From the NCBI RefSeq assembly GCF_000350525.1, contig NZ_AOCN01000015.1, positions 186,001 to 250,000 on the forward strand: DNA of 64,000 nucleotides. Reading direction: 5' to 3'. Numbering within the stretch: position 1 is the stretch's first letter; every line of letters begins with the position of its first letter. The position numbers and the translations under genes are program-made. Source of the stretch: Leucobacter salsicius M1-8 (GTDB taxonomy: Bacteria > Actinomycetota > Actinomycetes > Actinomycetales > Microbacteriaceae). Under the pieces are notes generated by a model. The model saw only the letters and a program-made list of their open reading frames with translations. It did not search any database and had not been told where the DNA came from. This document shows positions 1 through 64,000 of this stretch, in pieces.

Positions 1-1680
1 TTCGCGGTGACGCCGATGACGATTGCCGTTGAAGCAGGCAAGGCGTTCTTGAACGCGAAGGGCGAGCCTGTTGACCCGCTGCGCACGGTCGCGGGCAACC
101 AGGTGCACGCTCTCCTGACCGCTCAGAACCAGGCTGCGCCGCGTAGCGCGACGCTCGGCTCGCTCACGATCAAGGATCCGGGCGTTGGATCCGACGCTAA
201 GTACTTCTCCTCCGACCTGCAGTTTGCCGGCTTCGACGCTGCCTATACGGCGCAGGTCTGGCCTGCGGGCGCGACCGGTGGCACCATCACCTGGCACCAC
301 GCAGGTGGCACCGAGACGGTATCCCTCACTGCAGGCGCAGCACTCCCCGTGGTTCCTGCTCCGCTCACCAACGCTGACATCACCGGATTTGAAATCACGT
401 TCACCGGCGCGATCGTCCCCGGCGGCACGAGCCAGGTGAAGTACGCCATCGATACGACCCCGTCCCTCGCACCTGACGGCGGGACCGCTGGACCGTTCAA
501 GAACGTCGTCGACGTCGAAGGTGCCCGCCCCGGCCTCGACCCCGTGACCGACAACGACAGCGCCGAACTCACCGTTGTCTCGCCCGCAATTGAGGTGAAG
601 GTTGAGAAGAAGCTCAGCCCCAGCGTCGTGCTTCCCGGAGACAGCGTGATCGTGCAGCTGCCCACCACTGCAACCGCCAGCGGCGACCGCACGAAGCCGA
701 CCGAGATTGTCGTCACTGACGAGTTCACGGGCGAGGGCACCTTCTGGGATGCGTACGACGCAACCGCCGTGCTCGCCCCAATCGACGTTCCCACCGGCAG
801 CACCCTGCTCATCGAGCGCTTCGATTCTGCCCAGAACAAGTGGGTACCTGTTGACACTCTGACGACGTCGCAGATGACCGACATCGCACTGGCTCCGGCT
901 GAGACGACCACCGGCGTGCGCTTCACCTACACGAACAATGCAGGCTTCGGCCAGTCGACGTCGGTGAAGCCGAACCTCAAGTTCAAGGCACGCGACACAC
1001 TGCGCGTCAGCGGTGAAACGACTACGCCCAACAACACGGCGCCCTTCACCCCGACCAAGTACAAGAACACCGTGGTGGCAGATACCACCGGCAAGCTCGA
1101 GAACCGTCCGGTCAAGGGGACCGACACTGCCGACATCGAAGGCGCGATCCGAAACCCCGAGTGGGCAACGGGCCCCGGCGTCGGTGGCGGGCTCTGGGCA
1201 GCAAAGAGCTGGGCAGACGATCACCTCGTCACCCAGTCGGGCACCACGAGCTCCACAACTCAGCGCTGGGCAGTGACCAAGACCGGGTTCGACCAGGTCA
1301 AGCTCACCGACCCGGCTACCCCCACCGCCACGGGTGCGGGCACCGTGTTCGATGCCTTCAACCTCACCGGTGTTGATGCCATCACGTTTGGGCAGGACCC
1401 GCAGCTGAAGTGGGACACCGTGACCGGTGTCGAACTGTGGAACGGTGCTGCCTGGGTAGCCCCCGCTAACGTGCCGGCCGGTGGCAACTGGATGAACGCC
1501 AACGGCTTTACCGGCTACACCCTCACCGCGGCTGAGCGGGACACAAGGCTGGGCGTGCGGCTGCTGCTCGCACCCAACGACACCGCCCGCGCGGCGGCCA
1601 TCGTCGCGGGTGACCTCGAACGCCACGTTCAACTGCGCCACCGGTGGTACTCCTGCGCTCGATCCCGCGTGCGTGGATAA
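1..1680 (+). CDS. Giant repetitive surface protein, N-proximal part (5'-truncated, ends in a frameshift)
   Basis: The reading frame is open from the first base, so the true start lies upstream of the window. The product is Thr/Asp/Val-rich and low in Cys. It is built of beta-sandwich-like modules, for example 'VEKKLSPSVVLPGDSV' followed by 'PTEIVVTDEF', resembling the DUF11/isopeptide-type repeats of Gram-positive adhesins. The frame runs through the module ending 'LLLAPNDTARAAAIVAG' and then into about 18 codons of non-repeat, Arg-rich sequence before a stop. The same protein style resumes at once in the +1 frame at about 1610. I therefore read this and the next entry as one gene broken by a one-base gain or two-base loss near 1600-1612, by real mutation, phase variation or sequencing error. 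The role in adhesion or envelope structure is inferred. Confidence 0.75.
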   Translation, partial: FAVTPMTIAVEAGKAFLNAKGEPVDPLRTVAGNQVHALLTAQNQAAPRSATLGSLTIKDPGVGSDAKYFSSDLQFAGFDAAYTAQVWPAGATGGTITWHHAGGTETVSLTAGAALPVVPAPLTNADITGFEITFTGAIVPGGTSQVKYAIDTTPSLAPDGGTAGPFKNVVDVEGARPGLDPVTDNDSAELTVVSPAIEVKVEKKLSPSVVLPGDSVIVQLPTTATASGDRTKPTEIVVTDEFTGEGTFWDAYDATAVLAPIDVPTGSTLLIERFDSAQNKWVPVDTLTTSQMTDIALAPAETTTGVRFTYTNNAGFGQSTSVKPNLKFKARDTLRVSGETTTPNNTAPFTPTKYKNTVVADTTGKLENRPVKGTDTADIEGAIRNPEWATGPGVGGGLWAAKSWADDHLVTQSGTTSSTTQRWAVTKTGFDQVKLTDPATPTATGAGTVFDAFNLTGVDAITFGQDPQLKWDTVTGVELWNGAAWVAPANVPAGGNWMNANGFTGYTLTAAERDTRLGVRLLLAPNDTARAAAIVAGDLERHVQLRHRWYSCARSRVRG

Positions 1681-4600
1681 CACCTTCAGCGTCGTGGGCA
1701 CCAAGGGTGGACAGGATCACACCGCCACCGCTAGCGATCTCATTCTGCTGCTCGATGGCACCCCGTCGGTCGCACTCGATAAGACCGTCGGTGGACTTCC
1801 CTCACAGGATGAGGTTGCGCTGACGGTGCCCAAGCACGGCGATGTGGCCCCCTCGGACTACCCGAAGACCTGGTACACGCTTACCGTGACCAACGACTCG
1901 GGCACCGGAGCGGTCGCTCCCACGTCCCAGGGCGTGATGAAGCTTGGCAAGATTCGAGTCACGGACGACGCGACCGCAGGCGTGGGCAACACCGCAATGG
2001 GCGTGAGCCCGTTCGCCGGTCGCGACTTCGCTGACGAGGCTGGCTCGGACTACGGTGCACACTTCAACGTGCTCAACATCACCGGGCTCAGCTTCTCCGG
2101 TCTGCCGGCCTACATTGACCGTGCACAGAGCACGGTTGAGCTGTGGCTGTACAACGAGGGCACCTCGAACTCGGTGACGTTCTCGATCGCTCAGGTCGAG
2201 GGCACCGTGCCGGGCGGTCCCACCGCCGCGCAGCTCGCGGATGCGATCGGTGCGTCGGTGACTTACCAGGGCACTGACCCCGAGACCAACGGCAACCGGA
2301 TCATCACGGGTGACAAGCTTACGATGCGCATCGATGTGCAGATGCGCGCCGAGTACCGCGTTTCAGGTGACCCCGTCACCGGTGGCGCCGATGGCAACGC
2401 GATTCCGGTTCGCAACCAGGCGCTGGCCCTCGGCCAGGATCTGGTCGTGGATCCGTTGGCAAAGCCCGTCGACACTGAGACAGCCACCGTGAATCTCACC
2501 GACGCTTTGATCGACGTCGTGCTCAACAAGGCGATTACGATCGACGGCGGCGGCACGAAGGTGCTCGAGGCTGATCCGCAGACCCCCGTAAACGTCGTTA
2601 TGACGGCGACCCCGGGCGAAACGAAGACACCGCTCTCGAAGCTCACCGTGGAAGACACCACGGAGGAGTTCTGGGGCACGTTTGAGCTTGTCGCTCTGCC
2701 AGCCCCCGCGGCGAGGCCGACCGATAGCGACCAGTTCAGCTACGACTACTGGGTCGATGGTGCGTGGGTCGCTGAGGCCGGCTTTGCCGGTGAACTGACT
2801 GAGGTGCAGGGCGTTCGTATCACGTTCGACCGTGCCGATCAGAAGCTCTTCCCGCTCGGTGCGACTTCGTGGTCGTCGAACTGGGGCAGCGCAGAGCTGC
2901 CGCTCACGGTGAAGCTGCGCCTGGACAACTCTGTTGTGTGGAGTGCGAGCGACCTCATCGAGAACGTTGCGTCGACGACGGCCTACGGCACCGATGGTGC
3001 CAAGGCGACTGACGACGCAGATGCCACGATTGGTTTCGAACAGGGCACCGCGCAGATCAAGGTCCAGAAGCGTGCACCGCTCGACACGACGACTCACCAG
3101 GTTGAGCCGCTCGTGAGCATGCCGTGGCAGCTGGTCTTCGAGAACACGGGCACGGGCTTCCTCCCGCTTGAGACGGTCACCGACCGCCTGCCCGAGAACA
3201 TCGTGTGGGACGGCGTTGCGCCAACCTTCTCGCAGAAGAATGGTGACGGCGCGACGATTGACCCCGCTGAAATTGGCGTCGAGCTGTCGAGTAACCAGCG
3301 CGATCTCGTGTTCACCTGGCCAGCAGGCACCCGCATGCTGCCGGGCGAGGAGATCCCGATCAACCTTGGTCTCATCCTGCAGCCCGGCCTGAAGTCTGCT
3401 GAGCGCGCATGGAACTCGGTCGTTGTTGAGACCGGGATCGAGCTTGATCGTTGCATCCAGCCCACCAACAACGGGCAGGATGCGACCAAGGCGCCGGCAG
3501 TGGGCGACACGGAGTGCGCGAACGCCAACTTTGTGTCGCCGCGTGCGGGCACTCTGATTGGTGCGCAGAAGTTCGTCAACGGCGAGTACAAGCCGACCCT
3601 CGGCGAGGATCTCGTCACGGGGGCAATGAACATCAAGAAGCCTGGAGTAACGGACTGCGTCAGCCCCGGTGCGCCTGCTGATTACACGCGCACCGAGTGC
3701 GCCGACTACACGGCAGTGGGTGCAACCGATAACTGGTTGCTGCGCCAGGCGAATGCCGGCACGAACGATCTCGGCCAGATGGTGGTTGTCGACATGTTGC
3801 CGACCCCCGGTGACCTGCTCCTCGTCGGCGGCCCTGCACCCCGTAACAGTACGTTCCAGCCGGTGATTGACCTTGACTCGTTCAAGTTCCATGACATGCC
3901 GGCGGGCACCGTTACCAAGATTCAGGTCACGACTGACGCTACCGCCTGTGTGGGCGATGGCTCTGGCCCCTCGAAGTGGACGAGTACAGATCCGTTCTGT
4001 GAGAACACCACTACGAACCCGGGGAACGGATCGTGGACCAACCTCGAGACGTTCACCGGTAACGCCGCAGACGTCGCGGGATTCCGCGTGCATTTTGACA
4101 TGACAGCCAATGCGCTCCGTCCCGGCAAGTGGGTCGACTTCAGCTACGACACCGTGAACCTCGTTGTTGACCAGGCTGCGAAGGGCCTCAAGCCCACGAT
4201 CGAACAGTTCCAGACCCCGCAGTTTGCGTGGAACCAGAGCGGCGTCTTTGCCTGGGATACCCGGAACAACCCGATCAACCTGGTGAAGGCCCCGCAGCCT
4301 GCGGGCGTCACGCTTAAGACCGGTTCGCTCGAGGTTTCGAAGACGATCGAGGCGAACGGGGTCACGCAGATCCCTGAAGCCTTCGACGTCGCGCTCGAGT
4401 GCACCGTTCCGAGCGGCGTAGCCGACCCCGAGCGGGTCGCGGTCGATATGGGAACGCAGGCGACGCTGACGCTGCCTGCCGACGGCACTCCGGTGCGCGT
4501 CGACGGTCTGCCGATCGGTGCAAACTGTGAAATCAGCGAGACGGGCGAGCTCGGCGCGCACGGTGAGATTGGCCGTTCGTTCCAGGTCAGTGATGGCGTG

Positions 4601-5230
4601 AACCCCTCGGTTGACGGCCAGACCGCCCAGATCCAGATCCGCGAGCCGCGCACTGCCGACCAAGCAACCGTCGTGGGCCTCACGAACACCTATGCGCTCG
4701 GCGATCTCGTCATCGAGAAGAGCGTGCGCAGCGACAACGAGTTCGACCTCGACAAGGTCACGCTCAACAAGAGCTTCGACTTCGAACTCTCGTGTGTTGC
4801 CAAGGGTGCCGCGGATCCGATCACGAAGAACTTCTCGCTGAAGTCGGGCGAGCAGTACGCCGTGAAGGATCTGCCGCAGGGCGCGGTTTGTGAGCTCACC
4901 GAGCTCACCGATGGCGGCGCGAACTCCGTCAAGATCACGGTGAACGACACCACCGTCGAAGCCAAGAACGTGGGCGACATCGTGATCGGCAACGATCCCC
5001 AGCACGTGCTGGTGTCGAACGGGTTCTTGGGTGAGGACGAGGAAGTCGACGGCGGTGTTGAGGGCACGACCGACGCTAGCGCGAACGGCGGCCCCAACGG
5101 CACCAATAACAACAACCCCGGTGGACTCGACGTCACCGGTGGCGAAATTGCCGGAATCGTGGCCGCGGCACTCGTGCTGCTCGCCCTCGGCGGCGGAGCC
5201 CTCGTGCTCAGCCGCAGGCGCCGGGCATAA
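1610..5230 (+). CDS. Giant repetitive surface protein, C-terminal part with DUF5979-like domains and sorting signal
   Basis: This is the +1-frame continuation of the preceding entry. The GTG at 1610 is only the first possible start; it has no ribosome-binding site and is probably internal. About 1200 residues carry several DUF11-like modules (e.g. 'VTDRLPENIVWDG' near residue 520). Two consecutive DUF5979-like domains follow, starting near 'GSLEVSKTIEANG' and 'GDLVIEKSVRSDNE', each with a Cys pair (ALEC/GANC and ELSC/GAVC). The C-terminus has an Asn/Gly-rich linker, an LDVTG motif, about 20 hydrophobic residues and an SRRRRA tail. This fits a sortase sorting signal, probably class E given its similarity to LAxTG. 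The gene ends at a strong bidirectional terminator. Ligand and function are unknown. Confidence 0.8.
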   Translation: MTSNATFNCATGGTPALDPACVDNTFSVVGTKGGQDHTATASDLILLLDGTPSVALDKTVGGLPSQDEVALTVPKHGDVAPSDYPKTWYTLTVTNDSGTGAVAPTSQGVMKLGKIRVTDDATAGVGNTAMGVSPFAGRDFADEAGSDYGAHFNVLNITGLSFSGLPAYIDRAQSTVELWLYNEGTSNSVTFSIAQVEGTVPGGPTAAQLADAIGASVTYQGTDPETNGNRIITGDKLTMRIDVQMRAEYRVSGDPVTGGADGNAIPVRNQALALGQDLVVDPLAKPVDTETATVNLTDALIDVVLNKAITIDGGGTKVLEADPQTPVNVVMTATPGETKTPLSKLTVEDTTEEFWGTFELVALPAPAARPTDSDQFSYDYWVDGAWVAEAGFAGELTEVQGVRITFDRADQKLFPLGATSWSSNWGSAELPLTVKLRLDNSVVWSASDLIENVASTTAYGTDGAKATDDADATIGFEQGTAQIKVQKRAPLDTTTHQVEPLVSMPWQLVFENTGTGFLPLETVTDRLPENIVWDGVAPTFSQKNGDGATIDPAEIGVELSSNQRDLVFTWPAGTRMLPGEEIPINLGLILQPGLKSAERAWNSVVVETGIELDRCIQPTNNGQDATKAPAVGDTECANANFVSPRAGTLIGAQKFVNGEYKPTLGEDLVTGAMNIKKPGVTDCVSPGAPADYTRTECADYTAVGATDNWLLRQANAGTNDLGQMVVVDMLPTPGDLLLVGGPAPRNSTFQPVIDLDSFKFHDMPAGTVTKIQVTTDATACVGDGSGPSKWTSTDPFCENTTTNPGNGSWTNLETFTGNAADVAGFRVHFDMTANALRPGKWVDFSYDTVNLVVDQAAKGLKPTIEQFQTPQFAWNQSGVFAWDTRNNPINLVKAPQPAGVTLKTGSLEVSKTIEANGVTQIPEAFDVALECTVPSGVADPERVAVDMGTQATLTLPADGTPVRVDGLPIGANCEISETGELGAHGEIGRSFQVSDGVNPSVDGQTAQIQIREPRTADQATVVGLTNTYALGDLVIEKSVRSDNEFDLDKVTLNKSFDFELSCVAKGAADPITKNFSLKSGEQYAVKDLPQGAVCELTELTDGGANSVKITVNDTTVEAKNVGDIVIGNDPQHVLVSNGFLGEDEEVDGGVEGTTDASANGGPNGTNNNNPGGLDVTGGEIAGIVAAALVLLALGGGALVLSRRRRA

Positions 5231-5249
5231 CCGGGCGCCGCGTAACTCG

Positions 5250-5284
5250 GCTGGGGCCGCTATCCACTGGATAGCGGCCCCAGC
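5250..5284. terminator. Bidirectional terminator between convergent genes
   Basis: A perfect 15-bp stem (5251-5265 with 5269-5283) encloses a 3-nt ACT loop, extended by one further G-C pair. It lies between the convergent surface-protein gene and the glycosylase gene. There is no long T run, so some of the function is inferred from position. Confidence 0.75.
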
Positions 5285-5298
5285 TGCGTCTTGGGACG

Positions 5299-6186
5299 TT
5301 ACGACCGGGCGCGCTGTGCGGCCGCAATGGCCTCGAGGATCCGGATCCGGATCAGATTGCCGCGCTCGCTAAAGCCGCGTTGCAGCTGCGCGTATTCGCG
5401 CTTGCCCTCGGGGGTTTCGATGGGCACTGGCGTGAGCGGGTCGCCGCTCGCGCCGAAGAAGCCCGTGACGTCGTAGGGGGAAGCGCGCATGTCGAGCTCG
5501 CGGATGTCGCGGGCGAACACGAACGAGTCGAGCAGGATGTCGCCGGGAATGATGGGCCCGAGTTTCGCGGCCCACTTATAGAGGTCCATGCCCGCGTGCA
5601 GGCAGCCGGACTGCTCCGTCTCGTGCTGCGCCTCGCGACTCAGCTCGATCGTGTTGAGCGGGGCAGCCTCGGGGGTGAAGAACCTGAACGCGTCGAAGTG
5701 GGTGCAGCCGATCGGGTGCGACTCGACCACCGCGTTTGTGGCCTCGTGGCCGATGCGCAGGGGCAGGGCCGAGTGCCGCAGCTGTTCGGGGGTCATGCGG
5801 TACACCATGGCCCACTCGTGCAGCCCGAAGCAGCCGTAGCGCGCCGTGCGATCAAGTGTGATCGTGAGCAGCTTCTCGACGTAGCCGGCCGTCTGGGCGC
5901 GGCGCTCAAAGAAGTGTTCGACGTCGATGGTGGCATCCGCGTTGGCGGGGCCGGTCGCAACATAGTGCTTCCAACCCTCCCGCTCGGCAGCGGCGCCCTC
6001 GAGGGTGACGCCCGCTCCGGGGTGCCAGCGATGCAGCTCACGGGGGCGCACCGTGTAGTAGGTCCAGAGGAAGTCCTCGACGGGATGCTTCTCGCCGCGT
6101 TGATTGCGAGCGCGATGCTCGGCGGTCAGAGCGGTGGCGCGGTCGGTGTGGGCTTGCGCGGCCTGCTGCCACGCAGGAAAAGTCAT
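5299..6186 (-). CDS. Putative 3-methyladenine DNA glycosylase-family protein
   Basis: A cytosolic protein of about 295 residues that I recognise as the actinobacterial family usually annotated '3-methyladenine DNA glycosylase'. Recognisable blocks are 'HPVEDFLWTYYTVRPRELHR' near the N-terminus, 'CFGLHEWAMVYR' in the middle and 'DLYKWAAKLGPIIPGDILLD' towards the end. It shows neither the AlkA helix-hairpin-helix signature nor the AAG fold clearly, so the activity rests on family annotation only. I prefer the ATG at 6186; a GTG nine bases upstream (6195) is also possible, and neither has a convincing ribosome-binding site. The coding strand includes an overlapping double copy of GATCCGGATC, encoding Ile-Arg-Ile-Arg-Ile near the C-terminus. 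Confidence 0.65.
   Translation of the reverse strand: MTFPAWQQAAQAHTDRATALTAEHRARNQRGEKHPVEDFLWTYYTVRPRELHRWHPGAGVTLEGAAAEREGWKHYVATGPANADATIDVEHFFERRAQTAGYVEKLLTITLDRTARYGCFGLHEWAMVYRMTPEQLRHSALPLRIGHEATNAVVESHPIGCTHFDAFRFFTPEAAPLNTIELSREAQHETEQSGCLHAGMDLYKWAAKLGPIIPGDILLDSFVFARDIRELDMRASPYDVTGFFGASGDPLTPVPIETPEGKREYAQLQRGFSERGNLIRIRILEAIAAAQRARS
5338..5353. repeat. Double overlapping copy of the iterated palindrome GATCCGGATC
   Basis: Two copies of the 10-bp palindrome overlap (5338-5347 and 5344-5353) inside the glycosylase gene. Other copies are at 11904, 14559, 17497, 25856, 33032, 34078, 41696, 42854, 47179 and 60296. See the finding on this element. Confidence 0.7.
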
Positions 6187-6250
6187 GGCGTGCACCGATT
6201 GAGTCTACCCCCGGGGCTGGTTTGGCACCGGTGCGTGGCTGCGGCCGTGC

Positions 6251-6655
6251 CTAGAGGTCTTCGTCGTCGCCGAACTCAACGCCGGTGGCCGAATCGCGGC
6301 CACGCAGGCGGTCGATATCGCGGCGCTCGCGCTTCGTGGGGCGGCCGGCGCCGCGGTCGCGGTAGATCTCGGATGGGCGCTCCTCGCGGGGCAGCGGGGG
6401 CGGGGTGAGATCCTCGAAGTGCTTGGCCGCTTCAACGGCGCTGCCGCGTTTCGTGGGGAGCCCGGTCACACGGTAAATCTTGTCGAAACCGTGCAGCCGC
6501 ACCTTGACGACGTCGCCGAGCTTCACGGATTGTGCGGCCTTGGCGGTCTGATCGTTGATGCGCACATGGCCGGCACGGCAGGCCGACGTGGCCTGGCTGC
6601 GGGTCTTCGCCAGCCGCACACCCCACACCCAACTGTCCACGCGCACGCTGCTCAT
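6251..6655 (-). CDS. hslR: S4-domain RNA-binding protein, Hsp15/HslR-like
   Basis: A 134-residue basic protein with an N-terminal S4 domain (about residues 3-65). The pattern is 'VRVDSWVWGVRLAKTRSQA' followed by 'CRAGHVRINDQTAK' and 'KLGDVVKVR', typical of the Hsp15 family. In Escherichia coli this family binds stalled 50S-nascent-chain complexes. The C-terminal half is charged (RPTKRERRDIDRLRGRD) and probably also contacts RNA. It starts at an ATG at 6655, divergent from yigZ with a 44-bp gap, and so may share a promoter region with it. Family identity is firm; the exact ribosomal role is inferred. Confidence 0.85.
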   Translation of the reverse strand: MSSVRVDSWVWGVRLAKTRSQATSACRAGHVRINDQTAKAAQSVKLGDVVKVRLHGFDKIYRVTGLPTKRGSAVEAAKHFEDLTPPPLPREERPSEIYRDRGAGRPTKRERRDIDRLRGRDSATGVEFGDDEDL

Positions 6656-6699
6656 GACCCGATCGTAGCGCGAGCTGCCCGACCTGGGAGAATGGACAC

Positions 6700-7335
6700 A
6701 TGATGGGTCGCGCAGAGTACGAGACAGTCCTGGGGCGTACCGACATTGAGATCGAGGTCTCCCGCTCGCGGTTCATTACGCGGCTGGAACGGGTCAGCGA
6801 CGAGCAGGCCGCGCGCGACATCATCGCCCAGGTGAAAGCGGAGGAGCCGCGAGCGCGGCACCACTGCACCGCGTTCGTGCTGGGGCCCGACGGCCGGGTA
6901 CAGAGGTCGAGCGACGACGGGGAACCGAGCGGCACGGCAGGGGCGCCGATGCTTGACGCGCTCGTGTCGGCCGGACTCAGTGATGTGGTCGCCGTGGTTA
7001 CGCGCTACTTCGGTGGTGTGCTGCTCGGGGCTGGCGGGCTCACCCGCACCTATCGCGCCGCGGTCGCAGAGGCGGTGCTGGTGGCGCCGCGGGTGCGGCG
7101 CGGGCTCCGGGTGCCCGTCGCGGTGACGTCGGCGTACGACGTGGCGGCCCAGATCGAGTCGGAGGCCCGCCGCCGCGGCTTTGTGGTGGGGGAGGCACAG
7201 TACTCTGACCGGGTGGTGCAGGAGTTCCTCGTCGCCGAGCCCGACGTCGCGGCTCTGACCGCGCTGGCCGCCGAGCTGAGCGCCGGAGCCGCGACGCTCG
7301 AGAGCGGCGAGCCGCGCTACGTCGACCTGGTGTAG
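6700..7335 (+). CDS. yigZ: YigZ/IMPACT family protein
   Basis: The 211-residue product has the UPF0029 N-terminal domain typical of YigZ. Marker blocks are 'SRFITRLERV', 'HHCTAFVLG', 'SDDGEPSGTAGAPML' and 'VTRYFGGVLLGAGGLTR'. A smaller C-terminal domain follows from about residue 140. The family is linked to translation regulation (eukaryotic IMPACT binds GCN1) and the bacterial role is not settled. A GGGAG ribosome-binding site lies about 10 bases before the first of two consecutive ATG codons. Confidence 0.9.
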   Translation: MMGRAEYETVLGRTDIEIEVSRSRFITRLERVSDEQAARDIIAQVKAEEPRARHHCTAFVLGPDGRVQRSSDDGEPSGTAGAPMLDALVSAGLSDVVAVVTRYFGGVLLGAGGLTRTYRAAVAEAVLVAPRVRRGLRVPVAVTSAYDVAAQIESEARRRGFVVGEAQYSDRVVQEFLVAEPDVAALTALAAELSAGAATLESGEPRYVDLV

Positions 7336-7487
7336 GGGCGCCGCGATACGACAACGCCAAACGCACCGATCCGGCGTCAAGCTTCAATTTCATCCCCAGG
7401 TTGTATGGTTTTCGCGAGATTGATGCTGCTGGCGAGGTCGAGGCCCTCGCCGGGTCTCGTGTCAGCGGCACACGATACCCTTTCGGC

Positions 7488-8669
7488 ATGGAGTTCTGGG
7501 CAGATATCGTCGGTCAACACGTCGCCGCACAGACGCTCGAACGCGCGGCTGCGCCGGGCGGTGCTCCGGCGCACGCATGGCTGATCACGGGGCCTCCGGG
7601 ATCCGGACGCTCGAACATCGCCTACCGGTTCGCCGCGGCGCTCATCGCGCGTACCGAAGCCGATCGCGAACGAGTGTACGCGCAGGTGCTCGCGCGCACG
7701 CACCCTGATCTGGGCGTGCTGACCACGCAGACGACGATCATCAAGATCGACGCGGCCCGCGAGGTCGTGGCGAGTTCGTATTATGCGCCCTCCGAAGGGC
7801 GTTACCGGGTGTTCGTGATCGAGGATGCCGACCGCATGACCGAGCACACCTCGAACGTGCTGCTGAAGGCGCTCGAGGAGCCGCCCGAGCGCACCGTGTG
7901 GGTGCTGTGCGCGCCGAGTGAGGCCGACCTGCTGCCGACGATCCGGTCTCGGACGCGCTCGTTGCGGCTCGTCACACCCGAGGTGGCAGACATTGCCGCG
8001 CTGCTGCACGCGCGAGATGGCGTCGACCTTGCTGACGCCGAGCGTGCGGCGCGGCTCGCGCAGAGTCACATCGGCATGGCGCGCAGCCTCGCCCGCGACC
8101 CCGAGGCGATGGAGCGTCGCGAGCGGGTGATCCGGGGCGCGCTCGCGATCGAGACCCTCGGCGACGCGATGGGCACCGCAGCCGCGCTCATGAAGGTTGC
8201 TGAGGCCGATGCGGCGGCGGCCACCGAACGCCGTGAAACGAGCGAGCGCGATGACGCGATGCGCAGCCTGGGGCTCGCTTCGGGGGCCGCGATCCCGCCG
8301 CAGATGCGAGCGCAGATGCGCGCGCTCGAGGAGGATCAGAAGCAGCGAGCCAAGCGTGGCGTGCGCGACGGGGTCGACCGTATTCTCACCGACCTGCTGT
8401 CGCTGTACCGAGACGTGGTGCTGACGGCGCTGATGAGCGACGGTGCTGGCGGCGAGCCGAGCCCCGCCGCTGGCGCGACGCCTGAGTTGGTGAACGCCGA
8501 GCACGCGCGCCGCATCGCCGAGCTGGCCGACCGGTGGCGCGCCAAGGGTGCGCTGGTGGCGGTTGCCGCGGTGGAGACCGCGCGTGAGCGACTGGGGCGG
8601 CAAATCACGCCGGGGCTCGTACTTGAGGCGCTGTTTGCCAGCGTCGTGACCGCGGGGAGCGAACGGTGA
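7488..8669 (+). CDS. holB: DNA polymerase III delta' subunit
   Basis: A clamp-loader subunit of 393 residues that helps load the beta clamp at replication. It opens 'MEFWADIVGQ', the usual actinobacterial start. A P-loop-like 'GPPGSGRS' is at residues 35-42, and 'VIEDADRMTEHTSNVLLKALEEPP' (read as two blocks) is the delta'/gamma Walker B and sensor region. The expected SRC-like motif appears as 'TIRSRTRSLRL'. The C-terminal half is an alpha-helical collar. I chose the ATG at 7488 over an in-frame upstream codon at 7401 because conservation starts there. The stop overlaps the next gene's GTG by four bases. The thymidylate kinase gene (tmk), commonly found just upstream, is absent here. Confidence 0.92.
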   Translation: MEFWADIVGQHVAAQTLERAAAPGGAPAHAWLITGPPGSGRSNIAYRFAAALIARTEADRERVYAQVLARTHPDLGVLTTQTTIIKIDAAREVVASSYYAPSEGRYRVFVIEDADRMTEHTSNVLLKALEEPPERTVWVLCAPSEADLLPTIRSRTRSLRLVTPEVADIAALLHARDGVDLADAERAARLAQSHIGMARSLARDPEAMERRERVIRGALAIETLGDAMGTAAALMKVAEADAAAATERRETSERDDAMRSLGLASGAAIPPQMRAQMRALEEDQKQRAKRGVRDGVDRILTDLLSLYRDVVLTALMSDGAGGEPSPAAGATPELVNAEHARRIAELADRWRAKGALVAVAAVETARERLGRQITPGLVLEALFASVVTAGSER

Positions 8670-10291
8670 ACGAACTGGCAACTGATGGAGCACAGGCGAT
8701 CTCGCGCCGGATCCCGCGCCGCGGGGCCCGCAGGCTGGGGCTCGTGGCGGCGGTCGTCGCGGCGGCCCTCGCGCTCAGCGGGTGCACCGCGCTTGCTGGG
8801 CTACTGCCCGGGGCGCCCGGCTCAGGCAGCGAGCAGGCGGGCGGATTGACGCCGAGTGACCTGCCCGACCGGCCCGAGGGAACCGTGGCCGGTATGGGCG
8901 CACAAGCCCCCAACTGGCGCGACTGCAGTGGCGGCATGCAGTGTGCCGACGTGTATGCACCGCTCGACTGGCAGGACCCCGCGGGCGAACTCATTACGCT
9001 GCGGCTCGTGAAGCACGCCGCGACGGGGAGCGACCCGATTGGCACGCTATTCGTCAACCCTGGCGGGCCAGGCGCGTCTGGCGTCAGCTACGTCGCCAAC
9101 AACCTCGATTACTCGGTGCCAGCCGAGATTCAGCGCGAGTACGACGTGATCGGTTGGGATCCACGCGGGGTCGGCGCGTCGTCGCCGGTGACCTGCCTCG
9201 ACACGGCCGGGATGGACGAGTACCTGTTCGGCCTGGGCGAGGGCGCGGGGCTCGAACGCGGCAGCGACGAGTGGCTTAAGATTGCCGCGGCCGAGTCGCG
9301 GGCGTTTGGTGACGCCTGCGCCGAGCGGACCGGGCCGCTGATCGGGCACGTTGCAACCAGCGACACCGTCGCAGACCTCGACATGCTGCGCGAGATCGTT
9401 GGCGACCCGAAGCTCAACTACCTCGGATTCTCGTACGGCACCTACATTGGGGCGCGCTATGCCGACGCGTACCCCGAGAAGGTCGGCAGGCTCGTGCTCG
9501 ACGGTGCGATGGATCCGAGCGCGACGATGAGCGATGTCGTACGCGAACAGACCCGTGGGTTTGAGCTGGCGCTGCGCGCCTACGTTACCGACTGCCTGAC
9601 GCGGCGTGACTGCCCGCTCACCGGCTCAGTCGACCAGGCGATGGACCAGATCTCTGGCCTGCTCGACATGGTCGACGAGCAGCCACTCGTGGGGGAAGAC
9701 GGCCGGGTCGTCACCGCGAACACGCTGCTCACCGCGATCATTACCCCGCTGTATGCGCAGAGTAACTGGGGGTTCCTCAACGATCTGTTCCTCACCGTAT
9801 CCAACGGCGACGCCGAGGTGGCGCTGTTGCTCGCCGATATGTATTACGACCGCGAGAACGGCAAATATCTGTCGAACTCGACGGAGTCGTTCTCGGCGAT
9901 TAACTGCCTGGACTATCCCGAGCGCGACGTGGACGTTGCCCGCATACGCGCCGAGGCCGCCGAGTTCGAGAAAATTGCGCCGACGATTGGTCGATTCCAG
10001 GGGTACGGTGACATTGCCTGCGCGGAGTGGCCCGTTGAGGCCAAGACCGAGCGCGGCCCCGTCAGCGCCGAGGGAGCCGACCCCATTTTGGTGGTCGGCA
10101 CGACGGGTGACCCGGCAACGCCGTACCGCTGGGCTGAAGCGCTGGCCGAGCAACTCGACAGCGGCGTACTGCTCACGTACGAGGGAGAGGGGCACACCGC
10201 TTACGGCGGCAGCAACTGCGTCGATGAGGTGGTCAACACCTACCTGCTCACCGGGAAAGCGCCCACGAATCCGGTGGTCTGCAGCCAATAG
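8666..10291 (+). CDS. Alpha/beta-hydrolase lipoprotein, S33/tripeptidyl-aminopeptidase-like
   Basis: A secreted lipoprotein of 541 residues. A basic N-terminus and hydrophobic stretch end in the lipobox ALSGC (Cys40). The alpha/beta-hydrolase core carries 'NPGGPGASG' (about 131-139, oxyanion loop) and the nucleophile elbow GFSYG (Ser256). A C-terminal TAP-like region has the catalytic His in 'GEGHTAYG' (about residue 506). This is the layout of Streptomyces tripeptidyl aminopeptidases and Slp proteases, so release of N-terminal peptides outside the membrane is likely. Translation is probably coupled to holB through the GTGA overlap. tRNA-Thr follows 94 bases downstream. Confidence 0.88.
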   Translation: MNELATDGAQAISRRIPRRGARRLGLVAAVVAAALALSGCTALAGLLPGAPGSGSEQAGGLTPSDLPDRPEGTVAGMGAQAPNWRDCSGGMQCADVYAPLDWQDPAGELITLRLVKHAATGSDPIGTLFVNPGGPGASGVSYVANNLDYSVPAEIQREYDVIGWDPRGVGASSPVTCLDTAGMDEYLFGLGEGAGLERGSDEWLKIAAAESRAFGDACAERTGPLIGHVATSDTVADLDMLREIVGDPKLNYLGFSYGTYIGARYADAYPEKVGRLVLDGAMDPSATMSDVVREQTRGFELALRAYVTDCLTRRDCPLTGSVDQAMDQISGLLDMVDEQPLVGEDGRVVTANTLLTAIITPLYAQSNWGFLNDLFLTVSNGDAEVALLLADMYYDRENGKYLSNSTESFSAINCLDYPERDVDVARIRAEAAEFEKIAPTIGRFQGYGDIACAEWPVEAKTERGPVSAEGADPILVVGTTGDPATPYRWAEALAEQLDSGVLLTYEGEGHTAYGGSNCVDEVVNTYLLTGKAPTNPVVCSQ

Positions 10292-10385
10292 GCGCGTGGG
10301 ACACGCGAGGGCTGCAGCCCCGTGTCACGATAGCTGCTCGGCCCGTGCTAAAGTGTTCCCTGGTGTACGAGAGATCGTGTGCCAC

Positions 10386-10458
10386 GCCGCCTTAGCTCAG
10401 TTGGTAGAGCGATTCACTCGTAATGAATAGGTCGCCAGTTCGATTCTGGCAGGCGGCT
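10386..10458 (+). tRNA. tRNA-Thr (anticodon CGT)
   Basis: A 73-nt cloverleaf. The acceptor GCCGCCT pairs with AGGCGGC, the D stem is GCTC/GAGC, the anticodon stem ATTCA/TGAAT has loop CTCGTAA (anticodon CGT), and the T stem GCCAG/CTGGC has loop TTCGATT. The discriminator is T and no CCA is encoded. It decodes ACG. Confidence 0.97.
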
Positions 10459-10463
10459 CGGTT

Positions 10464-10490
10464 GAAGCCCTCGCTCTGCGGGGGCTTCTT
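10464..10490 (+). terminator. Terminator after tRNA-Thr
   Basis: The stem GAAGCCC/GGGCTTC (10464-10470 with 10482-10488) starts six bases after the tRNA and is followed by TT. Its position and the short GC stem support intrinsic termination. Confidence 0.7.
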
Positions 10491-10538
10491 GCGTTGGATG
10501 CTCGATAGTCTGAACTGCACACACCCTGGAGGTCTACG

Positions 10539-11684
10539 GTGACTCAAACGGCCCAGAAGTCTGCCCCCGCGACGGGCCGCCCCCGTATCGCTCTGTGGGA
10601 CAACGCCAGGTTCCTGTTGATCGTGCTCGTCGTGGTCGGCCACATGATTTCGACGGTGCGCACCGACTCCGCGCTCACCTACGGGCTGTACGCCTACATC
10701 TACCTGTTCCACATGCCGGCCATGATCCTGCTGTCTGGGTTCTTCGCGCACGCCGAGGTAACACCCAAGGCAGTCAAGTCGACGATTCAGCTGATCGTCG
10801 TGTGGCTGCTGTGGGAGGGCATCTGGGCGCTCATTCACTTTGGCGTTGAGGGCAAGGAACCGGGGTCGAAGTTTCTCGTGTCGCCCGCGTGGACCCTCTG
10901 GTTCCTGGTGAGCCTCGCGACAATGCGCATTCTGTTGCCCTACCTCGCGAAGATGCGGCACCCGCTCCTGATCTCAATCGTGCTCGCGCTGGTGGGCGGG
11001 CTCGCCCCGGCGATCGGCACCGAGTTTTCGGCGGCGCGCACGCTTTCGTTCCTGCCGTTCTTCGTCCTGGGGTGGCTGGCACGGACGCGCGGCTGGCTCA
11101 CGGGCAACTGGTTTCTGCGCCCCACGCGGGCGCTGCGCGCCGCTGCGTGGGCGGTGCTCGGAATCATCGGTCTCGTGTTCGTGCTGCTGCCGAACCTGCG
11201 CAAGGAATGGCGCATCGACACCTGGCTCACCTGGCGCGACGACGACGCCTGGCTCCTGGAGCACGCGCCCGTGAACGGGTGGGAACCGCCCAACGCGCTT
11301 CTGGAAACGGCCGCGGGTCTCTCGATCACAGCTGTGCTGCTCGCGATTGCCGCGATCATGACGTTTGCGCTGCTGGTTGTGGTGCCGCGCGGACACAGCC
11401 TGCTGACAGTGTGGGGCACGCGCACGCTCTATGCCTACCTGCTGCACGCGCCCATCATCTGGGTGTTGCGCAAAACCGGTGCCATCGACGCGATCTACTC
11501 GCTCGGCATCGGCGGGGTCACACTGTTGATCTTGATCGGCATTGCGATTGCGGTGCTGCTCTCCGTCGCGCCCGTCGCGCGCGTCACGCGCCCGCTCATC
11601 GAGCCCCGGATCGATTGGCTCTTCACGCGCGAACCCGCAGGCGTCACTGCGCCCACAAAGGGTGGATCGCGCCCAGAAAAGTAG
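10539..11684 (+). CDS. Membrane acyltransferase, acyltransferase-3 / fucose-4-O-acetylase-like
   Basis: A polytopic membrane protein of 381 residues with about ten hydrophobic segments. It opens with the family signature 'LWDNARFLLIVLVVVGHM'; the His is the conserved catalytic or acyl-transfer residue. 'YLFHMPAMILLSGFFA' follows. This layout matches acyltransferase-3 proteins related to the WcaK/YcfT and fucose-4-O-acetylase group, which O-acetylate surface glycans using acyl-CoA. The start is a GTG at 10539 with GGAGG about six bases upstream. The substrate cannot be told from sequence. The polysaccharide deacetylase just downstream suggests a shared envelope-glycan theme. Confidence 0.82.
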   Translation: MTQTAQKSAPATGRPRIALWDNARFLLIVLVVVGHMISTVRTDSALTYGLYAYIYLFHMPAMILLSGFFAHAEVTPKAVKSTIQLIVVWLLWEGIWALIHFGVEGKEPGSKFLVSPAWTLWFLVSLATMRILLPYLAKMRHPLLISIVLALVGGLAPAIGTEFSAARTLSFLPFFVLGWLARTRGWLTGNWFLRPTRALRAAAWAVLGIIGLVFVLLPNLRKEWRIDTWLTWRDDDAWLLEHAPVNGWEPPNALLETAAGLSITAVLLAIAAIMTFALLVVVPRGHSLLTVWGTRTLYAYLLHAPIIWVLRKTGAIDAIYSLGIGGVTLLILIGIAIAVLLSVAPVARVTRPLIEPRIDWLFTREPAGVTAPTKGGSRPEK

Positions 11685-11737
11685 ACCGGGCCCACTCCGC
11701 ACGATAACGTCGGGTGGGAGCGATTTCAGGAGGTGCG

Positions 11738-13369
11738 ATGCGGCACGCGGGGAAGACCAGGGGACTAGGCGCTGTCACGGCTGTTACGGCGGTGGTGGGC
11801 CTGCTGGCGGGCTGCGCTGCGCTGCCCGCGGTCGACGGTTGGACCCCACCGGCTTGGCCCGAAACTGCCTCTGTCGCGACGGTGCTCGCTGGCCCAGATT
11901 CTCGATCCGGATCAACTGCCGACCCCGCCAAAGCCGCTGACCCTGATCTTGCCGTCGTGCCGGCCGCCACGGAGCTCGCCGAGATTGATACCGCGGGCCT
12001 GATTGACGGTCGTATTCGCAATGATGGTGCCGGCCTGCAGGCCCGATACGTGGAGGTGCAGGGTCTTGACGGCTTCAACAGCCGCGTTGCGGAGCTGATT
12101 GATGCTGCAATTGCCAGTACAGGGGTGTCGGACTTCACACCCGAAGCCTTTGATGCCAGCGCGGGCCTTGCCGACCGTGGCTGCGTGGCAGGCAGCACGA
12201 CGTTGCCAGCCGCAGAGCTGTTGGCAGACCCCGCGTTCGGGCCTGCTGACGGTGACGGCACCGCCGTCGTGTGTGAGGTCGTGTCGGCATTCGGGTCAGT
12301 GCTGGGGGTCGCATTCCGTACGGTGACGGGCAGCACGCTGGAGGTCGCGAGCGACCAAACCGTGGTGCTGTTTGCTGACTTCGAGGCGAAGACGGCGGTT
12401 GAGCCCACCGTGATGTGGAGCCCGGAGGCCGCGGCAGAGCTGTGGGATGGGGCCGTGCGGGCACTGCACCGCGACGCTGGTGCACTGAGCGCAGCGGCGT
12501 TGCAGCCGCCGAGCGATGAGCAGCTCGCGCTCGCAAGTGCCGCGCTGGGGACGGCACGGATTGGTGCGGCATCGATTCAGTTCACCTTGCCCGCTGGCGT
12601 GACCTCCGAGGAACTTGTGGGGCTGGGCGTGCCCGCCACGTCGTCTCCACTTACGGTGACTATCGAGGGGGAGACCGCCCCCGCCGGTTGGTTGACGCCC
12701 GTGGGTGAGAAGCTGCTGGCGCACAGGGGCACACCGTTCTCGGGCGTACCGGCCTGGAACGCCGCGCACGCCGTCGACTGCGACATCGCCGCCTGCGTCG
12801 CCGTCACCTATGACGACGGCCCGTCGGGGTACACCGCCGAGTTGCTTGACACGTTGGCGGCTCACGAGTCGCCCGCCACATTCTTCATGCTCGGCAATGC
12901 CGTGGCGGGCGCCGCCGACATTGTTGCGCGAGCCGCGGCGAGCGGGCACGAGCTTGCAAGCCACAGCATGACCCACCCCGACCTCACTTCAATCTCTCTA
13001 AAGGCCGCCCGCAAAGAGGTGCTCGGCGCGGGCAAGCTGATCACCGATGTGACGGGTCAGCCCGTTACGAGCTACCGCCCGCCCTACGGCGCGCTCAACT
13101 CCGGCGTGCTGTCGTCGGTGGGCTTGCCCGCCATCCTCTGGACGATTGACACCCTGGACTGGCAGGGGCCCGGTGAGGCCGAGCTCATCGCGCGCTCGGC
13201 CTCGGCGGCGAACCCCGGCGACATTATTCTGTTTCACGACACGCATGCCGATACCGTCAATGTCGCTGGCGACGTGTTCGAGGCGCTGAAGAACCGAGGA
13301 TTTACGCCCGTCACCGTCACGCAGTTGTTTGAGGGTGCGGTGCCGAGCGGCCGGGTGTTCGGGCGATGA
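11738..13369 (+). CDS. Polysaccharide-deacetylase (NodB-domain) lipoprotein
   Basis: The 543-residue product begins with a signal peptide and lipobox GLLAGC (Cys26). About residues 50-340 form a poorly conserved extracytoplasmic region of unknown function. The C-terminal 200 residues are a carbohydrate-esterase-4 domain with all five motifs visible: TYDDGP (about 356-361), 'SHSMTHPDL' (about 408-416, metal-binding His pair), RPPYGA, 'TIDTLDW' and 'ILFHD'. It should N- or O-deacetylate a cell-wall glycan such as peptidoglycan. I chose the ATG at 11738 because AGGAGG lies just upstream; an in-frame GTG at 11714 is less likely. Its stop overlaps the next ATG by four bases, implying a two-gene operon. 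Confidence 0.88.
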   Translation: MRHAGKTRGLGAVTAVTAVVGLLAGCAALPAVDGWTPPAWPETASVATVLAGPDSRSGSTADPAKAADPDLAVVPAATELAEIDTAGLIDGRIRNDGAGLQARYVEVQGLDGFNSRVAELIDAAIASTGVSDFTPEAFDASAGLADRGCVAGSTTLPAAELLADPAFGPADGDGTAVVCEVVSAFGSVLGVAFRTVTGSTLEVASDQTVVLFADFEAKTAVEPTVMWSPEAAAELWDGAVRALHRDAGALSAAALQPPSDEQLALASAALGTARIGAASIQFTLPAGVTSEELVGLGVPATSSPLTVTIEGETAPAGWLTPVGEKLLAHRGTPFSGVPAWNAAHAVDCDIAACVAVTYDDGPSGYTAELLDTLAAHESPATFFMLGNAVAGAADIVARAAASGHELASHSMTHPDLTSISLKAARKEVLGAGKLITDVTGQPVTSYRPPYGALNSGVLSSVGLPAILWTIDTLDWQGPGEAELIARSASAANPGDIILFHDTHADTVNVAGDVFEALKNRGFTPVTVTQLFEGAVPSGRVFGR

Positions 13370-14124
13370 GTTTGCACACCGAACCGGTCCAGGTTATCGA
13401 AGCTGACGTCACCGAAAAGAAGGATGCCGAGATTAACGATTCTGAGGCTGACGCATGTGAGGTTGACGTGGCCGAGGTAGACGGGGCAGTGGGCGCGCCT
13501 CACACCACTTCGCACCGGCGCCGCTGGGTCAGGACCACGGTGGTGATCGCGCTGTGTCTGTTGCTCGCTGCGGCTGCTTACGCGGTGACCTTTGCTCCGG
13601 GTCACTACGCCCAGTCGCGCGCCGAACAGCTCGACGGCGTAGCCACCGCTGACGTGGGGAGTGGCGTACAGGTTGTGCCGGGCGACGGCTGGGTGGCGCA
13701 GCCGCGCGTCACCAACCTGGTTGAGTGGCCCCCAATGCCACCCCTGCGCAACGTGAACGTGATGATGGGCTCCGAGACCGGCATTGAGTTGCTAAGCCCC
13801 GACCGTGGACTCAGCATTGAACTCTTTGCTGCTGCCGAGCCCGTCGAGAGCGATGCGGACTGGCTCGCAAATGTTGCCAGTGATGCGGGCAGTGATCAAC
13901 AGCCCACGGTGCTCAAGGAGACGCTCGCGTCGGGCGCAGGCCTGGCCCACGCTGATGCTCCCGGGGAGATCCGCGCAGTGGTGACCCTGGGTGATGAACG
14001 GGTGCGAGTGCTCGCGCGCACCGCCCCGGTAGACGACGCAAACGCGCGCACCGGCGAGGCAGACCCGATCAACGCCTACCGCCCGGCCCTGTCGGCACTG
14101 CTCGAGTCGCTCACCGCGGGTTAG
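13366..14124 (+). CDS. Single-pass membrane protein of unknown function, partner of the deacetylase
   Basis: I do not recognise this 252-residue protein. An acidic N-terminus of about 48 residues (cytosolic, rich in Asp/Glu/Val) precedes 'HRRRWVR' and one transmembrane helix (about 57-76), leaving about 175 residues outside. The outer part has short motifs such as 'VQVVPGDGWVAQP' near residue 105, reminiscent of actinobacterial proteins that share a 'v.p.gw....' core and are implicated in envelope stress, but this is weak. It overlaps the deacetylase lipoprotein gene by four bases (ATGA), so the two are probably made together and may act together. Confidence 0.75.
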   Translation: MSLHTEPVQVIEADVTEKKDAEINDSEADACEVDVAEVDGAVGAPHTTSHRRRWVRTTVVIALCLLLAAAAYAVTFAPGHYAQSRAEQLDGVATADVGSGVQVVPGDGWVAQPRVTNLVEWPPMPPLRNVNVMMGSETGIELLSPDRGLSIELFAAAEPVESDADWLANVASDAGSDQQPTVLKETLASGAGLAHADAPGEIRAVVTLGDERVRVLARTAPVDDANARTGEADPINAYRPALSALLESLTAG

Positions 14125-14146
14125 CGCGGCTGAGCGTGCCTGCCCG

Positions 14147-16129
14147 CTAGTTATCCTCGGGAACGAGGAGCTGGTGCTGGGCGAGCTCGCGGTATAGCGG
14201 CGTCGACTCGATGAGCTCTGTGTGGGTGCCCTCGCCCACCACTCGGCCGTTCTCGAGCACCACGATCTTGTCGCTGTCCACCACGGTGGACAGCCGGTGC
14301 GCGATCACCACGAGGGTGCGCCCGGTCGCCACCGAGTCGAGTGCCTCACGCATGAGCCGCTCGTTGACCCCGTCGAGGCTCGCCGTCGACTCATCGAGCA
14401 GCAGGAACGGGGGCGCGGTGAGGAGCGCGCGTGCGATCGCGAGGCGCTGCTTCTCGCCGCCCGACAGCATCACCCCGTTCTCGCCGACCTGCAGGTCAAG
14501 GGCCTGCGCGAGCCAGTCCGCAGGCTTCGATTCGGTGCTTCCGGACCCGGTGCTGCCCGATCCGGATCGATCGAGCAGCGAACCCAGGTTCACCGCACGC
14601 AGCACGCGCTCGCACGCGGCATCGCTCGCGTCGGGCGCCCCGAGCGTCAGGTTGTCGCGCAGGGTGCCGGCGAGCACCGCCGCATCCTGCTCGACATAGC
14701 CGAACTGGGCGCGTAGCTCACGGCGGTCAAGCGTGCGCAGGTCCTGGCCGAAGATTGACACCGCACCCGACTCGGGGTCGTAGAACCGCTCGATGAGCGC
14801 GAGGATCGTCGACTTGCCGGCACCCGAGGGGCCCACGAGGGCCACTCGCGAGCCGCGCGGCACCGTGAAGCTCACCCCGTGCAGCACGGGAGTCTCGAGG
14901 ATCTCAGCGGGCGCGGCCTCGGCGTCACGACGCGAGCCGCGGCTGCTGCGCACGAGCTCGCGGGCGTCGGTGCGGGCGGGGGCCGCCGAACGATAGGTGA
15001 AATGGACGTCGGTGAACTCGAGCGCAGGCACAGGAGCCGCCTCGACGTCGCGTAGCGGCTCGATGCGCCCCGAAGGCGACAGCTGAGCGTCGCCCTCGGT
15101 CTCGGTAGGCAGCGAAGTGATCTCTTGGATGCGCCCGAGCGCGCCGAGCGCCTGGTTCACGGCCGAGATCGCACCGAAAGCCTGCCCGAGCGGCATCACC
15201 ATCAGAAACAGGAAAATGATGAACGTGACGAGCTGCGCGATCGTAATGGCGCCGGTGGCGACGCGGTAGCCGCCCAGCCCCAGCACGATAAGAAACGACA
15301 GCTGCATCGCGAGGAATGAGACCGGCACGATGAGGGCCGAGATCTTGGCGACCTTGACGCCGAGCACGTACGCCTCTTCGGCGTCGCGCTCGGTCGCGCG
15401 TTGCTCGCGCTCGGTGGCTCCCGCCGCGCGGATCGTGCGAATCGACGAGATAGAGCGGTCGACCTGGGCGGCGAGATCGCCGACCTTCTCCTGCGCGCGT
15501 GCGACCGCGGGGCGAATGCGACCCGAAACCAGCACGACCACGACGAGCGCGACCACGATCACGCTGAAGGTGATGAGAAACAGCACCGGATCGATGATGA
15601 GCATGCCGACGAGCGCGCCGACGAACACGAGCATGCCGCTGATCGCCTCCACGAGGCCCTGGGTGAGGACAGCCCGCAGCAGCGTCGTGTCGCTGCCAAC
15701 GCGCGACACGAGGTCGCCCGTGCGGCGGCGGTCGAACTGGGTGATGGGCAGCTGCAGCATACGTGCAATGAGCTGCTTGCGGCTCGCGAGCACGACGCCC
15801 TCGCCCATGCGTTGCAGTACGTAGTGCTGCAGGCCGCCCAGAATCGCGCCAACTACGACGATCGCGCACAGCGCGGCGAGTAGCCAGCCGAGCGGCTGGG
15901 CACCCTCAACGCGCGTGATCAGCTGGCCGAGCAGCAGCGGCTGCGCGAGCGATGCGACCGCGCCAATGAGGCCGAACACGATCGCGAGAGTGAGCAGGCG
16001 GCGCTGCTCGAAGAGATAGGGAAGCAACTGCTTCAGCGATGCGCGGGGGCCGCGATGCTGCGCCCCCTGCCGCTGCGAGGTGCGTCGTCGTTGCCGCGTG
16101 GATGCTGCGTCTTCAGGGTGCCCGGTCAC
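14147..16129 (-). CDS. ABC transporter, fused permease and ATP-binding domains
   Basis: A 660-residue half-transporter of the exporter (type IV) fold that should work as a homodimer or heterodimer. Six transmembrane helices span about residues 45-330. The nucleotide-binding domain has Walker A GPSGAGKST, Q-loop 'GYVEQDAAVLAGT', signature LSGGEKQR, Walker B 'PFLLLDES', D-loop SLDG and H-loop AHR. Two low-complexity insertions are unusual: an Arg/Ala-rich stretch of about 35 residues between the first beta strand of the NBD and Walker A, and a Ser/Gly/Thr stretch ('SGSGSTGSGSTES') before the signature. The start is a GTG at 16129. The substrate is unknown; multidrug or lipid export is typical. 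No adjacent partner half is present. Confidence 0.9.
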   Translation of the reverse strand: MTGHPEDAASTRQRRRTSQRQGAQHRGPRASLKQLLPYLFEQRRLLTLAIVFGLIGAVASLAQPLLLGQLITRVEGAQPLGWLLAALCAIVVVGAILGGLQHYVLQRMGEGVVLASRKQLIARMLQLPITQFDRRRTGDLVSRVGSDTTLLRAVLTQGLVEAISGMLVFVGALVGMLIIDPVLFLITFSVIVVALVVVVLVSGRIRPAVARAQEKVGDLAAQVDRSISSIRTIRAAGATEREQRATERDAEEAYVLGVKVAKISALIVPVSFLAMQLSFLIVLGLGGYRVATGAITIAQLVTFIIFLFLMVMPLGQAFGAISAVNQALGALGRIQEITSLPTETEGDAQLSPSGRIEPLRDVEAAPVPALEFTDVHFTYRSAAPARTDARELVRSSRGSRRDAEAAPAEILETPVLHGVSFTVPRGSRVALVGPSGAGKSTILALIERFYDPESGAVSIFGQDLRTLDRRELRAQFGYVEQDAAVLAGTLRDNLTLGAPDASDAACERVLRAVNLGSLLDRSGSGSTGSGSTESKPADWLAQALDLQVGENGVMLSGGEKQRLAIARALLTAPPFLLLDESTASLDGVNERLMREALDSVATGRTLVVIAHRLSTVVDSDKIVVLENGRVVGEGTHTELIESTPLYRELAQHQLLVPEDN

Positions 16130-16225
16130 GGGCCTACTCTAAGCCTCGCGTCCTGACAGTTGGCTTAGGTCTGTGTGCCTGAGGGCCTGCCGCGCCGGAT
16201 CGCGCGCAGGAGTAGGCCTCGCTGG

Positions 16226-16289
16226 GGATATCGAAATGACGAGTCCACACGACAATTTCGTGATTACCGTGTGGACTCGTCATTTTGAT
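16226..16289. repeat. Long intergenic inverted repeat (23-bp stem)
   Basis: The arms at 16226-16248 and 16267-16289 are complementary over 23 bp with a single G-T pair; the loop is 18 nt. The element sits between the 3' end of ribH and the start of the ABC transporter gene (same strand). It could end the riboflavin transcript, but there is no clear T tract on either strand. The loop shares TCGTGATT with the hairpin at 23252-23313. Confidence 0.7.
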
Positions 16290-16323
16290 ATGGACGCTGT
16301 GCGTTCTGGTGCGAGCGCTTGAT

Positions 16324-16815
16324 CTAGCCCCGGATCGCGCGGGCCGCCACCGCGAGGTGCAGTGCCGCCTCGACGGCCTCGCGACCCTTGGACTCGGGGG
16401 CACCGGGGCGGCCCGAACGATCGAGCGCCTGCTGCTCGGTGTCGACGGTGAGCACGCCGAACCCGACGGGGCGCCCGGCGTCGAGCTGCACCCGGGTGAG
16501 GCCGTCAGTGACGGCGTTGCAGACGTAGTCGAAGTGCGGCGTACCGCCGCGCACGATCACGCCGAGGCAGACGGCCGCGTCGAAGCGGGGCGCTGCGCCG
16601 CCCGCGCTCACTGACAGCGCGGCCTGCGCGGCGAGGGGCAGCTCGAACGCCCCCGCCACGCGAAACAGCTCGAAGCTTGCGCCCGCCGCGATGGCTGCGC
16701 GTTCGGCCTCCGCGATCATGGGATTCAGGACTTCGTCGTGCCAGTAGCCCGCGATGATGGCGAGGGCGAGACCGCTCGCGTCGACGGACAGATCTGGAGC
16801 TCCGGCTCCGCTCAT
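16324..16815 (-). CDS. ribH: 6,7-dimethyl-8-ribityllumazine synthase
   Basis: The penultimate step of riboflavin synthesis: it joins 5-amino-6-ribitylamino-uracil with 3,4-dihydroxy-2-butanone 4-phosphate. The 163-residue length is normal. Family blocks are 'GAFELPLAA' (substrate binding), 'CLGVIVRGGTPHFDYVCNA' and 'PVGFGVLTVDTEQQA'. The His in 'GTPHFDYV' matches the conserved catalytic His. The start at 16815 (MSGAG) is preceded by AAAGGAG at good spacing; a much longer in-frame extension upstream is not conserved. It is the last gene of the rib operon, 43 bp after ribBA. Confidence 0.96.
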   Translation of the reverse strand: MSGAGAPDLSVDASGLALAIIAGYWHDEVLNPMIAEAERAAIAAGASFELFRVAGAFELPLAAQAALSVSAGGAAPRFDAAVCLGVIVRGGTPHFDYVCNAVTDGLTRVQLDAGRPVGFGVLTVDTEQQALDRSGRPGAPESKGREAVEAALHLAVAARAIRG

Positions 16816-16858
16816 GGGGTACTCCTTTGGCTGGGGTGAAACGGGGAAGGGTGCAGTA

Positions 16859-18130
16859 CTACGGGGTCTGAATGTCGCCAGGGAGCTCGTGATCCATGCG
16901 GTCGCGCTTGGTCGAGAGATACCCAATGTTGTGCTCGGTGATGCCGACCACGAGCGGCACCCGCTCGGCAACGTCGACACCATGGGCGCGCAGCTGCGAC
17001 ACCTTATCGGGGTTATTGGTGAGCAGACGGATACTCGTCAGTCCCAGATCGGCGATGATCTCGGCCGCCGCCGTGTAATCGCGTGCGTCACCGGGCAACC
17101 CCAGCTGCAGGTTGGCATCGAGCGTATCGACGCCCTGCTCCTGCAGCTGGTACGCGCGCAGCTTGTTCGCCAGCCCGATGCCTCGGCCCTCGTGCCCGCG
17201 CAGGTACACGACGACGCCACCGCGCGCGTGAATCAGGTCGAGCGAGGCTTGCAGCTGCGGCCCGCACTCGCACTTCATCGACGCAAACGCCTCGCCCGTG
17301 ATGCACTCCGAGTGCACCCGCACGAGCGCTCCAGCCCGCGGCATCGAGCCGTCGGGGAGCGGTGCGACGAGCGCGAGGTGATCGACGCCGACGCGGCGGT
17401 CGCGGTAGGCGCTCGTCTGAAACTCGCCGTGCTCGGTGGGCAGCATCGTGCGGGCGCGCTCGCTGACTCGGCGCTGCCTCGGGGCAGCGGCCTGCTGATC
17501 CGGATCAATAGGATCGATCTCATTGAGATGATCGATCAGTTGTTCGATCGTGATGACCGGGATGTTCTCCTGCGCACCCAACTCGATGAGTCCGGGCAGC
17601 CGCATCATCTCGCCGTCCTCGGCGACGATCTCGCCGATCACGGCGACGGGGGAGAGGCCCGCGAGCTTCATCAGTTCGACCCCGGCTTCGGTGTGGCCGG
17701 CGCGGGCGCGCACGCCGCCGTCTACGGCGCGCAGCGGCAGGATGTGGCCGGGGCGGTGTACGTCGGTGGGCACGGCGTCGGGGTTGGCGAGTGCACGCAG
17801 CGTGGTCGCGCGGTCGCTCGCGCTGATGCCGGTCGTGACGCCCTGCGCGGCGTCAACGGTCACGGTGTACGCCGTCGCCCGCACGTCTTCGTTGCGCTCC
17901 ACCATCATGGGGAGGTCGAGCTGATTAGCGACGTCGTTTGACATGGGGGCGCAGAGAAGCCCCGACGACCAGCGCACGGCCCACCCGATCCACTCGGGGG
18001 ACGCGAGCTCTGCCGAGAGAATGACGTCACCCTCATTCTCACGGTCCTCGTCGTCGGCGACGATCACGGGGCGACCAGCCTTGATGGCGGCGATGGCCTC
18101 GGTGATGGAGGAGATGCCTGATGAGGTCAT
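16859..18130 (-). CDS. ribBA: Bifunctional 3,4-dihydroxy-2-butanone-4-phosphate synthase / GTP cyclohydrolase II
   Basis: This supplies both precursors of riboflavin. Residues about 1-205 are the DHBP synthase: 'ADDEDRENEGDVI' is the acidic metal and substrate loop, and 'HTEAGVELMKLAGL' carries the catalytic His and Glu. Residues about 225-410 are GTP cyclohydrolase II, with the zinc site Cys276, Cys287 and Cys289 ('KCECGPQ') and the 'RGHEGRGIGL' substrate loop. A 25-residue linker contains Asp-Pro-Asp encoded by one of the GATCCGGATC palindromes. The start ATG overlaps the ribE stop by four bases (ATGA), so translation is coupled. Confidence 0.97.
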   Translation of the reverse strand: MTSSGISSITEAIAAIKAGRPVIVADDEDRENEGDVILSAELASPEWIGWAVRWSSGLLCAPMSNDVANQLDLPMMVERNEDVRATAYTVTVDAAQGVTTGISASDRATTLRALANPDAVPTDVHRPGHILPLRAVDGGVRARAGHTEAGVELMKLAGLSPVAVIGEIVAEDGEMMRLPGLIELGAQENIPVITIEQLIDHLNEIDPIDPDQQAAAPRQRRVSERARTMLPTEHGEFQTSAYRDRRVGVDHLALVAPLPDGSMPRAGALVRVHSECITGEAFASMKCECGPQLQASLDLIHARGGVVVYLRGHEGRGIGLANKLRAYQLQEQGVDTLDANLQLGLPGDARDYTAAAEIIADLGLTSIRLLTNNPDKVSQLRAHGVDVAERVPLVVGITEHNIGYLSTKRDRMDHELPGDIQTP

Positions 18131-18813
18131 GATGCGATTCCTTCGGTCGAAGTGGTGGTGACAGCAATGTCAGATTCTTGCGGGGTAGATGACAGCGGGG
18201 CGACGCCCATGCGCAGCATGCGGGCGACGTGGCGGGCGAGGGTGTCGGTCTCGACGTTGACCCGGTCGCCCACGACGAGCGCGCCGAGCGTGGTGGCGGT
18301 AAGGGTTTCGGGGATCAGCGAGACCTCGAACCAGTGCGCCCCCGAGGTGTCGGGATCAGACACGTCTGACACAGTGAGTGAGACGCCCGAGGCCGTGATT
18401 GAGCCCTTGTCGACGAGCAGCGCCGCGATCTCGCGCGCCACCTCGAACCGCAGCACCCGCCACGCCTCGTGCTCGGTGACTGAGGTGAGGCGCGCGGTGC
18501 CATCGACGTGGCCCTGCACGATGTGGCCGCCGAGGCGGGTGTCCATGCGCACCGCCCGTTCAAGGTTCACGCGCGTGCCCACCTCGAGCGCACCGAGCGT
18601 CGACATGTGCAGCGTCTGCGCCATCACGTCGGCGGTAAATGCGCCCGCATCGTCGCGATCAACAACCGTGAGGCACACCCCCGACACGCAGATCGAGGCG
18701 CCGTGTGCGGCATCGCTCGTGACCAGCGGCCCCCGAATCGTAAGCCTGAGTGAGTCGTCGACCGGATCGATCGCGATGATCTCGCCGACCTCTTCAATGA
18801 GTCCCGTGAACAT
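18127..18813 (-). CDS. ribE: Riboflavin synthase, alpha chain
   Basis: It dismutates two molecules of 6,7-dimethyl-8-ribityllumazine to riboflavin. The protein begins 'MFTGLIEEVGEI' as is typical, and is two homologous barrel halves of about 97 residues each ('DGASICVSGVCLTV' in the first, 'KGSITASGVSLTVSDV' in the second). 'RLGGHIVQGHVDGT' is also diagnostic. I take the ATG at 18813, which overlaps the ribD stop by one base. A GTG one codon upstream (18816) would give a GTGA overlap and is equally possible. The last 30 residues are a non-conserved Ser/Thr tail. Confidence 0.95.
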   Translation of the reverse strand: MFTGLIEEVGEIIAIDPVDDSLRLTIRGPLVTSDAAHGASICVSGVCLTVVDRDDAGAFTADVMAQTLHMSTLGALEVGTRVNLERAVRMDTRLGGHIVQGHVDGTARLTSVTEHEAWRVLRFEVAREIAALLVDKGSITASGVSLTVSDVSDPDTSGAHWFEVSLIPETLTATTLGALVVGDRVNVETDTLARHVARMLRMGVAPLSSTPQESDIAVTTTSTEGIAS

Positions 18814-19982
18814 CACATTCCCTTCGCTGTGGAGTCAATATCGGCTTCGATCAACCAGTCGGCGCCGAGCTGGGTGAGCCGCGCTCGCCGCAGCGGCTTC
18901 AGGCCGTCCATGCTCTCGATCCCGAGGTCGCCGAGCGCGAGCATCGGCCCGCCGAGTAGGGCCGGGGCGACGTAGACGAGCACCTCGTGGGCGAGCCCCG
19001 CGGCAATAAACGCGCTCGCGACCCTGGGGCCGCCCTCGACAAAAATGCTCCGGATCCCGCGTGCCCCGAGCGCCTCGAGGTCGGTGGCGAGGTCCTCGCC
19101 GGTGAGGTGCAGCGGCGCATCGAGGCCGTGCGCGGCGAGGGCTGGGTGGCTATTGACGCGGGCCTGGGTGGGGATTGCCCGTCGGCCGAGTATGACCGGG
19201 ATTGGTTGTTCGGCGGCGGGCACGAGCAGCTCGCCTGTGGCGTCTCGCGCGGTGAGGCTGGGGTCGTCGGCGAGTAGTGTGCCCGTTCCGACGAGGATTG
19301 CGTCGGCGGCCGCACGTCGATGGTGGACGTCGGCGCGGGCTTCGGCCCCGGTGATCCACTGGCTTGAGCCGTCGGCCGCGGCGGCGCGGCCGTCGAGGGT
19401 CTGTGCCCACTTCACGATCACGCGGGGAGTATCCACCCCTGTCATCCCGCGCGAGGTGCGAGTTGCAGACTCCAGCACGTCGGGTGAGGTGGGTGCGACG
19501 GGCGACTGTCGTTCCAGCCAGCCGGCGAGCAGTTCGCGGGCCTCAGCGGCCAGCACGCCAGCGCGCACGCTGATCCCCGCCGCGCGCAGCGTCTCGGCGC
19601 CTCCGGCCGAGGCCCCGTCAGAGGACGCCCCGCCCGGGTCGGCGAGCGCGTAGGCGACGGCGCCGATGCCCGCGTCGCGCAGGGCGACGGCGCAGGGGCC
19701 CGTGCGGCCCGTGTGGTTGCACGGCTCGAGTGTGACGACGGCGGTGAGTTCACCCGCACGGGAGCGCCATGAGTCGGGCAGCCGGGCGAGTGCGGCGGCT
19801 TCGGCGTGGGGCGATCCGGCACCCTCATGCCACCCCTCGGCCACGATCGCACCGCGAGCATCGATGATGACGCAACCCACCTGCGGGTTCGCGTTGAGCG
19901 CGGGACCGCGGCGCGCGATGGTGAGCGCGCGGTGCATCGCGTCGGCAACGATCGTGTCTTCGGTGCGTGAGTCGTCAAGCAT
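18813..19982 (-). CDS. ribD: Bifunctional riboflavin deaminase/reductase
   Basis: First gene of the rib operon. The N-terminal deaminase (about 1-150) has the zinc site: His59 in 'SPHAEAAAL' with Glu61 as proton shuttle, plus Cys88 and Cys97 in 'EPCNHTGRTGPC'. The C-terminal reductase (about 185-385) shows 'RVIVKWAQTLDGRAAAADGSS' (in two blocks), 'DAILVGTGTLLADDP' and 'IFVEGGPRVASAFI', the NADPH and substrate regions. Together they convert the GTP cyclohydrolase II product to 5-amino-6-ribitylamino-uracil phosphate. An FMN riboswitch lies upstream. A possible hairpin (19995-20020) would hide the AGGAA ribosome-binding site. Confidence 0.96.
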   Translation of the reverse strand: MLDDSRTEDTIVADAMHRALTIARRGPALNANPQVGCVIIDARGAIVAEGWHEGAGSPHAEAAALARLPDSWRSRAGELTAVVTLEPCNHTGRTGPCAVALRDAGIGAVAYALADPGGASSDGASAGGAETLRAAGISVRAGVLAAEARELLAGWLERQSPVAPTSPDVLESATRTSRGMTGVDTPRVIVKWAQTLDGRAAAADGSSQWITGAEARADVHHRRAAADAILVGTGTLLADDPSLTARDATGELLVPAAEQPIPVILGRRAIPTQARVNSHPALAAHGLDAPLHLTGEDLATDLEALGARGIRSIFVEGGPRVASAFIAAGLAHEVLVYVAPALLGGPMLALGDLGIESMDGLKPLRRARLTQLGADWLIEADIDSTAKGM

Positions 19983-20046
19983 GGCGGCCGCCGTTTCCTG
20001 CGTGCCGGGTACGCCAGGAACCGCGAATCACCGCGGCTTCTGTATT

Positions 20047-20177
20047 CCTCTCATCCGGACTAGAGCAGCAGAACTGCCCATCACCGTCGGTACCGGAGTT
20101 TCACCGGTTCAACATCGCGGATGCGACGCTCGCGGACTATCACCGCCGGTTCGGATTCTCACCGACCCCGGAACACG
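20047..20177 (-). promoter_or_regulatory. FMN riboswitch (RFN element)
   Basis: Read on the minus strand, the conserved RFN blocks appear in order: 'CGTGTTCCGGGGTCGGTGA', 'CCGAACCGGCGGTGATAGT', 'CCGCGAGCGTC', 'GAACCGGTGAAACTCCGGTA', 'CCGACGGTGATGGGCAG' and 'AGTCCGGATGAGAG'. This is the six-stem FMN aptamer. Between it and the ribD start, positions 19995-20003 and 20011-20020 can pair (one bulge) and would cover the AGGAA ribosome-binding site. No clear T-tract terminator is present, so repression by blocking translation is more likely than transcription termination. Binding of FMN should switch off ribD-ribE-ribBA-ribH. Confidence 0.95.
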
Positions 20178-20231
20178 TTTCCCATCGTAGCCCGATTCGG
20201 GCTGAACCGGCACGCATTATCGCGGCCGTCG

Positions 20232-21023
20232 CTATTCGAAGATGTCCGTGAACAGATTGCCATTGATGAGCAGGTTGATCGTAAGTCCGATCATGAGGGC
20301 GTTGAAGAAGAAGGCGAGGGTGGTGTGCCACACCACCGTCCACCGCATATGCGAATCGACGACCTTCACGTCTGAGACCGAAAAGTTCGTAGCATTTGTG
20401 AAGGCGAAGTAGGCGAAGTCGATGAGTCGTGGCTCGGGCGTGCCGGGAAACTCCAGGGGAGGGGTCTGCGCCCGCAGGAAGCGCGAGTAGTAGACACGAG
20501 CGTAACCCCAGTTAAACATTGCCCACGACAGCAGCATTGCCCACATTCCCAGTCCCTCGAGCGCCCTGTCCCCCCTGTCGAGGGTCTGGTCGGCGATGAG
20601 TTCGATTGCGACTGTGAGTCCAATCCCGCTCGCTCCAAAGGACATAATGATCGACAGCCAGCGCGAGAGTGGGTGCCCAACGATTGCCTGGGTGAGGCGT
20701 GAATCGGGGTGCGGGGAGCGCGCGATGACGGTCAGGGTGAGTGCCGTCGCGGCCAAGTAGACGGTTGCGGTGAGGCACCAACTTAAGAGCAGGCCCAGAT
20801 CGTTCGGATCATCTGGGTTGTCGCCGCCCCACAACACGTGGCCTCCGACCCAGACCAGCCAAACCTGCATCAGGATCCCGATCATTGCGGTGGTGAAGGC
20901 TACGGGGGTGCGCACCCGAGAGGATCTGCCCCGTGCCGGCCCGCTGGCCCGGGGCGCGACCGGGCCGCGACCTTCCCCGAGCCCTCGTCCAGATACGGCG
21001 TTGGGGGCAGACGACCGGCTCAC
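20232..21023 (-). CDS. DUF1345 family membrane protein
   Basis: The 263-residue membrane protein has a Pro/Arg/Gly-rich cytosolic N-terminus (about 1-40) and five or six hydrophobic segments. Diagnostic of DUF1345 are 'NWGYARVYYSRFL', 'FAYFAFTNATNFSVSDVKV' and the end 'HTTLAFFFNALMIGLTINLL'. The biochemical role of the family is unknown; the 'FAYFAFT' segment recalls a pore loop, which is only an impression. Its start overlaps the stop of the upstream DUF2156 gene by four bases, so the two are co-translated. Confidence 0.82.
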   Translation of the reverse strand: MSRSSAPNAVSGRGLGEGRGPVAPRASGPARGRSSRVRTPVAFTTAMIGILMQVWLVWVGGHVLWGGDNPDDPNDLGLLLSWCLTATVYLAATALTLTVIARSPHPDSRLTQAIVGHPLSRWLSIIMSFGASGIGLTVAIELIADQTLDRGDRALEGLGMWAMLLSWAMFNWGYARVYYSRFLRAQTPPLEFPGTPEPRLIDFAYFAFTNATNFSVSDVKVVDSHMRWTVVWHTTLAFFFNALMIGLTINLLINGNLFTDIFE

Positions 21024-23185
21024 GCGGCCTTCCCCTGGGTATTGGGTTTGGTGGTGGCCGAAGAAAGCAGGTCGCGCAGGCTTGCATCGGGCAGGTAGGC
21101 GCGAGTGAGTGCGATGCCAATGCGGGGCAGATCACCCTCGTCCCGAAAAATGAGATGTAGCGACTCGTGACGGGGATTGAACTTTTGCTTGAAACGGTGC
21201 AGAGACTTGAACCCGTAGAGGGGCTCAATGAGCTCACCCACGCCCGTGAGCACCTGATCGATGGGGCCAGCTTCTGCGTTTTCAGGGCGTACGAGGGGTG
21301 CGCCCGAAAGAGACACGAACTCGTAGCCCTGTTCGGAGAAATGCTGGGCGGACGAGGCGATGAGGAACTCCATCACAGGGCCGAAGCCGCCATCGCGGCG
21401 GCGCATCAGATCGAGGGTCCAACCCGCCACTCGGGGCTCGCCGGTGTCGGGGTCGGGAACGCCGTACACCGGCAGCCACGAGGTGATGCCGTGCAAGCTG
21501 CCGTCAGTGTCGACGGCGATGCCCACGCGTACGCGGGGGTCGAGCGCCTCATCGACGGTGCCGAGTGTAAATCTCATTTCGGGCAGGCCTTTGTCTCCCG
21601 ACCACTGCTCAGAGATTGCGCGTACCTGAGCGAGCGTCGACCAGGGCTCGTCGGCGAGCGTGACCATGCGAAATTCGATGTTCTCACGGGCGGCGCGGTT
21701 GATGGCGGTGCGCACGGCGCCCCAAACCTTGCCCTTGAACTGGAGCCCCGGAAGGTCCACGATCGTGTCCTCGGCGACGATCACCGAGCGCCAACCCTCG
21801 GGGCGAGCCTCGGCGACCGCCGCGCTCACTGAAAAGGCGCACGGAATGAGGCCCGCGTGTTGGGTCACGCTCGCAAAATCCTTGAGTGTCGAGCTCTCGG
21901 CACCTGCTGCAACGATCGGGTCGCCGAGCATAATGGCGACGCCGGAGTGAGCCTGGTACGCGATGGCCCCCGCAGACGTGGTGCTGATGCGACGGTTCAG
22001 ATTCCACGTGGTCATCCAAGATATCGTGCCGCCGCCAAACCGTTCGAGCCGCGCAATCAGCTCCTCGCGCGTGAGGCGCCCGGCCGAGAGGGTACGACGT
22101 GAACGACGAAGCGGTACCCGAAAGGCACCACGAGCAACAAGCAGGATGACGAGCATCGCGGCCCAGAGCACGCTCGGGGCGAGGGCCAGCCCAATGATGT
22201 CAAACGGGGTGTCAATCAGCTCAAACTTGAGCATGAGGGGCACCGCGAGGACGGCCAGCACGGCGGTGACGAGGTTGTAGATGCCCAGAACAAGCCCGAA
22301 CACCCATGCAACCTTGTGTCCGCCGCGCAAGCCGTTAGCAATCAACGCGATGACAACCACGTCGATGGCGACGTCGATGAACGAGGCGATGGGCTGATTC
22401 TGCCCGAGCGGGCCGTTGTAGGGCACGATGAGGTCAAGCACCTGGATCGCACCGATCGCGATGACGCCGACAAACGCGAGGAACCGCCACTCGCGCGTGC
22501 TGGGGCGACCTGCCGGGCGGCGGAACGCGGGCATGAGTCCGCTCACGGTGAGCGCGACCGCCATGGCGATGGCGTGCTCTAGGTCATGAATGTTGCCGAG
22601 ATAGAACACCGAGATCGTTGTCCACAGGAAGATGCCAATGCGAGCGCGAAGCCGCCACGGGGAGGGCAGGGTGGCGATGGCGAATACGAGCGCGGTGAGT
22701 GCGCCGCACGACGGGCCCACGTCATAGACGGTGGAGAGCCGGTCGATCCAGTGCGAGCCCGACTGGGAGGCAGCGGCGAGAAGGGCGGCCGCGCCAACAA
22801 CGCCGACGATGTGGCCGCCGAGAAAGAGCCCGGCCGTGCGCAGGGACCCGAACTGCCACTCAGCCCAGCCGAGCCCGCCGATCACGAGCGGCATCAGGGT
22901 GAGGTAGACCCACGGGTGGTCCACGAAGAACAGCGCCGTGAACACTGACCACCAGCGGCCCTCAGCAAACGCGGGGAGCCCGGTTGCGACCTCGTGGTAC
23001 CACGGCTGGTCGGCGGCGGCTGCCCACAGGCTGCCCGTGGCGACTCCGACAACGAGCATTGCGACCACGAAGGCGGCGGTAAAGGGCGTGCGTCGCAGCA
23101 CCCGAACGAAGCCTGTGGCGCGGCCGGATCCCTTGATTTCGGGGTTGGCTCCCGTGCTGGTTTCGCTGACCGCAGTGTCGTTCAT
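21020..23185 (-). CDS. Membrane protein with rhomboid-like N-terminus and DUF2156 (MprF-type) C-terminus
   Basis: A protein of 721 residues. The N-terminal membrane half has a rhomboid-like first part (about 60-240): 'VYLTLMPLVIGGLGWAEWQF', then 'VGPSCGALTALVF' with a Gly-x-Ser at the place of the rhomboid nucleophile, and a His in 'DLEHAIAMAV'. More transmembrane helices follow to about residue 370. The C-terminal cytosolic half (about 385-715) is a DUF2156 domain ('RFGGGTISWMTTW', 'SGVAIMLGDPIV', 'EFVSLSGAPL', 'GFKSLHRFKQKFNPRHESL'), the GNAT-like fold of lysyl-phosphatidylglycerol synthases. It may aminoacylate or otherwise modify a lipid, but no tRNA synthetase domain is attached. The start used is ATG 23185; GTG 23191 is an alternative. 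Confidence 0.82.
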   Translation of the reverse strand: MNDTAVSETSTGANPEIKGSGRATGFVRVLRRTPFTAAFVVAMLVVGVATGSLWAAAADQPWYHEVATGLPAFAEGRWWSVFTALFFVDHPWVYLTLMPLVIGGLGWAEWQFGSLRTAGLFLGGHIVGVVGAAALLAAASQSGSHWIDRLSTVYDVGPSCGALTALVFAIATLPSPWRLRARIGIFLWTTISVFYLGNIHDLEHAIAMAVALTVSGLMPAFRRPAGRPSTREWRFLAFVGVIAIGAIQVLDLIVPYNGPLGQNQPIASFIDVAIDVVVIALIANGLRGGHKVAWVFGLVLGIYNLVTAVLAVLAVPLMLKFELIDTPFDIIGLALAPSVLWAAMLVILLVARGAFRVPLRRSRRTLSAGRLTREELIARLERFGGGTISWMTTWNLNRRISTTSAGAIAYQAHSGVAIMLGDPIVAAGAESSTLKDFASVTQHAGLIPCAFSVSAAVAEARPEGWRSVIVAEDTIVDLPGLQFKGKVWGAVRTAINRAARENIEFRMVTLADEPWSTLAQVRAISEQWSGDKGLPEMRFTLGTVDEALDPRVRVGIAVDTDGSLHGITSWLPVYGVPDPDTGEPRVAGWTLDLMRRRDGGFGPVMEFLIASSAQHFSEQGYEFVSLSGAPLVRPENAEAGPIDQVLTGVGELIEPLYGFKSLHRFKQKFNPRHESLHLIFRDEGDLPRIGIALTRAYLPDASLRDLLSSATTKPNTQGKAA

Positions 23186-23251
23186 ACACACAGTCTATGA
23201 AGTTAGGGGCGCGGCTGTAGCCTGACGCCACCGGCGGGGTGTGCCTAAATG

Positions 23252-23313
23252 CGGAGATCCCACGTCAAACGAACAAAAATCGTGATTTTGATCCGAGAAA
23301 CGCGGGATCTCCG
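23252..23313. repeat. Intergenic inverted repeat between trpS and the DUF2156 gene
   Basis: Arms of 13 bp (23252-23264 and 23301-23313, one non-Watson-Crick position) flank a 36-nt A-rich loop containing CAAAAATCGTGATTTTG, itself nearly palindromic. It follows the trpS stop on the minus strand. The TCGTGATT core is shared with the loop of the inverted repeat at 16226-16289. Confidence 0.6.
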
Positions 23314-23332
23314 AGCGGAGTTCACCGTGCGG

Positions 23333-24340
23333 TTAGCGCATCAGGCCGATTCGCTCGTACACGAGGTCGAGGGTGCGACCGGCGACCTCGTTCGCGCGCT
23401 CGGCACCCTGTGCGAGCAGTCGATCGAGCTCGGCCGGGTCTGAGAGCAGTTCTTCGGTGCGCTCGCGGACGGGGGCGAGGCTGCCCTCGACGACCTCGAC
23501 GAGACCCTTCTTGAGGTCGCCGTAGCCGCGGCCGTCGTACTCGGCGACAACCGAATCAACCGACTGCCCCGACAGCACCGAGTAGATGGTGAGCAGGTTT
23601 GAGACGCCGGGCTTGGTCTCGCGGTCGAACCGCACCACGCCCTCGTCGTCGGTGACCGCGCGCATGATCTTCTTCTTGGTCACGTTCGCGGGGTCGAGCA
23701 CGTTGACGAGGCCCGCGTCGGACTCGGCCGACTTCGACATCTTCGCGGTGGGCACCTGCAGGTCATAGACCTTCGCGGTGCCCTTGGAGATGTGCGCCTC
23801 GGGCACCAGGAAGGTGTCGCCGAAGCGTGAGTTGAACCGGTTAGCCAGGTCGCGCGTGAGCTCGACGTGCTGGCGCTGGTCTTCGCCCACCGGCACCGAA
23901 GCGGCCTGGTAGAGCAGAATGTCGGCGGCCATCAGAATCGGGTAGGTGAACAGTCCGACCGAAGCGGTGTCGGTGCCCTGCTTCTGCGACTTGTCCTTGA
24001 ACTGAGTCATGCGGCCAGCCTCACCAAACCCGGTGAGCGTGTTCAGTACCCAGGCGAGCTCGGCGTGCGCCGACACGTGCGACTGCACGAACAGGGTCGA
24101 CTTCGCCGGGTCGATGCCCGCAGCAATGTACTGCGCGGCGGTACGGCGCGTACGGGCCACGAGGCCCGCCGGATCCTGCGGAACGGTAATGGCGTGGAGA
24201 TTGACCACGCAGAAGAACGCGTCGTAGTCCTCCTGCATCTTGGTCCACTGGCTCAGGGCGCCAATGTAGTTGCCGAGCTGCAGGGAATCGGCGGAGGGCT
24301 GCATGCCCGAGAAGAGTACGGGCTTGGAGGTTTCAGTCAT
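23333..24340 (-). CDS. trpS: Tryptophan--tRNA ligase
   Basis: A class Ic aminoacyl-tRNA synthetase of 335 residues, the usual length. The N-terminus reads '[20 protein letters not shown]'; this is the HIGH region with Gln where many relatives have His, and Asn at the final position as usual. '[13 protein letters not shown]', '[19 protein letters not shown]'-type residues ('[18 protein letters not shown]') and the KMSKS loop ('[13 protein letters not shown]') identify the enzyme. It stands alone, with long intergenic hairpins on both sides. Confidence 0.96.
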
Positions 24341-24430
24341 GATGGTGCTTCTTCGCTAAAGGTAAAAGGGAAATTCAAAAATTCGGGGCCGCACCCGCCG
24401 CTGCTGCCCACCGCGTTAGCGACCTAGGGA

Positions 24431-24535
24431 GCTGGGAGGCTGGGCTTTGGGCCCGCCGATTGGTCGGGCCTGGCAGGAGCACCGGCGAAGCCCGTGCGAC
24501 CGGAGAGCGGCGGGCCCAAAGCCCAGCCTCCCAGC
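24431..24535. repeat. Perfect 28-bp inverted repeat, candidate structured element
   Basis: Arms 24431-24458 and 24508-24535 are exactly complementary over 28 bp, separated by 49 nt that can extend the fold (GGTCGGGC against GCCCGTGCGACC with a bulge). It lies in a 208-bp gap between the first exonuclease gene's stop and trpS, both on the minus strand. No T tract follows it on the minus strand. It may be a terminator, a small mobile repeat or a structured RNA. No target-site duplication is evident. Confidence 0.75.
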
Positions 24536-24548
24536 GGCAGAAATCGAA

Positions 24549-25409
24549 CTAAACGCGGTAGTCAACAACGACGGGCGCGTGATCCGACCATCGCTCATCG
24601 TAGGAGGCCGCCCGATCAATGACGTAGTTCTCGACGCGCTCACCGAGTGCGGGCGTGACCACGTGGTAGTCGATGCGCCAGCCGGTGTCGTTGTCGAACG
24701 CCTGGCCGCGGTTGGACCACCACGAGTAGGGGCCGTCGACCTCGCCGGCCCAGCGGCGGCCGACGTCGACCCAGCCGAAGCCGGGGCCTTCTGATCCGTC
24801 GACACCCACGACGGTTTCGCCCTTGGGGCCGAAGTAGCGGTCGAAGTAGGCGCGCTCCTGCGGCAGGAAGCCCGACTTCTTGACGTTGCCTTTCCAGTTC
24901 TTGATGTCGAGCTCGCGGTGGCCCACGTTGAAGTCGCCGACGATCGAGACGAGTGCGCCCTCGGTGTCGAGTTCGCTCATGCGCTCGCCCATCGCATCGA
25001 GGAACGCCCACTTGGCTTCCTGACGGGGCGACCCGACCTCACCCGAGTGGGTGTAGTTGCTGACGACGGTGAACGGCTTGCCGCCCAGCTCGAAGTCGGC
25101 CTCAAGCCAGCGGCCTGACGACTGGATGCGAACCTGCGCGTCCGCAGCGCCGAGGCCCACGCGGTGCGCGAGTGACGGGACGCGGCTCGCGATTGCGACG
25201 CCCGCGCGGCCCTTGATGTCGCAGGGGTCGTGGAGCCAGTGCCAGCCGGCGTCGCCCAAGAACTGCTGCAGGTGCTCGTCTTGCGCGCGAACCTCTTGCA
25301 TCGCGAGGATATCGACGTCGCGAGACGCGAGCCACTCGCCCATGCCCTTGCGGTAGGCGGCACGGATGCCGTTGACGTTGACTGAGGCGACGCGCAGGGA
25401 TTCGACCAT
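24549..25409 (-). CDS. xth: Exodeoxyribonuclease III family protein (copy 1)
   Basis: An endonuclease/exonuclease/phosphatase-fold enzyme of 286 residues for abasic-site repair. Motifs in order: 'RVASVNVNGIRAA' (Asn metal/phosphate site), 'ILAMQEVRA' (catalytic Glu), 'GRAGVAIASR', 'IVGDFNVGH' (Asp and Asn), 'RIDYHVVTP' and 'YDERWSDHAPVVVDYRV' (Asp-His). All catalytic positions are present. A related gene lies 45 bp upstream on the same strand; the two copies are clearly divergent, so this is an old duplication rather than a recent one. Confidence 0.92.
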   Translation of the reverse strand: MVESLRVASVNVNGIRAAYRKGMGEWLASRDVDILAMQEVRAQDEHLQQFLGDAGWHWLHDPCDIKGRAGVAIASRVPSLAHRVGLGAADAQVRIQSSGRWLEADFELGGKPFTVVSNYTHSGEVGSPRQEAKWAFLDAMGERMSELDTEGALVSIVGDFNVGHRELDIKNWKGNVKKSGFLPQERAYFDRYFGPKGETVVGVDGSEGPGFGWVDVGRRWAGEVDGPYSWWSNRGQAFDNDTGWRIDYHVVTPALGERVENYVIDRAASYDERWSDHAPVVVDYRV

Positions 25410-25454
25410 GCGTGCCAGTCTACCGAGTTGAACTCGGGTCAGGGGAGGGTGCGG

Positions 25455-26333
25455 CTAGAACACCATCGGGCGGTCGTAATCATCCTCGAACGTGCCGCCG
25501 AGCAGCGACGGGTCAATCTCGGCGACGACGGGCACGTGGTCGCTCGGGGCGTCGCCGCGGCGCTCGTCGCGGTGAATCGCGGCGCCGGTCACCGCATCGG
25601 CGAAGCCCTGCGACGCCATGATGAAGTCGATGCGCATGCCCTCATCCTTGGGGAACCGGCCAGCCTTGTAGTCCCAGAAGGTGAATCCTTCGGGCACGAT
25701 CGGGCGCACGACGTCCTCGACAAGCGGCGCGAATGACTCAAACATCGAACGCTCGGGGGCCGACACGTGCGTCGACTTGCCCACCGTGAACGACGGGTCG
25801 CCCATGTCGGCGTCGAATGGCGCAATGTTCCAGTCACCCATGAGGGCGAGCGGCAGATCCGGATCCTCATCAAGCCACGTCTCAGCGTTGCGACGCAACG
25901 CATCGAGCCACTCGAGCTTGTAGGTGTAGTGCAGATCGTCGATGCCGCGCCCGTTGGGAACATAGAGGCTCCACAGCCGCAGATCGCCCACGGTGACACC
26001 GAGGGCGCGGGCCTCGAGCGGCAGGCCGTTGGGGCCCTCGCCCTGGATCTCTTCCTGGCCCTTGATCGGCTTGCCGAATCCGGGCATGCCGTCGAACTCG
26101 CGCGCGACATCGGTCATCTCGTGGCGGCTGGCGAAGGCGACGCCGTTCCACTGATTGAGGCCGTGGATCTCGAGCTTGTAGCCCGCGCGCTCAAACGCCT
26201 CGACGGGAAACTGGTCGGGGCGGCACTTGATCTCTTGCATGGCGAGCACGTCGATGTCCTCGCGCACGAGCCAGTCGACGACACGGCCGACGCGGGTACG
26301 GATCGAGTTGACGTTCCAAGTGGCAATGCGCAT
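25455..26333 (-). CDS. xth: Exodeoxyribonuclease III family protein (copy 2)
   Basis: The 292-residue second member is closer to classical XthA: 'MRIATWNVNSIRTRV', 'VLAMQEIKCRPDQFP', 'GVAFASRHEM', 'LMGDWNIAPFDAD', 'MRIDFIMAS' and 'DAPSDHVPVVAEI' give the full set of metal and catalytic residues (Asn, Glu, Asp, Asn, Asp, His). It should cut DNA at abasic sites and trim 3' blocking groups. It probably heads a two-gene unit with copy 1 (45-bp gap). The intergenic region to the divergent surface-protein gene (26334-26477) shows no strong structure. Confidence 0.93.
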   Translation of the reverse strand: MRIATWNVNSIRTRVGRVVDWLVREDIDVLAMQEIKCRPDQFPVEAFERAGYKLEIHGLNQWNGVAFASRHEMTDVAREFDGMPGFGKPIKGQEEIQGEGPNGLPLEARALGVTVGDLRLWSLYVPNGRGIDDLHYTYKLEWLDALRRNAETWLDEDPDLPLALMGDWNIAPFDADMGDPSFTVGKSTHVSAPERSMFESFAPLVEDVVRPIVPEGFTFWDYKAGRFPKDEGMRIDFIMASQGFADAVTGAAIHRDERRGDAPSDHVPVVAEIDPSLLGGTFEDDYDRPMVF

Positions 26334-26477
26334 GCCTTAAGCCTAGCCGTCGGCATAGATACGTAATTCGTCACGATGTGAAAAGCCGCGATCGGTCATA
26401 GTCTGCAACTCAATCAGTTGCGCGTTCACGGCATTCACCGAGCGCCTGAGGGATGCGCTGGAGCATTGGGGAAGTCG

Positions 26478-27995
26478 ATGCACTCTCAAAATTACGGCGG
26501 GCAAGGCCCGTCCCGTCGTCGAGGGGGTCGCGGCCTCGCCGCGATCCTGTTCGCGGCGGTCCTCACGTTTGGGCCCGGTGCCTGGGCGGCGCAGGCCACC
26601 GTTCCGGATCAGGCGGCCACTGTAACTGCTGCCGAATCGGCAGATCCGGAGGCTGCTCCCGAGGTGGTTCCCGATCCGGCGCCCGTGGCGGTGCCCGTGC
26701 CTGAGGCGGTGCCCGAGCCGGCGGAGGCCCCGGAACCCGTGGCAGCGCCCGAGCCGGCCCCCAAGCCGGCTGCGGAACCCGCTCAAGTCATCGAGGCTCC
26801 CGAGCCGCAGGTCGCGGCTCCCGAACGCACGGACCAGGGGGCGCGAAGCTCGGCTTCGCAGTATCCGCCGCCGGTGACCCCCGCGGTATCCGTCACACCG
26901 CCCGAATGTGTGGCGGTCGATGCGCCGCTGCCGACGAGCATCACAGCGCACGTCACGGTGCCAGCGGGCACCTTTTGGCTAGGTATCTCGATTGGTGGAT
27001 GGAGTGCCCCCGAGGTGCTCGTGTCTGGGAGTGGGGACTATGAGCTGCCGCTGAACGGCGAGGGCTCATACACCGTCACCCTGTTCAACGGCGGCCACTA
27101 CCAGGTCTCGAGCACATCGTTCGTGATCGTGCGGTGTGACGAGCCGGTGCCGACGGTGCCGCTCAGCGTGGCTGTCTCGCTCGATGAGTGCACGGTGCCC
27201 GGTGGCGAGATGGCAACCACGGCCAAGGCTCACGTGCTCGGTGCGGTGGTTGGGCAGAGCTACCATTTCTCCCTCACCAAGGACGGTGCGGAGGTATGGT
27301 CTGACGACGTGGTCGCTACCGCGATAACGCTCGACGTTGTAGTGCCGCTGACGGGAGCCGCCGAGTATGCGGTGACGGTGAGTCACGGTGACGACTCCGA
27401 CACGGCAACGGCCACGCTGACGCCGTGCCCGCCGATACCGCCCGAGCTGGCGTTGGCCATCGCATTCGATCAGTGCGGAGCCCCAGGCGGTGTCCCGGCA
27501 ACTTCGGGCACCCTGATCATCAGCGGTGCGGTGGTGGGTACCACCTATCACGTGACACTGCAGAAGGATAGCGCCGGGGCCCTCGGTGCCCTCGGTGCCC
27601 TCGTGGGCAGCGACGGGACTTGGTCGGAAGACGTGGTGGCAACTGCAACCGAGTTCGCCGTGACTGTGCCACTCAGCGGTCCAGGCATGTACACGGCACA
27701 AGCCTCGGTTGGTGAGACTGTGGCGACGGCTACGGCAGAGCTGACGCCCTGCCCGCCGGAACCGCCAGTACCGCCAGTACCGCCAACACCACCGGTACCT
27801 CCGGTTGTGACCACCTCCTACACTCCGCCGCCCAAGGTCATCGTGACCTCGGTAGCCCCCAAGCTCGCGGTCACCGGTGCGAGCGGTGGCAGTGAGGGAA
27901 TGGCAGTTGCGGGGGCCGTGGTACTTGCGGGCCTCGTCACCATGGCTGCGGCTAGCGGACACCGCCGGATCAGGGCACGCGTAGTGCGTGACTGA
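26478..27995 (+). CDS. Cell-wall-anchored surface protein with three Cys-bounded repeats
   Basis: About 505 residues. The N-terminus is basic (SRRRGGRG) followed by a hydrophobic segment ending GAWAAQA, a Sec signal peptide. A Pro/Glu/Ala-rich stalk follows to about residue 130. Then come three beta-rich repeats of about 90-105 residues, each framed by Cys ('PPECVAVD...VIVRCDEP', 'LDECTVPGG...TLTPCPP', 'FDQCGAPGG...ELTPCPP'), suggesting one disulfide per module. A (PPVPP)n hinge leads to the LAVTG sorting motif, a hydrophobic helix and an Arg-rich tail, typical of class E sortase substrates. I chose ATG 26478 because the signal peptide starts there and GGGGAA precedes it. The ligand is unknown. 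Confidence 0.82.
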   Translation: MHSQNYGGQGPSRRRGGRGLAAILFAAVLTFGPGAWAAQATVPDQAATVTAAESADPEAAPEVVPDPAPVAVPVPEAVPEPAEAPEPVAAPEPAPKPAAEPAQVIEAPEPQVAAPERTDQGARSSASQYPPPVTPAVSVTPPECVAVDAPLPTSITAHVTVPAGTFWLGISIGGWSAPEVLVSGSGDYELPLNGEGSYTVTLFNGGHYQVSSTSFVIVRCDEPVPTVPLSVAVSLDECTVPGGEMATTAKAHVLGAVVGQSYHFSLTKDGAEVWSDDVVATAITLDVVVPLTGAAEYAVTVSHGDDSDTATATLTPCPPIPPELALAIAFDQCGAPGGVPATSGTLIISGAVVGTTYHVTLQKDSAGALGALGALVGSDGTWSEDVVATATEFAVTVPLSGPGMYTAQASVGETVATATAELTPCPPEPPVPPVPPTPPVPPVVTTSYTPPPKVIVTSVAPKLAVTGASGGSEGMAVAGAVVLAGLVTMAAASGHRRIRARVVRD

Positions 27996-28045
27996 CGGGG
28001 AGTCGTGCGGCCCCGAGCTCGTCTCGGTGGTCGCACGAGCAAGAC

Positions 28046-28091
28046 ACAAGCTGCACGGTCGCGGCGTTCTCACCGTGGTCGTGCAGTTTGT
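28046..28091 (+). terminator. Terminator after the surface-protein gene
   Basis: A 19-bp stem with three G-T pairs (28046-28064 with 28073-28091) encloses an 8-nt loop. It lies about 50 bases after the stop at 27995. The remaining bases to the LCP gene at 28176 are the likely promoter region, without a motif I can name. Confidence 0.65.
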
Positions 28092-28175
28092 TCCAAGGGC
28101 CTGCACAGTGGATTCGGGTAGGTTTAAGGCTCGGTCAAGTGCGCGACGCGCATCAAAAGACACGGGGAATACTGA

Positions 28176-29450
28176 ATGAGCAAGAAACTCGCTGACGGAT
28201 CACAACGGTCGACGTTCGTGCGCCATGGCAAGCTGCGCCGCTCAAAGAGCTGGAGCAACGCGCTGCGCATCCTGCTGACGACTGCCATCGTGGTGGTGCT
28301 CAGCGGAGTCGCCACAGTGTCCTATGCGGTGTGGGGTCTCACAAAGGATATTCAGACGGTCGATCTCGGCAACAGCGGCGACGCGGTAGGAGCGGGCAGC
28401 CAGTCGATTGACGGGGCGCTCACGATTCTGCTTGCGGGCACGGACTCACGTGCCGGCCAGACCATCAATGATGGTGAAGAGGGCGAGCTCAACGACGTCA
28501 ACCTGCTTCTGCACGTCTCGGCAGACCACAAGAACGCCACGGTTATTAGCTTTCCGCGTGACCTGATGGTGCCGATCCCGGGCTGCCCGGGACCGAACGG
28601 GGAGCCCGACTACTACTCGGCAATGAGCGAGCAGCAGCTCAACACTGCTATCTCGTACGGCGGGCTGCCGTGCGTGGCGGCCACGATTTCTTCACTCACG
28701 GGCATGGAAATTCCGTACGCCGGGCTGATCTCGTTTGACGGCGTGATCGGGGTCTCGAACGCGCTCGGCGGCGTGGAAGTCTGTCTCGCGCAGCCCATCG
28801 TTGATCCGCATGCGGACCTCGACCTGCCCGCCGGCATGAACAACCTCCAGGGCCTCGAGGCGCTGCAGTTTCTGCGCACGCGCCACGGCGTCGGCGACGG
28901 CGGCGATACGAGCCGCATCAGCAACCAGCAGGTCTTTATGTCTGCCCTGCTGCGCAAGCTGAAGAGCGCAGACACGCTCTCGGACCCGGTGAAGGTGTAC
29001 GGCCTTGCAAAGGCGGGCGTCGAAAACATGACGCTGTCGAAGAACATGGCGAGTGTGCAGTTCATGCAGGCCATCGCAGGCACGGTCAAGGACATCGACC
29101 TCGACCGCATCAACTTTGTGCAGTACCCGTCGTTCTCGCATCCCTACGAAGAAGGGCGTCTGACGCCTGACTATGTCAACGGGCAAGCGCTCATGGACAT
29201 TGTCATGAGCGGCCAGCCATTTGAGGTCTCGGCCGTGGGTGAAGGCGTGGCGACGGAGGGCGAGGACCCGGCTGCCGACCCCGCTACCGACCCGACGACC
29301 GACCCAGCCGCTGATCCATCAGTGGCGCCCGTGCCAGAGGAAGGCGCAACCCCGCCGGCTGCCACGGATGGACCGGTGAAGTTGCCCGACGGTATTACCG
29401 GGCAGCAGGCCAGTAAGGAAACCTGCTCGGCCGGGCGCACGGTGTTCTAA
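28176..29450 (+). CDS. LytR-CpsA-Psr (LCP) family glycopolymer ligase
   Basis: A 424-residue type II membrane protein with one transmembrane helix at about residues 30-52. The LCP domain follows: 'LLAGTDSRAG', 'DVNLLLHVSADHKNATVISF' and 'PRDLMVPIPG' (conserved Asp and Arg residues for pyrophosphate and metal), then 'GLEALQFLRTRHGVGDGGD' and 'RISNQQVFM'. LCP enzymes attach teichoic-acid-like or other glycopolymers to peptidoglycan from a polyprenyl carrier. The C-terminal 75 residues are Asp/Pro/Ala/Thr-rich with repeated 'DPAA/DPTT' units, a likely wall-spanning linker, ending in a short Cys-containing tail. The start ATG is well placed. Confidence 0.93.
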   Translation: MSKKLADGSQRSTFVRHGKLRRSKSWSNALRILLTTAIVVVLSGVATVSYAVWGLTKDIQTVDLGNSGDAVGAGSQSIDGALTILLAGTDSRAGQTINDGEEGELNDVNLLLHVSADHKNATVISFPRDLMVPIPGCPGPNGEPDYYSAMSEQQLNTAISYGGLPCVAATISSLTGMEIPYAGLISFDGVIGVSNALGGVEVCLAQPIVDPHADLDLPAGMNNLQGLEALQFLRTRHGVGDGGDTSRISNQQVFMSALLRKLKSADTLSDPVKVYGLAKAGVENMTLSKNMASVQFMQAIAGTVKDIDLDRINFVQYPSFSHPYEEGRLTPDYVNGQALMDIVMSGQPFEVSAVGEGVATEGEDPAADPATDPTTDPAADPSVAPVPEEGATPPAATDGPVKLPDGITGQQASKETCSAGRTVF

Positions 29451-29500
29451 GCCATTCTCGACATTCTCGGAACGGGCGTTGACTTTTGAGACACGCCGAC

Positions 29501-29538
29501 ACGGATCCCGCTCACGATTTCTCGTGAGCGGGATCCGT
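29501..29538 (+). terminator. Terminator after the LCP gene
   Basis: A perfect 17-bp stem (29501-29517 with 29522-29538) has a 4-nt loop. It ends the LCP transcript and separates it from tRNA-Ser. Confidence 0.75.
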
Positions 29539-29569
29539 CCGTTAGGATGGGCAATGGTGTTTACACCTA

Positions 29570-29661
29570 GGAGACGTGCCGGAGCGGCCGAACGGGCTTC
29601 ACTGCTAATGAAGTGTTGGGCTTAAACCTGACCGGGGGTTCAAATCCCCCCGTCTCCGCCA
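29570..29661 (+). tRNA. tRNA-Ser (anticodon GCT)
   Basis: A type II tRNA with a long variable arm. The acceptor GGAGACG pairs with CGTCTCC, the anticodon loop holds GCT inside the stem TTCA/TGAA, the T arm is GGGGG-TTCAAAT-CCCCC, the discriminator is G and CCA is encoded (29659-29661). It decodes AGC/AGT. Confidence 0.97.
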
Positions 29662-29667
29662 GATTTA

Positions 29668-29712
29668 CCCCTCAAGATTCGCGCAATGCGCTGCGAGTCT
29701 TGAGGGGTTTTT
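29668..29712 (+). terminator. Terminator after tRNA-Ser
   Basis: The stem CCCCTCAAGA/TCTTGAGGGG (29668-29677 with 29698-29707) is followed by TTTTT. This is a classic intrinsic terminator. The 175 bases from here to the permease start hold only a small GCACA-N4-TGTGC palindrome (about 29798-29811) and an assumed promoter. Confidence 0.85.
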
Positions 29713-29886
29713 GCGTTCGCGGGGCGACACGAAACCCGAGCGTGACGCAGCGCCGACAAGCGAATCAATCGCACTGGCAAAAGTGCACAAACCCTGCGCA
29801 CAAGACTGTGCAATACCGCGTGGAGCTGTGCGCCGCGCCGCCCGTAGCCTGTCTGGGTCACCCGCACTGACGCGAAGAAGGGCAGC

Positions 29887-31443
29887 ATGCGAGCGAATTA
29901 CAATCGTCCAGTTTCACCGGCCACATCGGCGGCTCAAGTGATTTCACCGTCGAGCAAGAGCGGCTCAAAAAAGCTGGCCTCTCGACACATTACGATGATC
30001 ACCCTCGGCGGCATCATCGGCGCAAGCCTGTTCGTAGGCTCGGGCAACGTGATCCGAAACGTGGGCCCCGCGGCGCTCGTTTCGTACCTCATCGGCGGCA
30101 TCCTCGTGTTCCTTGCGATGCGCATGCTGGGCGAAATGGCGGCAGCACGGCCGTCCACCGGTTCGTTCATGGAGTACGCGCGAGTCGGCCTCGGCGACTG
30201 GGCCGCCTACTTCGTGGGCTGGCTGTACTGGTACTTCTGGGTGGGGGTCATCGCGTTCGAAGCCGTCGTAAGCGGTTCGATCCTGCACGGCTGGATGCCC
30301 GGAGTGCCCGAGTGGGTCTTCTCGATCTCCATGATGCTCATCTTCACCATCACGAACCTCGTCTCAGTGCGTTCGTTTGGTGAGGTCGAGTTCTGGCTAG
30401 CCAGCATCAAGGTCGTCGCGATCGTGGTGTTCCTCGGCGTCGGCGTCCTGTTTGCGCTCGGCTTCTGGCCCGGCGGCTCGTTCTCGCTGCCCAACCTGTG
30501 GCAGCACGGCGGCTTCGCCCCCAATGGCGTCTGGCCGATCATCGCGGGCGTCGCGATCGTGATCTTCTCGTACTTCGGCACTGAGATCGCTGTGATGGCC
30601 GCCTCTGAATCCGAGGACCCCGCGAAGGGCGTACGCCAGGCCACGACCACGGTCGTGTGGCGCATCTTGCTGTTCTTCGTGGGTGCCGTGTTCCTGATCG
30701 TCATGATCGTGCCCTGGAACCAGCTGCCCGACCCCCAGGTCGAGGGCCCCTTCGTGCACCTCTTCACGATGTACGGCATCCCCGCCGCAGGGGTCATCAT
30801 GAGCGCCGTCACGCTGACCGCGGTCTGCTCGGTACTCAACTCGGGCCTCTACTCGGCCGCCCGCATGTTCGCAGCGCTCGCCGACCAGGGCTACGCCCCC
30901 GGCATCGTGGCAAAGCGGTCCAAGAACGGCGTGCCCGTGGCGGCAGTGCTCGCCTCGACGCTCGGCGGATACGCCGCCGTGATCGTGAACTTCGCGGCCC
31001 CCGATTCGGGCATCTTCGACTTCATCATGAACTCGGCCGGCCTCGTCGCACTGTTGGTCTACGCGTTCATTGCCGCGACGCAGATCCGCATGCGTTCACG
31101 CATGAGCAAGGAGGAGGTCGCCGGCCTCGAGCTCAAGATGTGGCTGCATCCCTGGCTCGGTATCCTCGTGATCGCGTCAGTGGTGGGCATCATCGTCATC
31201 ATGGTCGTGAGTGGCGAAGGCACGCGCACCCAGGTGTGGACGAGCCTGGTGTCGGTTGGTGTGCTCGCAATCTTCTGGCCTGCGGTGCGCAAGCGGCTCG
31301 CACGCGTGCGTGCGAAGCGCGCGTTCCCCGAACCCTCGGCGGCAGAGCTGGCCCAGCGGCTGCAGGCGGAATCATCTGCGGCGGCGACTCCGGTAGCCGC
31401 GTCTGACATAGAAGGCGCCGGATCGCAGCAGCCGCGCGCGTAA
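29887..31443 (+). CDS. Amino-acid permease, AAT/GABA permease type (APC superfamily)
   Basis: A protein of 518 residues with twelve transmembrane helices and cytosolic ends. The first helix carries the APC signature 'MITLGGIIGASLFVGSGN'. 'GPAALVSYLIGGILVFL' and 'RMLGEMAAARPSTGSF' follow, as in the AnsP/GabP/CycA group. 'SYFGTEIAVMAASESEDP' corresponds to the conserved helix-6 block. It should be a proton symporter for a neutral or gamma-amino acid; the exact substrate cannot be read. The C-terminal 50 residues are charged and Ala-rich. Convergent with rskA across a terminator. Confidence 0.9.
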   Translation: MRANYNRPVSPATSAAQVISPSSKSGSKKLASRHITMITLGGIIGASLFVGSGNVIRNVGPAALVSYLIGGILVFLAMRMLGEMAAARPSTGSFMEYARVGLGDWAAYFVGWLYWYFWVGVIAFEAVVSGSILHGWMPGVPEWVFSISMMLIFTITNLVSVRSFGEVEFWLASIKVVAIVVFLGVGVLFALGFWPGGSFSLPNLWQHGGFAPNGVWPIIAGVAIVIFSYFGTEIAVMAASESEDPAKGVRQATTTVVWRILLFFVGAVFLIVMIVPWNQLPDPQVEGPFVHLFTMYGIPAAGVIMSAVTLTAVCSVLNSGLYSAARMFAALADQGYAPGIVAKRSKNGVPVAAVLASTLGGYAAVIVNFAAPDSGIFDFIMNSAGLVALLVYAFIAATQIRMRSRMSKEEVAGLELKMWLHPWLGILVIASVVGIIVIMVVSGEGTRTQVWTSLVSVGVLAIFWPAVRKRLARVRAKRAFPEPSAAELAQRLQAESSAAATPVAASDIEGAGSQQPRA

Positions 31444-31466
31444 CACCCGAGCGCTCTGCGCTCCAT

Positions 31467-31513
31467 GTGGCCCTCGAAGGTCCCGTAACCACTACGGCAT
31501 CCTCGAGGGCCAC
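31467..31513. terminator. Bidirectional terminator, permease / rskA
   Basis: GTGGCCCTCGAAGG pairs with CCTCGAGGGCCAC (one bulged A), and an inner CCGTA/TACGG stem extends the fold. A T-rich stretch follows on the plus strand. It separates the convergent permease and rskA genes. Confidence 0.7.
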
Positions 31514-31543
31514 CTGCGTTTTGTTGGCCGGTGAGAGGGCCGC

Positions 31544-32323
31544 CTACGAGACGGTCGTGATTGCGGCGATGGGGTCGGTGGTCGGTGCACCGCTGGGCGA
31601 TCCGCCAGCCGCCTCAACGGTCAGTGCGACCACGTCTCCGGGACGGAAGCCATCGAGCACCGCCGGCTCATCATCCGGCGCGAGCACGCCCACAGAGATG
31701 GGAGTTTCGCCCCTCACGAGCCACACCTCAACGTCTTTATCGTCCGCCAACTTCGGAAGCTGCTCAGCCACGAGTACGGCGCGATCGAGTTCGTCGGACC
31801 AGTGCAGTGTCGCGTTGCCGCCGCCAGAAACCTGAACGGTTTGCTCCTGGGCGTCGCTTGCCTGGGACACTTCGGTGAGGGCCACATTTGCGAGGCTCGG
31901 GCCTGGCCCGAAAAGCTGCGGCCCCAGTGTGACGGCAGTCAACACGGCCACCGACGCCGCAAGCGCGAACGCTCCTACCCAGAGGGCGCGCCGGCGTGCC
32001 CTCGGCGCACGAGACTTGTGGTCGACGGGCGCTGAGAGCGATGCAGACACTACGGGTGGAGCGAGCTCAGCAGCCGGTGAACCACCGGCGGGCTGCTGCG
32101 ACATATTGCCGATCAGTTCGAGGAGATTGGCTCGCACGCTCGGGGCGGGGGTCGCGTTGGGCGAGGCGTCGCCAATGGTTGCGGCGGCCTCGAGATCCTC
32201 GTCGACGATGAGCTGCCACTCGGGGTGTGCCACGAGCGCGTGAGCGAAGGCGATCTCGTCCTCGGGGCTGAGCGCGTGCAGCGCGTGGCCAGCTGAGAGC
32301 TGCCGAAAATCTTGGAGATTCAT
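31544..32323 (-). CDS. rskA: Anti-sigma factor RskA (membrane anti-SigK)
   Basis: 259 residues. The cytosolic N-terminal domain (about 1-80; 'RQLSAGHALHALSPEDEIAF') is the RskA-type anti-sigma domain that binds region 2/4 of an ECF sigma factor. One transmembrane helix is at about 113-133. The outer C-terminal domain ('ATLHWSDELDRAVLVAEQLP', 'DVEVWLVRGETPISVGVL') is the RskA/anti-sigma-K fold. No zinc-binding HxxxCxxC is present, as expected for this class. The start overlaps the sigK stop by four bases, fixing the pairing. Regulated proteolysis in the membrane should release SigK; the signal is unknown. Confidence 0.92.
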   Translation of the reverse strand: MNLQDFRQLSAGHALHALSPEDEIAFAHALVAHPEWQLIVDEDLEAAATIGDASPNATPAPSVRANLLELIGNMSQQPAGGSPAAELAPPVVSASLSAPVDHKSRAPRARRRALWVGAFALAASVAVLTAVTLGPQLFGPGPSLANVALTEVSQASDAQEQTVQVSGGGNATLHWSDELDRAVLVAEQLPKLADDKDVEVWLVRGETPISVGVLAPDDEPAVLDGFRPGDVVALTVEAAGGSPSGAPTTDPIAAITTVS

Positions 32324-32919
32324 GATGCTCCCTCCATGGTCACGCGCAGTCGAGACAGGCCGTCTCGCATGCGCGTCTTGATCGTTCCGAGCGGGGCGCC
32401 AAGCAACACTGCGATTTCTTGCTGGGTGTACCCGCCAAAGTAGGCCAGCATGAGTGGTTCACGTTGCACCTCGGGGAGGAGCTGAAGCGCTTCCGCAGCT
32501 TCGGTGCCGTCGACCAGCAGTTCGACGTGCTCTTCAACTGGAACCGGAGCTGCGTACAGCTCGCGGAGCCCGGCACGCATGTCGCGCCCCGCGCTGGCCT
32601 GGGCTGCACGCACCCTGTCAACAGATCGGCGATGCGCCATGGTCAAGACCCAGGTACGTGCGCTGCCTCGCTCGGGCGAATACGAGGTAGCCCGCTGCCA
32701 GACCTCAAGAAACACCTCTTGCAGCACTTCCTCACTCTGCGCATGGTCGACGAGCACACGCTTGATGAGGCCGAACGCTCTTGCCGACAGCATGTCGTAG
32801 AGCGACGCGAATGCCCGCTGGTCTCCCTCTGCCACCCTGACGAGGGCACCGTCGGCAGGGTCAACGCCTGTCCCGTCCTCGGGAATGTCGCAGCCGTCGA
32901 TCACCATCTCCCTCAGCAT
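32320..32919 (-). CDS. sigK: ECF RNA polymerase sigma factor SigK
   Basis: 199 residues with the two ECF domains. Sigma region 2 is at about 35-105 ('FASLYDMLSARAFGLIKRVL', 'EEVLQEVFLEVWQRA', 'RTWVLTMAHRRSVDRVR'). Region 4 is at about 140-190 ('LPEVQREPLMLAYFGGYTQQ', 'IAVLLGAPLGTIKTRMRDGL'), the helix-turn-helix for the -35 element. Adjacency to an RskA protein, DipZ and an MPT83-like protein makes SigK the best name. Only one Cys (Cys10) is present, whereas mycobacterial SigK has a disulfide pair. It lies 42 bp after dipZ on the same strand and is probably co-transcribed with it. Confidence 0.93.
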   Translation of the reverse strand: MLREMVIDGCDIPEDGTGVDPADGALVRVAEGDQRAFASLYDMLSARAFGLIKRVLVDHAQSEEVLQEVFLEVWQRATSYSPERGSARTWVLTMAHRRSVDRVRAAQASAGRDMRAGLRELYAAPVPVEEHVELLVDGTEAAEALQLLPEVQREPLMLAYFGGYTQQEIAVLLGAPLGTIKTRMRDGLSRLRVTMEGAS

Positions 32920-32961
32920 GCCGTACTCACCCGCTTTCCGCGTCTTCTTGGCAGGAGTTTC

Positions 32962-34683
32962 TTACCCAAAGGTGAATGAATACACTTCCACCCCCGCGGG
33001 CACCTCGAGTTCGAGCAGTCCGGCTGTAGGCGATCCGGATCCCAGCAAGGAGTAGGAACGGGGAGTGCCTGAGACCTCGACGGTGCGAGCGCCAGAGTCG
33101 TCGCGCACTTTAAGCTGGCCCTCGCCCGCGACCACCACGCGCACCTCAGTGGCGCGGTAGCTCAGGCTGATTGTTGCAGAGCCTGCTGGCGCGGTCGGTG
33201 TCGCGAACTGGCTTTGGATATTCCACTCGCCCTTGAGCGCAAAGGTGTCTTCGGGCTGGGCCGAAGGGAGAGAGAAGCGCCGCTCACCCGCACCGTAGGC
33301 GCCGGGGCCGGCGAAGTTCACGTCCTTTGCGTAGCCGAGAAACGTCTCGCGGGTGGTTGAACCGACCTCGGGGGTCGTGTCCTTCGTGTCGGTGCTCGCT
33401 GGGAGCTTCGTGCCGGGGTTCGCGTCTTGCAACAGCTCGCGAATCATGCGCTCAGTGGCCTCGTAGTTGCCCTCGCCGAACGAGATGTGCCGCACGATGC
33501 CCTGAGCATCGATCAGGTAGTGCGCGGGCCAGTAGCGGTTGCGGTAGTTGGTCCAGGTAGAAAGCGAGTTGTCGAGCGCGACGGGGTACTCAATTCCGAA
33601 CCCGCGGGCCGCGTCTGCGACGTTCTGCGCGTTCTTCTCGAATGGATACTCGGGGGAGTGGACGCCGATCACCTGGAGCCCGGCGTCGCGGTAGGCGCGA
33701 TCCCACGCAACAACGTGGGGGATCGACCGCTGACAGTTGATGCACGAGTAGGCCCAGAAATCGATCAGCACGACTTGGCCGCGCAGCTCCGTGAGATCTA
33801 CGGCTTCGCCGCCCGGGGTATTCAGCCACCCATCTATGCCGCGAATGCTGGGGGCGGTGCCACAGCTCTCAAGCTCGGTGGCACCGTTTGTGCACTGGTC
33901 GAGTTCACGGTTCTCGTCGGTGACGAGGCCGCCGAGATCGAGGGCCCGCTTGGCAGAATCGCTCGTGGCAAGATCCTGCTGCAGCCCCGCGGTGTAGTCG
34001 GGAATCAGTCGCTGGATCGCCTGTGGCACATTGAAAGCGAGGCCGACTGCGAGCGCGAGCAGCGCGATCGCGGCGGTGATCCGGATCCCGCGCTCGCGCT
34101 TGCGAAACGCGCGCAACCGCTCGGTGAGCCCGCGGCCAGCGAGCGCGAATGCGAGCAGCGGCAGCGCGACGCCGATGGCGAATGAGACGGTGAGCGTGAT
34201 GGTGCCGACGCCAATCGAGCCGGTGGAGCCAGCCACGATGATGGCCGCGAGCACTGGCCCGGCGCAGGGCACGAAGACCGCGCCGAGGGCGAGCCCCATC
34301 CCAAATCCGTTGCCCTTCTCGTTGACCTTGCGGCGGGGTAACCATTGGAACGGGCGCTCCAGCAGCTGCTCGACGCGGGGAAACAACATGCCAACACCGA
34401 TCGCGACGAGCACGGCGACGCCCGCCCAGCGGATCGCGTCCTGGGGCAACGAGAAGAATCCGAGCACGATCGACCCGACCAGGGTCACCGCGGTGAAACT
34501 CACCACCAGCCCCGCGATGACGAAGTAGGGGCGGCTGCGCGGAGCCGGAATGACCTCGGGGCTTTCTCCAATGCGGGCGGACTGCGCGCCCGCGGTCAGA
34601 AAAATGACCGGCAGCACCGGCAAAATGCACGGCGAAATGCCGGTAATGAGCCCGCCCAGCAGGCCGATGAGCACTGTATCCAT
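32962..34683 (-). CDS. dipZ: DipZ: CcdA-type membrane protein fused to a thioredoxin-like domain
   Basis: 573 residues in three parts. The CcdA/DsbD-like membrane domain (1-235) has its redox Cys pair at Cys19 ('ISPCILPVLP') and Cys140 ('VFVPCAGPVLAA'). The TlpA-like thioredoxin domain (about 275-420) has 'FWAYSCINCQRSIPH' with CxxC at 314-317. The C-terminal beta domain (about 435-573) is the DipZ tail. Two more Cys (264, 274) precede the thioredoxin fold. Electrons should pass from cytosolic thioredoxin through the membrane to extracytoplasmic thiols. The start at 34683 has GAGGAGG upstream; longer in-frame sequence upstream runs through the divergent promoter region and is not conserved. 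A SigK-like promoter lies 24 bp upstream. Confidence 0.93.
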   Translation of the reverse strand: MDTVLIGLLGGLITGISPCILPVLPVIFLTAGAQSARIGESPEVIPAPRSRPYFVIAGLVVSFTAVTLVGSIVLGFFSLPQDAIRWAGVAVLVAIGVGMLFPRVEQLLERPFQWLPRRKVNEKGNGFGMGLALGAVFVPCAGPVLAAIIVAGSTGSIGVGTITLTVSFAIGVALPLLAFALAGRGLTERLRAFRKRERGIRITAAIALLALAVGLAFNVPQAIQRLIPDYTAGLQQDLATSDSAKRALDLGGLVTDENRELDQCTNGATELESCGTAPSIRGIDGWLNTPGGEAVDLTELRGQVVLIDFWAYSCINCQRSIPHVVAWDRAYRDAGLQVIGVHSPEYPFEKNAQNVADAARGFGIEYPVALDNSLSTWTNYRNRYWPAHYLIDAQGIVRHISFGEGNYEATERMIRELLQDANPGTKLPASTDTKDTTPEVGSTTRETFLGYAKDVNFAGPGAYGAGERRFSLPSAQPEDTFALKGEWNIQSQFATPTAPAGSATISLSYRATEVRVVVAGEGQLKVRDDSGARTVEVSGTPRSYSLLGSGSPTAGLLELEVPAGVEVYSFTFG

Positions 34684-34706
34684 GGTGCCTCCTCTTGTTG
34701 CGAGGT

Positions 34707-34733
34707 ATTCGGAGCGGCAAGCGATTTGGATTG
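34707..34733 (-). promoter_or_regulatory. Putative SigK promoter for dipZ-sigK-rskA
   Basis: On the minus strand CAATCC (34728-34733) is followed by a 15-bp spacer and CCGAAT (34707-34712), then 23 bp to the dipZ ATG. The same element, same spacing, occurs on the plus strand at 34770-34796. From memory, the mycobacterial SigK consensus is close to CCATCC / CCGAAT; that resemblance is recalled, not checked. Confidence 0.75.
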
Positions 34734-34769
34734 CCGGGATACCGTGCCAAAAAAATTTCTCAGAACATG

Positions 34770-34796
34770 CAATCCGATTTCGTGAGGGCTCCGAAT
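34770..34796 (+). promoter_or_regulatory. Putative SigK promoter for the fasciclin lipoprotein gene
   Basis: CAATCC (34770-34775), 15-bp spacer, CCGAAT (34791-34796), 47 bp before the ATG at 34844. It is a copy of the element driving dipZ on the other strand. The spacers differ in sequence, which argues that the two hexamers are what is conserved. Confidence 0.75.
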
Positions 34797-34843
34797 GAGA
34801 GTTAAGCCGCGGGACACCGTGGTTCCACAATGAGGAGGACATC

Positions 34844-35530
34844 ATGACTACCACCCGCAAGATGATCGGCGCGGCCTTCGCTTTGACGTTCGCAGGAGCA
34901 GTTGCGTTGACTGGCTGCTCGATGGATGCGCCCGCCGATGAGGGAACGAAGCAATCCCAGAATGATGCGGCAGCTGAATCAACGGCGCCCCAGGAAACGC
35001 CTGAGATGGACGGCGCCATGGCCGATCCTGCCGCAAACCTTGTCGGCTCGGGCTGCGCCGCCTACGCAGAGGCCGTGCCCACCGGTGACGGCTCGATCCA
35101 GGGCATGTCACAGGATCCCGTCGCGGTCGCCGCGTCGAATAACCCGATGCTCACGACGCTGGTCACGGCGGTGAGCGGCAAGCTGAACCCCGATGTGAAC
35201 CTAGTCGACACCCTCAACGGCAGCGAGTTCACGGTGTTTGCGCCGGTAGACGATGCCTTTGCCAAGATTGATGCCGCAACCATCGACACACTGAAGACCG
35301 ATAGCGACCTGCTGTCGAAGATCCTCACCTACCACGTGGTACCCGGCCAGATCGAGCCCGCTGACATCGCGGGCAGCCACGACACGGTCGAAGGCGCTGC
35401 GCTCGAGGTGACCGGATCGGGCGACAACCTGAAGGTCAATGGCGCGAACGTGGTGTGTGGCGGAGTGCAGACTGCAAACGCTGTGGTGTACCTCGTCGAC
35501 ACGGTACTGATGCCGCCGGCAGGCCAGTAG
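34844..35530 (+). CDS. Fasciclin-domain lipoprotein, MPT83/MPT70-like
   Basis: A lipoprotein of 228 residues with lipobox ALTGC (Cys25), then a Glu/Asp/Ala-rich linker to about residue 65. One fasciclin (FAS1) domain fills the rest. The match to mycobacterial MPT70/MPT83 is strong and runs through the whole domain: '[20 protein letters not shown]', '[14 protein letters not shown]', '[14 protein letters not shown]', '[10 protein letters not shown]', '[18 protein letters not shown]' and 'VLMPPA'. The two Cys that form a disulfide in MPT70 are present (GSGCAAY and VVCGGV), and may be a DipZ substrate. GGAGG lies just before the ATG. Divergent from dipZ-sigK-rskA, with its own SigK-like promoter. 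Confidence 0.95.
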
Positions 35531-35559
35531 CGCAACAAGACTTGAGCCCCCCATCAAGC

Positions 35560-35605
35560 AGCCGAGGGCGGTGCACCATCTCAGGATGGTGCACCGCCCT
35601 CGGCT
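35560..35605. terminator. Bidirectional terminator, fasciclin gene / MMPL gene
   Basis: A perfect 21-bp stem (35560-35580 with 35585-35605) with a TCAG loop sits between convergent stops. It is one of the longest perfect stems in the window. Confidence 0.8.
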
Positions 35606-35613
35606 AGTTGTAG

Positions 35614-37800
35614 CTACTCCTTGCCTTGCGCCAGCTTGGACGGCCACCAAATCTTGCGCCCAATGTCGGTTGCGAGTGCGGGCACGAGCAGCGAGCGCAC
35701 GATGAACGTGTCGAGCAGCACACCGAATGCGACGATGAACGCGATCTGCGCGAGGAACAGGATTGGAATCACGGCGAGGGCCGCAAACGTCGCCGCGAGT
35801 ACCAGGCCGGCGGAGGTAATGACGCCACCGGTAATGGAGAGCCCGCGCGCAATGCCCTCGCGCGTGCCGTGTGCGATCGACTCTTCGCGCACTCGGGTCA
35901 TCAAGAAAATGTTGTAGTCAATGCCGAGGGCGACGAGGAAGACGAAGCCGTACAGCGGCACGGCTGGGTCTGCACCGGGGAAGTCGAAGACGTGATTGAA
36001 CACGAGCGCGGCTACGCCGAGCGCGGTACCGAACGACAGGACGGTCGTGGCAATCAGGATGATCGGGGCCAGAATCGACCGCAGCAGCACCATCAGAATC
36101 AGCAGGATCACGAGGAGCACCACGGGAATGATGAGCGTGCGGTCGTGGATCGAGGCGTCGTTCGTGTCGACAGCGGTCGCCGTCACTCCTCCCACGAGCG
36201 CGCTCGTGCCCGCGAGTTCGCTCCGGATCGAGCGCACCGTTTGCTCCGCCGCATCTGAGTCTGCGGCGTCAGTGAGGGTCGCCTGCAGCAGCACGTCTCC
36301 TCGCGACACCGTGGGTGCGGGGGCTGGGGTCCCAGGAGGTCCGAGCGGTTGCACGCCGTCGGCGGTGACCGGGGCGGTGCCGCTGGGGGAGTCGGTCGCA
36401 ACGACGGTGACGCTGTCGACACCCTGGGTGTCGATGAGGGTTTGAGCTGCCCGCTGCAGATCGGCTTCGGGGGTGAGCACGTACACCGGGCTACCTGATC
36501 CGCCGGGGAAGTGCTCGCCGAGCGCCTTCTGGCCGTCGCGTGCCTCGCTCGCACCGAGCACCAGATCTGACTGCGGTACGCCCGACGCGTCGAGCTGGCT
36601 CGCACCAAACATGCCCAGGAGCAGCACGAGTGCCGTGACGATCCAGATCGGGCGCGGGCGCTCGCGAATGCGCTTGGCCAGGCGGGCCCATACGCCCCTG
36701 GGCATCCCGTGCTCTGCGGCCACGGCCTCGGGTTCGTAGTGGGGGCGCTTGGGCCAGAACGCCGCACGCCCAAACGCGAACAGGATCGCGGGCAGCAGCG
36801 TGAGTGCCGCGAGCATCGCGAACACGATGCCCACCGAGGCGACGGGGCCGAGTGAGCTGTTGGATTTGAGATCTGACAACAGCAGGCACAGCAGGCCCGC
36901 GATGACCGTACCGCCAGAGGCGAGGATCGGCTCGAATGAGCCACGAATGGCCTGTTTCGTTGCGGTACCGCGATCCTGCGTGATGCGTAGCTGCTCACGG
37001 AAACGAGAGACATAGAGCAGCGAGTAGTCGGTGGCGGCACCGATCACCAGAATGAAGAGAATGCCCTGGGTCTGGCCTGAGAGCATGAAGAGCCCCCACT
37101 TCGCGAGCCACCAGTTGACGAGTAGTGCAACCGTGAGTGCCATGAGGCTCGTGGTGAGGACCGCTACCGGAAGCAACAGGGAGCGGTAGACCACGATCAG
37201 AATGATGAAGACCGCGAGCAGGGCGACGCCCAGCAGAATTCCGTCAATGCCCGAGAACCCGTTCACGAGGTCGGCGGTGAAGCCAGCGGGGCCGGTGACA
37301 TACACCTGCACGCCGTCGGGGGCGGCCGCGCGTAGCTCGTCACCGATGGCGGTGGTAGCCTCGCGAATCGTGTCCTTGCCCTCGATAGGCACGAACGCCT
37401 GCGCCGCCTTGCCGTCCTCAGAGGGAATCAGGGGTGAGATATCGGTCGAGACGTTGGGCACCGACTGAGGCAGTGCGGCAACCGTGTCGGACAGCCGCGT
37501 GAGCTGCTCGGGCGTGAGCTTCTCGTCGCCCGTGATGACGACGACCGCGGGGATCGCTTCGGAATCGCGAAAGTCCGAGAGCCGTTCTTGCACCTGGGTA
37601 GCGTCGGCTGAGCTCGGTAGGTAAGCGGTCTGGTCGTTTGACGACACCTCGCTGATCTTGCCGAAGTAGGGGCCGCCCACGCTCCCCGCACCCACCCACA
37701 GGAGTATGAGTAGGGCAGGAATCAGTATACGGGCCCAGCGCCGACGTCTTGAGTTCGCGTGTTGTGGTGCAGCCTGAGCGGTTGCGGGATCCGGATTCAT
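35614..37800 (-). CDS. MMPL/RND family transporter
   Basis: A 728-residue protein with the duplicated RND layout: a helix near residue 30, an outer domain (about 50-185), a block of five or six helices (about 190-360), a second helix and outer domain (about 390-540), and a final helix block (about 545-710). The conserved 'GAATDYSLLYVSRFREQL' and 'LGIDYNIFLMTRVREE' (with the proton-relay Asp-Tyr pairs) are diagnostic of the YdfJ/MmpL branch. It should use the proton gradient to export lipids or drugs. It is transcribed away from the marR gene, and an AT-rich region with an inverted repeat lies between, so MarR control is likely. Confidence 0.9.
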   Translation of the reverse strand: MNPDPATAQAAPQHANSRRRRWARILIPALLILLWVGAGSVGGPYFGKISEVSSNDQTAYLPSSADATQVQERLSDFRDSEAIPAVVVITGDEKLTPEQLTRLSDTVAALPQSVPNVSTDISPLIPSEDGKAAQAFVPIEGKDTIREATTAIGDELRAAAPDGVQVYVTGPAGFTADLVNGFSGIDGILLGVALLAVFIILIVVYRSLLLPVAVLTTSLMALTVALLVNWWLAKWGLFMLSGQTQGILFILVIGAATDYSLLYVSRFREQLRITQDRGTATKQAIRGSFEPILASGGTVIAGLLCLLLSDLKSNSSLGPVASVGIVFAMLAALTLLPAILFAFGRAAFWPKRPHYEPEAVAAEHGMPRGVWARLAKRIRERPRPIWIVTALVLLLGMFGASQLDASGVPQSDLVLGASEARDGQKALGEHFPGGSGSPVYVLTPEADLQRAAQTLIDTQGVDSVTVVATDSPSGTAPVTADGVQPLGPPGTPAPAPTVSRGDVLLQATLTDAADSDAAEQTVRSIRSELAGTSALVGGVTATAVDTNDASIHDRTLIIPVVLLVILLILMVLLRSILAPIILIATTVLSFGTALGVAALVFNHVFDFPGADPAVPLYGFVFLVALGIDYNIFLMTRVREESIAHGTREGIARGLSITGGVITSAGLVLAATFAALAVIPILFLAQIAFIVAFGVLLDTFIVRSLLVPALATDIGRKIWWPSKLAQGKE

Positions 37801-37840
37801 GACACCCTCCGATTTGTCTAGCCAGGTTAATTAATATCCA

Positions 37841-37858
37841 ACAGTTTATATATTCTGT
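37841..37858. promoter_or_regulatory. Candidate MarR operator in the mmpL-marR divergent region
   Basis: The 74-bp gap (37801-37874) is strikingly AT-rich against its surroundings. An ACAG-N10-CTGT inverted repeat lies at 37841-37858 around TTTATATATT, with a TTAATTAA palindrome nearby (37827-37834). This fits overlapping divergent promoters with a MarR-type operator. Binding is inferred. Confidence 0.5.
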
Positions 37859-37874
37859 CGGCTAATATAGCACC

Positions 37875-38447
37875 ATGGCCCAGCATGATCCAGCGCCGGA
37901 AGGCGCACCGGGGCTCTACGACGTCGAAGCTAATGACCCGCAGAGCCGCCTCATCGATCGATCCCACATCGATGCCGATTCGATGCGGCAAATTGGTGGC
38001 ATTATGGCTGCACTGGGAGCACTCCGGGCGGCCGAGGACCGCCTCTCGGAGGCTTCCCTCGCTTACATGAAGCTGGGCCGCACCGACATGCGGGCGCTCC
38101 ACTTTCTGATTGTGAAGTCCAACACTGGCGAAGTGGTGACCCCGGGGGCGCTGGCCGCTCACCTCAAGATTTCAACAGCCTCAACGACGAAGCTTCTGGA
38201 CCGCCTGGAGCGGGGCGGGCATGTCACGCGCGCGATTCACCCCCGTGACCGCCGTGCATTTGCGATCGAGATCACACCCGAGACACACGAAGCCGCAATG
38301 CAGACCGTCGGACGCCAGCAGGCGAAGCGGTTTCAGGCTGCGGCACGACTCACCGCGGACGAGCGCGAAGTGGTCACCCGATTCCTGTCCGATATGGCGA
38401 ACGAACTCGACATTTCACAGGAGCCCTGGGCGACCGGCGCGCACTGA
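37875..38447 (+). CDS. MarR family transcriptional regulator
   Basis: 190 residues. The winged helix-turn-helix occupies about 75-150: 'KLGRTDMRALHFLIVKSNTG', 'VTPGALAAHLKISTASTTKL' (recognition helix), 'LDRLERGGHVTRAIHPRDRR' (wing with the conserved Asp-Arg). The N-terminal 50 residues and the C-terminal helices form the dimer interface. It is divergent from the MMPL exporter and most simply represses it until a ligand binds. Start ATG at 37875. Confidence 0.9.
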   Translation: MAQHDPAPEGAPGLYDVEANDPQSRLIDRSHIDADSMRQIGGIMAALGALRAAEDRLSEASLAYMKLGRTDMRALHFLIVKSNTGEVVTPGALAAHLKISTASTTKLLDRLERGGHVTRAIHPRDRRAFAIEITPETHEAAMQTVGRQQAKRFQAAARLTADEREVVTRFLSDMANELDISQEPWATGAH

Positions 38448-38473
38448 CCGTATGCAGTAGGGAGAGGAGCACC

Positions 38474-39370
38474 ATGAACATCGTCATCGCAGGAGGTTCG
38501 GGCCTCATTGGTACCGCACTTACGGCAGCGTTGCGCGAACGCGGCGACGAAGTCGTGCATCTCGTGCGGCGGGCAGCTACCGCCCCAAACGAGGTGAGCT
38601 GGGTCCCCGCCACGGGGCGCCTCGACCCTGGCGCACTCAGCGGCGTCGACGCCGTCATCTCGCTCGGCGGCGCCAGCGTCGGCAGGCTCCCCTGGACCCC
38701 CCGCTATCGCGACGAACTGTGGCGGTCGCGCATCGACGCGACGCGCACGATTGTCGACGCACTGCACGCGCTCGCTGCCCGCGGGGAAGCGGTTCCCGCG
38801 CTGCTGTCTGCCTCCGCGAGTGGCTTCTATGGCTCGGTGCCGGGCGCGCGGCTCACGGAGCAATCCACCGGGGGCGACACCTTCCTTGCGCGGCTCTGCG
38901 CGGAATGGGAGGCCGAGGCGCTCCGTGCCAGTGACGTGACGGGCGTCGCCCTGCTGCGCACCTCACCCATTTTGCACCCCGAGGGCGTCTTGCGCCCCAT
39001 GATCCGGCTCACGCGACTAGGTCTGGGCGGCCCACTCGGCAGTGGAAAGCAGGTGTGGCCGTGGATCTCGCTCGAGGACGAGGTGCGCGCGATCCTGCAC
39101 ATTCTGGACCGCCGGATCACGGGGCCCGTGAACCTCGCCGGCCCGGTTCTTGCCACGAACGCAGAAATCGGGCGAGAGCTGGCACGGGCGCTGCACCGCC
39201 CCTTCTGGGTTCCCGCGCCTGCGTTTGCGCTGCGGCCGGTGCTGAGCAGGGACGCCACCGATTCGCTGCTGCTCGCCGACGCAAACGTCGAGCCCGCAGT
39301 GCTCACGCGTACGGGATTCACGTTCAGCCATGAGACGGCACGAGACGCGATTCGGGCGAGCATTTCGTGA
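38474..39370 (+). CDS. TIGR01777-family NAD-dependent epimerase/SulA-like protein
   Basis: 298 residues of the extended short-chain dehydrogenase fold. The N-terminal 'IVIAGGSGLIGTALTAAL' is the nucleotide-binding Gly-rich loop. 'DAVISLGGASVG', 'LWRSRIDATRTIVDAL' and 'ASASGFYGSVPG' are characteristic of the YfcH/SulA-homologue branch, with Tyr in the latter at the catalytic YxxxK position but without an obvious Lys four residues on. 'VRTSPILHPEG'-like 'LLRTSPILHPEG' also fits. The substrate is unknown. A GGAGAGGAG ribosome-binding site precedes the ATG. It overlaps the photolyase start by four bases. Confidence 0.88.
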   Translation: MNIVIAGGSGLIGTALTAALRERGDEVVHLVRRAATAPNEVSWVPATGRLDPGALSGVDAVISLGGASVGRLPWTPRYRDELWRSRIDATRTIVDALHALAARGEAVPALLSASASGFYGSVPGARLTEQSTGGDTFLARLCAEWEAEALRASDVTGVALLRTSPILHPEGVLRPMIRLTRLGLGGPLGSGKQVWPWISLEDEVRAILHILDRRITGPVNLAGPVLATNAEIGRELARALHRPFWVPAPAFALRPVLSRDATDSLLLADANVEPAVLTRTGFTFSHETARDAIRASIS

Positions 39371-40743
39371 GCGACGCTGCACCGCACTCCACGGTCGTGT
39401 GTTTTCGCGATGACCTGCGCATCGCGGACCATCCGGCGCTCGCCGCAGCGGCCGAGCAAGGCCCGGTAATCTGCCTGTTCGTGCTCGACGAGGTCTCTTC
39501 AGGAGTGCGGCCACTCGGTGGTGCGGCGAAGTGGTGGCTGCACCACTCGCTGACTGAGCTGGCTGCCGCCCTCGAGCAGCTCGGTGTGCCACTCGTTCTG
39601 CGTCGCGGCGCCGCTCAAGACATTGTGCCGCAGGTCGTGGCAGAATCCCGGGCGACGCAGGTGGTCTGGAATCGTCGCTACGGCGGTGCCGAGCGTGACA
39701 TCGATGCGCGTCTCAAAGCGTCGCTGCGTGCCACGGGCGTGGCCGCTCACTCGTACCGGGGTGGCCTGCTGCACGAACCGTGGACCATCGCCACGGAGTC
39801 GGGCACTCCCTACCGGGTGTACTCGGCGTTCTGGCGGCAGCTGCTGCGGCTCCCCTCTCCCGTCGCCCCGGCAGCCGCCCCACAGGTGCTCGTTCGCAGC
39901 GATCGCACCCCTGCGAACGACGCGCTTGCAGCGTGGGGCCTACTGCCCGAGGGGCCGGACTGGGCAGGTGGGCTGCGTGCGCGCTGGACACCGGGTGAGG
40001 CGCACGCGCATGCACGTCTCGCAGCGTTCTTGGCTGGGCCCGCTGAGTTCTACGATGCCGCGCGCGACCAGCTTGGGGTGCAGGGCACCTCAGAGCTGTC
40101 CCCGCACCTGCGCTGGGGCGAGATCTCCCCGCGGCAGGTGTGGCATGCGGCCATCGACTCGGGGCAGCCGGTGGGCAGCTTCCTGTCGGAGATCGGGTGG
40201 CGAGAGTTCGCGTGGCACACGCTGTACCACCACCCCGACCTGCACCTGGAGAGCCTTGATGGTCGGTTTGATCCCCACGCCTGGGCTTTGCGACCTGAAA
40301 GCGAGCACGCTGCGCTGCTCACCGCCTGGCAGCGCGGGGAAACCGGGTTCACGGTGGTGGACGCGGGCATGCGGGAGCTGTGGCATTCGGGAACCATGCA
40401 CAATCGCGCCCGCATGATCACGGCGTCGCTGCTCACCAAGAATCTGGGAATCGACTGGCGCGAGGGGGAAGCCTGGTTCTGGGACACCCTCGTCGACGCG
40501 GATCAGGCCAGTAACCCATTCAACTGGCAATGGGTCGCCGGATGCGGTCTCGACGCGGCGCCGTACTTTCGCATCTTCAACCCCGAGCTGCAGGCAAAGA
40601 AGTTTGACGCGAACGGGGAGTACCAGCGAACGTGGGCAACTGATGCGATGGCCACCCCGCCGATCGTGGACCTGCGTGCCAGTCGCATCGATGCGCTCGC
40701 GCGCTTTGACGCGGTGAAAGCGGCGACCCGCCCTCAGTGCTAG
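39367..40743 (+). CDS. phr: Deoxyribodipyrimidine photolyase (cryptochrome/photolyase family)
   Basis: A 458-residue light-dependent repair enzyme for cyclobutane pyrimidine dimers. The N-terminal alpha/beta domain (about 1-130; 'VCFRDDLRIADHPAL', 'LVLRRGAAQDIVPQ') may bind an antenna cofactor. The C-terminal FAD domain (about 200-450) has 'TSELSPHLRWGEISPRQVWH', 'WREFAWHTLYHHPDL', 'DAGMRELWHSGTMHNRARM' and 'DADQASNPFNWQWVAGCGLD'. The tryptophans of the electron-transfer chain are present in these blocks. It starts at a GTG overlapping the epimerase stop (GTGA). Confidence 0.95.
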   Translation: MSDAAPHSTVVCFRDDLRIADHPALAAAAEQGPVICLFVLDEVSSGVRPLGGAAKWWLHHSLTELAAALEQLGVPLVLRRGAAQDIVPQVVAESRATQVVWNRRYGGAERDIDARLKASLRATGVAAHSYRGGLLHEPWTIATESGTPYRVYSAFWRQLLRLPSPVAPAAAPQVLVRSDRTPANDALAAWGLLPEGPDWAGGLRARWTPGEAHAHARLAAFLAGPAEFYDAARDQLGVQGTSELSPHLRWGEISPRQVWHAAIDSGQPVGSFLSEIGWREFAWHTLYHHPDLHLESLDGRFDPHAWALRPESEHAALLTAWQRGETGFTVVDAGMRELWHSGTMHNRARMITASLLTKNLGIDWREGEAWFWDTLVDADQASNPFNWQWVAGCGLDAAPYFRIFNPELQAKKFDANGEYQRTWATDAMATPPIVDLRASRIDALARFDAVKAATRPQC

Positions 40744-40799
40744 GACCTCGACGGCACCCCTCGGGAGCCGGTGCGCAAAAGCAGCTGGGCGACAAAAAC

Positions 40800-40836
40800 A
40801 AAATCACCCGGTGAGAAATTCTCACCGGGTGATTTT
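40800..40836. terminator. Bidirectional terminator, phr / tRNA-Arg
   Basis: The arms 40800-40817 and 40819-40836 are perfectly complementary over 18 bp, with A tracts entering and T tracts leaving on both strands. It serves the convergent phr and tRNA-Arg transcripts. Confidence 0.85.
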
Positions 40837-40843
40837 CATACTG

Positions 40844-40917
<74 letters not shown>

Positions 40918-41040
40918 CCTGTTGTGCTTGCCATTGGCTTGCCAACTCGTTAAACATTACACGAGGGTTTCAAGAAAGGAAATTCAGCACCCCAAAATCG
41001 TGTTGCCCGGGCGGGTCGTCAGATCGCGGTAGTCTAAGGC

Positions 41041-41577
41041 GTGACCGAAATGACCTCGCAGAACGACCTTGCCCGCGCAGAATCACTGATCCTTGAGATC
41101 CCCGATTACCCGAGCGATGGGATCGTGTTTCGTGACATCACCCCGCTCATTGCCGATGGTGAGGCGCTGCGGGCCACGGTCGACGCGATGATCAAGCCGT
41201 TCGAGGGCACCTTCGACGTGGTCGCCGGGCTTGAAGCCCGCGGCTTCCTGTTCGCGAGCGCGGCCGCCTACGCGAGTGGGGCCGGCCTGATGCCGATCCG
41301 GAAAGCGGGCAAGCTGCCCCGTCCGGTCGTAAAGGTTGAGTACTCGCTGGAATACGGCAGCGCAGTGATCGAGGCCCACGGCGACTTCGCGCCGGGCACC
41401 CGCGTGTTGATTCTCGACGATGTGCTCGCCACGGGCGGCACTCTCGTCGCGGCCCATGACCTAATGAACCAGCTCGGCTACGAGATTGCGGGGACCGCCG
41501 TACTGTTCGAGATCGAGGAGCTAGGCGGTCGCGAAGCACTGGGCGGGCGCGAACTGCACACGGTGTTCTCGAACTAA
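41041..41577 (+). CDS. apt: Adenine phosphoribosyltransferase
   Basis: A 178-residue purine salvage enzyme: adenine plus PRPP gives AMP. 'DYPSDGIVFRDITPLIADG' is the family's N-terminal block, 'VAGLEARGFLFASAAAYASG' the hood, and 'RVLILDDVLATGGTLVAA' the PRPP-binding loop with the acidic pair. The start is a GTG at 41041. Standard length and complete. Confidence 0.96.
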   Translation: MTEMTSQNDLARAESLILEIPDYPSDGIVFRDITPLIADGEALRATVDAMIKPFEGTFDVVAGLEARGFLFASAAAYASGAGLMPIRKAGKLPRPVVKVEYSLEYGSAVIEAHGDFAPGTRVLILDDVLATGGTLVAAHDLMNQLGYEIAGTAVLFEIEELGGREALGGRELHTVFSN

Positions 41578-41625
41578 ACCCGCCGCGAAGTGGGCAAATC
41601 CGAAAGTCACGAGAGAATAGACCAC

Positions 41626-43380
41626 ATGAGCAACGCGACGAGTGCATTCTTTGCTGCCCGAGACCAGCTGCTAAGCCTGGCTGGCGATCCGGATCGCGCC
41701 CGCCGTGAGTTCGTCTGGCCCGAGCCCGGCGACAGCTTCAACTGGGCACACGACGTGTTCGACGAGATCGCGCGCGACAACGACACGACCGCGCTGTGGA
41801 TCTCGGAGCGTGGCGGGGCCGACACCAAGCGCAGCTTCGAAGCTATGCGCCGCCGCTCGGACCAGGTAGCCAACTGGCTGCGCGGCCTTGGCATGCGCAA
41901 GGGCGAGGTCGCAATGCTGATGCTCGACAATCAGGTCGAGCTGTGGGAGATCATGCTCGCCGCGATGAAGCTCGGCGTCGTGATCCTGCCGACCTCGGTC
42001 GTGCTGGGCGCCGCGGAACTGACAGACCGTGTCGCGCGCGGCAGCGTCAAGTGGGTCTTCGCCGGCCCGAATGACGCCGTGAAGTTTGCGAGCGTGCCCG
42101 GCAAGTACCGCGGCATTGGGGTCGATCTCGACAGCGGCAGCCAGGATCAGCGCGCCATGCTCTTCAACTGGGATCGCTATGAGGAGTCACGTGCGGCTTC
42201 AGAGGCGCTGATTCCCAAGCGCACCGCGAGCGGCGACGCCGCGATCATTTACTTCACGTCGGGCACGACGAGCCTGCCCAAGATCGTCGAACACTCGCAC
42301 GTCAGTTACCCGCTCGGGCACCTGAGCACGCTCGCGTGGCTCGGCATTCGCCCCGGCGACACCCACCTCGTCATCAGCGCGCCCGGCTGGGGCAAGCATG
42401 CGTGGTCGAGCTTTTTCGGCCCGTGGCACGTGGGGGCGACGATCTTCGTCGCGAACTCGCCCCGTTTCGACCCCGAATACCTGGTCGCCGAACTCGATCG
42501 CGCCGAGGTCGCCACGTTCTGTGCGCCGCCCACTGTGTGGCGCATGCTGATTCAGCACGAACTCACCACGAAGCCCCGCGCATTGCGCGAGGTCGTCTCG
42601 GCGGGGGAGCCGCTCAACCCCGAGGTCATCGCCCGCATCAAGGACTGGTGGGGCCTCGAGATTCGCGACGGCTACGGCCAGACCGAAACCACGGCACTCA
42701 TCGGCAACATGCCGGGTGACCCGGTCGTGCCCGGAGCCATGGGCCTGCCGCTGCCCGGCGTCAAGATCGCGCTCGTCGACCCGCTCACGGGGGAAGAAAC
42801 GGATGAAGGCGAGATCTGCCTGCCGCTGGGTGCTGACGATGCGGGTACTGCGCGATCCGGATCGCGCCCCGTGAATCTGATGACCGCGTACATCGGCAAC
42901 GAAGCGGCCACGGCCCACGCCACCGAGGGCGGATACTTTCACACGGGCGACGTCGCCGTGCGCGGCGAGGGCGGCGTACTCACGTTCGTCGGCCGCACCG
43001 ATGACATTTTCAAGTCGAGCGATTTCAAGGTGTCACCGTTCGAAGTGGAGAGCGCGCTCATCGAGCATGAGTTCGTGGCTGAGGCTGCCGTTGTGGGTGC
43101 CCCCGATGACACGAAGCTGAACATCACGAAGGCGTATGTCGCGCTGGCGGCAGGCGTGCCGGCCGATGCCGACACCGCGCGAGCAATTCTGGCGCACGCG
43201 CGGGTGGCCATGCCCGCCTACATGAGGGTGCGGCGCGTGGAGTTCTTTGAGCTGCCGAAGACGGCATCGGGCAAGATCCGCCGCGTCGAGCTGCGCCAGC
43301 GCGAAGTTGACGCGCACGCGGCGGGCGAACGCGTCGAGGGCGAGTGGCGCGAAAGTGACTTTTCCGGCCTGAAGGGCTAG
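41626..43380 (+). CDS. Acyl-CoA synthetase (AMP-binding, medium-chain-type)
   Basis: A 584-residue ANL-superfamily adenylating enzyme. The P-loop A3 is 'IIYFTSGTTSLPKIVEHSH' (about 205-225), A5 is 'DGYGQTETT', A7 is 'GGYFHTGDVAVRGEGG', A8 is 'GRTDDIFKSSDFKVSPFEVE', and the catalytic A10 Lys is in 'PKTASGKIRRVELRQRE'. The layout and the 'HSHVSYPLGHLSTLAWLGI' block resemble the ACSM/medium-chain and benzoate-ligase branch rather than acetyl-CoA synthetase. The start ATG 41626 is preferred; in-frame sequence upstream (41590) is not conserved. The substrate is uncertain. A perfect 12-bp terminator follows. Confidence 0.9.
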   Translation: MSNATSAFFAARDQLLSLAGDPDRARREFVWPEPGDSFNWAHDVFDEIARDNDTTALWISERGGADTKRSFEAMRRRSDQVANWLRGLGMRKGEVAMLMLDNQVELWEIMLAAMKLGVVILPTSVVLGAAELTDRVARGSVKWVFAGPNDAVKFASVPGKYRGIGVDLDSGSQDQRAMLFNWDRYEESRAASEALIPKRTASGDAAIIYFTSGTTSLPKIVEHSHVSYPLGHLSTLAWLGIRPGDTHLVISAPGWGKHAWSSFFGPWHVGATIFVANSPRFDPEYLVAELDRAEVATFCAPPTVWRMLIQHELTTKPRALREVVSAGEPLNPEVIARIKDWWGLEIRDGYGQTETTALIGNMPGDPVVPGAMGLPLPGVKIALVDPLTGEETDEGEICLPLGADDAGTARSGSRPVNLMTAYIGNEAATAHATEGGYFHTGDVAVRGEGGVLTFVGRTDDIFKSSDFKVSPFEVESALIEHEFVAEAAVVGAPDDTKLNITKAYVALAAGVPADADTARAILAHARVAMPAYMRVRRVEFFELPKTASGKIRRVELRQREVDAHAAGERVEGEWRESDFSGLKG

Positions 43381-43386
43381 CGCGTC

Positions 43387-43413
43387 GACGGAGCCGCTCG
43401 CAGCGGCTCCGTC
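43387..43413 (+). terminator. Terminator after the acyl-CoA synthetase gene
   Basis: A perfect 12-bp stem (43387-43398 with 43402-43413) with a CGC loop, seven bases after the stop. Confidence 0.7.
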
Positions 43414-43486
43414 ACATGGCGACACATGTCGTCACACGATGACACCTAGTTTGAGGGTGCTCGCGGGCCGCCGATAGCTTCAAGCT

Positions 43487-44695
43487 ATGACACAGATCGA
43501 GACCACCACCGCCGGTAGCCTGCCGCGCTCGCAGGCACTTCTTGAAGCGAACGCGGCACGCGAATTTGAGGCCGACGGCTTCACCTTCAAGTCGACGCCC
43601 GAGTTCGAGGGCCTCGTCGCCGAGGCCGTGCGCGATGTTGTAGCGCGCCAGCGTGACCTGGGCATCACGCAGCCGGGCGATGGTGAGTACGGTCACGCTA
43701 TGTCGAACTCGGTCGACTACGCGGCATGGTGGAGCTACACGTTCCAGCGCACCGCTGGCCTCTCGCTCACGGGTGGCGACATCTTTACCGCGCCGGTTCA
43801 GCGCTCGGAGCCGGGCAACATTCGCCTCACGTCATTCCCCGACCGTCGCGACTGGACCGCGTTCGCCGCCGCGTACCAGGACACCGACAACCCCATCAGC
43901 ACCGGCTCACCCGCCACAGCATTCCCGGCGACCACCGGTCCGCTCAGCTTCGTTGGGCAAGAGGCCATCGCGAGCGACGTGCGCAACCTGAAGGCTGCCC
44001 TGCAGCCCGGTGAGCAGGGCTTCCTCACCTCGCTCGCACCCGGCTGTGGTGCGCGCATCGAGAACGAGTACTACAAGACCGAGCAGGAACACATCGACGC
44101 GTGGGTTGAGGTGCAGCGCGAGGAGTTCAAAGCGATCACCGATGCTGGGCTGATCGTGCAGATCGACGATCCTTCGCTCGCTGAGAACTGGGATCAGATC
44201 AACCCCGAGCCCTCGATCGAAGACTACGTTGCGTTCACGCAGCTGCGCATCGACGCGATCAACGAGGCCATTAAGGGCCTGCCCAAGGAACTCGTGCGCC
44301 TGCACCTGTGCTGGGGTTCGTGGCACGGCCCGCACTCAACTGACATCGAGCTCAAGCACATTCTCAAGACCGTGCTGAGCGCCAACGTCGGACAGATCTC
44401 GTTCGAGGCCGCCAATGCGCGCCACGAGCACGAGTGGACCGTTTGGGAGGAGAACAAGAACCTCATTCCTGATGATCTGATTCTCGTGCCCGGCGTGATC
44501 GGTCATTCGACCAACCTCATCGAGCACCCCGAGCTCGTCGCGCAGCGCATCGAGCGCTACGCCAAGGTCGTTGGCCCCGAGCGTGTCATCGCGGCCACCG
44601 ACTGTGGCCTCGGCGGCCGCGTGCACGAGCAGATTGCCTGGGCAAAGCTCGCCTCGCTCGGCGAGGGCGCGCGCATCGCTGGTGCTCGTATCTAA
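43487..44695 (+). CDS. Cobalamin-independent methionine synthase II family protein (copy 1)
   Basis: 402 residues, corresponding to the catalytic C-terminal half of MetE only. It opens 'TTTAGSLPRSQALLEAN' and has 'GITQPGDGEYGHAMS', 'LIVQIDDPSLAENWDQINPE', 'VRLHLCWGSWHGPHSTDIEL' and 'VIAATDCGLGGRVH'. The His and Cys of 'HLC' and the Cys of 'TDCG' match the MetE zinc site that activates a thiol. The family transfers methyl or other groups to thiols (homocysteine, or coenzyme M in epoxyalkane transferases), so the exact acceptor is open. A close paralogue lies 353 bp downstream on the same strand. Confidence 0.88.
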   Translation: MTQIETTTAGSLPRSQALLEANAAREFEADGFTFKSTPEFEGLVAEAVRDVVARQRDLGITQPGDGEYGHAMSNSVDYAAWWSYTFQRTAGLSLTGGDIFTAPVQRSEPGNIRLTSFPDRRDWTAFAAAYQDTDNPISTGSPATAFPATTGPLSFVGQEAIASDVRNLKAALQPGEQGFLTSLAPGCGARIENEYYKTEQEHIDAWVEVQREEFKAITDAGLIVQIDDPSLAENWDQINPEPSIEDYVAFTQLRIDAINEAIKGLPKELVRLHLCWGSWHGPHSTDIELKHILKTVLSANVGQISFEAANARHEHEWTVWEENKNLIPDDLILVPGVIGHSTNLIEHPELVAQRIERYAKVVGPERVIAATDCGLGGRVHEQIAWAKLASLGEGARIAGARI

Positions 44696-44709
44696 CGCAC
44701 GTTGAGCAC

Positions 44710-44765
44710 GCACGAGGGCTTCTGGCCGGGATCACTTCCGCTCAGAGGCCCTCGTGCATTTATTC
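44710..44765 (+). terminator. Terminator between the MetE-like paralogues
   Basis: GCACGAGGGC (44710-44719) pairs with GCCCTCGTGC (44748-44757); the T-rich ATTTATTC follows. The loop is long (28 nt), but the position just after the stop supports termination. Confidence 0.7.
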
Positions 44766-45048
44766 GTAGGGTGTCTTGCCTCGCCCTGCGAGGTGCGGTT
44801 TTGCGGGTGCTGCCGGTGAGGTTGGGCTCGCGAGGTTGGGCTCGCAAGGTTGGACTCGCGAGGTGGGGCCAAGAGCGGGGATTATGGGCGCCTATTACCC
44901 CCGCGGTTGGCCCCAGCGAGGGATGAGGTCGCGCGTGGCGACGATCTATCCGACTCAGGCGCGAAGATGCGAGCGATTGCGGCACTGGTTGCTGACACAG
45001 TTCGACACGAATGCGTGACAGCTGTGGCTCGTTGGATAGCGTGGCCAT
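44766..45048 (+). other. Intergenic region upstream of the second MetE-like gene, with 14-bp tandem repeats
   Basis: This stretch has no credible gene. At 44818-44859 there are three tandem copies of a 14-bp unit (GAGGTTGGGCTCGC, the third with two changes), and a degenerate fourth follows. The last 120 bases are less GC-rich and should hold the promoter. 'CGACACGAATGCGTGAC' at 45003-45019 loosely resembles 'CGACACATGTCGTCAC' (about 43420-43435) upstream of copy 1 and could be a shared operator; this is tentative. Confidence 0.55.
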
Positions 45049-46257
45049 ATGACCACGATTCAGACGACCACCGCCGGTAGCCTGCCCCGCACAGATGCAC
45101 TCATCGAGGCGAACGCCGCGCGCACCTTCGAAGACGACGGGTTCACCCTCGTCTCGACCCCCGAACACACGGCTCTCGTTGACGCCGCCGTGCGCGAAGT
45201 GGTGCAGCAGCAGCTCGAAGCTGGTATCACGCAGCCGGGCGACGGCGAGTTTGGCAAGGCCATGTCGAGCGCGGTCGACTACGGCGCGTGGTGGGGATAC
45301 TCGTTCCAGCGCGTCTCGGGTCTCGCGCTGACAGACCGCAACACGTTCACCGATGAGCCGAAGGTGTCGACGCCCGGCAACATTCAGCTCACTTCGTTCT
45401 CTGACCGGCGCGACCGCAAGCGGTTCGCAGACATGTACGCGAACCCTGAGTGGGGCATGCACCAGAGCAAGTGGTCGACCCGCATGCCGAGCACTACGGG
45501 GGAATTGAGCTACCTCGGGCACGATGCAGTTAACGCCGATATCGCGAGCCTGACCGGCTCCCTCGCGGCCGGCCAGCAGGGCTTCATTACCTCGATCGCA
45601 CCGGGCTCAGCGGCACGCGTGCCGAACGAGTTCTACGCGTCTGAAGCGGAGCACCTTTTCGCGTGGAGTGACGCGCTGCGCCCCGAGTACCAAGCGATCA
45701 CCGATGCAGGCCTCATTGTGCAGATCGATGACCCATCGCTCTGCGAAAGCTGGGACCAGATCAACCCCGAGCCCTCGGTGAGTGACTACCTCGACTTCAT
45801 CCAGCTGCGCGTTGACGCGATCAACAAGGCCGTCGAAGGCCTGCCCCGCGACCTCGTGCGACTGCACCTGTGCTGGGGTTCGTGGCATGGCCCGCACTCC
45901 ACCGACATTGAGCTCAAGGAGATTCTGAAGACCGTGCTCAGCGTCAACGCCGGGCAGATTTCGTTCGAGGCCGCCAACTCGCGCCACGAGCACGAGTGGC
46001 GCGTATGGGCCGAAAACCAGCACCTGATCGCTGACGACCTCGTGCTGGTGCCCGGCGTCGTGTCGCACGCGACCAACCTCATCGAGCACCCCGAGCTCGT
46101 AGCCGACCGCATTGAGCGCTTCGCGCAGATCGTCGGCCCGGAGCGCGTGATCGCCTCGACCGACTGCGGCCTCGGTGGACGGGTACACCCGGATATCGCT
46201 TGGGCGAAGCTCGAGGCGCTGGGCGAGGGAGCGCGCCGCGCTGCTGCGCGGGTCTAG
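45049..46257 (+). CDS. Cobalamin-independent methionine synthase II family protein (copy 2)
   Basis: 402 residues, the same length as copy 1 and alike throughout ('TTTAGSLPRTDALIEANAAR', 'GITQPGDGEFGKAMS', 'LIVQIDDPSLCESWDQINPE', 'VRLHLCWGSWHGPHSTDIEL', 'VIASTDCGLGGRVHPDIAW'). All three predicted zinc ligands are kept. The copies differ most in the region about 95-165, where copy 2 has 'MYANPEWGMHQSKWSTRMPS'; this probably sets substrate preference. The first copy has its own terminator and the second has its own upstream region, so they may be regulated separately. Confidence 0.88.
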   Translation: MTTIQTTTAGSLPRTDALIEANAARTFEDDGFTLVSTPEHTALVDAAVREVVQQQLEAGITQPGDGEFGKAMSSAVDYGAWWGYSFQRVSGLALTDRNTFTDEPKVSTPGNIQLTSFSDRRDRKRFADMYANPEWGMHQSKWSTRMPSTTGELSYLGHDAVNADIASLTGSLAAGQQGFITSIAPGSAARVPNEFYASEAEHLFAWSDALRPEYQAITDAGLIVQIDDPSLCESWDQINPEPSVSDYLDFIQLRVDAINKAVEGLPRDLVRLHLCWGSWHGPHSTDIELKEILKTVLSVNAGQISFEAANSRHEHEWRVWAENQHLIADDLVLVPGVVSHATNLIEHPELVADRIERFAQIVGPERVIASTDCGLGGRVHPDIAWAKLEALGEGARRAAARV

Positions 46258-46278
46258 TCGTCTAGCGAGTTTCTGTTC

Positions 46279-46312
46279 GTAGGGGTCGCTGAGAGGCGGC
46301 CCCTACTGCTTT
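46279..46312. terminator. Terminator between MetE-like copy 2 and the ion-channel gene
   Basis: GTAGGGG/CCCCTAC (46279-46285 with 46300-46306), with inner GC pairing, is followed by TGCTTT. The flanking genes are convergent. Confidence 0.7.
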
Positions 46313-46318
46313 GTGGCC

Positions 46319-47044
46319 TTACTGTTCTGGAGCGTCGCGGTTCGTGAGCTCACTGCGTAGTGCCGCGACCTCGTCGCGCAGAGCGCGAACGTCTCCCCGG
46401 GTGGCTGCCGGATCTGAGTCGTCGGCCCGGTGTGCGCCGCGCTCGAGCACCCAGGAAGCAAGCGTGGCGGTAATAATGCCGGCCAGCGCCAAACCGCCGA
46501 ACATCACGATGACACCGACGACGCGGCCTGTCATCGTGACCGGTGTGAAATCACCGAACCCTGTTGTTGTTGCCGTCACGCACGCCCACCACACGGCGTC
46601 GCCAAAGCTCACGATCGTGGCGCCGGCGGCTCGGCGTTCAGCGTCGAGCACCTGCAGTGATGCCACGTAGATGAGAATTGCAGTAGACCCGACCCCGAAC
46701 ACTAGAATCCGGGTTCGCAGGGCGGCCGCCTTTGTGAGGTGCAATCCGGGAATCCTGGTAAAGACGCGGAGTACAAGTACGACGCGCAACACGGGAATGA
46801 GCGTGAAAGCGATATCGCCGAGATGCGTGCGGAACCACCGCCACCGGTGCCCTTTTGCGAGGCGAAGCTTGGCAATATAGTCGATGGCAAACATGCACCA
46901 GGTGACGAGAATCACAATGTCGGCGGTAAGGGCGGCTGCGCCTGAGGCATCGGTGATGACTCGCCACGAGTAGGCAATAATGAAGGCGATTGAGGCGCTC
47001 AACAGGTAGGGTCCAGTGCGCCGTCGCCAGGTTGTCTCGTCCAT
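46319..47044 (-). CDS. Potassium channel family protein, single pore loop
   Basis: 241 residues. Hydrophobic segments at about 12-30, 38-58, 75-97 and 110-128 resemble a reduced voltage-sensor region; 'VLRVVLVLRVFTRIPGLH' carries spaced Arg like an S4 helix. Then comes the pore: 'SFGDAVWWACVTATTTGFGD' contains the selectivity filter TTTGFGD (GFG in place of the usual GYG), followed by the inner helix 'VVGVIVMFGGLALAGIITAT'. The C-terminus is a short coiled coil ('DVRALRDEVAALRSELTN') that may hold the tetramer together. Most likely a voltage-gated-like K+ channel. Confidence 0.9.
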   Translation of the reverse strand: MDETTWRRRTGPYLLSASIAFIIAYSWRVITDASGAAALTADIVILVTWCMFAIDYIAKLRLAKGHRWRWFRTHLGDIAFTLIPVLRVVLVLRVFTRIPGLHLTKAAALRTRILVFGVGSTAILIYVASLQVLDAERRAAGATIVSFGDAVWWACVTATTTGFGDFTPVTMTGRVVGVIVMFGGLALAGIITATLASWVLERGAHRADDSDPAATRGDVRALRDEVAALRSELTNRDAPEQ

Positions 47045-47116
47045 TCACCCATCTTCTCAGGCGCTCATCGCAGATGCGGAAGAGTCGGCGCCGCCAATGC
47101 GTGAGTTTGATTGCAC

Positions 47117-48124
47117 CTAATCCCCGTGCCGGAGCAGGGCGTAGCACCGTGCTACGCGATCCCGCCACCAGGTGTCGCGATCCGGATCTGCCCGATACTG
47201 CGCAAGGAGTTCGGCATCGAGAGCGGGCCGCCGCACCGCGATCGCCCCGCCCACCGGCACGAGCGAGTCGCGCGTGACATCGCCGTCGAGCAGCGCGACG
47301 GTGCCGAGCCCGCACGCGCCCGCGAGCTTTCCAACGGGAAGTGCGGCCGCGAGCTGTACGCCCATCGCGATGCCGACGGAGGTGTCGAGCGCGCTCGAGA
47401 TCACGACGGGGAGGCCCGCCTGCTCGACGAGGGCGAGCGCGCGGCGCACGCCGCCGAGCGGCTGGGCCTTGATGATGAGCAGGTCCGCTGCTCCGGATCG
47501 CGCGACCTCGAGCGGATCACTCGCCTTGCGCACGCTCTCGTCGGCGGCGATGCGCACCGTGCCCGAGAGACTGGCGCGCACTTCGGCGAGCTCGGCCACC
47601 GTGGCACACGGCTGTTCGGCGTAGTCGATGTCGAACGCGGTGAGCGCCGTGAGCGCGGTGACGGCTTCGTCGACGGTCCAGCCGCAGTTTGCGTCGACCC
47701 GCACGAGCGCGGCGGGGCCCATCGCTTCGCGCACGGCGCGCACGCGTGCGATGTCGTCGGCGAGCGTCTGCCCGCGTTCGGCGACCTTCACCTTGGCGGT
47801 CGTACAACCCGGAAAACGGGCGAGAATCGCGGGGACCTCGGCCGCTGCGACGGCTGGCACGGTCGCGTTGACCTCGATTCTGTCTCGCCGTGCGGGCGGC
47901 TGAGCATTCCAGCCGAAGTCGAGGGCCGCGGCGAGCCACGTGGCAGCCTCCCGGTCGTCATACTCGGGAAACGGGGAGAACTCGGTGGGTCCTTCCGGGC
48001 CGTCGATGATGACGGCCTCGCGCACGCTGATGCCGCGAAACCGAGTGCGGGTGGGGATCGCGACGACGCGCGCGCGGTCGAGCACCTCTGCGAGCGGAGG
48101 GAGACCTGCAGCGAATTCACTCAT
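47117..48124 (-). CDS. menC: o-Succinylbenzoate synthase
   Basis: A 335-residue enolase-superfamily enzyme that dehydrates SHCHC to o-succinylbenzoate in menaquinone synthesis. Catalytic features: 'AKVKVAERG' (Lys-x-Lys), 'VRVDANCGW' (first metal Asp), 'DYAEQPC' (Glu), 'RIAADESV' (Asp/Glu), and 'LLIIKAQPLGG' (second Lys). The start used (MSEFAAG) is where conservation begins; upstream in-frame sequence to 48208 overlaps the divergent TfoX-like gene's start region. First of the menaquinone genes. Confidence 0.93.
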   Translation of the reverse strand: MSEFAAGLPPLAEVLDRARVVAIPTRTRFRGISVREAVIIDGPEGPTEFSPFPEYDDREAATWLAAALDFGWNAQPPARRDRIEVNATVPAVAAAEVPAILARFPGCTTAKVKVAERGQTLADDIARVRAVREAMGPAALVRVDANCGWTVDEAVTALTALTAFDIDYAEQPCATVAELAEVRASLSGTVRIAADESVRKASDPLEVARSGAADLLIIKAQPLGGVRRALALVEQAGLPVVISSALDTSVGIAMGVQLAAALPVGKLAGACGLGTVALLDGDVTRDSLVPVGGAIAVRRPALDAELLAQYRADPDRDTWWRDRVARCYALLRHGD

Positions 48125-48236
48125 GCTTTGATCTTGCCACTCCTGGTGGGTGGACGCTGGATACTGTGACTCGCTTCGCTCGCGCAGCATGACGGTGGAG
48201 GGTGACACCTACTCGGCACCGGACTACGCTGGCGAC

Positions 48237-48593
48237 ATGAGCACGCGCGCCGACACCATGGAGTTTCTCACCGATCAACTCAGCGCGCTGCCCGGCATCC
48301 GCACCCGCAAGATGTTCGGCGAATATTGCCTGTACTACGACGAGAAGCCCGTCGCGTTTATCTGCGACGATGAGCTGTTTGTGAAGCCGACCGAACCCGG
48401 CCGCGAATACCTCGGCACCCCCGACGAGGCCCCGGCCTACCCCGGATCCAAGATGTACTTTCGGGTCAGCGGCGATCGTTGGGAGGACCGCGAGTGGCTC
48501 GCTGCACTCATTGACCTCACGGCGGCCGCGCTCCCGGCGCCCAAGCCGAAGACTCCCAAGAAGTCGAAAACTCCGAAGAATTCGGAGCAATAG
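48237..48593 (+). CDS. TfoX/Sxy N-terminal-domain protein
   Basis: 118 residues of which 1-95 are the TfoX N-terminal domain: 'LSALPGIRTRKMFGEYCLYY', 'KPVAFICDDELFVKPTEPGR', 'PAYPGSKMYFRV'. A Lys/Pro/Ser-rich tail ('PKTPKKSKTPKNSEQ') follows. In gamma-proteobacteria full-length Sxy/TfoX induces competence genes; the single-domain proteins of Actinobacteria are uncharacterised. I chose the ATG at 48237 where the domain starts; an in-frame ATG at 48150 is possible. No strong ribosome-binding site is seen. Confidence 0.85.
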   Translation: MSTRADTMEFLTDQLSALPGIRTRKMFGEYCLYYDEKPVAFICDDELFVKPTEPGREYLGTPDEAPAYPGSKMYFRVSGDRWEDREWLAALIDLTAAALPAPKPKTPKKSKTPKNSEQ

Positions 48594-48666
48594 GCACCTA
48601 AAGGCCTGATGAAGCCTAGCCTCACCTTGCTTGCGCCACGGTTGATGCGGGGCGATAATCAGAGGC

Positions 48667-49398
48667 ATGAACGTCGAAGCGCCTACTGAAACCCAGCACG
48701 AGAACGAGCCGCACAACAACCGGATCGGGCAGAAGCTGAACTGGCTGCGGGCTGGCGTACTCGGCGCCAACGACGGCATCGTATCGACGGCCGGCGTCGT
48801 CATCGGCGTCGCCGCGGCCACCCCCGGCAACGTGTTCGCCATCGCGACCGCAGGCCTGGCTGCGCTGGTCGCCGGCGCGTTCTCGATGGCGGGCGGCGAA
48901 TACGTTTCGGTGAGCACGCAGCGCGACACCGAGCGTGCCATGATCGAACGCGAAAAGCGGGAGCTGCTCGAGCAGCCCGAGGAGGAGCTGCTGGAGCTCG
49001 CGGGCTTTTACGAGCAGCGGGGCCTCTCGCCGCACCTTGCGCTCGAGGTCGCGCAGGAGCTGACTGAACACGACGCGCTCGCCGCCCACGCCGAGATCGA
49101 GCTGGGTATCGACCCGAACGAATTCACGAGCCCCTGGGCGGCCGCGATCTCATCATTTGTCGCGTTCACCGCGGGCGCGCTGATTCCGCTGATCATGATC
49201 CTGCTGCCGCTCGGCGCCCACTCTGTTTGGATCGCGGCCGTTGCGGTCGTCGTGGGGCTGCTGTTCACCGGCTGGATCAGTGCGGCGCTCGGCCAAGCTC
49301 CGCGGCTCCCCGCGATCCTGCGCAATGTGCTCATGGGCTCGGCGACCATGGCCGCGACCTACGGCGTCGGTCTGCTATTCGGCGTGGCCGTCGGCTAG
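48667..49398 (+). CDS. VIT1/CCC1 family Fe2+/Mn2+ transporter
   Basis: 243 residues with five transmembrane helices. The first helix block 'WLRAGVLGANDGIVSTAGVV' and 'GAFSMAGGEYVSVSTQRDTE' are the family's signature, and the cytosolic insert (about 100-155, 'EEELLELAGFYEQRGLSPHL', 'ELTEHDALAAHAEIELGID') has the acidic and His residues that bind metal in plant VIT1. It exports or sequesters iron or manganese. A hairpin terminator follows. Confidence 0.93.
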   Translation: MNVEAPTETQHENEPHNNRIGQKLNWLRAGVLGANDGIVSTAGVVIGVAAATPGNVFAIATAGLAALVAGAFSMAGGEYVSVSTQRDTERAMIEREKRELLEQPEEELLELAGFYEQRGLSPHLALEVAQELTEHDALAAHAEIELGIDPNEFTSPWAAAISSFVAFTAGALIPLIMILLPLGAHSVWIAAVAVVVGLLFTGWISAALGQAPRLPAILRNVLMGSATMAATYGVGLLFGVAVG

Positions 49399-49420
49399 CG
49401 ACGCGCTATCCGGATCGCCC

Positions 49421-49448
49421 AGCCCCGTTCGCCCCGGCGAGCGGGGCT
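49421..49448 (+). terminator. Terminator after the VIT-family gene
   Basis: AGCCCCGTTCGC pairs with GCGAGCGGGGCT (49421-49432 with 49437-49448) with one non-canonical pair and a 4-nt loop, followed by TTC. Confidence 0.65.
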
Positions 49449-49478
49449 TCGTGCGGCCGCGGGGCCTAGGCTTAGGGC

Positions 49479-50393
49479 ATGACCCAGCAGGTATCTGAGA
49501 TCTTCGACCCGGCCGTGTGGGAAGTCGCCCCCGGCGCCGCAAATTACACCGACATCACGGCGCACCTGAGCCTCGACGGGCGCATCGCCCGAGTCGCGTT
49601 CAACCGGCCCGAGGTGCGCAACGCGTTTCGGCCGCACACCGTCGACGAGCTCTTTGACGCGCTCGAGCGGGTGCGTGTGAACCCGCACGTGGGTGTCGTG
49701 CTGCTCACGGGCAACGGCCCGTCGGCGAAGGATGGCGGCTGGGCGTTCTGTTCGGGTGGAGACCAGCGCATTCGCGGGCGCGATGGGTACAAGTACTCGG
49801 ATTCCGAGACCGTGGTGGGAGCCGAGGGGCTGGCCCGCGCCGGGCGGCTACACATTCTTGAGGTGCAGCGCCTGATCCGGTTCATGCCGAAGGTTGTGAT
49901 CGCGCTGGTGCCCGGTTGGGCCGCGGGCGGCGGGCACTCACTCAATGTGGTGTGCGACCTCACGATTGCCTCGCGCGAGCACGCGATGTTCAAGCAGACC
50001 GATGCCGACGTTGGGTCGTTTGATGCCGGTTACGGCAGCGCCTACTTTGCGCGCCAGGTGGGACAGAAGAACGCCCGCGAGGTCTTTTTCCTCGCCGAGA
50101 CGTATGACGCCGAGCGGGCGCGCGAGATGGGCGCCGTGAACCGGGTCGTGCCGCATGCCGAGCTCGAGACCACCGGCATTGAGTGGGCGCGCACGATCCT
50201 CGGCAAGTCGCCGACCGCGATCCGCATGCTGAAGTACGCGATGAACGCCGTCGACGACGGGATCGTGGGCCAGCAGTTGTTCGCGGGCGAAACGACCCGC
50301 CTCGCCTACGGCACCGACGAAGCCGTCGAAGGGCGCGACTCGTTCCTCGAGAAGCGCGACCCCGACTGGGGTCCGTTCCCGTACTACTACTAA
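49479..50393 (+). CDS. menB: 1,4-Dihydroxy-2-naphthoyl-CoA synthase
   Basis: 304 residues of the crotonase fold, ring-closing o-succinylbenzoyl-CoA. 'RVAFNRPEVRNAFRPHTVDE', 'WAFCSGGDQRIRGRDGYKY' (oxyanion hole and the bicarbonate-independent or -dependent loop), 'KVVIALVPGWAAGGGHSLNV', 'QTDADVGSFDAGYGSAYFAR' with the catalytic Asp and Tyr region. The length matches the long actinobacterial MenB. It stands apart from menE-menA-menD by glcB and its regulator. Confidence 0.96.
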   Translation: MTQQVSEIFDPAVWEVAPGAANYTDITAHLSLDGRIARVAFNRPEVRNAFRPHTVDELFDALERVRVNPHVGVVLLTGNGPSAKDGGWAFCSGGDQRIRGRDGYKYSDSETVVGAEGLARAGRLHILEVQRLIRFMPKVVIALVPGWAAGGGHSLNVVCDLTIASREHAMFKQTDADVGSFDAGYGSAYFARQVGQKNAREVFFLAETYDAERAREMGAVNRVVPHAELETTGIEWARTILGKSPTAIRMLKYAMNAVDDGIVGQQLFAGETTRLAYGTDEAVEGRDSFLEKRDPDWGPFPYYY

Positions 50394-50427
50394 GTCAACG
50401 CAAAGAGTTTCCGAACGGGCGGAACGA

Positions 50428-52623
50428 CTAGCGCGCACCCGCCTTTTTGGCGCGGCGCAGCTCGTGCAGAATCGGTTCGGTGTAGCCCGAGGGCTGCGAG
50501 GCGCCCTTCACGATGAGGCGACGGGCAGCCTCGAACGCGACGCCGGGCGACTGCCCGTCGGCCCCGAGCAGCGCCTCATAGCCAGAATCGCCTGCGTTCT
50601 GGCGGTCGACGACCGCGCTCAACCGCCGCAGCGCCTCGTCGACCTGGGCCTCGCTGATGACGCCGTGCGCGAGCCAGTTCGCGAGCAGCTGGGCCGAGAT
50701 GCGCAGGGTTGCGCGATCCTCCATCAGCCCGACGTCGTCGATATCGGGCACCTTGGAACAGCCGATGCCCTGGTCGATCCAGCGCACCACGTAGCCGAGG
50801 ATTGACTGCGCGTTACCGGCCAGCTCACGCTCGACCACCTCGGGAGTGAGGTCGCCCGGGCTCGCGAGCGGCAGCTCGAGCAGTTCGGCGAGGCTGGCCG
50901 CGTCCGCCGCCGCGTCGAACGCGGGAATCGCGGCGCGCGCCGCGAACGCGTCGACCTGGTGGTAGTGGGTCGCGTGCAGCGTCGCGGCGGTGGGTGACGG
51001 CACCCAGGCCGTCGAGGCTCCCGTGCGCACGTGGCCGATCTTCTGCTCTAGTAGGTCGTGCATGAGATCGGGGGCCGCCCACATGCCCTTCCCGATCTGG
51101 GCGTGCCCGGTGAGCCCGCAACTGGCGCCAATTGCGACGTTGCGAGCCTCGTACGCGCTCAGCCACGGGCGGGTACGCACCGCAGCCTTGGGCAGGAACG
51201 GGCCCGCCTGCATCGACGTGTGAATCTCGTCGCCGGTGCGGTCGAGAAACCCGGTGTTGATGAACACCACGCGCTCGGGCACCGCGGCGATGCACGCCGC
51301 GAGGTTGACCGAGGTGCGGCGCTCCTCGTCCATAATGCCGACCTTCAGCGTCAGAGCCGGCAGCCCGAGCAGCTGCTCGACGCGGGCAAACAGCTCGGCC
51401 GTGAAGGCTACCTCGTCGGGGCCGTGCATCTTGGGCTTCACGATGTAGACGGAGGGGGTGCGCGAGTTCGCAAGCTCACCGCGCAGGTCGTCGAGCGAAC
51501 CGAGTGCCGTCATGATCGCGTCGACGATTCCCTCGGGGGCCCACTCACCGGCGGCATCAATGATCGAGTCGCCGGTCATCAGGTGGCCCACGTTGCGCAC
51601 GAACAACACCGAACGCCCGGGCAGTGTGAGCGTGCCGCCCGCGGCAGCGGTGTACTCGCGGTCGGGGTGCATGCGGCGCGTAAAGGTCGTGCCTGCCTTC
51701 GAGATCTCCTCGGTGAGCGTGCCGGCCATGAGCCCGCGCCAGTTGCGGTAGCCGAGCGCCTTGTCCTCGGCGTCCACGGCCGCGACCGAGTCCTCGAGGT
51801 CCATGATCGTGGTGAGTGCAGACTCGAGCACGATGTCCTGCACCCCCGCCGCATCGCTCGCACCGATCTGGCCGCCCGCATCGATGACGATCTCGAGGTG
51901 CAGGCCGTGGTGCACGAGCAGAATCTTCTCGGGCGCCGTGGCGCTGCCGGTGTATCCGGCGAACGCGGCCCCGTCGGCGAGGTGGGCTGACTGGCCACCG
52001 ATCAGGACGACGCGCAGTTGCCCGTCGGCGACGGTGTATCCCGCGGCGTCGGCGTGACTCGCGGGCTGGCCGCCGTCGGTCACGAGGGGCGCCGCAGTGT
52101 CGAGCAGTTGCCGCCCGCGCGCGATCACCTCGGCACCGCGCGCCGGGTTGTACGCCGCCCCGGGCGCAAGATCGCCCTCCCGTGGCACCGCATCGGTGCC
52201 ATAGAGCGCGTCGTAGTACGACCCCCAGCGCGCATTCACGGCATTGAGCGCGAACCGGGCATTGAGAATCGGCACGACCAGCTGTGGCCCGGCCTGCTCG
52301 GCAACCTCCGCCGCGACGTTCTCAGTCGATACCGACACCGCAGTGGGCGCGGGTACGAGGTAGCCAATGCGCGTCAGAAACTCGCGATACTGCGCCGGAT
52401 CAGGCTGGCCCGGGTGCTCACGATGGTAAGCGTCGATCTGCGACTGCAGTTCGTCACGCACCAGTAGTAGCTCGGCATTGCGCGGTGCAAAGTCGTCGAG
52501 GATCTCGCCGACTCCACACCAGAAAGCGGTTGCATCGAGGCCGTGCGCAGCGAGGCTTTCTTCGGCGAACTCGGCGATGGGCTTCGCGACAGACAAATTG
52601 GCGCGGTCAACGTAAGCGGTCAT
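50428..52623 (-). CDS. glcB: Malate synthase G
   Basis: 731 residues, the normal length for isoform G. It condenses glyoxylate with acetyl-CoA to malate. Blocks include 'EILDDFAPRNAELLLVRDEL', 'NARFALNAVNARWGSYYDAL', 'TIMDLEDSVAAVDAEDK' (metal Glu/Asp), 'MNRKMHPDREY'-like 'FTRRMHPDREYTAA', 'KVGIMDEERRTSVNL' and 'CSKVPDIDDVGLMEDRATLR'. No isocitrate lyase gene is in the window. It is divergent from an IclR regulator, which is a common arrangement for glyoxylate use. Confidence 0.96.
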   Translation of the reverse strand: MTAYVDRANLSVAKPIAEFAEESLAAHGLDATAFWCGVGEILDDFAPRNAELLLVRDELQSQIDAYHREHPGQPDPAQYREFLTRIGYLVPAPTAVSVSTENVAAEVAEQAGPQLVVPILNARFALNAVNARWGSYYDALYGTDAVPREGDLAPGAAYNPARGAEVIARGRQLLDTAAPLVTDGGQPASHADAAGYTVADGQLRVVLIGGQSAHLADGAAFAGYTGSATAPEKILLVHHGLHLEIVIDAGGQIGASDAAGVQDIVLESALTTIMDLEDSVAAVDAEDKALGYRNWRGLMAGTLTEEISKAGTTFTRRMHPDREYTAAAGGTLTLPGRSVLFVRNVGHLMTGDSIIDAAGEWAPEGIVDAIMTALGSLDDLRGELANSRTPSVYIVKPKMHGPDEVAFTAELFARVEQLLGLPALTLKVGIMDEERRTSVNLAACIAAVPERVVFINTGFLDRTGDEIHTSMQAGPFLPKAAVRTRPWLSAYEARNVAIGASCGLTGHAQIGKGMWAAPDLMHDLLEQKIGHVRTGASTAWVPSPTAATLHATHYHQVDAFAARAAIPAFDAAADAASLAELLELPLASPGDLTPEVVERELAGNAQSILGYVVRWIDQGIGCSKVPDIDDVGLMEDRATLRISAQLLANWLAHGVISEAQVDEALRRLSAVVDRQNAGDSGYEALLGADGQSPGVAFEAARRLIVKGASQPSGYTEPILHELRRAKKAGAR

Positions 52624-52699
52624 GCGGGGCTCCTATGCGCAGCAAAAGTATTGGGCTAATGCCTTCACGATAGGGTGGGCCTCGCGTTTGTGAAGCGCG

Positions 52700-52718
52700 A
52701 ATTTCGCATGGTGGAATT
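52700..52718. promoter_or_regulatory. Candidate IclR operator between glcB and iclR
   Basis: AATTTCGC-ATG-GTGGAATT is an imperfect palindrome (six of eight positions per half) in the 134-bp divergent region. It is 77 bp from the glcB start and 40 bp from the regulator start. Its form resembles AT-flanked IclR-family boxes; binding is inferred. Confidence 0.45.
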
Positions 52719-52757
52719 GTGCGGAGTGGTCGGCGTGTTGCGAGGAGGCACCACAGC

Positions 52758-53537
52758 ATGGATTCAGCACCAGAGCGCGTACCCGCCTCTGGCGGGGTGC
52801 AGTCGGTGTCGCGCGCATTCGGGCTGCTCGAGGCGCTCGCCGATGCACACGAGCCACTGGCGCTTGCCGACGTTGCGGCCACCGCAGGGCTGCCCGTGCC
52901 GACCGCGCACCGGCTACTGCGTACCCTGCATGACCTCGGCTACGTGCGACAGCTCGAGAGCCGGGAGTACGCGCTGGGTGCGGGCCTCATTGGCTTGGGG
53001 GAGCGTGCGCGGCCGGCGTTGGCGGAGCGGGCCGCGCCCGTGCTCGTGCGACTCGAGGAAGTTGCGGGGGAGACCGCGAATCTCGCGACCCTCGACGGCG
53101 ATCTCGTGAGCTACATTGCACAGGTGCCGTCACGGCACCGCATGCGCATGTTCACCGAAGTGGGGCGGCGTGTGCTGCCGCACGCGAGTGGGGTGGGTAA
53201 GGCGATGATGTCGCTGCTGCCCGAGGGGCGGGTGCGCGCCCTCGTCGCACGCACGGGGCTGCCACGGTACACCGCGACCACTCACACAACCGTCGACGAT
53301 CTGCTGCAGGATCTGGCGGATACCCGCCGGCGGGGGTTCGCGATCGACGACGGTGAGCAAGAAGTAGGGGTGCGGTGCATCGCCGTGGCTGTGCCGGGCC
53401 ACAATGTACCCGCAGCGGTGTCCATCTCTGGGCCCAGCGTGCGCATGACCGATGAGGTCGTGCGGACTGCGGTTGCCGAGCTTATCCGAGCGGCCAAGGG
53501 GCTCCAAGGCGGTTTGAGGACCCAAGCGATACCCTAG
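52758..53537 (+). CDS. IclR family transcriptional regulator
   Basis: 259 residues. The N-terminal winged helix-turn-helix (about 15-75: 'VQSVSRAFGLLEALADA', 'LALADVAATAGLPVPTAHRL') and the C-terminal effector domain (about 85-250: 'LVSYIAQVPSRHRMRMFTEV', 'PHASGVGKAMMSLLPE', 'GFAIDDGEQEVGVRCIAVAV') are standard. The ATG at 52758 follows GAGGAGG; upstream in-frame sequence is not conserved. It probably controls the divergent malate synthase gene in response to glyoxylate or a related acid. Confidence 0.93.
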   Translation: MDSAPERVPASGGVQSVSRAFGLLEALADAHEPLALADVAATAGLPVPTAHRLLRTLHDLGYVRQLESREYALGAGLIGLGERARPALAERAAPVLVRLEEVAGETANLATLDGDLVSYIAQVPSRHRMRMFTEVGRRVLPHASGVGKAMMSLLPEGRVRALVARTGLPRYTATTHTTVDDLLQDLADTRRRGFAIDDGEQEVGVRCIAVAVPGHNVPAAVSISGPSVRMTDEVVRTAVAELIRAAKGLQGGLRTQAIP

Positions 53538-53541
53538 AGGG

Positions 53542-54813
53542 GTGACTTCTCCCCACGGGCTTCGCATCATTCCCGTCTCTGATCGTGCTTGGCTCATGGC
53601 TGCCCTCGGCGATGCACTCGCCGGCGGCGCTCCGATCCTGCCGGTGAACGACGCGCACACTGACGACTCCACAGCCGATGACACCGGGCCCAGCGCCGAC
53701 CTTCCCGGCGGCACCGCGGTCGTAATCCGCACCTCGGGGTCAAGTGGTGTGCCCAAATCCGTCGCGCTTTCCGCGGCCGCCCTGCGTGCGAGCGCCGAGG
53801 CGACTCACGAACGCCTCGGGGGGCCCGGTCAGTGGCTCGTCGCGCTGCCCGCCCAGCTGATCTCGGGCCTCCAGATGCTTGTGCGCAGCGCAGTGGCCGG
53901 CACGTCTCCCGTGTTCTTTGATGGACCCTTCGTGCCCGAGGCGCTGCTCGAAACTGCCGAGGCCATGACGCACGAGCGCCGCTACATTTCGCTCGTGCCG
54001 GTGCAGCTGGCGCGCGTGCTCGACCTTGCTGAACGTGACGAAGACGCGGCAGAAGTGTTTCGTCGGTTCGACGCGGTACTCGTTGGCGGGCAAGCCGTGA
54101 CGCTTGAGCTGCGACGCCGCGCCCACGCCCTCGGCGTCGCCCTCAAGCGCAGCTACGGCATGAGCGAGACCGCCGGCGGATGCGTCTACGACGGCGTCGA
54201 GATCGGCGACACGCTCGTGCGCATCCGCGGTGGCGAGGTGCAGCTCGCGGGCCCCGCGCTCGCGCTCGGCTACGTCGGCGACGACAACCTTACGAACGAA
54301 CACTTCATCACCGAGCCCTCGGGCGAGCGGTGGTACCGCACGGGCGACGCGGGTGAACTGCTCGGCGGCATGCTGACCGTCACTGGACGTCTCGATCGTG
54401 TCATCATCTCGGGTGGCATCAACGTCTCGCTCGACGAGGTCGAGCGGATCGTGCGCGCGTTGCCAGGGTGGGGCGAAGCGGTCGCGCTCGGAGTTCCGGA
54501 TCGCGACTGGGGCGAGCGAGTACACCTCGTGCGCGCCATCTCCGCCAACTCAAACACGACCAATGCGCACGAGGCCGGCGCGGAAGCTGCTGGGGTCGCG
54601 ACCGCGAGCTTCGCGGAGGCGGGGGAGAGGATCCGGGCGGCGCTCGGTGTTGCCGCTGTACCCGTGGGCGAAAGCACTGTGGACGCGATCCCGCGGCTTG
54701 CCGGAGAGAAGCCTGACCTCGTGGCACTCGCAGCGCGCTGCGGCCTAGGCGCCCCTGAGTCCACTCCAGCCGTACCCACATCACAGATCAACCACACAAA
54801 GGAGCAGGCGTGA
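53542..54813 (+). CDS. menE: o-Succinylbenzoate--CoA ligase
   Basis: 423 residues, an adenylating enzyme shorter than the usual 450-490 as in Actinobacteria. 'VIRTSGSSGVPKSVALS' is the P-loop, 'LKRSYGMSETAGG' is A5, 'WYRTGDAGEL' is A7 and 'GRLDRVIISGGINVSLDEVE' is A8. The A10 Lys is expected in the 'IPRLAGEKPDLVAL' block. It activates o-succinylbenzoate for MenB. The GTG start is just four bases after the iclR stop. The C-terminus overlaps menA by four bases (GTGA). Confidence 0.93.
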   Translation: MTSPHGLRIIPVSDRAWLMAALGDALAGGAPILPVNDAHTDDSTADDTGPSADLPGGTAVVIRTSGSSGVPKSVALSAAALRASAEATHERLGGPGQWLVALPAQLISGLQMLVRSAVAGTSPVFFDGPFVPEALLETAEAMTHERRYISLVPVQLARVLDLAERDEDAAEVFRRFDAVLVGGQAVTLELRRRAHALGVALKRSYGMSETAGGCVYDGVEIGDTLVRIRGGEVQLAGPALALGYVGDDNLTNEHFITEPSGERWYRTGDAGELLGGMLTVTGRLDRVIISGGINVSLDEVERIVRALPGWGEAVALGVPDRDWGERVHLVRAISANSNTTNAHEAGAEAAGVATASFAEAGERIRAALGVAAVPVGESTVDAIPRLAGEKPDLVALAARCGLGAPESTPAVPTSQINHTKEQA

Positions 54814-55784
54814 GTCACCCGAAGGATCGACGTAACTCGGGTAACCCCGCAGTGCGGGCCGCGGCCGAACACCTTGTCGAAGCCGGCATGGCACCCACGA
54901 TCACCTGGCGCAACTGGGTCGGTGGGGCGCGGCTGCGCACCTTGCCGCTCGCGATTGCACCGATCGCGGCAGGATCCGGCATCGCCGTCATGCTGCGGGG
55001 GTTCTCGTGGCCCCTGACGCTCCTGGCCCTCGCCGTCGCCGTGTTTCTGCAGATCGGCGTGAACTACGCCAACGACTACTCCGACGGTATTCGTGGCACC
55101 GACGAGCATCGAGTGGGGCCCGCGCGTCTGACCGGATCGGGGCTCGTGAATCCCAAGAAGGTGCTGGCGCTCGCGCTGACCTTCTTCGCGCTGGCAGCGG
55201 TCTCGGGTCTCATTGCCGTCGTGCTGAGCGGCCGCTGGTGGTTCCTGGCGCTCGGTGTGCTCGCCATCGTGGCGGCCTGGTTCTACACCGGGGGCAAGCG
55301 CCCGTATGGCTACGCCGGGCTCGGCGAGGTGATGGTGTTCATCTTCTTCGGCCTCGTCGCGACGGTCGGCACTGTCTACTTGCAGACCGATATTCAGGCG
55401 CAGGAGGTGTGGTTCGCGGGCGCCGGAGTGGGGCTCTTTGCCGTCGCCGTGCTCGTGATCAACAACGTGCGCGACATCGATACCGACATTCTGGCGGGCA
55501 AGCGCACGCTCGCCGTGCGCATGGGCGACCGCGCGTCACGCATCCTGTTCGTGGTGTGCGTGCTGCTGCCGTTCGCGGTGCCCGGCATCTACGTGATGGT
55601 CTACCCGGCCATGATCTTCGTCTGGCTCGTGCTGTTCATCGCGGTGCCGTGCGCGATCATCGCGCTCACCGCGAAGACGCCCAAGGAGCTCGTTCTCGTG
55701 CTGCAGCTGACCAGCCTGGCGGCACTCGCCTACGGCGTGATGCTCGGAATCGGCTTTGGGATGGCGGGTGGCCTGACCGCGTAG
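54810..55784 (+). CDS. menA: 1,4-Dihydroxy-2-naphthoate polyprenyltransferase
   Basis: A UbiA-superfamily membrane protein of 324 residues with eight or nine helices. The first Asp-rich motif is in 'VNYANDYSDGIRGTDEHRVG' with 'PARLTGSGLV', and the second is 'NNVRDIDTDILAGKRTLAVR'; both bind magnesium and the polyprenyl diphosphate. It attaches the isoprenoid tail to DHNA, giving demethylmenaquinone. The N-terminal 40 residues are cytosolic and basic. Translation is coupled to menE. Confidence 0.96.
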   Translation: MSHPKDRRNSGNPAVRAAAEHLVEAGMAPTITWRNWVGGARLRTLPLAIAPIAAGSGIAVMLRGFSWPLTLLALAVAVFLQIGVNYANDYSDGIRGTDEHRVGPARLTGSGLVNPKKVLALALTFFALAAVSGLIAVVLSGRWWFLALGVLAIVAAWFYTGGKRPYGYAGLGEVMVFIFFGLVATVGTVYLQTDIQAQEVWFAGAGVGLFAVAVLVINNVRDIDTDILAGKRTLAVRMGDRASRILFVVCVLLPFAVPGIYVMVYPAMIFVWLVLFIAVPCAIIALTAKTPKELVLVLQLTSLAALAYGVMLGIGFGMAGGLTA

Positions 55785-55799
55785 CCGATGGCGGCCGAG

Positions 55800-56111
55800 C
55801 TAGCCGCGCGGCGCGGCGTCGGAGTCGACGGCGCCTTCGTCGAGCGCTGAGTCCTCTTCGATGTCGTCTTCGGTGCGGTCGCGGTTGCGCCAGTCGACGA
55901 TGCTCTGTGCGGCCTCGGCGCGCGGGCGCGACAGGAAGATCACCGACAGGGAGAGACTAATCAGTGCCGCCAGCACAGCGGCGACACCGCCCGAGAGCGC
56001 TAGTGAGAACTGCAGCTGCAGTCCGAGCCAGTAGATGATGCCAAAGGGCACCACAAAAAACAGCAGACGCAACGACACATACTTGATCCAGGCAGAACGG
56101 CTCGATTTCAC
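55800..56111 (-). CDS. DUF4229 family small membrane protein
   Basis: 103 residues with two transmembrane helices (about 14-32 and 37-60) after a basic start, and an acidic C-terminal tail rich in Asp/Glu. 'YVSLRLLFFVVPFGIIYWL' and 'SLSVIFLSRPRAEAAQSI' match the DUF4229 pattern of Actinobacteria, often found beside men genes. Function unknown. It is convergent with menA with a 15-bp gap. Confidence 0.85.
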   Translation of the reverse strand: MKSSRSAWIKYVSLRLLFFVVPFGIIYWLGLQLQFSLALSGGVAAVLAALISLSLSVIFLSRPRAEAAQSIVDWRNRDRTEDDIEEDSALDEGAVDSDAAPRG

Positions 56112-56193
56112 CCGTCCGAGTTTACCCGCGCCGCCTGAGCAACTGCGGAGGGCTGTCAGCGCTCACACCCCTCCATGCGAGTAACATGGGGGT

Positions 56194-56640
56194 ATGGTGC
56201 GATTCGCAATTATCGGGATCGTCATCGCCGTGGCATTTTCGCTTTATGCGCTCGTCGACGCGGCGATGACTGACCACAACCGTGCCCGTGGAGTGGCGAA
56301 GCCAGTGTGGGTCGTGCTCATCGTCGTGCTCCCGGTGCTCGGAGGAATCCTCTGGTTTGTGATCGGCAAGGGTGACGGTTCCGAGGTGCGCCGCAACGCC
56401 CCCGATGACGACCCCCGCTTCACCGGTACGAAGCTATCGAGCAGCGAGCTCAACACTCACATGGCAGATCTCGAGAAGCGTCTGCGTGAACTCGATGACG
56501 AGGTATTTCCCGGTGAGGGAAACGAAGGCAACGAGCCGAACGGCGGCAACCCCGGCGACTCGGGTACTCCCGAAACCCCGGGCGACTCGCGCACTGACGA
56601 CCCGAAGGGCACTCGCCCCGACGGGGACGCCAAGCTGTGA
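56194..56640 (+). CDS. PLDc_N-domain membrane protein
   Basis: 148 residues. Two transmembrane helices (about 5-23 and 38-58) form the phospholipase-D N-terminal-like domain: 'YALVDAAMTDHNRARGVAKP' and 'WVVLIVVLPVLGGILWFVIG'. A hydrophilic tail contains a short coiled segment ('MADLEKRLRELDDEV') and a Gly/Asn/Asp/Pro-rich low-complexity end. No catalytic HKD motif is present, so it is not a phospholipase. It overlaps menD by four bases and commonly accompanies it in Actinobacteria. Confidence 0.88.
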   Translation: MVRFAIIGIVIAVAFSLYALVDAAMTDHNRARGVAKPVWVVLIVVLPVLGGILWFVIGKGDGSEVRRNAPDDDPRFTGTKLSSSELNTHMADLEKRLRELDDEVFPGEGNEGNEPNGGNPGDSGTPETPGDSRTDDPKGTRPDGDAKL

Positions 56641-58418
56641 CCGCGCCTGCCGCCTCTTCGATCTTCGCGGTTGAGTTTCTTGCAGAGCTCGTGCGTCGCG
56701 GGGTGCAAGACGTCGTCGTCTGCCCCGGATCGCGCTCGCAGGCGCTCGCGCTTGCCGCTGCCGCGGCGGAGCAGGCGGGAGCAATCAGGCTGCACGTGCG
56801 CGTGGACGAGCGCTCCGCCGGATTCTTCGCGCTCGGCGTTGCACGTGAAACGGGGCTGCCCGCGCCGGTTGTTGTGACGAGCGGAAGCGCCGTCGCCCAC
56901 CTACTGCCCGCTGCCCTCGAGGCACATGAGTCGCGCGTGCCAATGATGTTCTTGACGGCCGACCGGCCAGCAGACATGCGCGGAATTCGCGCCAACCAGA
57001 CCACGGACCAGGCCCACATGCTCGGCCAGGCCGCACGTCTCTCGCTCGACATTCCGCCGCCGGAATATGCCTCCAACGGTGACCTGGTACGCACGGATGG
57101 CCGCGATCCGGCGACGCTGGCGCCGCTCGCTTTTGCCGCCTCGCTCGGCATGCCGGGCCGGGCGCCCGCTGGCCCTGTGCAGCTCAACCTCGCGTTTACG
57201 GAGCCGCTGTCGGGAACCCGTGGTTTCGACGCGATGATCGCGCAGGGTTTCGTGGCTGCGGCTGCAGAGGGCCAGATCGCCCGAGAGCAGCGCAAGGCGG
57301 CACTAGAGCAGGCCCCCGGTGATGCGCCCGAAGGAACATACGTGCATGAGGGGGACGCCCTCGCCGTGGTGATCGCGGGCGCCGAAGCTGGACCCGAGGC
57401 CGAGGAATTCGCGCATGCCGCCGGACTGCCGCTGCTCGCCGAAGCAGTGAGCGGATCCCGATACGGGCGCGAAGCTATTGCGGGGTATGCAACCCTGATA
57501 GACGATCCCAGCGTTGGCGCGCTCATCGAGCAGGCCATCGTGTTTGGACACCCCACGCTGACGCGACAGATTCCAGCGCTGCTCAAGCGCGATGACGTTG
57601 AGGTCATAGTGGTCGATCCTCACACGGGCACAGATCACTACGACCCCTCACGAGATGCACGCGTCGTGCGTGCGGCACGCGTGGGCGCAGGTCACGAGCC
57701 GCGCGCGCTGCGTGGCTGGCTCGGCGCTTGGCTCAAGGCTGATCGAGAGCTGCAGCGCGAGCGCACGACGGTTCACGAACGAGACATCGAGGCCGCATTC
57801 GCGACGGGCTATAAGGAGCGCAGCTCGTACGCCCGCGCCGAGGTGGCGGTCATGCGCGAGCCGGTCACCCGCGAGATGCTCGCCGAGAGTGTCTGGCGGG
57901 CAAGCTGGCCGCATGATCGCCTGGTTGTGGCCGCATCGAGCCTGGTGAGAGTGCTCGACCGTCAAGGCCAGCCTCGAAAAGTCAACGTGCACGCGAACCG
58001 CGGGCTCGCGGGCATTGATGGCACCGTCGCGACCGCGCGCGGCGTCGCTGCGGCTAGCCAGCTCGCGGCGGATCCACGGCTCGCGGCGGGGACCACACGC
58101 GTGCTGATTGGGGATCTCGCTCTTCTGCATGACGCCGGATCGCTGATGCTCACCGACGGTGAGCCCCGCCCCCGCCTGCAGCTGTTTGTGGCGAACGACG
58201 GCGGTGGCTCGATCTTCGATGGTCTGGAAGTCGCAGAATCCACGAACGAGGCAAACTTTGTTCGTGTCATGTCGACGCCGCAGCAGCTGTCGCTCGAACA
58301 GCTGGCGCAGGCCTATGGCTGGGATTATTTGCGGGTTGAGACCCGGGGTGAGCTCGATGAGCTCCTCACCGCGCAGGTGACGGGGCCGACCCTCATCGAG
58401 ATTCCTATCGCGCGCTGA
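56637..58418 (+). CDS. menD: 2-Succinyl-5-enolpyruvyl-6-hydroxy-3-cyclohexene-1-carboxylate synthase
   Basis: A thiamine-diphosphate enzyme of 593 residues: isochorismate plus 2-oxoglutarate gives SEPHCHC. The N-terminal block 'VVCPGSRSQALALAAAAA' has Ser where SPL is usual (commonly PGSRSxPL), 'DERSAGFFALGVARETG' carries the catalytic Glu, 'VTSGSAVAHLLPAALEAHES' follows, and 'LTADRPADMRGIRANQTTDQ' is diagnostic. 'ANRGLAGIDGTVATARGVAA' and 'LFVANDGGGSIFDGLEVAES' form the ThDP/Mg site. Start GTG at 56637. Confidence 0.95.
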   Translation: MTAPAASSIFAVEFLAELVRRGVQDVVVCPGSRSQALALAAAAAEQAGAIRLHVRVDERSAGFFALGVARETGLPAPVVVTSGSAVAHLLPAALEAHESRVPMMFLTADRPADMRGIRANQTTDQAHMLGQAARLSLDIPPPEYASNGDLVRTDGRDPATLAPLAFAASLGMPGRAPAGPVQLNLAFTEPLSGTRGFDAMIAQGFVAAAAEGQIAREQRKAALEQAPGDAPEGTYVHEGDALAVVIAGAEAGPEAEEFAHAAGLPLLAEAVSGSRYGREAIAGYATLIDDPSVGALIEQAIVFGHPTLTRQIPALLKRDDVEVIVVDPHTGTDHYDPSRDARVVRAARVGAGHEPRALRGWLGAWLKADRELQRERTTVHERDIEAAFATGYKERSSYARAEVAVMREPVTREMLAESVWRASWPHDRLVVAASSLVRVLDRQGQPRKVNVHANRGLAGIDGTVATARGVAAASQLAADPRLAAGTTRVLIGDLALLHDAGSLMLTDGEPRPRLQLFVANDGGGSIFDGLEVAESTNEANFVRVMSTPQQLSLEQLAQAYGWDYLRVETRGELDELLTAQVTGPTLIEIPIAR

Positions 58419-58460
58419 CCTCGTCGCCGATAGGCTGATCCCGCTAACAGGGAGGTCGCA

Positions 58461-59369
58461 ATGACGCACGCACTCGAACAGGAAATCGGCGGTCGAACAT
58501 CGACCGACAGGTTTTGGCAGCACGATGTCGCTGACCTATTGCGCGTGGGACCGGGGTTCGACCTGAGAGATATCGACCCCTCCGCTACCCTCGGCACGGC
58601 CGGCACCAAAGGCGAGGGCCAATCGGAGCTAGATCGCGCCACCCAACATATGCGGGAGCTGCAAGAACAACTCTACGCGTTGAGTTGGACGGGCTCGCGA
58701 GACCGCGTGCTCGTGGTGCTGCAGGCGATGGATGCCGCTGGCAAGGGCGGGCTTGTCAACCATGTCTTCGGCGGGCTCGAGCCCTACGGACTCGAACTCA
58801 CCGCGTTTAAGGCGCCAACGGCCCAGGAACGCGCGCACGACTTTCTGTGGCGAGTGGAGCCTCACGTCCCCGCGCCAGGCAGCATCGGCCTGTTCGACCG
58901 CTCGCACTACGAGGATGTGCTCGTGCAGCGCGTGCACCAGCTTGCGCCGCCCGAGGAGATCGAGCGCCGGTACGGCGCAATCAATGATTTCGAGCACCGG
59001 ATCACGGACGACGGCGTGCGGATCGTGAAAATCATGCTGCATATCTCGCCCGATGAGCAGTACCGTCGGCTTGCGGCCCGGCTGGATACCCCGCACAAGC
59101 TGTGGAAGTACAGCCCGAGTGACACCAGCGAGCGGTCGCGATGGAGCGACTATATGGAAGCGTTTCAGATCGCGATCGACCGCACGAACACGCCCCACGC
59201 ACCCTGGCACGTCGTGCCGGCCAACGAGAAGTGGTACGCCCGGGTTGCGGTGCAGCGCATCGTCTTGATGGAGCTAGAAAAGCTCAATCTCCACTGGCCA
59301 GCCGCCGAGTACGACGTGAGTGAAGAAATTTCGCGGCTCAATGCGACGCGCGAGCTGCGCTGGCCCTAG
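58461..59369 (+). CDS. Polyphosphate kinase 2 family protein
   Basis: 302 residues with Walker A 'LQAMDAAGKGGLVNHVFGGL', lid and 'GLFDRSHYEDVLVQRVHQLA' (Walker B), typical of the PPK2 family. 'KIMLHISPDEQYRRLAARLD' and 'WHVVPANEKWYARVAVQRIV' are also family blocks. PPK2 enzymes phosphorylate nucleoside mono- or diphosphates with polyphosphate; which class this is cannot be settled by eye. It interrupts the men gene series between menD and menF. Confidence 0.92.
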   Translation: MTHALEQEIGGRTSTDRFWQHDVADLLRVGPGFDLRDIDPSATLGTAGTKGEGQSELDRATQHMRELQEQLYALSWTGSRDRVLVVLQAMDAAGKGGLVNHVFGGLEPYGLELTAFKAPTAQERAHDFLWRVEPHVPAPGSIGLFDRSHYEDVLVQRVHQLAPPEEIERRYGAINDFEHRITDDGVRIVKIMLHISPDEQYRRLAARLDTPHKLWKYSPSDTSERSRWSDYMEAFQIAIDRTNTPHAPWHVVPANEKWYARVAVQRIVLMELEKLNLHWPAAEYDVSEEISRLNATRELRWP

Positions 59370-59384
59370 CGCGGCTGCGTCAGG

Positions 59385-60713
59385 CTACTTGGCGAACGCC
59401 TCCGTGACGGGGCGAAACTTCGACACCGTTTCGCGCAGCTCACCCGAGGGATCAGACCCTGCGACGATGCCGCCGCCGGCGCTCGCGACCACGGCACGAG
59501 CGCCGGTGGTGGGGTCGACGTCCGCGAGCTGCGCGCAGCGCAGGGCGATCGCCCACTCGCCGTCCCCCGCATGGTCGATCCAACCCACCGCACCCGAGTA
59601 ACGGCCACGGTCGAACGGTTCGAGCTCGTCAATGGCATCAATGGCGTCGCGGGTGGGGGTGCCAGCGACCGCCGCCGTCGGATGCAGCGCATCCACCAGG
59701 CTGAGCGATGATCCGGCTTCCCCGAGGGTTGCTCCCAGATCGGTCGCCAGATGCCATACATTGGGCAGCTCGAGTGCGAACGGCTCCTCGTTCGTGCGTA
59801 GGTCCGTGACGTGCGGCGCGAGCGCGGTCACGACACTTTGCACTGCGAACGCGTGTTCGTGCTGCTCTTTCGCGCTCGTGAGGAGTTCGTCGCGTGCGCG
59901 GTCGTCGCGTGCCGTGCTCTCCGTATGCCGCCCGCGCGTACCCGCGAGTACGCGCGCTGACACGCTACCGCCCGTCGAACGGACGAGTGTCTCGGGGCTC
60001 GCACCAATGAGGCCGTCTACCGCGAAGGTCCAGCAGTCCAGATACCGCTCTGCTAGCCGCGCAATCGGGGTGCGCACGTCGGCGCCGGCCGCGAGCGACC
60101 CGTGCACCTGGCGCGCGATGACGATCTTCTCGAGCTCGCCGCGCGCGATGCGCGCATCGGCCTCGGCCACGCTCGCGAGATAGGCCTGCACGCTCGGCGC
60201 AGTCTGCGAGGTCAGATCGGCAAATTCGACGCCCGGCCAGTCCCCGGTCTCAACGGCCTCGGGCAATTCAGGGGTGGGCTGCTCGGCTGCGGGCTGATCC
60301 GGATCAGCGCCCGCCGCCGCATTGGCCTGCTCGTGCGCGAGCTCGCGTACGGTCGTTACCCACCACACGTCGCGATGCTGCGCCACCAGGGTGCGCGGCA
60401 CGATGAGAGTGCTCTCGGTGGCGCTGCCGTCGGCAAACGCGAAGGCGCCAAAAGCGACGAGCCCCGAACCGGGTACGGCGACGGGGTCATCGATGATGGC
60501 GGCATCGGTGACGCGACGCCAGGTCTCGGCCGCGTCGCGAAACCGGTTCGGGCCGCGAAAGGTGAGGCGCAGCGCCTCGCCGATTCCGACGGCACCACGG
60601 TCGCCACGCAGCCAGGCGAGGGGCGCGGTGGGGTCGGCGAGTGGCAGCAGATCGACGCCGCTAGCAAGAGGACGTGTCACCGCGTGAAGACGGGGTGTGC
60701 TGGGTGTTGACAC
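59385..60713 (-). CDS. menF: Isochorismate synthase
   Basis: 442 residues of the chorismate-binding fold, converting chorismate to isochorismate. The C-terminal domain (about 165-435) has 'ARGELEKIVIARQVHGSLAA' (catalytic Lys region), 'FAVDGLIGASPETLVRSTGG', 'VSARVLAGTRGRHTESTARD', 'HPTAAVAGTPTRDAIDAIDE' and 'RGRYSGAVGWIDHAGDGEWA', with the Glu/Asp that bind magnesium. The N-terminal 160 residues are a less conserved beta domain. It is divergent from menG across 69 bp. Confidence 0.94.
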   Translation of the reverse strand: MSTPSTPRLHAVTRPLASGVDLLPLADPTAPLAWLRGDRGAVGIGEALRLTFRGPNRFRDAAETWRRVTDAAIIDDPVAVPGSGLVAFGAFAFADGSATESTLIVPRTLVAQHRDVWWVTTVRELAHEQANAAAGADPDQPAAEQPTPELPEAVETGDWPGVEFADLTSQTAPSVQAYLASVAEADARIARGELEKIVIARQVHGSLAAGADVRTPIARLAERYLDCWTFAVDGLIGASPETLVRSTGGSVSARVLAGTRGRHTESTARDDRARDELLTSAKEQHEHAFAVQSVVTALAPHVTDLRTNEEPFALELPNVWHLATDLGATLGEAGSSLSLVDALHPTAAVAGTPTRDAIDAIDELEPFDRGRYSGAVGWIDHAGDGEWAIALRCAQLADVDPTTGARAVVASAGGGIVAGSDPSGELRETVSKFRPVTEAFAK

Positions 60714-60782
60714 CCCTCTAATCTACCCGTGCGGCCTGGGCACAAGGTGGCGGCCAGCTCGCGCGCGGAAACACGGGATAGC

Positions 60783-61748
60783 ATGGAGCACGTGACTCGC
60801 CCAGACACCACGACAAAGCACGCCGACGAAGTTTCGGCCATGTTCGACGAGGTTTCCCCTCGATACGACCTGATCAACGACGTGCTGACGGTGGGTAACG
60901 ACCGCCTCTGGCGCATCGCCACCACGAAGGCGATAGGCCCCCGCAAGGGCATGCGCATTCTGGATCTCGCAGCCGGCACCGGCACTTCTTCGGCCGCACT
61001 CGCGGCTCACGGCGCGCACGTCGTCGCCGCTGACTTCTCGGAGGGGATGCTCGCCGAGGGGCGCAAGCGCCACGCGGGCAACGACCTCATTGAGTTCGTG
61101 TGGGCCGACGCGACGCAGCTGCCGTTTGACGACGACACGTTTGACGCCGCAACGATTTCGTACGGTCTGCGCAACGTGAATGATCCGCGCAAGGCGATCG
61201 CCGAGATGCGACGGGTCGTGAAGCCCGGTGGTCGCGTGGTGATTGCGGAGTTCTCGACGCCTCCCGCCACTGCCGTGCGTGCACCCTACGCCTGGTACGG
61301 CAAGCACGTGCTGCCACGCATCGCGGGCGTGATCAACCGGGAAGCCGCGGGTGCATACAAGTACCTCAATGAGTCGATCGAAGCGTGGCCGGCACAGGAC
61401 GAGCTCGCCTCGTGGCTGCGCGAAGCGGGTCTCGAGCGGGTTGCCTATCGCAACCTCACTTTTGGCATTGTGGCGCTGCACCGCGGTTTCGTGCCGAAGG
61501 CTGAAGTGAAGCCCTCGGAGCCCGCACTGGCCGTCAAGCCCGCCGAGACGCCTGCGAATAAACCTGCCGCCGTGAAGAAGCCCGCTGCGGCCAAGAAGCC
61601 TGCCGCCGCGAAGAAGCCTGCGGCAGCGAAGCCTACTGCGGCGAAGCCCGCAGCGAATAAGAAGCCCGCTGCCGCGGCCAAGCCTGCAGCAACCAAGTCA
61701 GCCGCGAAGCCAGCGGCCAAGCCCTCGAACGCCGGAGACGCCAAGTGA
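60783..61748 (+). CDS. menG: Demethylmenaquinone methyltransferase with a histone-like C-terminal tail
   Basis: About 321 residues. Residues 1-235 are the UbiE/MenG methyltransferase: 'FDEVSPRYDLINDVLTVG', SAM site 'MRILDLAAGTGTSSAALAAH', 'ISYGLRNVNDPRKAI', 'VVIAEFSTPP' and 'YKYLNESIEAWPAQDELASW'. It makes the final methylation to menaquinone. The last 85 residues are an Ala/Lys/Pro repeat ('KKPAAAKKPAAAKKPAAAKP') like the tail of histone H1 or actinobacterial HU, unusual for this enzyme. Starts: ATG 60783 is used; GTG 60792 has a better-placed GGAG. It overlaps the next gene by four bases. Confidence 0.93.
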   Translation: MEHVTRPDTTTKHADEVSAMFDEVSPRYDLINDVLTVGNDRLWRIATTKAIGPRKGMRILDLAAGTGTSSAALAAHGAHVVAADFSEGMLAEGRKRHAGNDLIEFVWADATQLPFDDDTFDAATISYGLRNVNDPRKAIAEMRRVVKPGGRVVIAEFSTPPATAVRAPYAWYGKHVLPRIAGVINREAAGAYKYLNESIEAWPAQDELASWLREAGLERVAYRNLTFGIVALHRGFVPKAEVKPSEPALAVKPAETPANKPAAVKKPAAAKKPAAAKKPAAAKPTAAKPAANKKPAAAAKPAATKSAAKPAAKPSNAGDAK

Positions 61749-62803
61749 TTCGACCTAGTGCCGCCGATACCGCTACTCAGGCGCTGCCTATGCGGCTCTT
61801 CCAGGGGGCGCAGGACCGCCGCCACGCGAAGGCGTTGCAGGAGCAGCTCGAGCTCATTGAGGCCGAGCTGATGACGCACCTCGACTTTGCGTCGCCGGTG
61901 GCCGATGCGCCAGCACGCTACCTCATGGAGGCCGGCGGCAAGCGCATTCGCCCCATGCTGACTTTGCTCACGAGCGAGCTGGGCGAAGGTCCGAACGAGC
62001 TGGTGCGCCGCGCCGCGCAGGCCGTCGAGATGACCCACCTGGCCTCGCTGTACCACGACGATGTCATGGACGACGCGAAGCTGCGGCGCGGTGTACCCGC
62101 CACGCAGACCGTGTGGTCGAACTCCGTCGCGATCCTCGCGGGAGACCTGCTGTTTGCTCGCGCCTCGACGCTGGTTTCGGGCATGGGGGAGGAAGCGATT
62201 CTGCTGCAGGCGCGCACCTTCGAACGGCTGTGCCTGGGCCAGCTGCACGAGACGGTCGGCCCGCAGCCCGATGAGGCCCCGATCCCGCACTACATTCAGG
62301 TGCTCGCCGATAAGACCGGTGCCCTGATCGCGACGGCCGCCCGTATGGGCGTCATGTTCAGCAGTGCTCCCGCCGAATACGCTGACGCCGTGATGGAGTA
62401 CGGCGAGCGCATCGGCGTCGCCTTCCAGCTCGTCGACGACGTCATCGACCTGTCTCCCAAGAAGGAGCAGACCGGCAAGCGTGCGGGCACCGACCTGCGC
62501 GCGGGCGTCGCGACGCTGCCGCTATTGCTGCTGCGCGAGCGGGCAGCTGCAGGCAACGCCGCTGATGCCGAACTGCTGGCACGCATCGACGCTGGCGTCG
62601 CCGCCATCGCCGACGGTGCGGACCCGTCGGTGCTCGACCCCGAGGTCACCGCACTGCGTGAGCACGAAGTCACCCGGGAGACCGAGGAAACTGCACGGCG
62701 CTGGGCCACTGACGCGGTCGCGGCACTCGACGTGCTGCCCAAGTCTTCGGTTAAGCGTGCGCTCGAGCGCATGGCCGATTCGATCGTCAACCGCGAGGGC
62801 TAA
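61745..62803 (+). CDS. Polyprenyl diphosphate synthase (menaquinone side chain)
   Basis: 352 residues, an all-helical trans-prenyltransferase. First Asp-rich motif 'LYHDDVMDDAKLRRG' and second 'FQLVDDVIDLSPKKEQTGKR' bind the diphosphate and magnesium; 'ARYLMEAGGKRIRPMLTLLT' precedes them. It extends farnesyl or geranylgeranyl diphosphate to the long chain that MenA attaches. Chain length (probably C45-C55 in this family) cannot be read. Start GTG at 61745, overlapping menG. Confidence 0.94.
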   Translation: MIRPSAADTATQALPMRLFQGAQDRRHAKALQEQLELIEAELMTHLDFASPVADAPARYLMEAGGKRIRPMLTLLTSELGEGPNELVRRAAQAVEMTHLASLYHDDVMDDAKLRRGVPATQTVWSNSVAILAGDLLFARASTLVSGMGEEAILLQARTFERLCLGQLHETVGPQPDEAPIPHYIQVLADKTGALIATAARMGVMFSSAPAEYADAVMEYGERIGVAFQLVDDVIDLSPKKEQTGKRAGTDLRAGVATLPLLLLRERAAAGNAADAELLARIDAGVAAIADGADPSVLDPEVTALREHEVTRETEETARRWATDAVAALDVLPKSSVKRALERMADSIVNREG

Positions 62804-62877
62804 TTTCCTCAGTAGGCCACGGGGCTGTGCCCCACTAACTTATTCCGTTTCGGGAATGGAAGGAACTGACTGAAACG

Positions 62878-64000
62878 ATGGAAACTATGCGACTGGCAAT
62901 TGTTGGAGCTGGCCCGGCGGGCATTTATGCCGCTGACCTGCTGCAGAAGGCGGAGCGCGACTTCGAGGTTGAGATTGACCTCTTCGAGCAGCTTCCCGCA
63001 CCGTATGGCCTCGTGCGCTACGGCGTCTCACCCGACCACCCGCGCATCAAGGGCATCATCAACGCCCTGCGCGACGTGCTCGACAGCGGCAGCGTGCGCT
63101 ACTTCGGCAACGTGCGATACGGGCAAGACATCACTCTCGACGACCTGAAGCAGCACTACAACGCGGTGATCTTCTCGACCGGGGCGATCCGTGATGCCTC
63201 GCTCACGATCCCGGGTGTGGACGCCGAGGGTTCGTACGGTGCTGCAGATTTCGTGAGCTGGTTCGACGGCCACCCCGACGTACCCCGCACCTGGCCGCTC
63301 GAGGCACAGTCGGTAGGAGTGATCGGCAACGGCAACGTCGCGCTCGATGTGTCGCGCATGCTGATCAAGCACGCTGACGATTTGCTGCCCACCGAGATTC
63401 CGCAAAACGTCTACGACGGGCTCAAAAGCAGCCCGATCGAAGAGCTGCACCTCTTCGGCCGCCGCGGCCCCAAGTACGTCAAGTTCACGCCGCTCGAGCT
63501 GCGCGAGCTCGGTGAGCTGCGAGACGTCGACATGGTGATCGACGAGAGCGACTTCGACCGCGAAGACCCCTACGCTGACGAGGTGCTCGCGAAGAACAAG
63601 CAGGTGCTCGTGATGACGCGCATCATGGACAAGTGGCGCAAGGATCAGCAGGAGCGCGAGGCGGCAGGCGAGAGCGCGTCGCGCAAGCTGCACCTGCACT
63701 TCTGGTCAAAGCCCGTTGAGGTCGTGACCGAAGATGGCCGCGTGACCGGCCTCAAGATCGAGCGCACCGCCCCGAACGGCGAGGGCGGCGTCATCGACAC
63801 CGGCGAGTTCGAGATCATCCCGATGCAGTCGCTGTACCGCGCAATCGGATACTTCGGCTCACCGGTCGACGAAATCCCCTTCGACGAGAACCGCGGCGTG
63901 ATCCCCAACGATCAGGGTCGGGTCAAGAACCTCGAGGGCAAGCAGATTCCCGGCGTCTACGCCACAGGCTGGATCAAGCGCGGCCCCATCGGCCTCATTG
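62878..64000 (+). CDS. Ferredoxin/flavodoxin-NADP+ reductase, FprA-like (3'-truncated by window end)
   Basis: At least 374 residues; the stop lies beyond the window. The N-terminus is the FAD-binding 'MRLAIVGAGPAGIYAADLLQ' and the middle holds the NADPH site 'SVGVIGNGNVALDVSRMLIK'. 'APYGLVRYGVSPDHPRIKGI' and 'ATGWIKRGPIGLI' (just before the edge) are hallmarks of the adrenodoxin-reductase-like group, e.g. mycobacterial FprA. It moves electrons between NADPH and ferredoxin. Start ATG 62878 is used; ATG 62887 (MRLAIVG) is equally good. A GGGGC/GCCCC hairpin lies at 62821-62833 between it and the prenyl synthase gene. Confidence 0.9.
   Translation, partial: METMRLAIVGAGPAGIYAADLLQKAERDFEVEIDLFEQLPAPYGLVRYGVSPDHPRIKGIINALRDVLDSGSVRYFGNVRYGQDITLDDLKQHYNAVIFSTGAIRDASLTIPGVDAEGSYGAADFVSWFDGHPDVPRTWPLEAQSVGVIGNGNVALDVSRMLIKHADDLLPTEIPQNVYDGLKSSPIEELHLFGRRGPKYVKFTPLELRELGELRDVDMVIDESDFDREDPYADEVLAKNKQVLVMTRIMDKWRKDQQEREAAGESASRKLHLHFWSKPVEVVTEDGRVTGLKIERTAPNGEGGVIDTGEFEIIPMQSLYRAIGYFGSPVDEIPFDENRGVIPNDQGRVKNLEGKQIPGVYATGWIKRGPIGLI

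Follow-up and report, generated by a model that had tools for sequence, protein, structure and literature searches.

In the window analyzed here (the whole stretch of 64,000 nucleotides from Leucobacter salsicius M1-8, contig NZ_AOCN01000015.1), a gene for a fasciclin-domain (FAS1) lipoprotein of the MPT70/MPT83 type is divergent from dipZ, sigK and rskA. The sequence of this block allows its regulatory architecture to be predicted, with good confidence, as that of an autoregulated SigK/RskA envelope-stress module. Its features are the following:

31544-32323, minus strand: rskA (Pfam RskA_C, 6.8e-18; NCBIfam anti-sigma factor, 130 bits, cut-off 100)
32320-32919, minus strand: sigK, a SigK-type ECF sigma factor (NCBIfam SigK as best model; structure 4nqw)
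32962-34683, minus strand: dipZ (Pfam DsbD_TM, redoxin and Thioredoxin_10; DipZ ectodomain structure match, 5e-114)
34707-34733, minus strand: SigK-type promoter motif toward dipZ-sigK-rskA, CAATCC-N15-CCGAAT
34770-34796, plus strand: SigK-type promoter motif toward the FAS1 lipoprotein gene, CAATCC-N15-CCGAAT
34844-35530, plus strand: FAS1 lipoprotein of the MPT70/MPT83 type (Pfam Fasciclin, 5.6e-29; lipobox Cys25; Cys71 and Cys205)
34919-35044, plus strand: low-complexity tether of 42 residues between the lipid anchor and the FAS1 domain, with 3 Met (7%)
35560-35606, no strand assigned: stem of 21 bp where the FAS1 and MmpL-family genes converge (35525-35620: -64.6 kcal/mol, z = -10.6)

The first-pass annotation had described an MPT83-like lipoprotein facing dipZ-sigK-rskA, and all four genes were confirmed where it had placed them by Pfam, NCBIfam and structure matches. 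The best solved structure for the FAS1 lipoprotein is MPT70 (1nyo, 3e-65, residues 65-226) with the Cys pair aligned, its lipobox being judged by eye and by column count. DipZ is a single chain composed of a CcdA-type membrane part, a thioredoxin-like domain with the CxxC motif C314/C317 and a C-terminal thioredoxin-associated domain; its raw reading frame extends to 35019, and the ATG at 34683 is preceded by a ribosome-binding-like sequence (by eye). The RskA product has one membrane helix at about residues 111-133 (by eye), RskA_C outside and zero cysteines, and the search against solved structures gave no hit for it at E 0.001. The sigK and rskA frames share 4 bases, and 42 bases separate dipZ from sigK. 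The 21-bp stem is probably a transcription terminator common to the FAS1 and MmpL-family genes.

The sigma factor is a probable SigK by the NCBIfam SigK model (224.9 bits, which is 1.1 under the cut-off of 226; the next model scored 117.9), by SigK 4nqw as its best structure match (3e-39) and by the RskA_C gene that directly follows. A tree placing the protein outside the SigK clade was not found: it groups with SigKs, but the split is weak, since it separates them from only 3 clear paralogues with support 93/68 and flagged long branches. (Two loci, L105 and L106, duplicates of L072 and L057, were excluded from trees and from the gap-motif, cysteine and tether counts.) In the alignments, that with 4nqw included, Ala144 and Thr194 occupy the positions of M. 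tuberculosis SigK Cys133 and Cys183. These cysteines are common, not universal, occurring in 94% of ECF18 and 56% of ECF19 according to the available text of PMC7509140. A pair of this type was found in 0/73 SigKs of the family Microbacteriaceae, of which 71 lack both and 2 (L191 and L197) have the first only; redox sensing by a SigK Cys133/Cys183 pair was rejected for the family on this ground.

The strict motif CAATCC-N15-CCGAAT occurs at 2 sites in the 3.2 Mb genome, both of them inside the FAS1/dipZ gap and inverted. Allowing for at most one mismatch, 61 divergent FAS1/dipZ gaps carried the motif toward FAS1 in 59 cases and toward dipZ in 52, leaving 2/61 and 9/61, respectively, with no such motif. 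In 40 mononucleotide shuffles the corresponding means were 1.7 and 1.0 (maximum 4 and 4), the reversed pattern gave 0 and 0, and the complement pattern 0 and 1. Mycobacterial FAS1-dipZ-FAS1 loci bear C[AC]ATCC-N16-CGAAT sites, which in L113 and L203 precede all three genes. At the SigK loci of FAS1-less genomes, the 500 bases preceding the sigK match contained the motif in 24/40 and showed none in 16/40. These data make it very probable that SigK acts at both promoters, driving its own operon and the lipoprotein gene, because the promoters are twin and inverted and the only FAS1 and the only RskA_C matches of the genome are those of the block. The self-amplification by SigK proposed in the first-pass annotation is well supported as a prediction.

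The same annotation spoke of a complete regulon in one locus. The location of both strict sites and of the sole FAS1 and RskA_C matches agrees with this, so that the whole-regulon reading is likely, not proven. Of the relaxed motif, three more sites exist elsewhere in the genome; as they fall within probable reading frames or antisense to them, they were dropped as promoters. Across 150 family genomes, 130 strict sites were listed, of which the 91 remote from the block genes are regarded as background, because their rate is about equal with or without RskA_C. Additional SigK targets beyond the locus are possible, since the scan for the CCATCC and CGAAC variants of the motif covered the window alone.

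At rest, the membrane protein RskA would hold SigK; a signal outside the membrane would free or activate it, and freed SigK would fire the two back-to-back promoters, producing the FAS1 lipoprotein in one direction and dipZ-sigK-rskA in the other, thereby amplifying itself and its own regulator. Control through RskA cleavage, by analogy with the mechanism published for M. tuberculosis, is rather probable. Conserved SigK sites, cross-species recognition and the action of RskA as both inhibitor and activator have been described; the signal activating the mycobacterial SigK is given as unknown in the available text (PMC7509140). DipZ would move electrons from inside to its outside thioredoxin-like domain, and such electron flow is likely. 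As to the output, defence or repair of oxidized envelope components is a tentative guess, made because the same slots are taken in other loci by redox enzymes and by lipoproteins rich in methionine.

The co-occurrence survey suggested at first pass was run and revealed strong co-occurrence in both the genus and the family. Among 54 Leucobacter genomes, FAS1 was found in 27; DipZ matches were present in 26 of these, one match being a fragment, and in none of the 27 others. Judging from these matches, the genus has the block in a near all-or-none manner. Two sister genomes (G014 and G587) have lost nearly all of dipZ and retained the promoter, sigK, rskA and FAS1, as is expected if the dipZ promoter is that of the sigK operon. 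In the family, a DipZ match was obtained in 31/150 genomes (32 copies); a FAS1 gene lay within 10 kb of 27/32 copies, on the opposite strand in 27/27, with RskA_C also within 10 kb in 24/27. Clustering of this kind, with every FAS1 neighbour on the opposite strand, is not due to chance. It is also highly improbable that it reflects an inherited neighbourhood without functional link: sigK-rskA in the family often lie apart from FAS1 and dipZ, as such a neighbourhood would allow, but the twin promoters in nearly all gaps, the near all-or-none presence in the genus and the similar gene orders found in other families argue against it. Two observations bear on the suggestion that the contiguous form is ancestral, namely that pst-like genes are frequent neighbours of sigK-rskA in the family, FAS1/dipZ then being absent or located elsewhere, and that contiguous forms also exist in Lentzea (no RskA in the stretch examined) and Mycobacterium sp. 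ACS4054. In M. tuberculosis, furan/cyclopropane fatty-acid genes lie near SigK; none were found among the neighbour-cluster representatives checked with Pfam, smaller clusters being outside this check.

A dedicated thiol-disulfide partnership of DipZ with the FAS1 Cys pair, SigK itself reading the redox state, would be in line with the very tight DipZ-FAS1 linkage, with the conservation of C314/C317 in 109/109 DipZ proteins (all six Cys positions in 91/109) and of the Cys pair in 103/103 FAS1 proteins, and with the role of DipZ in MPT83/MPT70 disulfides proposed in PMC9861118 (available sections). Yet the Cys pair is kept in 29/29 FAS1 copies with no DipZ in the fetched stretch, 27 of which, the dipZ-deleted sisters included, belong to genomes without a full Thioredoxin_10 match (all but those of G564 and G523); none of the 73 family SigKs has the cysteine pair, and the Met-rich lipoproteins that replace FAS1 in L118, L126 and L132 have the lipobox Cys as their only Cys. 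We consider this partnership fairly unlikely. The thiol part of the first-pass interpretation is weakened, because SigK lacks its pair and the FAS1 pair does not depend on DipZ. The broader redox-to-envelope idea survives in another form, in which Met-rich lipoproteins and a sulfite-oxidase-type enzyme occupy the same slots.

The tethers of MPT83-type proteins are enriched in methionine (6.5% vs 1.4%; 10/103 tethers could not be parsed). Their Met content was 6.6% with dipZ in the stretch (n = 68) and 7.6% without it (n = 25; p = 0.15), so that tether and DipZ are not coupled through Met content. Of seven dipZ-sigK loci missing FAS1, four have a Met-rich lipoprotein in its place (the relatives L118, L126, L132 and L136), and a further one was seen in L068; the Met filter was fixed after the candidates had been seen and missed the L068 protein. 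Those of L118, L126 and L132 look like MXKDX-type repeats (by eye). Three mycobacterial dipZ and SigK loci without FAS1 (L114, L116, L139) contain no Met-rich lipoprotein; other small Met-rich frames at these loci are probably not genes. A general role of such lipoproteins as FAS1 substitutes was rejected, with 0/40 found (of 48 family genomes with RskA_C and without FAS1). The sulfite-oxidase-type enzyme appears as an alternative in the same slots, and that of L042, L056 and L082 scores far below the MsrP, SorA and SoxC cut-offs.

The stand-in lipoproteins and the Met-enriched tether resemble the MrpX/BcrX oxidant scavengers. By this analogy, the SigK-DipZ-MPT83 module might scavenge oxidants and repair oxidized methionines and thiols of the actinobacterial envelope. 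The Met-studded tether of the MPT83-type lipoprotein would be sacrificial; in Actinomycetaceae and Gordonia, a Met-rich lipoprotein would replace it outright. The redox chemistry would come from DipZ or, in some relatives without dipZ, from an enzyme of the sulfite-oxidase family. This reading is speculative and on the unlikely side; if true, it would assign a concrete biochemical job to the mycobacterial SigK regulon. Envelope copper or metal handling, with the Met-rich segments and a thiol chemistry of the DipZ type directed at metal stress, could draw on the same lipoproteins of L118, L126, L132, L136 and L068, as copper is bound in known proteins by Met-rich stretches of the MxxM type; it is quite improbable, given the only moderate Met-richness of the FAS1 tethers and no metal transporter among the neighbour-cluster representatives checked with Pfam (smaller clusters outside the check).

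Photo-oxidative stress (light or singlet oxygen) as the signal, the module being a counterpart of RpoE/ChrR-type responses with fasciclin and photolyase, is doubtful, although several observations point to it. In the available sections of the cited papers, mpk83 and mpk70 of M. kansasii are induced by light (PMC9861118), the R. sphaeroides RpoE regulon holds the singlet-oxygen-induced fasciclin RSP_1409 and the photolyase PhrA, R. capsulatus RpoE/ChrR is similar to SigK/RskA (PMC7074977), and an A. brasilense fasciclin is under RpoE-ChrR (PMC10949492, citing Dubey 2021). From the same sections, however, M. kansasii dipZ is not regulated by light, R. capsulatus is without a fasciclin homologue, and the fasciclin gene is not expressed in the strain of PMC10949492. 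In the window and in G561, some 5 kb separate a photolyase gene from FAS1; in G096 such a gene directly follows rskA, and L053, L104, L211 and perhaps L110 (cluster assignment only) also have one near the block. In the 54 genus genomes photolyase accompanied FAS1 in 22/27 vs 14/27 without FAS1 (p = 0.04), but in good genomes in 20/25 vs 13/20 (p = 0.32); the two genes were at most 10 kb apart in only 3/22 genus genomes with both (fragmented assemblies counted as apart), and no SigK-type motif was found at the photolyase gene of the window.

Judged by their listings, the literature searches showed no paper that deals with this block in members of Microbacteriaceae or with a Met-rich target of SigK. 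Leifsonia xyli belongs to the same family as Leucobacter salsicius. The available part of a paper on its anti-sigma K gene does not mention fasciclin (PMC6323826). Already published are the minimal mpt83-sigK-rskA cassette, a conserved site for SigK and its recognition across species (PMC7509140, citing Veyrier 2008; available text); priority for the dipZ-containing form with respect to Veyrier 2008 is uncertain. New are the Met-rich lipoprotein standing in for FAS1 at dipZ-sigK loci and the Met enrichment of the MPT83-type tether. With a compact form of the block in other actinobacteria, present in a near all-or-none manner, the SigK regulon becomes testable outside the tuberculosis bacteria. 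Comparison of the natural replacements (a Met-rich lipoprotein in place of FAS1, a molybdoenzyme-type oxidoreductase in place of DipZ) and of the other variants (dipZ loss, SigK without the cysteine pair) can reveal which module parts are exchangeable, and these cases move the focus from SigK/MPT83 disulfides to methionine oxidation at the envelope; judging from its relatives, the block may protect the surface of the cell from oxidation.

Comparison with known systems was made from the available sections of the papers cited. RpoE/ChrR with RSP_1409 resembles the block in having an ECF-controlled fasciclin, there within an oxidative-stress regulon; unlike the block, it relies on a zinc anti-sigma factor, ChrR, and no DipZ was seen in the available part of its regulon table (PMC7074977). 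In SigF/NrsF-MrpX-YedY1 (PMC5748585) and BcrS/AbcS-BcrXQP (PMC10151825, PMC8315932), the comparable feature is an ECF sigma/anti-sigma pair that drives a secreted protein rich in Met together with a redox enzyme of the envelope. These systems employ other sigma factors, and DipZ or a sulfite-oxidase-family enzyme takes the place of MsrP in the SigK module; our block has no MsrP/MsrQ reductase gene and carries a FAS1 protein with a 3-Met tether instead of a Met-rich repeat protein. The cskE-sigK-dipZ island of C. pseudotuberculosis similarly unites dipZ, sigK and an anti-sigma gene, but lists no FAS1 (PMC3078919). The statement in the same source (citing Veyrier 2008) that full-length dipZ in Actinobacteria is exclusive to pathogens is contradicted by the DipZ match in 31/150 family genomes. 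The M. tuberculosis complex shares the four protein families and the motif type; its regulon is divided between two loci (sigK and mpb83-dipZ-mpb70), with dipZ between two FAS1 proteins, anchored and secreted (PMC10540498), in contrast to the one FAS1 and the single divergent locus of L. salsicius. As for the mpt83-sigK-rskA cassette, its three genes occur together in our locus, sigK with rskA, and a SigK-type site precedes the lipoprotein gene (PMC7509140), whereas here dipZ lies within the sigK operon, head-to-head with FAS1, and SigK is without the Cys133/Cys183 pair though RskA is full length.

The first-pass annotation had placed a complete SigK regulon at one locus, and all four of its genes were identified in the window (positions 186001-250000 of contig C15 in a genome of 3.19 Mb):

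34844-35530, + strand, FAS1 lipoprotein of the MPT70/MPT83 type (profile and structure matches)
32962-34683, - strand, dipZ (profile and structure matches)
32320-32919, - strand, sigK (profile and structure matches)
31544-32323, - strand, rskA (profile match)
35560-35606, stem of 21 bp in the interval where the FAS1 and MmpL genes converge, at the FAS1 side end

Since dipZ and sigK are spaced by 42 bases and sigK and rskA overlap by 4 bases, dipZ-sigK-rskA probably constitute a single operon; the stem is probably a two-way terminator. The divergent FAS1/dipZ gap of 160 bases contains the motif CAATCC-N15-CCGAAT twice, in inverted orientation, each copy being located closely 5' of a start codon with ribosome-binding-like sequence, as judged by eye.

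A genome-wide pattern scan returned two strict sites, both in this gap, and five sites with a looser pattern, the other three being within or antisense to probable reading frames. Among 61 divergent FAS1/dipZ gaps (L105 and L106 were left out as duplicates), the motif with at most one mismatch was directed toward FAS1 in 59, toward dipZ in 52 and both ways in 52, the exact motif occurring in 21, 32 and 15 gaps, respectively; mononucleotide-shuffled gaps averaged 1.7 (FAS1) and 1.0 (dipZ), the reversed pattern gave 0 and 0, and the complement 0 and 1. The same kind of site was found in mycobacterial FAS1-dipZ-FAS1 loci, and in 24 of the 40 SigK loci of FAS1-less Microbacteriaceae genomes the motif preceded the sigK match by no more than 500 bases. 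SigK sites are described as highly conserved among Actinobacteria, and the mpt70 promoter as recognised by SigKs of other species, in a previous study (PMC7509140). Considering this together with the conservation of the twin motifs, SigK very likely drives both directions of the gap and hence amplifies itself, as had been proposed. Of 130 strict sites listed for 150 family genomes, 24 are at most 4 kb away from FAS1 or DipZ genes and a further 15 at most 4 kb away from RskA_C matches. The remaining 91 are remote sites and represent background, as 62 belong to the 97 RskA_C-bearing genomes and 29 to the 53 that lack RskA_C. In many relatives a SigK-type motif recurs inside the sigK gene, in the 5' portion of its reading frame, which may be a coding coincidence or an internal promoter:

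L069:5941, L080:5080, L062:9078, L063:1281, L092:8057, L202:7971 and others, sigK-internal SigK-type motif

In the 150 family genomes, DipZ (Pfam Thioredoxin_10) was present in 32 copies in 31 genomes, FAS1 gave 64 matches in 56 genomes, and RskA_C was found in 97. The co-occurrence survey that the first-pass annotation had called for gave a positive answer: 27 of the 32 DipZ genes have FAS1 no further than 10 kb away, always on the other strand; RskA_C is also found inside that distance for 24 of these 27, encoded on the dipZ strand in 19 cases and opposite to it in 5. Both FAS1 and DipZ occurred in 27 genomes, FAS1 alone in 29, DipZ alone in 4 and neither in 90 (Fisher 2e-10, kinship not corrected). 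Within Leucobacter (54 genomes), DipZ matches, 25 above the cut-off and one a fragment (G587), were found in 26 of the 27 genomes with FAS1 and in 0 of the 27 others (Fisher 3e-14, likewise uncorrected for kinship). The contiguous four-gene order is present in 24 of the 27 FAS1-bearing genomes, the window and the G096 locus (L071) included, as is G553, where dipZ is open only for its C-terminal part in the matched frame. G564 has FAS1 and dipZ separated by about 8 kb, and no SigK is present in the fetched stretch; G014 and its sister G587 (SigK identity 93.5%) have kept promoter, sigK, rskA and FAS1 with only scraps of dipZ.

In a phylum sample of 396 genomes, 37 possessed DipZ, and among the FAS1 matches listed, those no more than 10 kb from DipZ came from the window, G106, G489 and G299; G299 shows the mycobacterial order FAS1-dipZ-FAS1. 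The best 80 named DipZ loci include head-to-head FAS1-dipZ pairs in Microbacterium, Mycetocola, Humibacter, Demequina, Sinomonas, another member of Micrococcaceae, Lentzea, Amycolatopsis and Crossiella, and Mycobacterium sp. ACS4054 carries sigK-rskA-FAS1-dipZ-FAS1 in a single run; the contiguous arrangement therefore exists in several families. In other Microbacteriaceae, sigK-rskA adjoins a pst-like (phosphate-transport) operon, often also with an unnamed protein of ~210 residues, FAS1/dipZ being missing or at another locus; the window has no such neighbourhood. Some family members possess a second, diverged FAS1 and RskA_C pair resembling a parallel system, whose ECF sigma factor shares ~31% identity with SigK of the window in the loci read (L040, L086). 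A photolyase gene is found near the block in several lineages, immediately after rskA in G096 and, in the window (35614-40743), after MmpL, MarR and epimerase genes.

L039, L050, L051, L065, L075, L076, L088-L097, L098, L102, L109, L124, sigK-rskA by pst-like operon
L040:6185-6829, L086:8053-8877, diverged FAS1 and RskA_C pair, FAS1 genes nearby (G002:C5, G149:C1)
G025:C2, G102:C3, G086:C14, also FAS1 with RskA_C
L071:10295-11641, L194:11423-12712, L053:1754-3106, L104:12023-13393, L211:4089-5420, photolyase near the block

In the SigK tree (63 rows), the window sequence grouped with its own genus, G047, Microbacterium and, on a long branch, Actinomycetaceae (97/100). The SigKs with a cysteine pair (Mycobacterium, Gordonia, Lentzea, Streptomyces) formed a separate clade (97/89) that included a diverged Crossiella row, and three paralogues fell outside the SigKs (split 93/68, long branches flagged). 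On a DipZ tree of 76 rows, built by a quick method, FAS1 linkage required 3 state changes vs 24 in shuffles.

Window residues Ala144 and Thr194 align with Cys133 and Cys183 of M. tuberculosis SigK (numbering offset derived in this analysis). Both cysteines occurred in 8 of 85 SigKs (73 from the family and 12 from outside it), namely four Mycobacterium, Gordonia, Lentzea, Streptomyces and a same-order genome (L207), the first alone in two Leucobacter sequences (L191 and L197, with none at the Cys183 position), and neither in 75; within the family the pair was found in 0/73 and neither cysteine in 71/73. Judging from this alignment, SigK here cannot use the disulfide switch in the way reported for M. 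tuberculosis, despite a full-length RskA. According to PMC7509140, SigKs without both cysteines more often accompany an altered RskA. The pair Cys71/Cys205 of the FAS1 lipoprotein, for which a role as client or effector had been suggested, is retained in 103/103 proteins, among them 29/29 without DipZ in the fetched stretch, 27 of them from genomes without a full Thioredoxin_10 match. The DipZ CxxC is present in 109/109. Both sets of cysteines are strongly constrained, the FAS1 pair independently of DipZ.

Other proteins may occupy either side of the gap. At three dipZ-less loci, a gene of a sulfite-oxidase-family molybdoenzyme, scoring far below the MsrP, SorA and SoxC cut-offs, stands head-to-head with FAS1; L042 has a SigK-type motif directed toward this gene, and L082 has one solely on the assumption that the gene's called start lies too far upstream. 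Seven fetched loci carry dipZ and SigK but lack FAS1; in 4 of them a small Met-rich lipoprotein with MSDxDK / MKDGDK / PMSxxM repeats lies on the divergent strand, opposing dipZ in Actinomyces oricola (L118), Schaalia cardiffensis (L132) and Peptidiphaga gingivicola (L126) and sigK in Gordonia effusa (L136). A SigK-type motif is directed toward it in all of these except L126; the remaining three loci, from one mycobacterial group, have no such lipoprotein. In G088 (stretch L068), a distant dipZ is directly preceded on its own strand by the gene of a similar lipoprotein, with no RskA_C match in the genome and no SigK within the 15 kb stretch searched.

L042:8175-9821 (+), L056:8108-9670 (+), L082:5258-7171 (-), sulfite-oxidase-family molybdoenzyme with extra N-terminal part
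L118:7542-7781, L132:7519-7809, L126:7429-7824, L136:6094-6384, L068:8969-9241, - strand, Met-rich lipoproteins beside dipZ or sigK, FAS1 missing

A filter (lipobox plus at least 8% Met over the next 60 residues), which was fixed after the candidates were known and misses the G088 protein, gave 15 matches over 217 stretches (3.17 Mb): 11 MPT83-type FAS1 proteins and the four Met-rich lipoproteins. With this filter, none was detected at the 40 FAS1-less SigK loci of the family, which opposes the Met-rich lipoprotein as a general rule. The tethers of 42 MPT83-type proteins, between lipid anchor and FAS1 domain, contained 6.5% Met vs 1.4% in 45 other lipoprotein-like N-termini of the same loci, three of the Met-rich lipoproteins included (p = 8e-9). 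Among 93 of 103 tethers analysed, Met content was 5.6-7.1% across three taxonomic groups (2.4% in the rest of the protein), 82 had at least two Met, and no difference was seen with or without dipZ in the stretch.

The regulatory architecture is, with considerable confidence, that of an autoregulated SigK envelope-stress module, in which the lipoprotein and the membrane reductase would handle oxidised envelope components. That its output is defence against oxidants at the envelope we propose only tentatively, as a possible but doubtful reading. Among known systems, an ECF system of Azospira that pairs a secreted Met-rich protein with a methionine-sulfoxide reductase scavenges hypochlorite (PMC5748585); such a system is HOCl-induced in another bacterium (PMC8315932, PMC10151825), where an MXKDX repeat protein is named (PMC8315932). 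One fasciclin gene is part of the R. sphaeroides RpoE regulon, its induction being by singlet oxygen (PMC7074977), a second is under RpoE-ChrR in A. brasilense (PMC10949492), and mpk83/mpk70 of M. kansasii are light-induced (PMC9861118).
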